DNA from: an uncultured Parvularcula sp.
Lineage (GTDB): Bacteria; Pseudomonadota; Alphaproteobacteria; Caulobacterales; Parvularculaceae
Assembly (NCBI GenBank): GCA_937919225.1
Contig: CALFRH010000230.1
Location: forward strand, 1 to 33,795
Length of the DNA: 33,795 nucleotides
Direction of reading: 5' to 3'
Part shown: in pieces, positions 1 through 33,795 of the stretch
Position numbering within the stretch: position 1 is the stretch's first letter
Layout of the letters: each line of letters opens with the position of its first letter
Position numbers and translations under genes: made by a program
Notes under the pieces: model-generated
What the model was told of the DNA's origin: nothing
What the model saw: only the letters and a program-made list of their open reading frames with translations
Database searches by the model: none

Positions 1-80
1 GCACCGGCGAAGTCCACCATGTGGACGCCGGCTTCCATATTGTCGGCATGCCCGATCCGGAGGCGCTGAAGGGGGAGTAG
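1..80 (+). CDS. fabI: Enoyl-[acyl-carrier-protein] reductase FabI, C-terminal end (partial)
   Basis: Only the last 25 residues are present; the first whole codon begins at base 3 and the stop is TAG at 78-80. The residues include TGEVHHVDAGFHIVGM, which matches the end of NADH-dependent enoyl-ACP reductases (family pattern TGE-hHVD-GyhIVGM). FabI carries out the last reduction in each cycle of type II fatty-acid synthesis in the cytoplasm. The gene starts to the left of the window, so its length and catalytic Tyr/Lys cannot be checked. The identification rests on this short but characteristic tail. Confidence 0.85.
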   Translation, partial: TGEVHHVDAGFHIVGMPDPEALKGE

Positions 81-308
81 TCTCCCCACCTAACGCCGGT
101 TGCATTTCGTTTACACCTGTGGTCTACGCCTCACCTTGTTGTCGCGCGTAGAAGACGGGGTCACCCGCCGGCGATGACAGATTTAATGCATCCTCTCACC
201 TGACTGATGCCCTAGCCCTATTTCTTCCGGGCCGCTTTTTCTGCGCAAGCGTCTTAGAACAACAAAAACGCGAGCGCTCCGCTATTGGCGGGCGCAGAAA
301 GTACTCTT

Positions 309-1913
309 GTGACTGATTTTTCCGCCCTTGGCTTGGCCGAGCCCTTGCTTCGTGCCCTCAATCAAGAAGGCTACACGAACCCCACCCCCATCCAGGAGAA
401 GGTGATCCCCCCGGGGATTGCGGGTCGCGACATTGTTGGCGTTGCCCAGACAGGCACGGGGAAGACGGCGGCGTTCGTCCTGCCCCTCCTCCATCATATT
501 CAGACGGGCAAGGCGTTCCCAAAACCCAAAAGCTGTACCGCGTTGATCTTAGCGCCCACGCGGGAATTGGTGAGCCAAATTGCCGATAGCGTCAGCACCT
601 ATGGCCGGAAAGCAAAGCCCGCCATGGCGGTGATGGTGGGCGGCGTGAAACCCGGACCCCAGGCACGGGCCATGGCGCCGGGGGTTGATATTCTGGTGGC
701 GACACCGGGTCGCCTGCTTGATCATTTGGACGCGGGCGCCATCACTTTAAGCGCGACACAAACAATTGTGCTCGATGAAGCCGACCAGATGATGGATCTG
801 GGCTTTATGCCCGCCATCCGGCGTATCATGGCGGCCCTACCGAAAAAGCGGCAGACCTTCCTTCTGTCCGCCACCATGCCCAAACAAATCCGTAAGCTGG
901 CGGATGACTTCCTGAAGGATCCAGTGGAGGTGGCGGTCACCCCGCAATCAAAGCCGGTGGACCGCATCGCCCAAAGGGTCATCCACACCCCGAAGGACGA
1001 TAAGAAAGATCACCTTATTCGCGAACTCTCGGCCCCCGAAATGGACCAAGCTATTGTCTTTACGCGCACCAAGCATGGGGCGGATAAGGTCAAAAAACAG
1101 CTTGAGGCCGCCGGTCTCAAAGCGGTTGCCATCCATGGCAACAAAACCCAAGGCCAACGCACCCGCGCCCTAACAGAGTTTAAAAAGGGGCGCTGCCCCA
1201 TTCTGGTGGCAACAGACGTCGCGGCACGGGGCCTTGATATTGATGGGGTCTCCCACGTTATCAATTATGAGCTGCCTAATGTCCCTGAAAGCTATGTACA
1301 CCGCATTGGCCGCACCGCCCGTGCAGGCCGCAGCGGCATCGCCATCGCCTTTTGCTGCGGCGAAGAGCGGGGATATTTGCGGGACATTGAAAAACTCATG
1401 AAGATGAAGGTCCCTGCCGAAGGCGATCTTCAAGAAGAAGTCCCCCCGCCGGTGCCAGGCCAGAATAGAGGTCAAAACAGAAACCAAAACCGCGGCCCCA
1501 AAAAGAGCGATCGACGCCCTCAGGCAAAAGCCAACCGGGGTGACGGTTCTAAACCTCAAAGCGTGGCCCCCGGACGGCCAAAGCGGCCCAAACAGGCAGA
1601 GGACCAAACCGAGTGGGCCCCACAGCCTCGCCGGAACGGCGCCCAAAAGAAACGCCCCCAGACCAAAAGAGAGGATGGTCCGCAGGCTTCCCTAAAAAGA
1701 CGGCCAAAGAAAAAGCCGTTTACGTCGGCAGGTGACGAGACAGGGCCAAGGGGTTCAGGACCAAGAGTGCAAAAACCCAAAGGACAAAAGCCGCAGGGCA
1801 AGAAGCCGCCGTACCGAAAAGGACAGCCATCGGAAGGCTCAAAGACCGGGCCGAAGCCCGCGCGCCCCCGGCGGCATCGGCCGCGCACAGGAACAAAGCC
1901 AAAGGCGGCTTAG
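309..1913 (+). CDS. DEAD-box ATP-dependent RNA helicase (RhlE-like) with long basic tail
   Basis: An RNA-unwinding ATPase for ribosome assembly, mRNA decay or cold adaptation. All superfamily II motifs are visible. Counted from an upstream TTG at 285 they are: Q motif near 30-37 (GYTNPTPIQ), Walker A AQTGTGKT at 54-61, PTREL at 91-95, TPGR at 140-143, DEAD at 164-167, SAT at 195-197, VATDVAARGLD at 308-318 and HRIGRTARAG at 339-348. Residues from about 385 to the end are a low-complexity tail rich in Lys, Arg, Pro, Gln and Gly, probably an RNA-binding extension. I prefer GTG 309 because it gives MTDFSALGLAEPLL, the usual RhlE-type beginning; TTG 285 would add eight residues. Neither start has a strong Shine-Dalgarno sequence. 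The family is certain, the RhlE subgroup likely. Confidence 0.93.
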   Translation: MTDFSALGLAEPLLRALNQEGYTNPTPIQEKVIPPGIAGRDIVGVAQTGTGKTAAFVLPLLHHIQTGKAFPKPKSCTALILAPTRELVSQIADSVSTYGRKAKPAMAVMVGGVKPGPQARAMAPGVDILVATPGRLLDHLDAGAITLSATQTIVLDEADQMMDLGFMPAIRRIMAALPKKRQTFLLSATMPKQIRKLADDFLKDPVEVAVTPQSKPVDRIAQRVIHTPKDDKKDHLIRELSAPEMDQAIVFTRTKHGADKVKKQLEAAGLKAVAIHGNKTQGQRTRALTEFKKGRCPILVATDVAARGLDIDGVSHVINYELPNVPESYVHRIGRTARAGRSGIAIAFCCGEERGYLRDIEKLMKMKVPAEGDLQEEVPPPVPGQNRGQNRNQNRGPKKSDRRPQAKANRGDGSKPQSVAPGRPKRPKQAEDQTEWAPQPRRNGAQKKRPQTKREDGPQASLKRRPKKKPFTSAGDETGPRGSGPRVQKPKGQKPQGKKPPYRKGQPSEGSKTGPKPARPRRHRPRTGTKPKAA

Positions 1914-1947
1914 GCAACAATCCTTCGGAACCCAAATTAGACATCGA

Positions 1948-1976
1948 CGAGAAGCGTAGACTCAGTTTGCTTCTCG
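1948..1976 (+). repeat. Hairpin after the helicase gene
   Basis: CGAGAAGC at 1948-1955 and GCTTCTCG at 1969-1976 form a perfect 8-bp inverted repeat with a 13-base loop. It lies 35 bases after the helicase stop. No T-run follows, so it is not a classical intrinsic terminator. It may protect the mRNA end or act as a weak terminator. Confidence 0.4.
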
Positions 1977-2035
1977 GCATCAATCCGTTAAGCCTGCCCC
2001 TGGAATTGGTTCCAAGCAAACAAATGGGGGCAAAG

Positions 2036-2881
2036 ATGCAAGACTTGAAAGCGAACCCTTTTGGCAAAGCCATTTTCTCGGCGCTGCTTTTAATCATTGC
2101 CGCCGGATGCGCGACTGTTCCAGAGGGCTTGGATGAGATTAAGACCATCGAGGTCGTTTCATTGCTAGGCGATGAATTGTCCGTTCGAACGTCCGGCAAC
2201 ACATTGGCCGGGACAAAACGGACAGTACACCCACTTCCGCCTGAGGTTGATCTGTATCTTACTGAGCAGCTGCAAGCACTGCTTTCGCCGAGATTCGAAA
2301 CAACCTACACACATTGGCCTAATAAGCCTGAAAAGAAATACCGCCTTGTTGCTGGTGAGAAGTCACCCCTCAGAGGCATCCACTATTCGGCCATCCGAGA
2401 CATTGTTGATCAGGACCTGGTCAACAATTTTCTCTCTAACACTAGCGCTGACGCCGTATTGTTTGTCGCGCCAACGCTCATTGAGCATAACTACTTTATC
2501 AGCGATGGGGTAAAGGCAGCGCTAGGTTTTTACAGCGAGTTTGAAGGTCCGGGAATATTTCGCAACCCAACCACCGAAGCTATTTACATGCACTACGGAC
2601 TAATTCTCATTGATAGTCAGTCTAAGGAAGTGATTACTTCTCATGTAGCTCATGAAAACAGCTATAGGTACGGTGCCTTGCCCGGAACCACCCGCATGAC
2701 AAGCATAACCCTGCGCAGATCCTTAATTGGAAGAGCGTCGCGAAACTTTACCTATCCGCCAAGGATCAATGAATTCACCGAGGACCACATGGAAACCTTG
2801 GTGAAAGAGCTAAATGAAGTGACCGACCGAACGTTAAAGCCAGCATTACAGCGCATGACGCTTGTTCCAAAAGAGGAGTAG
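2036..2881 (+). CDS. Putative lipoprotein of unknown function, low GC
   Basis: A 281-residue protein with a lipoprotein signal: charged N-terminus, hydrophobic stretch at about 13-23 and lipobox IAAGC with the lipidated Cys at 25. It is therefore probably anchored in the inner or outer membrane facing the periplasm. I recognise no domain. I chose ATG 2036 because GGGGG lies five bases upstream and the start gives a compact signal peptide; ATG 2024 is the alternative. Sampled lines have about 35-50 percent GC, clearly below the neighbours, and more AT-ending codons, which suggests acquisition by transfer. The reading frame also stays open upstream to 1736, beyond the helicase stop, without an ATG. 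It converges with the lipoprotein gene at 2902. Confidence 0.75.
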   Translation: MQDLKANPFGKAIFSALLLIIAAGCATVPEGLDEIKTIEVVSLLGDELSVRTSGNTLAGTKRTVHPLPPEVDLYLTEQLQALLSPRFETTYTHWPNKPEKKYRLVAGEKSPLRGIHYSAIRDIVDQDLVNNFLSNTSADAVLFVAPTLIEHNYFISDGVKAALGFYSEFEGPGIFRNPTTEAIYMHYGLILIDSQSKEVITSHVAHENSYRYGALPGTTRMTSITLRRSLIGRASRNFTYPPRINEFTEDHMETLVKELNEVTDRTLKPALQRMTLVPKEE

Positions 2882-2901
2882 GCGCCAAACCTAAGGCGTC
2901 C

Positions 2902-3513
2902 CTACCGCTGGCACTTCACCCGGGGGCCGGAGACCGCCGACAGGGGATCGCGCAAGACCAGCACCTCGTCGCTCCCTACCCCTTCAAAGCATAGCGGAGC
3001 TTCAAGGTGCTCTGTCTCGCCGCCCACATAGACAACATCAACCACTAATGTGGCATAGGCCGATGGAATAGTGCCGCGCATGCGCGGTTCGCGCGCGGCG
3101 GTGGCGAGGGATGTCTTACGACCCACATCGACACTGACCCCCACCTCCTCAGGCGCAGATCCGGTGAGATATCGCAGATCGAAGCCCTTCTCCACCTCAA
3201 GGATCTCATCGGTCTTTGGTGACACGGAGAGTTTTGCGATCTGAATTTCATCAGACCCCTTCACCCGGAAGGTCAGCTGCTCGATCCCCCTTTTACCCAT
3301 GATTGTTGTGTTGATAGGCACGGTGGAAATGCGGATCCGCTGGGGGCCCGCCATTTCGGCAGCGTGGTTAGCCTCCATCGCGGTCTCTGCCCCCTCATAC
3401 CGCTGGCCATCAACGAGCATTTCAACACTAGTGCTGGAAGCACACGCCGACAAAGCGCCAAGCGCCGCTAATCCAATAATTCGATGATACAATCCCATAA
3501 CCCGTACCCACAT
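2902..3513 (-). CDS. Putative lipoprotein of unknown function
   Basis: A protein of about 203 residues with a lipoprotein signal, MWVRVMGLYHRIIGLAALG, and lipobox ALSAC with Cys24. The rest is hydrophilic with beta-type alternation and no recognisable family motif. It contains the segment EMLVDGQRYEGAETAMEANH, then a region rich in Val, Thr and Asp, and one Cys near each end of the C-terminal third. I chose ATG 3513, which has CAGGG shortly upstream; ATG 3498 (MGLYHRIIG) is nearly as good and would shorten the signal by five residues. It lies just downstream of the SDR-trhO-GST operon on the same strand but 138 bases away, so it probably has its own promoter. Function unknown. Confidence 0.7.
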   Translation of the reverse strand: MWVRVMGLYHRIIGLAALGALSACASSTSVEMLVDGQRYEGAETAMEANHAAEMAGPQRIRISTVPINTTIMGKRGIEQLTFRVKGSDEIQIAKLSVSPKTDEILEVEKGFDLRYLTGSAPEEVGVSVDVGRKTSLATAAREPRMRGTIPSAYATLVVDVVYVGGETEHLEAPLCFEGVGSDEVLVLRDPLSAVSGPRVKCQR

Positions 3514-3651
3514 GACCCTGGCTCGCCTAAAGACCGCGACCTTTATTAACATTAGCGTCGAGATGCAGAGATGCAAAGCCCGGTCCAGTTCTTCTTAAGG
3601 TGATGCAATGAAACGGTTTTTGGTCGGTAGGGCCGGGTATGACCGCGCGCC

Positions 3652-4299
3652 TTAGCCCCCAAAAACCGTCTCCTCCCCAGTATCATTCCATAGCTTGTAT
3701 TTCTTCATCACCGAGATGAAGAGATCTGAGGTCACATGCCCCTCAAGCCAGGGGTGAAGCGCCGGCCAAGCTTGCGCATCGAACCAATCGGGGTCAGGGA
3801 TCCGAAACTGCCGCACAAAAGGGAAGATGGCGTAGTCCGCCACCGTGGGTTCGGCACCAAAGAGCTGACCCTGAGCGGTGAGCTGATCGTTGAGCTTTGA
3901 AAGGAAGGCCGCCCCCGCCATCCGGTGTTCGGCCTCATCCACATCCTCATACCGCGTCGCATATTTATAGCGGTCGAGATGGTGCTTAAAGGGCCCGTCA
4001 TTCTCTTCAATGAGGGCGCAAAGCGCCTCACGCTCAGCACCACCCCATAGCCGGTCTTCGTCCGGGTGTCCCTTGAGCGCCCAAGCGATGACATCCAGGC
4101 TTTCGTCGATCACTGTCCCATCCTCAAGGATAAGGACCGGTACTGTTCCCTTTGGCGACGCCTCCAGCATCCCTTGGGGTTTGTCGCGCAAGATCAATTC
4201 CCGCAGACGGACGGTTTTTCCACCCAAGGTGAGGCCCATCCGTCCCCGCATGGCATAGGGGCACCGACGAAACGAATAGAGGATGGGCAGATCCGTCAC
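3652..4299 (-). CDS. Glutathione S-transferase-like protein
   Basis: A 215-residue cytosolic protein with an N-terminal thioredoxin-like GSH-binding domain (about 1-78) and an all-helical C-terminal domain. The active-site region [11 protein letters not shown] at 10-20 offers Cys13 as the catalytic residue, as in omega- and glutaredoxin-like GSTs, rather than the Ser or Tyr of classical ones. The cis-Pro segment GTVPVL (51-56) and the [10 protein letters not shown] helix (66-75) follow the GST fold. Cys-type GSTs usually do thiol transfer or deglutathionylation; the substrate here is unknown. Its start overlaps the end of trhO by four bases (ATGA), which implies translational coupling in the SDR-trhO-GST operon. 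Confidence 0.85.
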
Positions 4300-5231
4300 C
4301 CCTCGCTCCTTTCGGCGCCTCGCTTCACCCCCAAATGCTGCTCCCCCCGCTCCTTGGCGAGGCGCATCTGTTTTTGCCGTTCGCGGAAGGCGGCCCTTTT
4401 CGCCTCGTCATATTCATCATAGCACTGATGGCAGGAGACACCTTCCTGATAATGGGGATGCAGCTTATCCGCCGCCGTAATCGGACGGCGACAGGCATAG
4501 CACTGATCATAGTTGCCTTCTTTGAGGCCGTGACGCACCGAGACGCGGCCATCAAAGACAAAGCACTCCCCTTCCCACTGGCTGTCCGCCTCAGGAACAT
4601 GCTCCAAATATTTGAGGATGCCGCCCTTGAGGTGGAAAACCTCCTCTACGCCTTCGGACAATAGGAATGAGCTGGCTTTCTCACAGCGGATACCGCCGGT
4701 GCAGAACATGGCCATTTTCTTCTGGGGGTGGGTTTTGCGGAACTCCCGGAACCAGGCGGGGAAGTCGCGAAAGCTTTCCGTTTCGGGATTAACCGCGCCG
4801 TTGAACGTGCCGATGCCCACCTCATAATCATTGCGGGTATCGATGACGACCATATCAGGGTCATCGATAAGAGCGTTCCAATCCTCCGGCGCCACATAGG
4901 TGCCGACTTCTTTCGTCGGATCGACCCCTGGTTGGCCGAGAGTCACGATCTCTTTTTTGAGACGCACCTTGAGCCGCAAAAAGGGTTGCTCACTCGCGGC
5001 ACTTTCTTTGTGCTCGAGGGACGCACAGCCCGGCAGGGCGCGAATGGCGTCAAGCGCCGCGTCGATCCCCTCCCGCGTTCCGGCAATGGTCCCATTCACC
5101 CCCTCCCGCGCGAGAAGGATGGTGCCCTTCACCCCGGCGGGCTCCATCACTGCGCGCAATTGGGCCTGGTGCCCCTCTAGGTCCTCAAGGGGGGTAAAGT
5201 GATAAAGAGCGGCAACAACAAACTGGGACAT
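4296..5231 (-). CDS. trhO: tRNA uridine(34) hydroxylase TrhO (rhodanese family, UPF0176)
   Basis: TrhO makes 5-hydroxyuridine at wobble position 34 of some tRNAs in an oxygen-dependent reaction. The 311-residue protein has the N-terminal acylphosphatase-like part ([18 protein letters not shown], then [16 protein letters not shown] at 36-51). A rhodanese domain follows (about 115-215), with [13 protein letters not shown] and the catalytic loop CTGGIRCEK beginning at Cys177. The C-terminal tail carries CYAC (244, 247) and CHQC (267, 270), a possible metal site seen in many members. Length and order match the family. The middle gene of a three-gene minus-strand operon, it starts 18 bases after the SDR stop and overlaps the GST start. 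Confidence 0.93.
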
Positions 5232-5249
5232 AAGGCTTGGGGGCTTACC

Positions 5250-6017
5250 CTAACCCCGGTCCACCGCAAATGGGCTAAAGGCCTGCTGCACCGGCATCAT
5301 CTCCACGCGGTTGATGTTCACATGGGGCGGTAGGGCCAGAATGTCGCCAATCACCTGGGCCACATCCGCCCCCGATAGCGGGGTCATACCGTCATAAACC
5401 TTGTCCGCCTTGGCCTGGTCCCCCTCAAACCGCTCGGTCGAGAATTCCGTGTCGGTCATACCCGGTTCTACCGAGGTGACCCGCACCTTTGTGCCCAAAA
5501 GGTCGGCTTTGAGGTTCAAGCTGAACTGCTGGACGAAAGCCTTGGTGCCGCCATAAGCGTTCCCGCCGGGATAAGGGTAGGTCGCCGCCACCGATGAGAT
5601 GTTGATGACATCGGCGCGAGGCTTCTTTTTAAGATGAGGCAGCGCCGCCCGGGTGAGGTGCACAAGCCCCGTCACATTGGTGGCAATCATCTGGTCCCAG
5701 TCCGCCAGGCTGGCCTCATCTGCCCCGGAAAGCCCAAGCGCCAGCCCGGCATTGTTCACAAGGATATCAGGGGTGAACTCAGCCGGCAGGGTGTCCATAA
5801 ACCCGTCCACCGCAGGCACATCCATCATGTCGAGGGGGAGGGTCAGCAGCGCATCCGTGCCCGCCTCCGCCACCAGGGCCTCAAGCCGCTCGGCCCGACG
5901 GCCCGTGGCAACGACCTTTGCGCCGCCTTTTAGAAGGGTGAGCGCCGTAGCCCGGCCAATGCCCGAAGTCGCCCCAGTGACAAGGGCTGTTCTTCCCCCG
6001 AAACGTTTATTCACCAT
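5250..6017 (-). CDS. Short-chain dehydrogenase/reductase (classical SDR, YdfG-like)
   Basis: A 255-residue classical SDR oxidoreductase. It shows the Rossmann glycine motif TGATSGIG at 14-21, a GRR segment at 39-41 that suggests NADP(H) preference, NNAG at 88-91, and the catalytic triad Ser142, Tyr155 and Lys159 (AYGGTK). The overall pattern resembles YdfG/serine-3-dehydrogenase-type enzymes acting on 3-hydroxy acids or similar small alcohols, but the substrate cannot be read from sequence. It is the first gene of the operon with trhO and the GST gene. Its upstream region holds the palindrome at 6062-6109. Confidence 0.9.
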   Translation of the reverse strand: MVNKRFGGRTALVTGATSGIGRATALTLLKGGAKVVATGRRAERLEALVAEAGTDALLTLPLDMMDVPAVDGFMDTLPAEFTPDILVNNAGLALGLSGADEASLADWDQMIATNVTGLVHLTRAALPHLKKKPRADVINISSVAATYPYPGGNAYGGTKAFVQQFSLNLKADLLGTKVRVTSVEPGMTDTEFSTERFEGDQAKADKVYDGMTPLSGADVAQVIGDILALPPHVNINRVEMMPVQQAFSPFAVDRG

Positions 6018-6061
6018 CTAAGGCTCTCCAATTGCTTGCCGGACCGCTGTTGAAACCTCCT

Positions 6062-6109
6062 GAGCGCATCCAGGAAAAGTGTGAAGCGGTTTTCCGTTCG
6101 GATGCGCTC
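6062..6109. repeat. Nested palindromic intergenic repeat, copy 1
   Basis: Outer arms GAGCGCATCC (6062-6071) and GGATGCGCTC (6100-6109) are perfect. Inner arms GGAAAA (6073-6078) and TTTTCC (6090-6095) enclose the loop GTGTGAAGCGG. Copies 2 (6123-6174) and 3 (25746-25790) share the inner architecture and a CCGC..CACAC-type loop. Copy 1 is in reverse orientation relative to copy 2. Confidence 0.85.
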
Positions 6110-6122
6110 CAACATATTGGCT

Positions 6123-6174
6123 TAGCGCGTTTTCGAACCGCGAAACCGCCTACACTTTCGCTGAAAACGCGCTA
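6123..6174. repeat. Nested palindromic intergenic repeat, copy 2
   Basis: Outer arms TAGCGCGTTTTC (6123-6134) and GAAAACGCGCTA (6163-6174) are perfect over 12 bp. Inner arms GCGAAA (6140-6145) and TTTCGC (6156-6161) enclose CCGCCTACAC. The core aligns with the reverse complement of copy 1: both have GAAC followed by G-rich/A, ACCGC, then CACTTT and CTG. Confidence 0.85.
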
Positions 6175-6215
6175 GGATGATTAACAATGTATTAAGGGAA
6201 GGGAGGCCCTGCCCG

Positions 6216-7436
6216 ATGGGTATTTTGTTTCGCGTTTTACTGTTGCCCATTCGGCTGATCCTCTGGCCCTTTCGAGCATTGTTTAGAAGCGGTGGGGGCC
6301 GCGCGGCCAATACCGTTCGGAAAGCTGCCGGTAACCTCGCGGCCGGCAATGTGGATGATGAGATCCACGAAGAACTGGCCCAGGTAGCAAGGCCCGTCTC
6401 CTCTTTCCCATTCAAAACCATTGGGCGCCCCCGCCTTGCCGAGACAAGCGGCGCTGAGCTTGACCTTGCCACCGTGCGGGAGTTCGTCGAACGGGCCCCG
6501 CAATTCTACGAACATCGGTTCGATCTCTTCCCGCAAGGCTCAATGTTCTACGAAGAAATCGAGCTGGAAGAATTGGCCCATGCGTTAAGCGCGGACAATC
6601 CTTCCTCTACGGACTCACGGTTCGTGTTGTGGATGGATTTGTTCCGTCGGACGATCAATGATAATACGCGACGGCTGTTTCTCTACTATACGCCGCTTAT
6701 CTTTGTGCTCTGCCTGTGCTTCGGGATTATGCTGACCGATGCGATGCCCACGGTGACGGGCCTGCCGGGGATTGGCGATGATATTGTTTCATCGGTTTAC
6801 GTCTTTTTTCCTCTGGTAGGGCTTGTCGGGTTAGCGATCCTGGTCCTCCTATATCAATGGCCGTTCCGGGTGGTGAGCCAGCGAAATCTGCTCGGCCTCG
6901 ATAATTACATCACCAGTCGCTTTTCCCGCATCAATCAAAACTTCCAGGTGGCAAAGCGCTTTGCCCTCAATGTGGAGCGGAACAAACGCATGTCCCAGGC
7001 AGATGAGCTGAAAGACGAAGCAGGGGTGTGGACCGTCGCCTATAACTGGTTCGCCATGCGCCTCTTCTTATGTGAGCGGGTGGTCCGTAACCAGATGTAT
7101 CAGGTGAACCGAAACGCGACACTTTATGCCGTCAGCGGGATGGTGATTTGCCTGATGCTGACCGCTCTAGTCGCTCTGGTGTGGCTTAGCACCTCACCAG
7201 CGGAAGAGACTGCACGCCTCCAAACGGCGGGCGCCATTGGTGTCTTTGGCCTTGCCTTTGTGATCGCGGCCTTCACCTTGGTCATGGGCGGCGCCCCGGG
7301 AGAGCCAAGCCGTACGCTGGCTGACAATGAGTGGGGCCGGTTCGGCAGCGCCGATCTTCAGCGCACCATCATGGATCATGTGGGCGAAGACAAGTTGCAG
7401 ATTGTAACGTTCCGGGATCGAAACAGAATTGAGTAG
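6216..7436 (+). CDS. Multi-pass membrane protein of unknown function
   Basis: A 406-residue inner-membrane protein. The N-terminus is a basic amphipathic or membrane-associating segment, MGILFRVLLLPIRLILWPFR. A soluble acidic region follows (45-140), then two transmembrane helices at about 154-175 and 192-214, a cytoplasmic-type loop rich in Arg, Asn and Lys (218-300), two more helices at 302-325 and 336-358, and a hydrophilic tail. I chose ATG 6216 because GGGAGG stands nine bases upstream; ATG 6177 has no such site and lies beside the palindrome. I recognise no family motif. It ends two bases before the mccA stop on the other strand, so the two genes converge tightly. Confidence 0.8.
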   Translation: MGILFRVLLLPIRLILWPFRALFRSGGGRAANTVRKAAGNLAAGNVDDEIHEELAQVARPVSSFPFKTIGRPRLAETSGAELDLATVREFVERAPQFYEHRFDLFPQGSMFYEEIELEELAHALSADNPSSTDSRFVLWMDLFRRTINDNTRRLFLYYTPLIFVLCLCFGIMLTDAMPTVTGLPGIGDDIVSSVYVFFPLVGLVGLAILVLLYQWPFRVVSQRNLLGLDNYITSRFSRINQNFQVAKRFALNVERNKRMSQADELKDEAGVWTVAYNWFAMRLFLCERVVRNQMYQVNRNATLYAVSGMVICLMLTALVALVWLSTSPAEETARLQTAGAIGVFGLAFVIAAFTLVMGGAPGEPSRTLADNEWGRFGSADLQRTIMDHVGEDKLQIVTFRDRNRIE

Positions 7437-7438
7437 GC

Positions 7439-9409
7439 TTACTCCACCGCGTCAAACCCCAGCAGCTTTTGCCCCTCGCCCACCGTGTCGCCGACGGCGA
7501 AATAAAGATCTGTCACCACCCCCTTGGCGGGCGCTTTGACCAGATGCTCCATCTTCATGGCTTCTAGGGTCATCACCACGGCACCCGCCTCGACTTCCGC
7601 GCCAGCCTCCACCATAAGACCAGTGACCGTGGCTGGCATTGGCGAGAGAAGCGAGGCCGCATCCCCCCCGCCCGAGGCGGCGACCGCCCCAGGGTCCGTC
7701 AACTCGATGGAAATGGGGCCTGTCCGCCCACGACCCACCAAACGACCGTCGGCTAACGGAACTATTCCCTCTACAGACCAGCGTTGGCCGGCCGCCTGGG
7801 CGGTCGCAGAATCGCCGTTCAACGTCACATGGCTAAGATCGACCGCAGCATCCCCCACGGTGCCCCACCAATGATCTCCTTCACCGTTGAGAGAGATGGG
7901 TGTCGGGCCCTCTAGCCCTGCCATAAAAGCGGTGACCGATGCGGGGGCATTGAGGCGCCAGGCCCCAATGGCTTGCGCAAGAGAGGACCGGGGCCCACGC
8001 GCCGCTAAATGAGCGTTCAGTACCATAAGGGCCACCTCCTCAGGCGCGGGCGGTACATCATCAGCGATCGCCAGCTTGTCAGTGAGGAACTTTGTGGTCA
8101 CGCCGCCTTCGCGGAAGTCTTCATCGGTCAAAATCCGATGAAGGAAGGTTTGATTTGTCTTCAGCGGCAAGAGCTGCGTCCCCGCCACCAAATTGGCGAG
8201 GCGCGATAGCGCTGCCCCCCGCGTATCCCCATGGGCGATGAGTTTCGCCACCATGGGATCATAATAGGGAGTCACCGCCGCCCCCGGTGCAATGCCCGTA
8301 TCCACACGGGCCCCTTCCCCATTGAACGGCCCATCAAAATGAGTGACGTCGCCCACACTGGGTCGATAGTCCTGAGCCGGGTCTTCTGCATAAAGCCGAA
8401 CTTCTACCGCATGCCCATCGCAATAGATTTGGTCTTGGTCGAGGGGGAGAGGCTCCCCCGCTGCCACCCGCAACTGCCATTCGACGAGGTCAAGGCCCGT
8501 CACCTCTTCGGTCACCGGGTGCTCCACCTGAAGGCGGGTATTCATCTCCATGAAGTAGACATTGTCGCCCCCATCGTAGAGAAACTCCACCGTGCCCGCG
8601 CCAACATACCCCACGGCCTTCGCCGCCTCGACACCAGCGGAGAGAAGCCTCTCTCGCACAGATGCAGGAAGGTTTGGCGCCGGCGCCTCCTCCACCACCT
8701 TTTGGTACCGTCTTTGAACGGAACAATCCCGCTCATAAAGGTGAACCACATTGCCATGGGTATCGCCAAAGACCTGCACCTCCACATGCCGGGGGCCGGT
8801 GATGAACTTCTCCACCAGGAACCGGTCATCCCCAAAGGCAGACAGCGCCTCGCGCTTAGCCGACGTCAACGCTTCTTCCAACGCCCCTTCGGCTTCAACA
8901 ATCCGCATGCCTTTGCCGCCGCCACCCGCAGCCGCCTTGAGAAGAACAGGATAGCCAATGCGCGCCGCCTCCGCTTTGAAAGTGTCTACAGACTGATCTT
9001 CACCCTGATAGCCCGGCGATAAAGGCACGCCGGCTTTTTCCATCAAGTCTTTAGCGAGGGACTTTGACCCCATGACCTCAATCGTTTCAGGGCGCGGCCC
9101 GATAAAGACCATCCCCGCCGCCGCACAAGCGCGGGCGAAACCGGCGTTTTCGGACAAAAAGCCATAACCCGGATGAATAGCCTGCGCCCCAGCCCTTTTC
9201 GCGACCTCAATGATGGTCTCGCCTTTAAGGTAACTCTCCGTGGCTGGTGCGGGACCAATAGCATAGGCCTCGTCCGCCACTTTCACGTGCATGGCGTCCG
9301 CATCGGCGTCGGAAAATACGGCGACGGTCTTCACCCCCATGGCGCGCGCTGTACGGATGATCCGGACCGCGATCTCGCCCCGGTTGGCGATAAGAATTTT
9401 GTCAAACAT
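7439..9409 (-). CDS. mccA: Methylcrotonyl-CoA carboxylase alpha subunit (biotin carboxylase plus biotin carrier)
   Basis: A 656-residue biotin-dependent carboxylase subunit. The biotin carboxylase domain (1-about 445) has IANRGEIAVRI at 7-17, the ATP-grasp glycine loop GGGGKGM at 162-168, and MEMNTRLQVEHPVTE at 287-301. The C-terminal biotinyl domain carries EAMKM with biotinylated Lys619. It carboxylates its own biotin with ATP and bicarbonate and passes the CO2 to the beta subunit. The MCC assignment over propionyl- or acetyl-CoA carboxylase rests on the MccB-type partner nearby and on ivd and bkd in the same region. Its ATG overlaps the stop of the small membrane protein gene by eight bases, which suggests coupling. 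Confidence 0.9.
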   Translation of the reverse strand: MFDKILIANRGEIAVRIIRTARAMGVKTVAVFSDADADAMHVKVADEAYAIGPAPATESYLKGETIIEVAKRAGAQAIHPGYGFLSENAGFARACAAAGMVFIGPRPETIEVMGSKSLAKDLMEKAGVPLSPGYQGEDQSVDTFKAEAARIGYPVLLKAAAGGGGKGMRIVEAEGALEEALTSAKREALSAFGDDRFLVEKFITGPRHVEVQVFGDTHGNVVHLYERDCSVQRRYQKVVEEAPAPNLPASVRERLLSAGVEAAKAVGYVGAGTVEFLYDGGDNVYFMEMNTRLQVEHPVTEEVTGLDLVEWQLRVAAGEPLPLDQDQIYCDGHAVEVRLYAEDPAQDYRPSVGDVTHFDGPFNGEGARVDTGIAPGAAVTPYYDPMVAKLIAHGDTRGAALSRLANLVAGTQLLPLKTNQTFLHRILTDEDFREGGVTTKFLTDKLAIADDVPPAPEEVALMVLNAHLAARGPRSSLAQAIGAWRLNAPASVTAFMAGLEGPTPISLNGEGDHWWGTVGDAAVDLSHVTLNGDSATAQAAGQRWSVEGIVPLADGRLVGRGRTGPISIELTDPGAVAASGGGDAASLLSPMPATVTGLMVEAGAEVEAGAVVMTLEAMKMEHLVKAPAKGVVTDLYFAVGDTVGEGQKLLGFDAVE

Positions 9410-9878
9410 GGCTTACAATCTCCGGCGCGGCGGTTTTCTGCCGAGCCCACCAAAAAACGGCACCACCAGTACCGCCAGCAAGGACATATATGAGCGTTGC
9501 AGGGACGAGGTAATCAAAATCCATCACACTGGTCGCCGATAAGGTGAGGTGTAGGCTGCCGAGTGCCATCGGCACCACTCCTACAAACATACCCGATAGA
9601 ATAGCCGTCCGTAAGGGAAGGACCGGGCGTCGGTGAAGCACTCCCCAAATGGCCAATGTGGGCAACACCCCATAAGCCAACGCGAACACGATCAACCCCA
9701 TATAAACGCCGAACACCCATTGTAGGAAACGCACCAAACTGAAATCATCCACGGGGCCTGACCCAAACTCCCCCATTACCATGGGAAGGCCTTCGGTGAG
9801 GAAAAGCACGGTTCCTCCCGCCAAGACCGCGAGGCAATAGGGGATAAGCCTCCCTCGGATGAAGGTCTTGATATTCAT
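9402..9878 (-). CDS. Small four-helix membrane protein between mccB and mccA
   Basis: A 158-residue hydrophobic protein with probable membrane helices at about 11-28, 52-80 (long), 90-112 and 124-146, and a short hydrophilic end. I recognise no family or catalytic motif. It starts three bases after the mccB stop and its stop overlaps the mccA start by eight bases, so it is almost certainly translated as part of the mcc operon. A transport or regulatory role for leucine or isovalerate use is only a guess from position. The tight overlaps on both sides and sensible hydrophobic pattern argue that it is a real gene. Confidence 0.72.
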   Translation of the reverse strand: MNIKTFIRGRLIPYCLAVLAGGTVLFLTEGLPMVMGEFGSGPVDDFSLVRFLQWVFGVYMGLIVFALAYGVLPTLAIWGVLHRRPVLPLRTAILSGMFVGVVPMALGSLHLTLSATSVMDFDYLVPATLIYVLAGGTGGAVFWWARQKTAAPEIVSHV

Positions 9879-9881
9879 GCC

Positions 9882-11489
9882 CTACATCCTGAAAACGCCG
9901 AAGCGGGTGGGTTCAATAGCTTTGTTCAAACTGGCGGACAGGGCCAACGCGACGACGCTGCGCGTGTCGGCCGGATCAATGATGCCATCATCCCAAAGCC
10001 GCGCGGTGGAGTAATAGGGGGAGCCTTTTTCATCATAGTCCGCCTCAATCGGCGCCTTAAAGGCAGCGCGTTCTTCTTCTGTCCACGTATCGCCTTTTTT
10101 GGCCATCGCATCCTCCCGCACGGTGGCAAGCACGTTAGCCGCAGCCTCTCCCCCCATGACGGAGATGCGGGCGTTGGGCCACATGAACAAAAAACGGGGG
10201 GAATAAGCCCTTCCGCACATGCCGTAATTCCCGGCGCCATAGGAGCCGCCAACAATCACCGTGATCTTCGGCACATTCGCGCACGAGACCGCCGTCACCA
10301 TCTTGGCACCATGCTTGGCAATACCGCCATGCTCAGCGGCTTGCCCCACCATGAAGCCCGTAATATTCTGCAAAAAGAGGAGAGGAATGTTCCGCTGACA
10401 GCATAACTCAATAAAGTGCGCGCCCTTTTGCGCACTCTCCGCAAACAAGACGCCATTATTGCCAAGGATACCCACGGGCATGCCATGGAGATGCGCAAAT
10501 CCGCATACTAAAGTTGTGCCATACCGCGCCTTGAACTCATCGAACTCGGAGCCATCGACAAGGCGTGCAATAATCTCCTTCACATCAAAGGGTTTCCGCA
10601 AATCATGTTCGGCGATCCCGCGGAGGTCCTCCGTAGAAAGAACAGGTGCCGTGACAGGCCGCATCGTGACCGTTTCTGGTTTCCGCCAGTTCAAGTTCCG
10701 CACGCACCGGCGAGCTAAAGACAGGGCGTGTTCATCATTCTCCGCCAAATGGTCCGAAACACCGGAGATACGCGTGTGTACGTCACCACCCCCCAAATCC
10801 TCAGCCGAAACCACTTCGCCCGTGGCGGCTTTGACAAGGGGGGGACCGGCAAGGAAGATCGTTCCCTGCTCTTTCACAATAATCGTCTCGTCAGACATGG
10901 CCGGCACGTAAGCGCCGCCTGCGGTACAGGAGCCATGAACCACGGAGATCTGGGGAATGCCCCCCGCGCTCATTCGCGCCTGATTATAGAATATGCGGCC
11001 AAAATCATCCTTATCGGGAAAGACCTCATCCTGCATCGGCAAGAAGGCGCCCCCAGATTCCACAAGATAAATGCACGGTAAGTGATTTTCTTCGGCAATC
11101 TCTTGAGCGCGCAGGTGCTTTTTCACCGTCATCGGATGATAAGTGCCCCCCTTTACCGTTGGGTCATTGGCAAGCACCACGCACTCAACGCCCTCCACCG
11201 TACCAACACCGGCAACGGCCCCCGCCGCAGCAATATCGCCCGAATACATGCCCCAGGCGGCTAATTGTCCAACCTCTAAAAAAGGGGTTCCCGGATCAAG
11301 CAATCGTTCAATGCGCTCGCGCGGGAGGAGTTTCCCTCGGGCCTTATGTCGTTCGGCATAGGCGGCGCCCCCTCCTTGGCGCACCAGATCGACCCTTTCC
11401 CGCAGAAGGGAAAGACTCTTATTCATTTCGTCTAACCGGGCTTTAAAAGCTGGATCGTTGGGGCTCAGCTGACTGGATAAAGTTGGCAT
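9882..11489 (-). CDS. mccB: Methylcrotonyl-CoA carboxylase beta subunit (carboxyltransferase)
   Basis: A 535-residue carboxyltransferase that moves CO2 from carboxybiotin to 3-methylcrotonyl-CoA, giving 3-methylglutaconyl-CoA in leucine breakdown. It has both crotonase-fold halves. The N-terminal half includes [36 protein letters not shown] and [17 protein letters not shown]. The C-terminal half has NITGFMVG, the [16 protein letters not shown] segment and [11 protein letters not shown]. The [10 protein letters not shown] and [12 protein letters not shown] patterns are those of MCC beta rather than propionyl-CoA carboxylase beta. I chose ATG 11489 ([13 protein letters not shown]) over a TTG at 11525; GAGAG lies about ten bases upstream. 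It is the first gene of the mccB-membrane protein-mccA operon. Confidence 0.92.
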
Positions 11490-11598
11490 AAAGACTTGGC
11501 TCTCTCGAGGATCACTGGCGCGCAATTTTCTGCTCCGCTTAGCCCGGATCGAAGGCCAAGGGCAATCGAAATCAGTGAGGTCGGCGAGGCGCCTGTTA

Positions 11599-11615
11599 CC
11601 TTTTGTGACAAAAGG
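11599..11615. promoter_or_regulatory. Perfect 17-bp palindrome, candidate operator between mccB and DUF1800 gene
   Basis: CCTTTTGT (11599-11606), G, ACAAAAGG (11608-11615) is a perfect dyad around a single central base. It lies in the 201-base gap between the divergent starts of mccB and the DUF1800 gene. TTGTCA on the minus strand within it could serve as a -35 box. Neither the position nor the symmetry suits a terminator, because transcripts leave in both directions. Confidence 0.5.
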
Positions 11616-11690
11616 GGACCTTTTCAGACTTGCTTATTCAAAGCGCGAGACGTCAGATAGCAGACGGTAGCGGCATGAAGGAGATAGGGA

Positions 11691-13070
11691 GTGGCATCGG
11701 TCAATGCATTCATCGCCGCTAACCGATTTGGTCTTGGCGCTCGGCCAGGTGACCTATCCACCATCGACAAAGACCCCCAACACTGGCTCGAGAGCCAAAT
11801 CGCCAGGGGCGCGACCATACCGTCCCGTTTAAAGCAATATTCCGGGACTAAACAGCGCTTAGCCGCGATCACCAATGCCCGGCGCGAAAGCAATCGTCAG
11901 GCGGGAAAGATCGCTCGATCGATAGCAATGGAGCAATCCGCAGGCGAAATAATAGATCGTTTTACAACTCGTTTGGAAACAGACACCCCTTTCACCGAAA
12001 GGCTCGTTTCCTTTTGGGCAAATCATTTCTCCATATCTCGCAATAAGCAATATCTTCCCGCGCTTACGCCCGCCTACGAACGTGAAGCGATTAGACCCCA
12101 CATCTTTGGATCGTTCGGCGACCTGCTAGTGGCCGCAGTGACGCATCCTGCCATGCTCATCTATCTTGATAATGTACAGTCCATCGGCCCCAATTCTTTC
12201 TTTGGAAAAAGGCGAGACCGGACAATAAATGAGAACCTTGCACGGGAGGTCCTTGAACTTCACACGCTCGGGGTAGACGGCGGTTATACCCAAGAGGATA
12301 TAGAAGAATTCGCGAAAGCCCTGAGCGGTTGGGCCTATGCGGGCCTTGGCCGTGTTGAAGACAATGCCCGCATACAACGATCCTTTGGTGGCGCCATCGC
12401 AACATCTGTGGGGGAAGCAACTTTTTATGCCCCCCTTCATGAGCCAGGCCCCAAGCGTGTACTGGGGCGGCGCTATCCTGAAGATGGGGCCGGGGAGACC
12501 CTAGCGATCCTAAAGGATTTGGCGCAACACCCCTCAACCGCCACGTTTATAGCCACAAAGCTGGCAAGGCACTTCATTGCGGACGATCCGCCCCAAACCG
12601 TTGTTCGAGCACTCGCAAGGCGTTACCGCGAAACAGATGGACATTTGGCGTCTATATACCGAACACTGATTGGGTTGACAGAGGTTTGGGCAACGCCGCT
12701 ACCCAAAGTAAAGCCGCCTCAAGATTTTATTGTGAGTGGACTGCGGGCCCTTGGGATTATTCGAATGCGGGGCAGTTGGTTTCGCGACCCCCTCACCCAA
12801 ATGGGGCACTCCCCCTTTAACGCGCCCTCCCCCCAAGGGTGGCCGGATGTAGCGGAAGCATGGATTAGCCCCGGAAGCCTTATGCGGCGGGTTGAGTGGG
12901 CGCGGTCGATTGTGGACCAGGTGGATACAATGCCAAATCCTCAAACCCTCCTTGAAGACACAATTGGCCCTGTGGCCACCAAAGAAACCAGGACGCTGGT
13001 TCGGGGGGCGCCCTCGGGCGCTGAAGCGGTCGGCTTTGTCTTAGCCTCCATTGAACATCAGCGGAGATAG
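11691..13070 (+). CDS. DUF1800 family protein
   Basis: A 459-residue member of the DUF1800 family, recognised by the N-terminal NRFGLGARPGDL (11-22), FWANHFSIS (109-117) and the conserved segment NENLAREVLELHTLG followed by GGYTQEDIEEFAKALSGW (180-214). The biochemical role of the family is unknown. Its genes typically sit next to a DUF1501 gene, as here, where the partner begins three bases downstream. The GTG start at 11691 is supported by AAGGAG seven bases upstream. I see no clear signal peptide, although the partner has one. The gene is transcribed away from the mcc operon across a shared promoter region with a strong palindrome. Confidence 0.88.
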   Translation: MASVNAFIAANRFGLGARPGDLSTIDKDPQHWLESQIARGATIPSRLKQYSGTKQRLAAITNARRESNRQAGKIARSIAMEQSAGEIIDRFTTRLETDTPFTERLVSFWANHFSISRNKQYLPALTPAYEREAIRPHIFGSFGDLLVAAVTHPAMLIYLDNVQSIGPNSFFGKRRDRTINENLAREVLELHTLGVDGGYTQEDIEEFAKALSGWAYAGLGRVEDNARIQRSFGGAIATSVGEATFYAPLHEPGPKRVLGRRYPEDGAGETLAILKDLAQHPSTATFIATKLARHFIADDPPQTVVRALARRYRETDGHLASIYRTLIGLTEVWATPLPKVKPPQDFIVSGLRALGIIRMRGSWFRDPLTQMGHSPFNAPSPQGWPDVAEAWISPGSLMRRVEWARSIVDQVDTMPNPQTLLEDTIGPVATKETRTLVRGAPSGAEAVGFVLASIEHQRR

Positions 13071-13073
13071 GTC

Positions 13074-14279
13074 ATGACCTCTTTCAACCGCCGTACATTT
13101 CTTCACCTTGGGGCTGGGTTCGGTGCCGCAACAACAGTTGCGCCGGGCCTTGTTTCAAGTCTGGCCCTAGCAAAACTGCCCACCGACCGTCGGTTTATCA
13201 TCATTCTCCAGCGTGGTGCCCAGGATGGACTCCACGCCCTTCCTCCCTATGGAGATGATAATTACCGGCGGTTAAGGCCGCGCTTGGCGATCCCAGGCCC
13301 GGGCAAAGAGGGCGGGGCCCTGCCCTTAAGCGGGCCGTTTGGCCTGCACCCCGCCCTCAAAACCTTTCACCGCCTCTTCGAAGAAGGCGATATGGCCGCT
13401 ATTCCCGCGATTGCCAGTCAATATCGTGAACGATCGCATTTCGATGGGCAGAATGTGCTGGAAAACGGGTCAGGCAAGCCCTTTGGCGCCGATGATGGGT
13501 GGCTTAACCGCGCCCTTTCCCTTATGCAGGACGGGGATGATGAACGCCTCGGTATTGCATTAGGGCATACCGTTCCCCTCATATTGCGGGGGGCGGCCGG
13601 TGTTCGTACCTGGGCACCCAGCACACTCCCATCCGTGGATGAGGATTTTCTCGGCCGTCTCCTCAACAGCTATGGCGAAGACGCTCTCTTTGCAGAAGCG
13701 TTGGCGGAGAGTATGAATCCCATTGTCAGTGATATGAGTATAAACCAGCGGGAAGCCCGGGCGGCCGCGCGGGGACAGGCACCAGTGATTACCGCTCGCG
13801 CTGCGGCTGAAGCCCTTCTCCTGGAGGATGGCCCCCGGATGGCTGTGATTGAGATGGGTGGGTGGGACACCCACTATGGGCAGGCAGGGCGACTGAATAG
13901 TCTGTTTACCGCTCTTGATGACACCGTTGATGTATTAAGCACAGATCTCGCCTCCGTATGGGATAAATGCTTGATCCTAACCTTGTCTGAGTTCGGACGA
14001 ACAGCCGCGGAGAACGGATCCCTCGGCACGGATCACGGCACCGGAGGAACGAGCTTTCTCCTCGGCGGGGCTGTTGCGGGCGGGCAAATTTTAGGGGAAT
14101 GGCCTGGCCTTGCGCCGAACGCCCTTTATCAGGGGCGCGATGTTGCCCCGGCCAACGCCCTTGAAGGCGTTCTCAAAGCCATTCTAATGGACCATCTGGG
14201 GGCCCCGCGCGATGGGGTAAATAGCATAGTCTTCCCCAACAGCGATGCTATTTGGCCGATGATGGGCCTACTGAAGTGA
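13074..14279 (+). CDS. DUF1501 family protein, Tat-exported
   Basis: A 401-residue DUF1501 protein of the alkaline-phosphatase/sulfatase-like fold. The start NRRTFLHLGAGFGAATTV (5-22) is a twin-arginine signal, so the folded protein should be exported to the periplasm. Conserved parts seen are RGAQDGLHALPPYGD, RSHFDGQNVLENG, MGGWDTHYGQ and LSEFGRTAAENGSLGTDHG, whose Asp and His residues are candidate metal ligands. Function of the family is unknown. GGAG seven bases before the ATG and the three-base gap to the DUF1800 gene show one transcript. ivd follows 90 bases later on the same strand and may belong to the same or a separate unit. Confidence 0.88.
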   Translation: MTSFNRRTFLHLGAGFGAATTVAPGLVSSLALAKLPTDRRFIIILQRGAQDGLHALPPYGDDNYRRLRPRLAIPGPGKEGGALPLSGPFGLHPALKTFHRLFEEGDMAAIPAIASQYRERSHFDGQNVLENGSGKPFGADDGWLNRALSLMQDGDDERLGIALGHTVPLILRGAAGVRTWAPSTLPSVDEDFLGRLLNSYGEDALFAEALAESMNPIVSDMSINQREARAAARGQAPVITARAAAEALLLEDGPRMAVIEMGGWDTHYGQAGRLNSLFTALDDTVDVLSTDLASVWDKCLILTLSEFGRTAAENGSLGTDHGTGGTSFLLGGAVAGGQILGEWPGLAPNALYQGRDVAPANALEGVLKAILMDHLGAPRDGVNSIVFPNSDAIWPMMGLLK

Positions 14280-14331
14280 CAGGGTACATCATCGTCGCGC
14301 GCGGCGGAAAGCAATTGCGTCATCCCCCTTC

Positions 14332-14353
14332 TGCCCGGTACATGGGCCGGGCA
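14332..14353 (+). repeat. Hairpin in the ivd leader
   Basis: TGCCCGG (14332-14338) and CCGGGCA (14347-14353) form a perfect 7-bp stem with an eight-base loop. It ends 16 bases before the ivd ATG and just upstream of the GGAG ribosome site. No T-run follows. It could be a weak terminator-like stem after the DUF1501 gene or a leader structure. Confidence 0.4.
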
Positions 14354-14369
14354 AAGATGGAGACGCCCT

Positions 14370-15542
14370 ATGATCAGCAACGCCTTTGAAGGAATGAAGT
14401 TCGGCCTACCCGACGAGATTGAGGAGATGCGCACCTCCATCTCACGTTTTGTTGCTGATAGAATTGCACCCATCGCCGCTCAAACCGACGAGCAGAATGA
14501 CTTTCCAGCCCATCTCTGGAAAGAACTGGGGGAGATGGGTCTTTTAGGGATCACCGCCAGCGAGGACTATGGCGGCGCAGGATTGGGATATCTCGCCCAT
14601 ATTGTGGCCATGGAAGAAGTGTCCCGCGGGTCAGCCTCTATCGGCCTGTCCTACGGCGCCCACTCTAATCTTTGTGTGAACCAAATTAACCTCAATGGGA
14701 ACGACGTCCAAAAAGAGAAATATCTCCCTAAGCTGATCAGTGGGGACCATGTTGGCGCCCTGGCCATGTCTGAACCGGGCGCCGGATCCGACGTGGTCAG
14801 CATGCGTACCCGCGCCGAGAAGAAAGGTGATCGGTTCATCATCAATGGCAACAAGATGTGGATTACTAACGGACCTAATGCCGATACGCTGGTGGTCTAT
14901 GCGAAGACAGACCCCAATGCGGGACCCCGCGGGATCACCGCCTTCCTGATTGAAAAAGGTATGAGCGGGTTCTCCACCGCCCAAAAGCTCGACAAGCTCG
15001 GTATGCGGGGATCCAACACCTGCGAGTTGGTTTTCGAAGACTGCGAAGTCCCTGAGGAAAATGTTCTGGGCCAAGTGGGCGACGGTGTCCGGGTCCTGAT
15101 GAGTGGGCTTGACTACGAACGCGCCGTCCTTGCCGCCGGGCCGTGCGGCATCATGCAGGCCTGTATGGATGCGGTACTTCCTTATGTTCATGAACGGGAA
15201 CAGTTCGGCCAACCCATTGGCGAGTTCCAACTGGTCCAAGGCAAAGTCGCGGATATGTATACCACCATGAACGCGTCCAAGGCCTATGTTTACGCGGTGG
15301 GGGCCGCCTGCGACCGGGGAGAGACCACGCGGCAGGACGCGGCAGGCTGTATTCTTTACGCGGCAGAAAAGGCGACCCAGGTGGCCCTCGACGCTATCCA
15401 GCTCCTCGGCGGCAATGGCTATATCAACGAATATCCGACAGGACGCCTTTTGCGGGACGCAAAGCTCTACGAGATTGGCGCCGGTACGTCGGAAATTCGG
15501 CGCATGCTGATCGGGCGCGAGCTGTTCAAAGCAACGTCCTAG
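14370..15542 (+). CDS. ivd: Isovaleryl-CoA dehydrogenase
   Basis: A 390-residue FAD-dependent acyl-CoA dehydrogenase that oxidises isovaleryl-CoA to 3-methylcrotonyl-CoA, the substrate of the nearby MCC. Family signatures seen are [10 protein letters not shown] (133-142), [16 protein letters not shown], and C-terminal [12 protein letters not shown] and [15 protein letters not shown]. Glu250 in [14 protein letters not shown] corresponds to the catalytic base found at this unusual place in isovaleryl-CoA dehydrogenases, which separates it from short- and medium-chain enzymes. The ATG at 14370 follows TGGAG. Electrons would leave through electron-transfer flavoprotein, whose genes are not in the window. 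It is followed by a 449-base gap full of repeats. Confidence 0.93.
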
Positions 15543-15579
15543 GGCACCTATAGCGAAAAGCGATCTGCTTGAATCACTT

Positions 15580-15642
15580 CCTCATGCTGAGGAGGGTTGA
15601 TCGGGAAGAGCCCCAATCGACGGGCCGTCTCGAAGCACGAGG
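15580..15642. repeat. CCTCATGCTGAGG-type palindromic repeat
   Basis: The element begins CCTCATGCTGAGGAGG and ends GTCTCGAAGCACGAGG, with an imperfect inner pairing of GTTGATCGGG with CCCCAATCGAC. From general knowledge, the pattern CCTCAT-CTGAGGAG...CGTCTCGAA-..GAGG is a common intergenic repeat in alphaproteobacterial genomes. Here the arms have diverged (ATG versus CAC), so it looks like an older copy. Confidence 0.7.
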
Positions 15643-15673
15643 AAAATGGTTCAATGTGATCGCCCGGCGCGCT

Positions 15674-15748
15674 AGTCCTTCGTATCTTTTAATTTGATAG
15701 GTTGAGGTGCTTATGGAGACCCTATTTTTATAGCTAGATCGAAGGACT
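15674..15748. repeat. MITE-like short element with terminal inverted repeats
   Basis: AGTCCTTCG at 15674-15682 and CGAAGGACT at 15740-15748 are perfect 9-bp inverted ends. Allowing one extra base, the match extends by ATCT. The 57 bases inside are AT-rich and include CTATTTTTATAG, itself a hairpin. No coding frame is inside and no clear target duplication is visible. Confidence 0.45.
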
Positions 15749-15776
15749 GTCGACTGGATTCACTCCTCATACTGAC

Positions 15777-15889
15777 GTCACCCCGGGCTTGCCCCGGGGT
15801 CCACCTCCCAGTTCTTCAATGATATCAAATGCCTCTGCGTCAGGAGCTGGACCCCGGCGCTCCCTCCGGTCGGCCGGGGTGACGCAGAG
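15777..15889. repeat. Pair of CCCCGG palindromic repeats in opposite orientation
   Basis: The left unit begins GTCACCCCGGGCTTGCCCC (15777-15795) and runs on as GGGGTCCACCTCC to 15808. The right unit runs GGAGCTGGACCCCGG...CCGGGGTGACGCAGAG (to 15889) and is its approximate reverse complement. The right unit is also bounded by perfect 10-bp arms, CTCTGCGTCA (15833-15842) and TGACGCAGAG (15880-15889). The family with GTCACCCCGG...CCGGGGTCCA is widespread between genes in alphaproteobacteria. Confidence 0.75.
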
Positions 15890-15942
15890 TGGAATTATTT
15901 GAATGCAAACGGCTCTAGTAGATAGAGAACCAAGTAGAACAA

Positions 15943-15970
15943 AAAAGGCGGGCCGCTGGGCCCGCCTTTT
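15943..15970 (-). terminator. Intrinsic terminator of the TonB-dependent receptor gene
   Basis: A perfect 12-bp stem, AAAAGGCGGGCC (15943-15954) and GGCCCGCCTTTT (15959-15970), with a four-base loop. On the minus strand it ends in six T residues and lies 21 bases after the receptor stop codon. This is a textbook Rho-independent terminator. The A-run on the other side could also let it work for plus-strand transcripts from the ivd side. Confidence 0.92.
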
Positions 15971-15991
15971 CCGTGTTTAAGGGTGTTCTTC

Positions 15992-18900
15992 TTAGAAGTC
16001 AGCTGTGAAGCCTAAGAACACGTAACGACCCATTGCATCGTACACTGTTGGGAATGTGTTCCCGTTCCCAACACCCGTACCAACGGATGCGGACAGTGGC
16101 GGATCTTGGTCGAACAAGTTGTTCACACCAAGACGGAGCGTCAGGTTCTCACGAGCCTGATAGCTACCGGACAGGTCGAAATAGTCGATCGCGTCGAACG
16201 TGCCATCGGCACCGCCATCATCACCACCATCTTTCTCTACGCTACCAAGGTGGCGCCACGTCCCGGTTAGGCTGTACTTATCAGCTGTCCAGGTTGTGGA
16301 GAGGCGATGACGATATTCTGGGTTCGACCCCGTATCTAGATTACTCTTACACCGGCCGCCATAGACGCCAGCACAATCGAAAATCTCATCGCCAGTAGAT
16401 GTTGGAAGTGGCTTCACCTCTAACTCGGCGAGATAGGTCCCGACATAGTCAAAGCTCAGATCACCAGGACCAACTTCACGCGTGTAGCTCGCCAAGAGGT
16501 CATACCCTGACGTGGTGAGAGCACCCGTGTTGATGTTCGTCGCAGTGATGAACCCTGATTGGTTCGCCCAGAGCGTACCGCCCTGACCCCGATTGATAAG
16601 ACCACAGAGGAAAGGATCGCCATTTTCCAGACATTGGTTCAACGCGAACTCTTCTGGAACGGTGGAGATAAAGTCCTCAACTTCGATATCGAAGTAGTCA
16701 AGGGAGACGGTCAGACCCGGCACGGCACTTGGTGTGAAGACCAAACCAAGAGTGATCGTGTCAGATGTCTCTGGATCGAGGTTAGCATTACCGCCTTCCA
16801 GATTGTTGAACTGCCCCGCGGGGTTATCCCCAATGGTGCCGTACTGAGCCGCCGTCACGCCAGTCCGAGCGCACTGCTCAAACGTTGCATCCGGTGAAGG
16901 TCCAGCACATGGGTCATAGAGACCAGAGTCTGGGTTTTGAGTGAGATCGAACAGATTGATCGCATTCGCGTCAAACAGTTCGAAAATGTTCGGCACCCGA
17001 ACCGCCCGTTGATAAGAACCACGGAAACGGATGTCTTCGACTGGTGCATAGTCAAGACCGAACTTGTACGAGTCGGTTTCAAGGGAGCTTCCATCAACCG
17101 TCCGAGAGTTCGACTTGTAGTTTGACCGACGGTAAGCCGTGTCAAAGCCAAGCTGCTCAATGCCAGGACGTCCTTGGATGAGGGGAACGTTCAATTCGAC
17201 GAAAATGTCGAACGCTTCCACAGCCCCTTCAACAGCGGTGGTTGGACCACCTTGGCCAGCACCATCACCTGACAGGTAGTTCGCATCAGGATTGGATTCC
17301 AGGCGGTCACGACGGTACTCAAGACCTGCCGCAAAGGCGACTGAGTCCTCTGCCCATGGGGCTGTCACACCATACTCGGCAAGCGAACCGGAGATCTTAC
17401 CAGACACAATGTGCTGCTCGATGCTACCAGATAGGTTCAGCGGGTTAGCGATGTAAGCCACCGCAGCCGGATCAGGTGCATTGCCCGTGAAGATATCATA
17501 AGGCACACAAGCTGCATCATCATTGGTAGGATCATCGTCCGCATTGATGTTACAGACGATGTTACCCTCATCATCTTCCACAGCATAAAGCGCTGCAGCA
17601 ATCTTCCGTTTGGATAGGTCGTTATTGTAAACGTCGCTACGGCTCGTATTCGAGTACGCACCATAAACGTCATAGTTTAGACCCGTGTCACCAATTTCAC
17701 CCCGGAAACCAACAGTCCCGCGGAAAGCAGTGTGACGGATGTCTTGGTTTCGAAGACCGCCTTCAACGTTCCGGCGAAGAAGCAAGACCGGAGCAATCCC
17801 ATCAGGACCCGGTGCAACGACGTCAGGATCGGAATCAGCATCACCGTAGAACGTGTCGTCATCTTCATCCAGCACATTACCCATTGGGTCGATCAGATCA
17901 CCGTCCGCATTACGGAGGCGGTTCACCGTATCGTCGGCAAGGCCTGTACACAGATAATCAACCTGCTGTGCGGACAAGAATGGGTTATCACAGTTGATGC
18001 CGCCAGCATCACCCTGAACACCCAAGCCGAACACACCAGATGGCGCGATCTGAGCGTTTGTACGGTTGTCCATAAACATGAACTCACTGTACATCTCAAC
18101 ATTATCGGTCAGCTGATAGTTCGTGAAGAACCCTGCATTGTACCGCGTTGTCGGCCGTTGGAAGTGGTTGAACGGGTTGAAGTTGAACGTGTCATCCGTG
18201 AAGTTTCGTGTACGGAACTCACCGTTGGCAGGATTGACCCGCGCCCATGATGAGATCGCGTTGAAGTCTTCCCCAACAACGTTGCCAGTGAAGTTCCCTG
18301 GGATCGCATAGTCGCCATCCACATCGAGAATGTTGGCAATCGCATTCGTCGAGGACCCCGAACAAACGAACTCACCTTCATCTAGGCCCAAGGCACATTG
18401 TGAATAGTCATACGAGTCTTGCACAACTTCTTGCACGCTTTGGTAGCCAATGAAGCCTGTGAAGCCGCCGCGACCATTGTCGAACTTGCCGCCAAAGACA
18501 CCAGTGATGTCAAACGTCTCCCCTTCCCAGGTGGAGCCGCTTGGGACCCGGAACTGAGATGGGTTGTTTGCAGCATTTTCAGCCAAGAGGTCTTGGAGTT
18601 CGCCGTCATTATTGTGCTGGAATGCTGAGATATTGCCGTCGAGGCGGAAGCCTTCGAAGTCGTCAACCAGCTTGAAGTTGGCAACACCAGCAATCGCGTC
18701 CGCGCCATAAATAGCGGCCGCACCACCGGTGAGCACATCAACGCTTTCGATAAGAGCAGCGGGAATGAAGTTGATGTCGGGCGCGTAAATGTCGATCGAC
18801 CCATAGGGCAGGCGACGACCATTCAGCAGGACCAATGTCCGCTCCGAATCAAGTCCGCGAAGGTTCAGTGACGCTGTACCCGTGGAGCCGTTTGCAAGGG

Positions 18901-19177
18901 TGGACCCTTGGGCACCAAACGCCTGCGGGAGGGTGTTGATCAGATCCTCCACCCGAACCGTGCCGCGTGCGTCGAACTCCTCTGCGCCAATGGATACGAC
19001 GGGACTGGTCTCAACAAGATTACCGTCGATAACAATCTGCGAGCCCGTAACGACGATCACATCCGTTGTCTCATCGTCTTGAGCCGCAGCGACGCCCCCG
19101 ACAGCAAAAGTGCTGCCGACAAACGCCGTTGATAGCGCCACCGCGGCGGCGCCCATCAACCTACTAGATTTGCCCAT
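15992..19177 (-). CDS. TonB-dependent outer-membrane receptor
   Basis: A 1061-residue outer-membrane transporter. It has a signal peptide (about 1-33, ending GGVAAAQ), a TonB-box-like DVIVVTGSQI at 39-48, a plug domain with INTLPQAFGAQG, LNLRGLDSERTLVLLNGRR and GGAAAIYGADAIAGVANFK, then a long 22-strand-type barrel ending in Phe (YVFLGFTADF), as outer-membrane barrels do. The receptor draws a ligand through the barrel using TonB-ExbBD energy. The ligand is not evident; large receptors of this kind often take up oligosaccharides, peptides or metal chelates. I chose ATG 19177 because GGAGAG lies nine bases upstream and a clean signal peptide begins there. Sampled GC is near 52 percent, below the neighbours. 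A strong terminator follows. Confidence 0.93.
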   Translation of the reverse strand: MGKSSRLMGAAAVALSTAFVGSTFAVGGVAAAQDDETTDVIVVTGSQIVIDGNLVETSPVVSIGAEEFDARGTVRVEDLINTLPQAFGAQGSTLANGSTGTASLNLRGLDSERTLVLLNGRRLPYGSIDIYAPDINFIPAALIESVDVLTGGAAAIYGADAIAGVANFKLVDDFEGFRLDGNISAFQHNNDGELQDLLAENAANNPSQFRVPSGSTWEGETFDITGVFGGKFDNGRGGFTGFIGYQSVQEVVQDSYDYSQCALGLDEGEFVCSGSSTNAIANILDVDGDYAIPGNFTGNVVGEDFNAISSWARVNPANGEFRTRNFTDDTFNFNPFNHFQRPTTRYNAGFFTNYQLTDNVEMYSEFMFMDNRTNAQIAPSGVFGLGVQGDAGGINCDNPFLSAQQVDYLCTGLADDTVNRLRNADGDLIDPMGNVLDEDDDTFYGDADSDPDVVAPGPDGIAPVLLLRRNVEGGLRNQDIRHTAFRGTVGFRGEIGDTGLNYDVYGAYSNTSRSDVYNNDLSKRKIAAALYAVEDDEGNIVCNINADDDPTNDDAACVPYDIFTGNAPDPAAVAYIANPLNLSGSIEQHIVSGKISGSLAEYGVTAPWAEDSVAFAAGLEYRRDRLESNPDANYLSGDGAGQGGPTTAVEGAVEAFDIFVELNVPLIQGRPGIEQLGFDTAYRRSNYKSNSRTVDGSSLETDSYKFGLDYAPVEDIRFRGSYQRAVRVPNIFELFDANAINLFDLTQNPDSGLYDPCAGPSPDATFEQCARTGVTAAQYGTIGDNPAGQFNNLEGGNANLDPETSDTITLGLVFTPSAVPGLTVSLDYFDIEVEDFISTVPEEFALNQCLENGDPFLCGLINRGQGGTLWANQSGFITATNINTGALTTSGYDLLASYTREVGPGDLSFDYVGTYLAELEVKPLPTSTGDEIFDCAGVYGGRCKSNLDTGSNPEYRHRLSTTWTADKYSLTGTWRHLGSVEKDGGDDGGADGTFDAIDYFDLSGSYQARENLTLRLGVNNLFDQDPPLSASVGTGVGNGNTFPTVYDAMGRYVFLGFTADF

Positions 19178-19300
19178 GTTTTTTAACTCTCCAAGTTTGA
19201 GTTGCTCGGACCGAAATGTCCGAAAGCTCCCACTTGCGATTCGCCGTGATGCGGGCTGCACCGCGGCCGAAGGCCATTCGCGCGCGGGTTGCTACTCGCC

Positions 19301-19328
19301 ACTATCGCCAACATGACGAAATGGTCAA
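19301..19328 (-). promoter_or_regulatory. Candidate promoter of the TonB-dependent receptor gene
   Basis: On the minus strand TTGACC (19328-19323) is followed after 16 bases by GATAGT (19306-19301). These match the -35 box in five of six bases and the -10 box in four of six. It would leave a leader of about 115 bases before the ATG at 19177. This is sequence resemblance only. Confidence 0.35.
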
Positions 19329-19375
19329 TCGGTGGTCATCATTCCGTCATACAAGAAATATGACTGTGACCTTTT

Positions 19376-19391
19376 TACTACGTATGTAGTA
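19376..19391. promoter_or_regulatory. Palindrome upstream of the receptor promoter
   Basis: TACTAC (19376-19381) GTAT GTAGTA (19386-19391) is a perfect 6-bp dyad with a four-base centre. It lies about 50 bases upstream of the candidate -35 box, a place suited to an activator. A looser dyad, TTACCT (19422-19427) and AGGTAA (19443-19448), lies further up. Confidence 0.35.
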
Positions 19392-19525
19392 TGTGATTAT
19401 GGGGCGATCATGCACAGCTTATTACCTACTGCCTTAATGGTGAGGTAAAACAAGGGTTTTTAGGGCAACATCAAGTTAGTTGCCACTGGCATAAATGTTA
19501 GAAAAACTGTCTTTTTGACAAAGTA

Positions 19526-20914
19526 CTAAAGATGCAATGCATGTCCCAGCGCCATCAGCGCGGCTTCTTGAACCGCCTCAGATTTAGTGGGGTGACCATG
19601 AATCGTCCCCGCCAAATCCTGCAGTCGGGCCCCCATTTCGAGGGCGAGGGCAAATTGAGCGGAGAGCTCTGAGACCCCCGCCCCGACGGCTGATATACCT
19701 AAAATGAGGGATGTGTCCGCCTGAGCCACCACGCGGACAAAACCCGCCTCATCCTCCATCGTCATGGAGCGGCCGTTCGCAAGGAAGGGGAATTGTCCTG
19801 TCACCACCTCATACCCCTGATCTCTTGCGGCATCCTCGCTGAGGCCCACTTGGACGAGCTCCGGGTCCGTAAAACAGATCTCGGGAATCGCCCGCTTGTC
19901 CCACTCCCGCCGGTCACCAGCGATGATCTCCGCCACCATCTCGCCTTGCGCCATCGCACGGTGAGCAAGCATCGGGTTCCCCGTGACATCCCCAATGGCG
20001 TAAACCCCGCTCATGGAAGTTCGGCAACGGCTGTTCACCGCGATAAACGGGCCGTCCATCGCGAGGCCCAATTCCTCAAGGCCCCACCCTTGGGTCCTTG
20101 GCCGGCGCCCGACAGTAACAAGCACCTTGTCCGCCGCCACACGATCAGTCTCCCCTGTGCGTTCCACCGTGAGGTGACCGCGACCAAAGCCCTTCGCCAT
20201 GGTTTGTAAGCGGATATCCACCCCAAGGGATTTCAATCGTTTAGCAACTGGATCCGTCAGCACACGATTATAGGTTGGCAAAATGGCATCGCTGGCTTCG
20301 ATGATAGTAACCTGCGCCCCCATCTTGGCAAAAGCCGTCCCAAGCTCCAGCCCAATGTAACCGCCCCCCACCACCGCGAGGGAGGACGGCACGTCTGTCA
20401 ATGACAACGCTTCGGTTGACGACAGAACATCATCGCCAAAGGGAAGCCCCGGGAGAGGAACAGATTCCGATCCCGTCGCAAGAACGACATAGTCTGCCCG
20501 AATATCGGTGCGTCCCTCAGGGCCCATTACCTTTGCGGTCTTTCCATCGATCATCTCCGCCCAACCTTGGACTGTGCGCACTTTCGCTTTTTTGAGGAGT
20601 CCGCCCACTCCCTGGTTAAGCCGGCGCACAATACCATCTTTCCACTGAATGGTTTTCGCTAAATCCAGCGTGGGTGATGGCGTGGTAATGCCATTAGCGC
20701 TCCCCTTTTCCATCTGCCCGAGGCGATGGAACTCGTCCGCCACATGGATAAGCGCTTTGGACGGAATACACCCTACGTTCAGGCAGCAGCCCCCAAGGGG
20801 TCCCTCCTCCACCAACACCGTCTCTAATCCCAGCTGACCCGCTCTGATCGCCGCCACATAGCCGCCGGGACCGCCACCAATGATGAGAAGTTGAGTTTTA
20901 ATTGAATCTGCCAT
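19526..20914 (-). CDS. lpd: Dihydrolipoyl dehydrogenase (E3)
   Basis: A 462-residue FAD disulfide oxidoreductase that reoxidises the dihydrolipoyl group of 2-oxoacid dehydrogenases with NAD+. It shows the FAD-binding GGGPGGYVAA at 13-22, the redox disulfide Cys44-Cys49 in GGCCLNVGCIPSK, the NAD-binding GGGYIGLELG, the second FAD motif YAIGDVTGNPMLAHRA and the C-terminal HPTKSE with catalytic His and Glu. An extra Cys43 replaces the usual Thr or Val just before the disulfide. Its closeness to bkdA1-bkdA2-bkdB implies it serves the branched-chain complex. It starts 27 bases after the EVE-domain gene on the same strand, so the two probably share a transcript. Confidence 0.94.
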   Translation of the reverse strand: MADSIKTQLLIIGGGPGGYVAAIRAGQLGLETVLVEEGPLGGCCLNVGCIPSKALIHVADEFHRLGQMEKGSANGITTPSPTLDLAKTIQWKDGIVRRLNQGVGGLLKKAKVRTVQGWAEMIDGKTAKVMGPEGRTDIRADYVVLATGSESVPLPGLPFGDDVLSSTEALSLTDVPSSLAVVGGGYIGLELGTAFAKMGAQVTIIEASDAILPTYNRVLTDPVAKRLKSLGVDIRLQTMAKGFGRGHLTVERTGETDRVAADKVLVTVGRRPRTQGWGLEELGLAMDGPFIAVNSRCRTSMSGVYAIGDVTGNPMLAHRAMAQGEMVAEIIAGDRREWDKRAIPEICFTDPELVQVGLSEDAARDQGYEVVTGQFPFLANGRSMTMEDEAGFVRVVAQADTSLILGISAVGAGVSELSAQFALALEMGARLQDLAGTIHGHPTKSEAVQEAALMALGHALHL

Positions 20915-20941
20915 GGTTGAGGGGCCTTCATTTTGGGGTGG

Positions 20942-21364
20942 CTAGGGTTTGACCCCCGCCATCTTGCACACATATTTCCATTCCGCCGCCGTCACAGGCT
21001 GTACGGATAATCTTGAATTATTGACGAGCACCATGTCCTGTAGCGCGGGTTCCGCTTTAATTTCCGACAGGGTGACAGGGGTCTTCACCGGGCCAACGGC
21101 CTCCACCGTCACACACTCCCACGGGGAGCCTGCCTCGGCGGTGGGGTCGGGCTTTACCTCATCAATAATCTTCACGATGCCCACCACGGCCCGTTCCGTC
21201 TGCGAATGATAAAAGAAGGCTTTGTCCCCCACCTTCATCTCTCGCATGAAATTCCGAGCCTGGTAATTGCGGACCCCGTCCCACATCTCGCCCTCTTTGC
21301 CCTTGGCCACCTGCTGGTCCCAGGACCAAGTGGAGGGTTCGGATTTCATCAACCAATACGCCAT
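20942..21364 (-). CDS. EVE domain-containing protein
   Basis: A 140-residue single-domain EVE protein (PUA-like fold, similar to human THYN1). Characteristic parts are MAYWLMKSEP at the start, WDGVRNYQARNFMREMKVGD (28-47), FFYHSQTERAVVGI (50-63) and WECVTVEAV. EVE domains bind modified bases in DNA or RNA. Their role in housekeeping bacterial contexts is not settled. I set the start at ATG 21364, preceded by GGGAG with seven-base spacing; the open frame upstream to 21847 has no family resemblance and overlaps another gene. It lies immediately upstream of lpd in one probable operon. Confidence 0.92.
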   Translation of the reverse strand: MAYWLMKSEPSTWSWDQQVAKGKEGEMWDGVRNYQARNFMREMKVGDKAFFYHSQTERAVVGIVKIIDEVKPDPTAEAGSPWECVTVEAVGPVKTPVTLSEIKAEPALQDMVLVNNSRLSVQPVTAAEWKYVCKMAGVKP

Positions 21365-21544
21365 TGCAGCACTCCCTTTCGCCTTCGCGCCATGTCGGCG
21401 CGCACCATAGGGGGCGCCGGGAAGCCGGTCCAACCGCTGATACGCTTTGCGACAAAGAGGGACCCTTTGAGACCCTGCCGGCATTGCCCTGCCACATGAG
21501 GGCGCTGGGATGCCCCTATCGAAAGTAACGAAAAGAGGGTTGTT

Positions 21545-21898
21545 ATGCGTTTGAAACTCTTGGGACTTGCCACCATCATGGCGACGGTAGCCGCTTGTGC
21601 AGGGGCGCCGCCCGCCCACGCGGGCACCTGGCGATTGGACCCGCGACTGTGTCCCGATTTGCGGGAGGACATCCGTGACGCCCGGGTCACCTACAGCCGC
21701 CGAGATGCGCGGGAGGACCGGCGGGACCGACGCTATGTGAACTGCCCTGCGCGGGCGTGGGTCTATGTGCCGGGCCGATATGAGCGTGCGAAAGCCCGGC
21801 CCGCCGTCCCGGTCTACTCGTCCATTTATGTGAATAAGAAAGGTCACTATTACGGTATTCGCGGCTCGCGGCGCGTGCGGTTAACGGTGGTATACTAA
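21545..21898 (+). CDS. Small basic secreted protein of unknown function
   Basis: A 117-residue protein. The N-terminus MRLKLLGLATIMATVAAC is a signal sequence, either a lipoprotein signal with Cys18 or a cleavable one ending at AHA26. The mature part is very rich in Arg and Tyr, with two Cys (36 and 67) that could pair in the periplasm. An RRDAREDRRDRR stretch (52-63) is followed by YVPGRYERAKARP. I recognise no family with certainty; it resembles small Arg-rich periplasmic proteins. AGAGGG lies six bases before the ATG, a good ribosome site. It stands alone on the plus strand between the minus-strand bkd and EVE-lpd units, diverging from the EVE gene. Confidence 0.72.
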   Translation: MRLKLLGLATIMATVAACAGAPPAHAGTWRLDPRLCPDLREDIRDARVTYSRRDAREDRRDRRYVNCPARAWVYVPGRYERAKARPAVPVYSSIYVNKKGHYYGIRGSRRVRLTVVY

Positions 21899-21977
21899 CA
21901 AATAAAAGCGTCGGTGAAGAAACGCGCTTCCGCTCCTCACCGGCGCACCAGACAAGACCCTGCGCGCATGCTTGAGC

Positions 21978-23288
21978 TTAAGAAGTGAACAGCGTCGCAG
22001 GGAATTCGAGATACCCTTTTAAGGTTTGAATGAACTGCGCCGCATCCCAACCATCGACAATCCGGTGATCGAAACTGGCGGAGAGATTCATCAGCTTAGT
22101 CGGGACCACCCGTCCATCTGCATCATAGCGGGGCAAGGTTTGCATCTTGTTCACCCCAATGATGGCCACCTCTGGGTGGTTGATCACCGGCGTTGTCACA
22201 ATGCCGCCAATGGCCCCAAGCGACGTGATCGTGATGGTGGACCCCATCAGCTCCTCTCGCTTCGCCGTGCCGGACCGAGCGGCGTCCGCCAGGCGGACGA
22301 CTTCAGCAGCGTTCGCCCAGAGGTCATTCGCCTCTGCATGACGGACCACAGGAACCATCAACCCATTATCCGTTTGGGTCGCAATCCCAATATGCGAGGC
22401 CCCGAACTGTTCGGCCACGCCCGCCTCTTCATCATAGCGGCAATTGATATGAGGGAACGCCACCGTTGCCCGAACGATGGCTTGCATCAGAAAAGGCAGC
22501 AGAGTGAGTTTGGGTTTCTCTCCGCGGTCCTCATTCATATGAGTACGGAGGGCCTCTAGCGCGCCCATCTCAACCTCATCCACATAGGTAATGTGGGGAA
22601 TGGACTGTTTAGAGGCCTGCATTTTCTCAGCAATCTTGCGCCGAAGACCAATGACAGGGACGCGGGTGACGTCATGGTTTGGCGCCGATTGGCCAACACC
22701 CGTTCGCCCCTTCGCACCAGGCGCGGTGCCAGCAGCGTAAGAATCCAAATCCTCATGGGTGATACGGCCTGCGGGGCCCGTGCCCAGCACAAACTGAAGA
22801 TCTACACCCATGGCCCGCGCCCGTGCCCGCACCGCCGGCGGCGCTAAAGGTTTGTCGCCCTCAGGACGAGAGCGGGGCCGACCGCTTACCGATGCCCGAG
22901 CGGCAAAGGGAGACGATGCAGTGTCCGGGTCCGGAGCCAATACAGGCGTTGGCGTTGGGGCCGAAGCCACCTCTTCGAGAAGTGGAGCCCGCGCCTCCTC
23001 AGGTTCAACGACCTCTTCCTGAGACACATCATCCGTATTGCCCGCCCCATCGACGGTGAGACGGATAATCTCCGACCCCACCGCAATCACTTCACCCACC
23101 TCGGGGCCAATCCATTCAACGGTACCATCCCGAGGGCTTGGGATCTCAACGGTCGCCTTATCGGTCATCACCTCAGCCAGGTTCTGATCAATTTTGACCG
23201 TGTCCCCCGCTTTAACGTGGAGGGCGACAAATTCGGCTTCCGCCACTCCTTCACCCACATCAGGCAATTTGATGGTAAAAATGCCCAT
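21978..23288 (-). CDS. bkdB: Branched-chain 2-oxoacid dehydrogenase E2 (dihydrolipoyl acyltransferase)
   Basis: A 436-residue core subunit. The lipoyl domain (1-78) carries the lipoylated Lys44 in MTDKATVE. A Pro/Ala linker (about 85-140) leads to the E3-binding domain, LAPPAVRARARAMGVDL to GRITHEDL. The acyltransferase domain (from about 205) ends with DHRIVDGWDAA, where His408 and Asp412 are catalytic. It passes the branched acyl group from E1 to CoA. A single lipoyl domain and the overall length suit the branched-chain type. The gene starts four bases after the E1-beta stop and closes the bkdA1-bkdA2-bkdB operon. Confidence 0.93.
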   Translation of the reverse strand: MGIFTIKLPDVGEGVAEAEFVALHVKAGDTVKIDQNLAEVMTDKATVEIPSPRDGTVEWIGPEVGEVIAVGSEIIRLTVDGAGNTDDVSQEEVVEPEEARAPLLEEVASAPTPTPVLAPDPDTASSPFAARASVSGRPRSRPEGDKPLAPPAVRARARAMGVDLQFVLGTGPAGRITHEDLDSYAAGTAPGAKGRTGVGQSAPNHDVTRVPVIGLRRKIAEKMQASKQSIPHITYVDEVEMGALEALRTHMNEDRGEKPKLTLLPFLMQAIVRATVAFPHINCRYDEEAGVAEQFGASHIGIATQTDNGLMVPVVRHAEANDLWANAAEVVRLADAARSGTAKREELMGSTITITSLGAIGGIVTTPVINHPEVAIIGVNKMQTLPRYDADGRVVPTKLMNLSASFDHRIVDGWDAAQFIQTLKGYLEFPATLFTS

Positions 23289-23291
23289 GTC

Positions 23292-24326
23292 TTACGCCTC
23301 CATCACATCGCGAAGGGCCTGGCCCACCCGGCGGGGGCTTGGCAGGTACGCCCACTCCTGTGCGTGGGGATAAGGCGTATCCCAGCCCGCAACCCGAAGG
23401 ACCGGCGCTTCTAAATGGTAAAAAGCACTTTCCTGGACAAGAGCCGCAAGCTCACCCCCAAAACCACCGGTGAGCGTCGCCTCGTGAACAATGACGCATC
23501 GACCCGTTTTCTTGATACTGCTGATAATGGTTTCAAGATCGAGGGGGATGAGACTGCGTAAATCCAAAACCTCCGCATCAATACCCATTTCTTCCGCGGC
23601 CGCCTCAGCAACATAGACCATGGTGCCGTAAGCCAGCACGGTCACATCAGCCCCCGGACGACGCACCTCTGCCTTCTCAAACGGAACCGTATAATACCCT
23701 TCAGGGACATGACCATCGGGATGCTTCGACCACGGCACAAGAGGCTTCTCATGGTGACCATCAAAGGGACCGTTATAAAGTCGCTTGGGTTCAAGAAAGA
23801 TGACAGGATCAGGATCCTCAATGGCGGTGATCAGCATCCCTTTCGCATCATAAGGGGTGGACGGAATCACTACTTTCACACCCGACACATGGGTAAAACA
23901 GGCTTCTGGGCTTTGGCTATGGGTCTGACCGCCAAAGATACCGCCCCCCGTTGGGGTACGGATAACCATGGGGCAGGTAAACTGCCCATTGGACCGATAG
24001 CGAATACGCGCGGCCTCTTGGGTAATTTGATCGTAAGCCGGAAAAATATAGTCTGCAAACTGAATTTCTATACAAGGCTTTAGCCCATAAGCTGCCATCC
24101 CGATGGCGGTGCCCACGATGCCGCCTTCAGAAATAGGCGCGTCAAAAACACGGGAGGTGCCATACTTCTCCTGCAGGCCAGCCGTCACCCGAAAGACACC
24201 GCCAAAATAGCCGACATCCTGGCCATAAATGACCACATCTTCGTCCCGCTCCAGCATGATGTCCTGAGCCTCTCTCAGGGCTTCGATCATGTTGAGGGAC
24301 CGGCTATTTGATAGGGTTTGAGACAT
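23292..24326 (-). CDS. bkdA2: Branched-chain 2-oxoacid dehydrogenase E1 beta subunit
   Basis: A 344-residue transketolase-like subunit that pairs with E1 alpha to decarboxylate the keto acids of leucine, isoleucine and valine with thiamine diphosphate. Features seen are GQDVG (35-39), APISEGGIVG near 63-72, IEIQFADYIFPAYDQI, IRTPTGGGI (122-130) and HSQS (136-139), then the C-terminal domain with LDLRSLIPLD and VHEATLTGGFG. I chose ATG 24326, four bases after the E1-alpha stop (TGATCACATG). It gives the normal beginning, MSQTLSNSRSLNMIEALREA, and has a G-rich site inside the end of bkdA1. The longer open frame adds 36 unlikely residues. Confidence 0.94.
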   Translation of the reverse strand: MSQTLSNSRSLNMIEALREAQDIMLERDEDVVIYGQDVGYFGGVFRVTAGLQEKYGTSRVFDAPISEGGIVGTAIGMAAYGLKPCIEIQFADYIFPAYDQITQEAARIRYRSNGQFTCPMVIRTPTGGGIFGGQTHSQSPEACFTHVSGVKVVIPSTPYDAKGMLITAIEDPDPVIFLEPKRLYNGPFDGHHEKPLVPWSKHPDGHVPEGYYTVPFEKAEVRRPGADVTVLAYGTMVYVAEAAAEEMGIDAEVLDLRSLIPLDLETIISSIKKTGRCVIVHEATLTGGFGGELAALVQESAFYHLEAPVLRVAGWDTPYPHAQEWAYLPSPRRVGQALRDVMEA

Positions 24327-24330
24327 GTGA

Positions 24331-25584
24331 TCAGACCCCCGCCTTTTGCCGTTGAGACAAGAGCCGCGCTGGCGGGTCGGCATAAACTTGCGTGAAGATA
24401 TGCTTCGCACTAGCCCCGCGACCATCGCCGACAAGACCGGTGGCCTCAGCCTCAGCCTCAGCCTTCCGCATCTCCTCGTCAGCTGTCTCCACCATTGCGG
24501 TGTAATCAGCGTCAGACAACGCCCCCGCCTTTACCAAATGATCCCTTAGCCGATGAATAGGGTCGCCAAGGGGCCAAACGTCCCCCTCTTCCGTTGGACG
24601 ATAACGAGAAGGATCATCCGACGTTGAGTGCGCGCCCTTTCGGTAGGTGAGCCATTCAATCAGTACGGGCCCATAACCCCGACGCGCGCGCTCAACCGCC
24701 CAGCGGCTGACTGCATGCACCGCCAAGAAATCATTTCCATCAACCCGCAGGGCAGGCACGCCATATCCCAATGACCGGGACGCAAATGTCGCAGAGAGAC
24801 CACCCGCGATGCCTTGGAAAGAACTAATGGCCCACTGATTATTGACGATATTGAGAATGATCGGCGGCTTATAAACCGAGGCGAACACCATGCCGGCGTG
24901 CCAATCCCCCTCTGCCGTGGCACCATCACCGATCCAAGCGGAAGCGATTTTGGTGTCCCCTTTGATCCCCGACGCCATCGCCCATCCGACCGCCTGCGGC
25001 CATTGGGTCGCCAGATTTCCCGACAAGGTGAAGAAGCCATAATCCTTCGCGGAGTAGAGGATGGGCAATTGCCGTCCCTGAAGCGGATCCATTTCGTTAG
25101 AGTAGATCTGGTTCATAAGATCGAGCACCGGATAATCCTGCACGATCAAAATACCTTGCTGACGATAAGTAGCGAAGTTCATATCCCCCTGACGAAGGGC
25201 CAACTGTTGGCCCACGCCGACTGCCTCTTCCCCAAGACATTGAATGTAGAAGCTCGTTTTACCTTGCCGCTGAGCCTTCACCATCCGGGCATCAAAAGCC
25301 CTGGTGCGCACCATCGCCCGAAGACCTTTAAGGAGCGTGTCAGTCTCCAACCCGTCCGCCCACATCCCATGGGCGTTGCCGTCATTATCGAGCACCCGAA
25401 TGAGGCTATTTGCAAAAGGCGCCGCTTCAGCCGCCGCCAAATCCAATGCAGGCTTGGGCGTTGCGCCAGCTTTACCAAAATCGATATGGGAGAAATCCGG
25501 TGCGTCACCGGGACGCCCAGCGGGCTCAGGAACGGTCAAACGAAGCGGTACATCATCCGCAGTCGGCGGGACATGGCCATCCAT
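24331..25584 (-). CDS. bkdA1: Branched-chain 2-oxoacid dehydrogenase E1 alpha subunit
   Basis: A 417-residue thiamine-diphosphate subunit. The cofactor fold runs from GDGATAEGDWHAG (219-231) to NNQWAIS (248-254), as in BCKDH E1 alpha. The phosphorylation-loop-like segment RKGAHSTSDDPSRYR follows. FATYRQQGILI (137-147) is also typical of the branched-chain rather than the pyruvate enzyme. I chose ATG 25584, which has AAAGGAG about ten bases upstream; the TTG at 25593 is only two bases from that site. It is the first gene of the operon. Its promoter should lie in 25585-25760. Confidence 0.94.
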   Translation of the reverse strand: MDGHVPPTADDVPLRLTVPEPAGRPGDAPDFSHIDFGKAGATPKPALDLAAAEAAPFANSLIRVLDNDGNAHGMWADGLETDTLLKGLRAMVRTRAFDARMVKAQRQGKTSFYIQCLGEEAVGVGQQLALRQGDMNFATYRQQGILIVQDYPVLDLMNQIYSNEMDPLQGRQLPILYSAKDYGFFTLSGNLATQWPQAVGWAMASGIKGDTKIASAWIGDGATAEGDWHAGMVFASVYKPPIILNIVNNQWAISSFQGIAGGLSATFASRSLGYGVPALRVDGNDFLAVHAVSRWAVERARRGYGPVLIEWLTYRKGAHSTSDDPSRYRPTEEGDVWPLGDPIHRLRDHLVKAGALSDADYTAMVETADEEMRKAEAEAEATGLVGDGRGASAKHIFTQVYADPPARLLSQRQKAGV

Positions 25585-25657
25585 GGGCAGCAAGGCTCCT
25601 TTGTCAAAATCCGCCGTACAATGCCTGATTGATCGTGTTTGGTCATCAGATGGGAGC

Positions 25658-25670
25658 GGCGAAGTTCGCC
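25658..25670. promoter_or_regulatory. Small palindrome in the bkd upstream region
   Basis: GGCGAA (25658-25663), G, TTCGCC (25665-25670) is a perfect dyad 74 bases upstream of the bkdA1 ATG. It could be an operator. A minus-strand terminator role is unlikely because no T-run follows on that strand. Confidence 0.3.
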
Positions 25671-25745
25671 CCCCTTTTAGCCGTTTCCTGCGTACAAAAG
25701 CCTAATTTTGACAGACACAAATTGGTGCAGTGCGGAAGACCAGGG

Positions 25746-25790
25746 GCATCGCGCTGAAAAGCGTGTGCGGTTTTCGGCGAAAAGCGATGC
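25746..25790. repeat. Nested palindromic intergenic repeat, copy 3
   Basis: Outer arms GCATCGC (25746-25752) and GCGATGC (25784-25790), inner arms GAAAA (25756-25760) and TTTTC (25771-25775), inner loop GCGTGTGCGG. The layout and loop match copies 1 and 2 at 6062-6174, in the same orientation as copy 1. Confidence 0.75.
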
Positions 25791-25802
25791 GAAATCAAAA
25801 GA

Positions 25803-25845
25803 CTATAGCGAAGGTGTGAGTACAAACGAACGCCCTTCGCTGTAG
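25803..25845 (+). repeat. Hairpin upstream of the sorting-tail protein gene
   Basis: CTATAGCGAAGG (25803-25814) and CCTTCGCTGTAG (25834-25845) pair over 12 bp with a single T-G wobble and a 19-base loop. No T-run follows. It may be an operator, a leader structure, or another intergenic repeat. Confidence 0.5.
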
Positions 25846-25957
25846 GGGTTGTCTCACTTTGAGGCGGGGTGAAGCCACTCTCTACGCCTTTGATGCCAGT
25901 GGCACGCGGATTGCGGCGTTTCAGGTCACTTGTTTCATTTTGGTTCTGGATCGTATT

Positions 25958-26671
25958 ATGACCCGTCTCATTACTGCCGTGTTAGCGTCTGCTCTTCTCT
26001 TCCCCGCCGCCCAGGCGGCCACCATTACCTATGATGGCACGGGGGTAAACGGCTATTATCAGTCAAAAACAGAGGTGAGCGGAGATGTTTCGGTCACCAC
26101 GAGTGTCGGCACCTGGTCCAAAACGGGACAAGGTCAAGGCAGCGTGACAGAAGCGGACACCAACACCAGTGCCTGGATTAATGAGGGCTCTTGGGGGTTA
26201 GCCGTACAAAACTATGAAGAAGTCAGCACTTATTGTTGGTGGTGGTGTAGAAATTACTACTCGGACACGCATCAAATTGACGGCCATGGGTTGAAAGAAG
26301 CAGTCATCTTCTCGTTTGACCATGACGTCACACTCGATAGCGTGATGTTTAACACTCACTATCTTCATGACCATGACGATTTTGTGCTGTTTGCAGGCGA
26401 CAGCTTAGATGATTTGACGACTTTTACGCTGTTCAAAGACATCGGTGAAACCGCAAGCCTGGCCGGGGAGTTCACCCTCGATATTGTGGGGAAAGTTTTC
26501 GCCATCGGCGCAAAGGGCAAGCATTCGGCCTTTAAAATAACGGCTTTGGACTATACAAAATGGGTACCGGAAAATCCGCCCACCCCAACGCCTGTACCTG
26601 GTGACTTGCCGCTGATGCTAACGGCCCTTGGCGGCTTTGGATTTATGCGAAGCCGCAGGAAAGCCGCTTAA
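25958..26671 (+). CDS. Secreted protein with VPxxLPL-type C-terminal sorting tail
   Basis: A 237-residue exported protein. It has a signal peptide MTRLITAVLASALLFPAAQA (cleavage near 20), a beta-rich body and a PEP-CTERM-like end: a Pro/Thr spacer, VPGDLPL (213-219), a hydrophobic stretch LMLTALGGFGFM and the basic RSRRKAA. Such tails are recognised by exosortase/archaeosortase-type enzymes, so the protein is probably processed at the membrane and displayed or released with exopolysaccharide. A striking CWWWC (93-97) sits in the body, possibly a disulfide. An HDHDD cluster (137-141) could bind metal. I chose ATG 25958 because it begins the signal peptide; the ribosome site (GGA) is weak. No sorting enzyme gene lies in the window. 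Confidence 0.78.
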   Translation: MTRLITAVLASALLFPAAQAATITYDGTGVNGYYQSKTEVSGDVSVTTSVGTWSKTGQGQGSVTEADTNTSAWINEGSWGLAVQNYEEVSTYCWWWCRNYYSDTHQIDGHGLKEAVIFSFDHDVTLDSVMFNTHYLHDHDDFVLFAGDSLDDLTTFTLFKDIGETASLAGEFTLDIVGKVFAIGAKGKHSAFKITALDYTKWVPENPPTPTPVPGDLPLMLTALGGFGFMRSRRKAA

Positions 26672-26727
26672 CGCGCCGTATCTGCAAAGGGCCCTGCTGC
26701 ACACACCCTATTGTCGGACCCGCCTAT

Positions 26728-26749
26728 CCCGCTACACTTGTGTGGCGGG
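26728..26749. repeat. Hairpin between the sorting-tail gene and the thiolase gene
   Basis: CCCGCTACAC (26728-26737) and GTGTGGCGGG (26740-26749) pair over 10 bp with one T-G wobble. No T-run follows on either strand. It may serve as a terminator-like stem for the upstream gene. Alternatively it overlaps the thiolase promoter: TTGTCG at 26711-26716 and TACACT at 26733-26738 are 16 bases apart. Confidence 0.45.
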
Positions 26750-26792
26750 ATAATGCTATTTTGTCCGTTCCCCGCACAAAAGGAGACACCCC

Positions 26793-27983
26793 ATGTTGCT
26801 GCCCTCTGACGATCCAATTGTTGTTGCCAGTGTGGCGCGAACACCGATGGGCGGGCTACAGGGTGAGTTCGCATCCCTCACCGCCTCGCAATTGGGCGCC
26901 AAAGCTATTCATGGGGCCGTCGCCCGGTCCGGCGTTGAAGAAACGGACATTGATGAGGTGCTGATGGGTTGCGTCCTCCCGGCGGGGCAAGGACAAGCGC
27001 CCGCCCGGCAGGCAGCGATTAAGGCAGGCCTTCCCCCTTCCGTACCCGCCACAACGGTCAATAAGATGTGCGGCTCTGGCATGAAAACCGTCATGATGAT
27101 GGCGGGCGCCCTCCTGACCGGCGACGTCACCATCGGGATCGCAGGCGGCATGGAAAGCATGACCAACGCGCCTTACCTGTTGCCAAAAGCCCGCGGCGGC
27201 TATCGCTTAGGCCATGGCAAGCTTATCGACCATATGTTCCTTGACGGTTTAGAAGATGCCTATGAAGGCGGCCTTATGGGCAGCTTTGCGGAACTCTGCG
27301 CGGCTGAGTATGATTTTTCCCGCCAACTGCAAGATGAATATGCGATTGAAAGCCTAAACCGCGCTTTGGCTGCCGCGAATACACAGTTTACCGATGAAAT
27401 CGTCCATGTCCCCGTTGAGTTACGATCAGGGACAGTAGTGGTCGACAAAGATGAGCAACCCTTCACCGCCCGGCCAGAAAAAATCCCCACCCTTAGGCCG
27501 GCCTTTAAAAAAGATGGCACCGTTACCGCAGCGAACGCATCATCCATCTCTGATGGCGCCGCCGCCATCGTAATGATGCGCGCCAGTGAAGCAGAGCGCC
27601 GCGGCCTCACGCCTTTAGCAAAACTCACGGGCATGGCCTCCCACGCCCAAGAGCCCGCCTGGTTCACTACAGCGCCCATTGGTGCCATGAAAACGCTGAT
27701 GGACGCCACTGGGCTCGATAAGGCGCATATTGATCTTTTCGAAGTGAATGAGGCTTTTGCCGTGGTGCCTATGGCCGCCATGAAGGATCTGGATATTCCC
27801 CATGAGAAGATGAACGTGAATGGCGGAGCCTGCGCCCTTGGACACCCCATTGGCGCTAGCGGCACGCGAATCCTCATTACTCTTATTAATGCCCTAAAGC
27901 ATCGAGGACTGAAGACCGGCATGGCGGGTATTTGCATCGGCGGCGGTGAAGCCACGGCGGTGAGTGTGGAATTGATGGGGTAG
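26793..27983 (+). CDS. Acetyl-CoA C-acyltransferase (thiolase)
   Basis: A 396-residue thiolase that cleaves or forms 3-ketoacyl-CoA. Nucleophile Cys93 lies in NKMCGSGMK. The NEAFAVVP motif, His351 in CALGHPIGASG and Cys381 in CIGGGEA complete the catalytic set. The length and the GSFAELCAAEYDFSR segment fit the biosynthetic/acetoacetyl-CoA type. In this setting it could split acetoacetyl-CoA or 2-methylacetoacetyl-CoA from branched-chain amino acid breakdown, but polyhydroxyalkanoate or beta-oxidation roles are not excluded. AAAGGAG stands eight bases before the ATG. It is a single-gene unit with a possible promoter at about 26711-26738 and an inverted-repeat element downstream. Confidence 0.92.
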   Translation: MLLPSDDPIVVASVARTPMGGLQGEFASLTASQLGAKAIHGAVARSGVEETDIDEVLMGCVLPAGQGQAPARQAAIKAGLPPSVPATTVNKMCGSGMKTVMMMAGALLTGDVTIGIAGGMESMTNAPYLLPKARGGYRLGHGKLIDHMFLDGLEDAYEGGLMGSFAELCAAEYDFSRQLQDEYAIESLNRALAAANTQFTDEIVHVPVELRSGTVVVDKDEQPFTARPEKIPTLRPAFKKDGTVTAANASSISDGAAAIVMMRASEAERRGLTPLAKLTGMASHAQEPAWFTTAPIGAMKTLMDATGLDKAHIDLFEVNEAFAVVPMAAMKDLDIPHEKMNVNGGACALGHPIGASGTRILITLINALKHRGLKTGMAGICIGGGEATAVSVELMG

Positions 27984-28028
27984 CGTGCTCATAGAGCATG
28001 TTCCGACCAAGCGAGTACCCGATGGCAT

Positions 28029-28139
28029 AGAAGCAATGCGCTTGCCGTGAATTTGCCTGTGACGACTTCAGAGAGGCATTCTGTGGACGCGTTTAAGAAT
28101 AAGTCCCAAACAAACCCACGGGAAGCGCATTTGTCTTCT
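28029..28139. repeat. 111-bp inverted-repeat element between convergent genes
   Basis: Arms AGAAG-C-AATGCGCTTGCCGTG (28029-28049) and CACGGGAAGCGCATT-TGT-CTTCT (28117-28139) pair over 15 bp with one mismatch plus a further 5 bp after a small internal loop. Inside, TGCCT and AGGCA can form a second stem. No open frame and no T-run are seen. Confidence 0.55.
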
Positions 28140-28179
28140 TGATTGGGCTCAGCCACCCACGGCACACGGAAGGATACGA

Positions 28180-30309
28180 CTACCGAAGCGGATCTGTCCC
28201 TTTTTCCCCGTAAAGCGGCGGTGTTGGCACACTGGTCGTGCGCTCGTCAGCCGGTGAAACAGGGGATGTCCAATCGGGGGTGCCATCAAAACGGAGGCTG
28301 TCGATCACGCCCTCTTCATCCACATCGCTTTCCGCAGGCGGTGTCGTTGGCGCCTCGGGCGCGGTGCCTGTGGGCATCGTGGGAAGGGCTGTCTCGCCCC
28401 CCATCCCCGTGGCCGCCGCAGAACCGATAAGGTCCCGCAATGTATGCCGTGTGCGGTCCAACTCGTCGGCAAGGGTAGCTGACCGCTGCCGCAAGGACTC
28501 AACCTCTTCCCGCAGACGCTGATCTTCAGCTTTTTGCGCCGCCGCCTGTTGCGCCATGGCCTCTCGTTGGCTGAGGTCACCCGCTTCGGGTAGCAAATTC
28601 CGGATAAGGTTTAGCGTCCCCATCAAGGTCGATGGAGAAACCAGCCAGACCCGTGCGCGCTGACTATCTCGTACAAGGTCAGGGAAACGATCATGAAGGA
28701 TCGTATACGCTGCTTCCGAAGGCATGAAGAGAAGGCAAGAATCAGCCGTCTCGGACGGGGAGATACACCGATCGCCCGCCTCTAAAATGGCGCGCAGGAT
28801 CGCCCGGCGGAAAGCATCTTCCGCGCTTTTCGCCTGGGGCAAGTTACGACGAACCGCATCGCGAGACGGTAGCTCGTGGAACGCTTCCATGGGGAAGTTC
28901 GCATCCACCGCAATTTTTTGCTTGAGACCGTCAAAAGTGATGAGACAGTCCGCGGTCTCACCATTCCCCAATGTTGCTCCAAACGTGTAGGTGCCATCGG
29001 GCAAGGTGCCACGGATCACATCGGCAAGACGCACCGTGGTTGCATTATCTTGAGCCGCCCGATCAAGGATCGCTCGCTCAAGACGGCCCACATGCTCCTT
29101 CACGGAGTCAAGCTCGCCACTCACGCCCGTGACAGCTTCGGTGGTTTTACCCAAATCCTTACGGACGGACTTAATCTCATCATGGACGGTTTTCACATCG
29201 TCTCGCACCCGGCCGACTTCCGCAAAGCGCGTTTCGAGGATCTGCGTGACCGTGCGAAGGCGTTGGCCCTGACCATCAATGGCAGTGGTAACGCGCTCTA
29301 CCTGCTCACCCAGTGTTGAAACACTACGGTTCACTTCAACACTCGGGTCCGGCACCGCGGCGATGAGATCCGCCTGGTTACGATCCAGGTGCTCAAGCTT
29401 CCGGTCGATGGTCGCCACCACCAAATCCATGCGCGAAGATTGCTCCGCCTTCAATGTTTGGAACTGACGCATGAACTCGTCACGTAATCCGTCGATCCGT
29501 TCGGCCTGACGGCGCTCAGAGCGCTCAATGTCTTCGCGGATGAAGGGCGCCACGAAAGGTGCCTTGTCATCCGAGTGGGGACCATTACCGCCACCTGAAA
29601 ATGTATCATTCTGGGTCATTTCATCATTCGCCATTGAGGAGGCAAAGGACGCCCCACGCTCTTGATCACCACTCTCTGCAAAGGACGTGACAGGCGTGTC
29701 CGACCCCGATGAACTGCTGGTGGCAAAGGCGTAGCGGGGCACCTCCTGTTCGTCCGAAGGCCCCACAGCTGGCGCATCTTCATGCGCGGTCTCAGGCTCA
29801 CTGGCGCGCAGAGGAACGACATTAGCGATGTCTTCCTCATGCCCACCGCCAAAGCTTGTGACGGGAACGTCCTCTCCACCATCACCCGCTGGAGCCGTGT
29901 CCGCCTCGAAGGCTTCGACCGTTTCGGCGGCCACGCGCTCATCCACGGTCGTCGCCCCTTCGATAATCACATCGTCGGAATAAACGTGAGTGTCGTCCCC
30001 ATACTCTGAATTGTCAGGCCCTAAACTGTCCTCATCCGGGACAGCGTAAGCTTCTTCGAACAAGGGGGAGGTCACCGCCTCTTCCGCGCGACGTTCCCGC
30101 CGATATCGACCAGCGATCATCAAAAACATGAGCGCAACGAGGACGCAGACCGCGCCCACAAATATCAGCCAGCCCGTATATTGGCCCATCCCGCTCTCCC
30201 CAGCGGTTTCAACCAGACCCCGAAGCTGGTCCTCAGCGAGAGCCATGGCTTCCTCAGGCATGACCGGCCCGTTAGCAACCCACAGGACCCGATCCAGTAC
30301 GTTCATCAT
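28180..30309 (-). CDS. rmuC: RmuC family DNA recombination protein with long acidic N-terminal region
   Basis: A 709-residue membrane-anchored RmuC-like protein. RmuC family proteins limit DNA inversions at short inverted repeats and look like nuclease-fold proteins. Order of parts: one membrane helix at about 46-66; a Glu/Asp/Ser-rich disordered segment 75-260 with PVTSF at 149-153 and 206-210; a helical, probably coiled-coil region 260-420; the RmuC core at about 466-575 ([54 protein letters not shown]); a second coiled coil to 630; and a Pro/Thr-rich tail. Typical RmuC is about 450-500 residues, so the acidic insert is unusual. I chose ATG 30309, five bases after GGAAGGG. It diverges from def. 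Confidence 0.88.
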
Positions 30310-30526
30310 GTCAACCCTTCCGGACAGCCCAACCCATGCTACAGCCCGTGGTTTTTTCCCCAGTGCGCTGCACATTAAGACACTGGAAACCGAAAAGCGA
30401 GAGGCGTGCCAACTGGCGTCTAACCGAAAAGTTGTATTGTTTGGCCAATTGTTTCGTTACTCGAACCACCCAAGCATCCCCATCTCGCACATTGACCCCG
30501 CACGGCGGCCCCATTACCTCTCTCCC

Positions 30527-31042
30527 ATGGCAATCAGACCCATTCTCACCGCGCCCGATCCGCGTCTTCGCGAAGTGTCAAAGCCCGTAGACGCTGTCAC
30601 GGATGAGGTGCGGACGCTCATGAATGATATGTTAGAAACCATGTATGCCGCTCCGGGCATTGGGCTAGCTGCCATCCAGGTTGGTGTGCCACTTCGGATC
30701 ATCGTGATGGATTTGGCCGAAAAAGACGAAGACCCTGATCCGCACTACTTCATCAATCCAGTCATATTGGACCCGTCAGAGGATGTGGCCCCCTATGAGG
30801 AGGGGTGCCTGTCGGTGCCGGAATTTTATGAAGAGATCGAACGCCCAGCCCGCTGTGTCATCGAATTTCTCGATTATGACGGAAATCCCCAGCGACTGGA
30901 GGCTGAAGGCCTACTCGCCACCTGTATCCAGCATGAGATGGACCACCTAGAGGGGGTCCTTTTCATCGATCACCTCTCTCGGTTGAAGCGGGATCGAATT
31001 CTCAAGAAACTCAAAAAAGAGCAGTTAGCGACCGCGTCTTAA
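30527..31042 (+). CDS. def: Peptide deformylase
   Basis: A 171-residue metal hydrolase that removes the formyl group from the first methionine of new proteins. All three family motifs are present: [10 protein letters not shown] (44-53), EEGCLSVP with metal ligand Cys94, and HEMDH (136-140) supplying His136, catalytic Glu137 and His140. The basic helix at the end ([12 protein letters not shown]) is usual. I chose ATG 30527 because [15 protein letters not shown] is the normal beginning; the frame upstream is open but unlike the family. No good Shine-Dalgarno precedes it. It leads the def-fmt-truA operon, and def-fmt adjacency is common in bacteria. Confidence 0.95.
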
Positions 31043-31059
31043 TCCCATAGGGGGACCCA

Positions 31060-32004
31060 ATGCGCCTTATCTTCATGGGGACCCCCGCCTTTGCGGTGCC
31101 CTCCCTCGCTACATTGGTGGCCAGCGGTTACGATATCGCCGCCGTTTATACCCAACCGCCGCGCCCATCAGGCCGGGGGTATAAGCTAACCCCATCGCCC
31201 ATCCATGATTTCGCCGACGCCCATGGGCTCGAGGTTCGGCATCCTGAAAATTTCAAAGACACGGGCGAACGGGAGGCCTTCGCCGCCCTAGAAGCCGACG
31301 TCGCCATCGTGGTGGCCTATGGCCTCATCCTCCCCAAAGCGATTTTAGAGGCGCCGACCAATGGCTGCCTCAATGTACATGGCTCCCTTCTGCCCCGATG
31401 GCGGGGAGCTGCGCCCATCCAACGGGCCATTATGGCCGGGGATGCGGTAACGGGCGTGCAAGTCATGCAAATGGAAAAGGGCCTGGACACAGGCCCCGTT
31501 CTTCTCTCCGAAACCATTCCCATTGCCGATGATGACACCGCAGCAAGCCTAGGTGAACGGCTCGCCCATCTGGGGGCGGATCTTTTGCCGCGGGTCCTTG
31601 GGGCCCTTGCGAGGGGGGGGTTGACGCCTCGCCCCCAAGCCGAAGAGGGCGTGGTCTACGCCCACAAAATCACCGCCGAGGAAGCCAAGATTGATTGGTC
31701 GCAGGACGCCGCCCAGGTGGATGCCCATGTGAGGGGTCTCACCCCCGTTCCCGGTGCGTGGACCCCCCTTGTACGGGATGACAAAACCATTCGTTTAAAG
31801 ATAAAATCTGGGCACCCGACCAATGGGCCGGCGACAGAGGCCCCCGGAACCGTCATGGGTGCCGACGGCAACGGTATCATTGTCGCGACGGGTGATAACG
31901 CCGCCTACGCGATCACCCATCTGCAACGCCCCGGCAAAGCAGCGCAGGATGCGGACAGCTTCCTTCGCGGTTGGCCCATCACCCCCGGCGAGCGGTTCGC
32001 GTAG
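31060..32004 (+). CDS. fmt: Methionyl-tRNA formyltransferase
   Basis: A 314-residue enzyme that formylates initiator Met-tRNA with 10-formyltetrahydrofolate, the counterpart of def. The N-terminal Rossmann domain starts MRLIFMGTPAFAVPSL. The catalytic residues Asn105, His107 and Asp143 lie in NVHGSLLPRWRGAAPIQRAI and KGLDTGPVL. The positively charged tRNA-binding C-terminal OB domain begins near 205 (HKITAEEAKIDW) and includes VRGLTPVPGAWT. Length is standard. AGGGGG lies five bases before the ATG, and the gene follows def by 17 bases. Confidence 0.96.
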   Translation: MRLIFMGTPAFAVPSLATLVASGYDIAAVYTQPPRPSGRGYKLTPSPIHDFADAHGLEVRHPENFKDTGEREAFAALEADVAIVVAYGLILPKAILEAPTNGCLNVHGSLLPRWRGAAPIQRAIMAGDAVTGVQVMQMEKGLDTGPVLLSETIPIADDDTAASLGERLAHLGADLLPRVLGALARGGLTPRPQAEEGVVYAHKITAEEAKIDWSQDAAQVDAHVRGLTPVPGAWTPLVRDDKTIRLKIKSGHPTNGPATEAPGTVMGADGNGIIVATGDNAAYAITHLQRPGKAAQDADSFLRGWPITPGERFA

Positions 32005-32006
32005 GG

Positions 32007-32756
32007 ATGCCGCGCTATCGACTTACAGTGGAATATGATGGCACCCCCTATGTAGGGTGGCAGCGACAAATCAATGGCCCCTCCGTTCAAGAAGCCATCG
32101 AAACGGCAGGCGAGGCCCTAAGCGGCGCCACCGCCCCAGTTTATGGTGCAGGCCGCACCGATGCGGGGGTTCATGCCCTTGCCATGACAGCTCATATTGA
32201 CCTGGCTAAAAACTTCTCTCCACGGACGGTAAGAGAAGCTCTTAACGCTCATCTGCGACCACATCCCATTGCGGTACTTGATGCGGCGGCGATCGATGAT
32301 GCGTTTCATGCCCGCTTTTCTTGCCAAAAAAGGTATTATTTATACCGTGTGCTTAATAGACGAAGCGGGGCAGGTCTTTATCAAAACCGTGTATGGCTGG
32401 TCGGGCCCCACCTTGAGGTAGAGGCGATGGCCGAGGCAGCACAGTCCCTTATCGGCAAGCATGATTTTACGACATTTCGATCTGTGCAATGCCAGGCCGA
32501 TAGCCCGATAAAAACACTCAGCACACTATCGGTGACAAGGGAAGGTGAGGAGGTCCACTTTGCGTTGGACGCCCCCTCCTTTCTACATAATCAGGTGCGA
32601 TCCCTTGTGGGCACTCTTGTCCAAGTCGGCCTTGGTCGGTGGTCTACGGACGATGTGAAAACAGCGTTGGAGGCGAAAGACCGGAGCCAGTGCGGCCCAG
32701 TGGCCCCTGCGTCAGGACTTTACTTTGTCAAAGCTGAGTATGCTGGGGCGGAATAA
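32007..32756 (+). CDS. truA: tRNA pseudouridine(38-40) synthase TruA
   Basis: A 249-residue pseudouridine synthase that modifies positions 38-40 of the tRNA anticodon arm. Catalytic Asp52 lies in GAGRTDAGVHA. Other family parts are MPRYRLTVEYDGTPYVGWQRQ at the start (with DGT and GWQ), FHARFSCQKRYYLYRV and FLHNQVRSLVGTLVQVG. It starts two bases after the fmt stop, so translation is coupled and the gene is the third of def-fmt-truA. It converges with the small secreted protein gene at 32773. Confidence 0.95.
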   Translation: MPRYRLTVEYDGTPYVGWQRQINGPSVQEAIETAGEALSGATAPVYGAGRTDAGVHALAMTAHIDLAKNFSPRTVREALNAHLRPHPIAVLDAAAIDDAFHARFSCQKRYYLYRVLNRRSGAGLYQNRVWLVGPHLEVEAMAEAAQSLIGKHDFTTFRSVQCQADSPIKTLSTLSVTREGEEVHFALDAPSFLHNQVRSLVGTLVQVGLGRWSTDDVKTALEAKDRSQCGPVAPASGLYFVKAEYAGAE

Positions 32757-32772
32757 AAGACGGAGTTTGTCC

Positions 32773-33294
32773 CTACCGCAGGCCACGGCCCTTTGGGTCA
32801 TCCTCAGTCCCTGCTGCTTGACCAGGCGCGAGGGGCGGCAATGGAGCGGGCGGCGCCGTTTGCTGAGCGTCAGCCTCACGTAGGAATGGGATCACTGGAT
32901 GCTCCGCGTCACCATAGGCGGTTTTAATCTTTGCCGCGCAGTCGGTGGTGAGCCCCGTGAGATAGTCCCCTCGCTGGGCCGCAACATCGGGCGCATCACC
33001 GTCGGGCATCCCCGCGCGGATCACCGCAACCGCCCGATTGGCCGCGGCCTGGAGGGTGTCCCCCGACGCCCCCGGCGCCGATGCCGATAGCTCATATTCC
33101 CAAATGGCAAGACCGTCGCGCATTCGGCGGCGCACCTCTTGGGGGATAGACGGGGCTGCCTGCATCGCATCGAGAGTGTAGGCAAATGACGCCGCGCAAC
33201 GGGCCGCTTCATCCGTTGAAAAAGCAGACTTGGCTTCCGCCACTGCCCCCACACTGACCAACGCGATCGCGCCGCTGACCCATCCCATCATCAT
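32773..33294 (-). CDS. Small secreted protein of unknown function
   Basis: A 173-residue protein with a signal peptide of about 21 residues (MMMGWVSGAIALVSVGAVAEA), a mostly helical mature part, two Cys (33 and 119) that may pair in the periplasm, and a Pro-rich end (TAPPAPLPPLAPGQAAG). I recognise no family. Three ATG codons in a row begin it; AAAGGG is five bases before the first, so I use 33294. It lies downstream of truB on the same strand, 110 bases after the truB stop, with a weak hairpin between. Confidence 0.7.
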   Translation of the reverse strand: MMMGWVSGAIALVSVGAVAEAKSAFSTDEAARCAASFAYTLDAMQAAPSIPQEVRRRMRDGLAIWEYELSASAPGASGDTLQAAANRAVAVIRAGMPDGDAPDVAAQRGDYLTGLTTDCAAKIKTAYGDAEHPVIPFLREADAQQTAPPAPLPPLAPGQAAGTEDDPKGRGLR

Positions 33295-33352
33295 CGGGAC
33301 CCTTTTTACTGCTGCACCCCGCGCGCCTTCATACCAGTCTTGGACCGCCCGT

Positions 33353-33378
33353 CAAAATTGGGGCGCCCCTTAAGGGCG
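33353..33378 (-). terminator. Possible terminator after truB
   Basis: On the minus strand CGCCC (33378-33374) and GGGCG can form a 5-bp stem around TTAAG, within a larger near-palindrome, followed after a few bases by AATTTTG (33359-33353). The stem is short and the T-run brief, so this is weak. Confidence 0.28.
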
Positions 33379-33404
33379 TCAAATAGCGATAGGCCAAATA
33401 ACGA

Positions 33405-33795
33405 TCACCCCAGATTAAACACCTTCACCGGCTGGAGCTTTAATCCCTCAAGCCGACAAATGGCGATCGGGCGATCCCCTTCAACCGCCAGGATCGGTTC
33501 AATATCATCGGCGCAACCCTGACGAATAGGGGTCACTTGGAGCGGCGGTAGGATAGCAGCGTTCCCCATGCTGAGTTTTGCCGCCGCCGGCCGATCAATG
33601 GCCACCTGGGGGTACTCACCAAACGCCCGATCGACCCCGAGCAAAAAATCGTCATAGACCTCGGGCGTGCGGTCCTTAGGCCCAAGACGCGCCGTCGCAG
33701 GCTCACCGGTGACCTCCTCAAAGGAGACCGCATCCCCTTCTGTAAACGGCCCAACGGCCGTTCGGCGCAGAGCGCTCACATGCCCCACGGTGCCA
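33405..33795 (-). CDS. truB: tRNA pseudouridine(55) synthase TruB, C-terminal part (partial)
   Basis: About 130 residues of the C-terminal end; the gene runs off the right edge of the window. In frame from base 33794, the sequence GTVGHVSALRRTAVGPFTE is the well-conserved TruB segment after the catalytic domain (family pattern G-HVSALRRT-VGPF). A PUA-like end follows, with GDRPIAICRLEGLKLQPVKVF. TruB makes pseudouridine 55 in the T-arm of tRNAs. The catalytic Asp lies outside the window. In many bacteria rpsO follows truB, but here the next gene downstream is the unrelated secreted protein. Confidence 0.9.
   Translation of the reverse strand, partial: GTVGHVSALRRTAVGPFTEGDAVSFEEVTGEPATARLGPKDRTPEVYDDFLLGVDRAFGEYPQVAIDRPAAAKLSMGNAAILPPLQVTPIRQGCADDIEPILAVEGDRPIAICRLEGLKLQPVKVFNLG

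Follow-up and report, generated by a model that had tools for sequence, protein, structure and literature searches.

The window analysed here is a 33,795-nucleotide stretch from an uncultured Parvularcula sp. (assembly GCA_937919225.1, contig CALFRH010000230.1), in which two transcription units diverge from a 201-bp spacer. On the minus strand lies mccB (9882..11489), encoding a carboxyltransferase-like subunit (Carboxyl_trans) and standing first in its unit; its start is likely the ATG at 11489, the longest ORF beginning at 11525. Between mccB and the gene for the biotin carboxylase subunit there is a 158-aa ORF (9402-9878) without a Pfam family. On the plus strand, a DUF1800 gene (11691..13070) starts with a GTG at 11691, preceded by AAGGAG, and is followed by a DUF1501 gene (13074..14279), whose product has the N-terminus MTSFNRRTFLHLGAGFGAATT, Tat-signal-like by eye, and by an acyl-CoA dehydrogenase gene (14370..15542). 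This last gene is 68-84% identical to genes standing divergent from mccB in eight relatives, and we infer that it is probably an isovaleryl-CoA dehydrogenase gene (ivd). A strong GC-rich inverted repeat, AAAAGGCGGGCCGCTGGGCCCGCCTTTT (15943-15970), terminator-like by eye, is placed between the acyl-CoA dehydrogenase and TonB-dependent receptor genes.

The palindrome and its conservation

As the initial annotation had stated, the spacer between mccB and the DUF1800 gene contains a perfect 17-bp dyad, CCTTTTGTGACAAAAGG (11599-11615), whose 8-bp arms flank a single central G. When the 201-bp spacer was resampled under a first-order Markov model, perfect 8-bp arms turned up with a frequency of 0.005 for gaps of 0-1 and of 0.036 for gaps of 0-12; thus, the dyad is noteworthy and mildly unusual, but not decisive alone. 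The whole window holds five palindromes with perfect 8-bp arms and a gap of 0-1, against 1.2 expected, the remaining four being located within the gene calls used in that count. The 17-mer is the sole copy in the window at up to three mismatches, and a match was also obtained in 10 of 100 shuffles. The dyad is followed by a third arm, CCTTTT (11619-11624), giving the arrangement CCTTTT-GTGAC-AAAAGG-GGA-CCTTTT, and a pair of 12-nt direct repeats, ACCTTTTGTGAC and ACCTTTTCAGAC, lies at 11598-11609 and 11618-11629; they are 20 bp apart and 83% identical.

The relatives compared comprise 61 genomes (own, genus, family and order). Conservation of the dyad, which was to decide whether the palindrome is an operator, turned out to be largely negative: at up to two mismatches it is absent from eight of the nine congeners, with one match in G004, and in the orthologous spacer of the congener G007 just five of the eight pairs are kept. 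Scanning the window's own genome (G000) with the dyad gave 35 places at up to three mismatches and 6 at up to two, compared with 20 and 3, respectively, for the reversed pattern. This assembly amounts to 5.4 Mb, is split into 695 contigs and shows 5.7% contamination, its nine congeners having 2.9-3.4 Mb; it contains three mccB-type matches, and part of it may be foreign.

A mccB-type match (E 1e-100) is found in 59 of the 61 genomes and a DUF1800 match (E 1e-40) in 22, and among 106 DUF1800 loci, inspected with 1500 nt of flank for most genomes and up to 6000 for named records, mccB stands divergent from DUF1800 just in the window and in G007, where it faces a DUF1800-DUF1501-acyl-CoA dehydrogenase unit. 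The DUF1800 proteins of the two are 52-53% identical and the mccB products 70-72%. Their spacers have a well-kept block in common (GGCGCCTGTTACCTTTTGTGACAAAAGGGGACCTTTTCAGACTTGCT in the window, GGCGCCTGATACGTTTCGGGACAGAACGGAACGCTTTCAGACTTGCT in G007), in which the dyad is kept at 12 of 17 positions and the remainder, by our own count, at 26 of 30.

At eight of the 28 other mccB loci (G001, G003, G004, G005, G009, G014, G017 and G020), an ivd-like gene, 68-84% identical to that of the window, is divergent from mccB within 1500 nt, with neither DUF1800 nor DUF1501 present. Taking these eight loci into account, the comparison suggests that the DUF pair, together with its box (described below), was inserted between mccB and the ivd-like gene.

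A direct-repeat box in the window and upstream of EF-hand genes

The element that is kept begins six bases before the dyad. It is a 17-bp direct repeat, CTGTTACCTTTTGTGAC (W1; 11593..11609, plus strand), made up of the half-site TGTTAC and, ten bp on, TGTGAC; the dyad has 11 bp in common with it and extends 6 bp past it. W1 points at the DUF1800 gene, 81 nt from its GTG. It continues into an extended element (11593..11629, plus strand), CTGTTAC followed by CTTTTGTGAC, AAAAGGGGAC and CTTTTCAGAC, in which AC recurs every ten bp and of which 28 of 37 positions are identical in G007. Immediately downstream, what may be the core promoter for the DUF1800 operon can be read by eye on the plus strand at 11630..11658, with TTGCTT (11630-11635), 17 nt and TCAGAT (11653-11658), the TTGCT being kept in G007; a consensus scan of 11400-11800 returned no sigma-70-type promoter and no terminator-like site. 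The likely target of W1 is the DUF1800-DUF1501-acyl-CoA-dehydrogenase operon, with DUF1800 as its likely first gene.

W1 is present in two of the 10 congeners, exactly the two having the mccB/DUF1800 gene order. Where the DUF1800 promoter is located elsewhere (G003, G005 and G009, aligned), no clear box is found, the scores being 2.5, 12.5 and 5.1; that of 12.5, in G005, corresponds to a weak look-alike with a spacing similar to that of W1.

A first degenerate pattern was derived from the pair of direct repeats present in W1 and in its G007 counterpart. With zero mismatches it occurs at three places in the 61 genomes: W1, the G007 site and an unforeseen site in the window, W2 (21442-21473 for this pattern). 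At up to two mismatches there are 24 matches against 37 for the reversed control, and the weaker matches are therefore taken as chance. Within the window, W1 and W2 are the sole matches at up to three mismatches, and none of 100 shuffles gave two. A 33-bp pattern to which W2 had been added, run at up to three mismatches on 398 genomes of the order, matched W1, the G007 site and W2 at zero mismatches and one further place at three, the reversed control giving two matches.

The W2 box, CTGATACGCTTTGCGAC (21437..21453, plus strand), lies 10 kb from W1 and 91 nt from the ATG of a gene (21545..21898, plus strand) for a small arginine-rich protein of 117 aa without a Pfam family and with a signal-like N-terminus, which is its likely target. 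Its presence speaks against the earlier suggestion that the regulon may be confined, within the window, to the dyad site. The extended element at W2 (21437..21473, plus strand) is identical to that of W1 at 29 of 37 positions, the best chance match to the 37-bp W1 among 300 resampled windows being 25. Divergent from the small protein gene is an EVE-domain gene (20942..21364, minus strand), with a gene for a pyridine-nucleotide-disulphide oxidoreductase, lpd-like (19526..20914, minus strand), downstream of it. The EVE ORF of 301 aa (20942-21847) is over-long, with the EVE domain at residues 163-296; its start is likely at about 21364, which leaves a divergent spacer of 180 bp containing W2.

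Across the three elements (W1, W2 and G007), autocorrelation has peaks of 0.42 at 10 bp (column-shuffle P 0.005) and 0.61 at 20 bp (a value reached in 0 of 20,000 column shuffles), both lags having been picked once the repeats were known. Their extended consensus is [CTGWTAC][SYTTYGNGAC][ARANRGRRAC][SYTTYSAGAC], with AC recurring each ten bp. EVE relatives occur in 24 of the 61 genomes; 24 loci were examined, and three (G000, G004 and G007) have the core of the box at EVE. In G007 it reads CCGATACAATTTGAGAC and in G004 CTGACACAATTCGTGAC, in both cases between EVE and a small protein that resembles, by eye, the 117-aa protein of the window. The fourth congener with EVE, G006, has no box there.

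Outside the window, the box precedes a gene for an EF-hand protein with a signal-like N-terminus in all 10 genus genomes, always in the same orientation. EF-hand relatives are found in 39 of the 61 genomes, and 30 loci were scanned, the gene position being approximate for the several loci that end at contig ends. A forward matrix, built solely from the five mccB/EVE-region sites and applied to both strands of the 500 nt upstream, scored 14.5-20.5 at eight of nine same-genus loci, all eight in the same orientation, 8.0 at the ninth (G006) and at most 12.3 at all 21 other loci; among 600 shuffles the 99% level was 13.0 and the maximum 17.4. In G006 the match had begun well inside the EF-hand gene, so that the box, 127 nt ahead of the ATG, fell beyond the 500 nt scanned; in G008, whose locus was read separately, the box is present. 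These two boxes were read with matrices already including other EF-hand boxes. In the reverse test, a matrix made solely from the 10 EF-hand boxes ranked W2 (19.5) and W1 (19.2) highest among about 67,500 positions of the window, with 13.6 for the third; in 100 resampled windows the maxima averaged 13.2, the largest being 19.3. All these matrices were built on few, related sequences.

The 15 aligned boxes have the majority sequence CYGWTACANTTYGNGAC, in which the half-site YGWTAC is followed, ten bp on, by YGNGAC. AC is invariant at positions 6-7 and 16-17, and the second half-site ends in GAC in 14 boxes and in CAC in one. All 15 are oriented towards the gene that they precede (EF-hand, DUF1800 or small protein) and end about 80-127 nt, 13 of them about 80-105 nt, before its start codon; where a gene has several in-frame starts, one was selected by eye. 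From N-termini read by eye, we infer that the proteins of the box-bearing genes are exported. Of the eight pairs of the dyad, two to six are retained in the 14 aligned sites other than W1 (the 10 EF-hand sites keep 2-5, the two remaining EVE-region sites 3-4). Downstream of these other copies, complementary bases occur somewhat more often than in random sequence (P 0.0004), and the box may have a weak inverted component, although this is not the conserved feature. The perfect symmetry at W1, and at this copy alone, is most plausibly a by-product of half-sites that overlap.

The core of the box, the left 17 bp common to the sites, was relaxed to admit the EVE-region boxes of G007 and G004 and searched exactly in the 10 genus genomes, with 16 matches against 13 for the reversed control and hence no excess across the genomes. 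Nine of these matches lie within long ORFs, and the other seven are sites of the W1, EVE or EF-hand type judged intergenic; this division rests on gene starts placed through homology and ribosome sites, mechanical ORFs covering six of the seven. Two of the seven were new, each between a divergent tRNA-Met and the EF-hand gene, in G000 (contig C529) and in G004. One core match on contig C227, scoring as high as real boxes, was discarded, being inside what appears by eye to be a phage structural gene. At the loci of G000, G004, G007 and G006 (L247, L248, L318 and L319), the divergent tRNA-Met adjoins the EF-hand promoter and no regulator stands behind the EF-hand gene; the tRNA may mark the place to which the gene was moved.

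Candidate regulator and competing readings

In six of the 10 genus genomes (G001, G002, G003, G005, G008 and G009), the EF-hand gene is directly followed, according to tblastn, by a gene of the ortholog group L288/L289/L290, encoding an OmpR-like response regulator, and this by a kinase-like ORF, that of G001 ending at the contig end. The linked regulators are 52-62% identical to the proteins of G000, G004 and G007. The G008 regulator contains Response_reg and Trans_reg_C, and its kinase HAMP, HisKA and HATPase_c; HisKA and HATPase_c were also found in the G005 kinase. In G000, G004 and G007 the regulator-kinase pair is encoded away from the EF-hand gene; that of the window's genome (L288) is on contig C215. 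G006 has no such regulator within 10 kb around its EF-hand gene, and none of 21 EF-hand loci outside the genus has an L288-type regulator in 1500-nt flanks.

Taking into account this linkage in six of 10 genomes, the L288-type regulator is the best candidate for the protein that binds the box. The naming of this type is also based on the ten-bp direct repeats that OmpR-family regulators often use, their half-sites starting 10 bp apart (PMC9275681). Three features of an OmpR/PhoB-type operator are found here: a direct period of about 10-11 bp, a fixed orientation with a similar distance to the start codon, and linkage, in the same six genomes, to a Response_reg and Trans_reg_C protein and a kinase. 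With a probability of roughly 0.7, 11593-11609 (extending to 11629) can be regarded as a putative site for an OmpR/PhoB-type response regulator with direct half-sites, the regulator most likely being of the L288 type. The regulator genes of G000, G004 and G007 have no good box of their own, and autoregulation in these three genomes was discarded, since the two weak upstream sites (L289, L290) appear to lie within upstream coding sequence; by eye, a yacG-like frame stands between these sites and the regulator gene.

It is unlikely, although conceivable, that the same box serves another OmpR/PhoB-class regulator or a different direct-repeat binder (e.g., AraC-like), the EF-hand-regulator-kinase linkage then reflecting co-regulation and not autoregulation. 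Trans_reg_C matches number 11 in G000, seven in G004 and nine in G007, and these genomes have further OmpR-family regulators in common, including a second OmpR-like group (L300, L302, L303) and a CzcR-like regulator at 92-93% identity. Moreover, an unlinked OmpR-like gene of G000 (L291, contig C224) has its own ten-bp repeat upstream, TTGTTACACGTTGTTAC (287-303), a TTGTTAC repeat about 50 nt before the start, and is followed by a kinase-like ORF. However, in six of the 10 genomes the gene beside the box-bearing EF-hand gene is matched better by the L288 type than by any other regulator in the comparison, a result that in G003 is obtained by 265 versus 263 bits, a difference between members of the same group.

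The proposal that a regulator of leucine or branched-chain catabolism binds the 17-bp palindrome and jointly controls mccB and the DUF1800 operon now appears improbable. In its favour is a perfect dyad in a divergent spacer whose flanking units include mccB and the probable ivd. W2, in turn, precedes EVE-lpd, whose lpd gene may supply the neighbouring bkd complex, and in W2 and G007 alone the symmetry, at 11 of 16 pairs, is above that of column shuffles (P 0.002). Against it stand the low symmetry of the EF-hand and remaining EVE-region sites given above and the best score of 7.8 within 400 nt upstream of mccB in seven other congeners; in addition, none of the window's eight best box matches lies before bkdA1 or the acyl-CoA dehydrogenase gene. 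Most copies of the box precede genes for exported-looking proteins, foremost the EF-hand gene, whose linkage to a two-component system in six of 10 congeners argues further against a leucine regulator. Some relatives have a different palindrome upstream of mccB, TATTGTCSGACAATA-like, which has no match in the window even with three mismatches allowed. The dyad is neither kept at orthologous sites nor repeated before branched-chain genes, as a palindromic operator of a branched-chain regulator would be. What endures from the first description is a probable regulatory site, in a divergent promoter, to which the dyad belongs; that the palindrome itself is the operator finds no support. Of the joint control once envisaged, the DUF1800 side agrees with the orientation and spacing of the box; control of mccB by W1 is possible and lacks independent support.

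In several relatives, a CTATTGTCGGACAATAG-like palindrome has been located upstream of mccB: L035 (G014), L023 (G017), L040 (G004), L036 (G016) and, in G026, C23:11989-12003. At the palindrome-bearing loci of G014, G017 and G004, an ivd-like gene is divergent from mccB. This palindrome is a better candidate than the window dyad for an operator of leucine catabolism.

A chance palindrome without function in a poorly constrained spacer has very little in its favour: the absence of the 17-mer, at up to two mismatches, from eight of nine congeners and a P of about 0.005-0.04 would suit it, but the overlapping box is kept in G007 and recurs at W2 and before the EF-hand genes of all 10 genomes. An RNA element or hairpin terminator can practically be dismissed, since CCTTTTG-TGA-CAAAAGG is able to pair but folds with an energy no different from that expected of its composition (z -0.07), there is no terminator-like site and the pairs are lost in the other copies.

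Proposed model and related systems

Under the response-regulator reading, the protein may be activated through an extracytoplasmic cation or an envelope signal, and, once phosphorylated, would bind tandem half-sites upstream of the promoter, read as YGWTAC-N4-YGNGAC with further AC-ending decamers at W1. It would then activate the EF-hand gene, with feedback on its own operon where the genes are linked, the small protein gene at 21545 and, in the two species with that insertion, the DUF1800-DUF1501-acyl-CoA-dehydrogenase operon. More tentatively, a two-component system common to the genus, whose first gene encodes an exported EF-hand protein, might control DUF1800-DUF1501 and an acyl-CoA dehydrogenase of leucine breakdown, and a cation or envelope signal could in this way set branched-chain catabolism wherever DUF1800-DUF1501 was inserted between mccB and ivd.

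An isolated palindrome is thereby turned into a testable link among a box, two sites in the window, an EF-hand core target in all 10 genus genomes and a candidate regulator. DUF1800 and DUF1501, a widespread pair that is little covered in the literature searched (both names in two papers, DUF1800 in four), gain a possible regulatory context. It has also to be kept in mind that a perfect dyad need not be the recognition unit; here a direct repeat, offset from the dyad by six bases, is the unit that is conserved.

Direct-repeat operators of the OmpR type are already a known kind, and no description of the box itself was found in the literature searched, a body from which most subscription journals are missing. 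The Escherichia coli OmpR consensus is TTTTACTTTTTGTAAC, and the box resembles it in layout and letters. OmpR (PRK09468) is also the best NCBIfam match of the G004 regulator, with 245.9 bits against a cut-off of 331, a score at which equivalog status was rejected; the nearest solved structure to the G000 regulator is BaeR.

Other published boxes were compared. The CenR box of Rhodobacter sphaeroides, TGA-N8-TGA (PMC9275681), belongs to the same general design of tandem direct half-sites with a period near one helical turn, placed upstream of promoters and recognised by a winged-helix family, but differs in half-site sequence, which here is YGWTAC and, at an offset of ten bp, YGNGAC. The ChvI box of Caulobacter, TTGC-N3-GCAA (PMC9731502), is absent, by eye, from the 15 boxes and was set aside. 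The UzcR box of Caulobacter, CATTAC-N6-TTAA as reported in the review PMC8963506, has a TAC-type first half-site, six bases to the second and mostly exported or membrane targets, as here; identity was rejected, as the second half-site ends in GAC (14/15) or CAC (1/15) and not in TTAA. On the sequences given in these sources, UzcR is the nearest of the three compared boxes, and none of them matches.

The LiuR and LiuQ regulons also control genes of branched-chain amino acid breakdown (PMC5343134). No such regulon pattern appears here, the box standing mostly before genes for exported-looking proteins, and a LiuR-type explanation appears unlikely. The arrangement around the EF-hand gene recalls CaBP-SigV of Caulobacter vibrioides, in which a periplasmic EF-hand protein is tied to a neighbouring envelope or stress regulator (PMC13171946); the regulator is there the ECF sigma factor SigV, whereas here a response regulator and a kinase stand behind the EF-hand gene. 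Judging by tag number, the Caulobacter EF-hand gene cabp (CCNA_02838) is only a few genes from uzcR/uzcS (CCNA_02842/02845), a possible hint that the pairing of an EF-hand protein with an OmpR-like regulator is wider than the genus.
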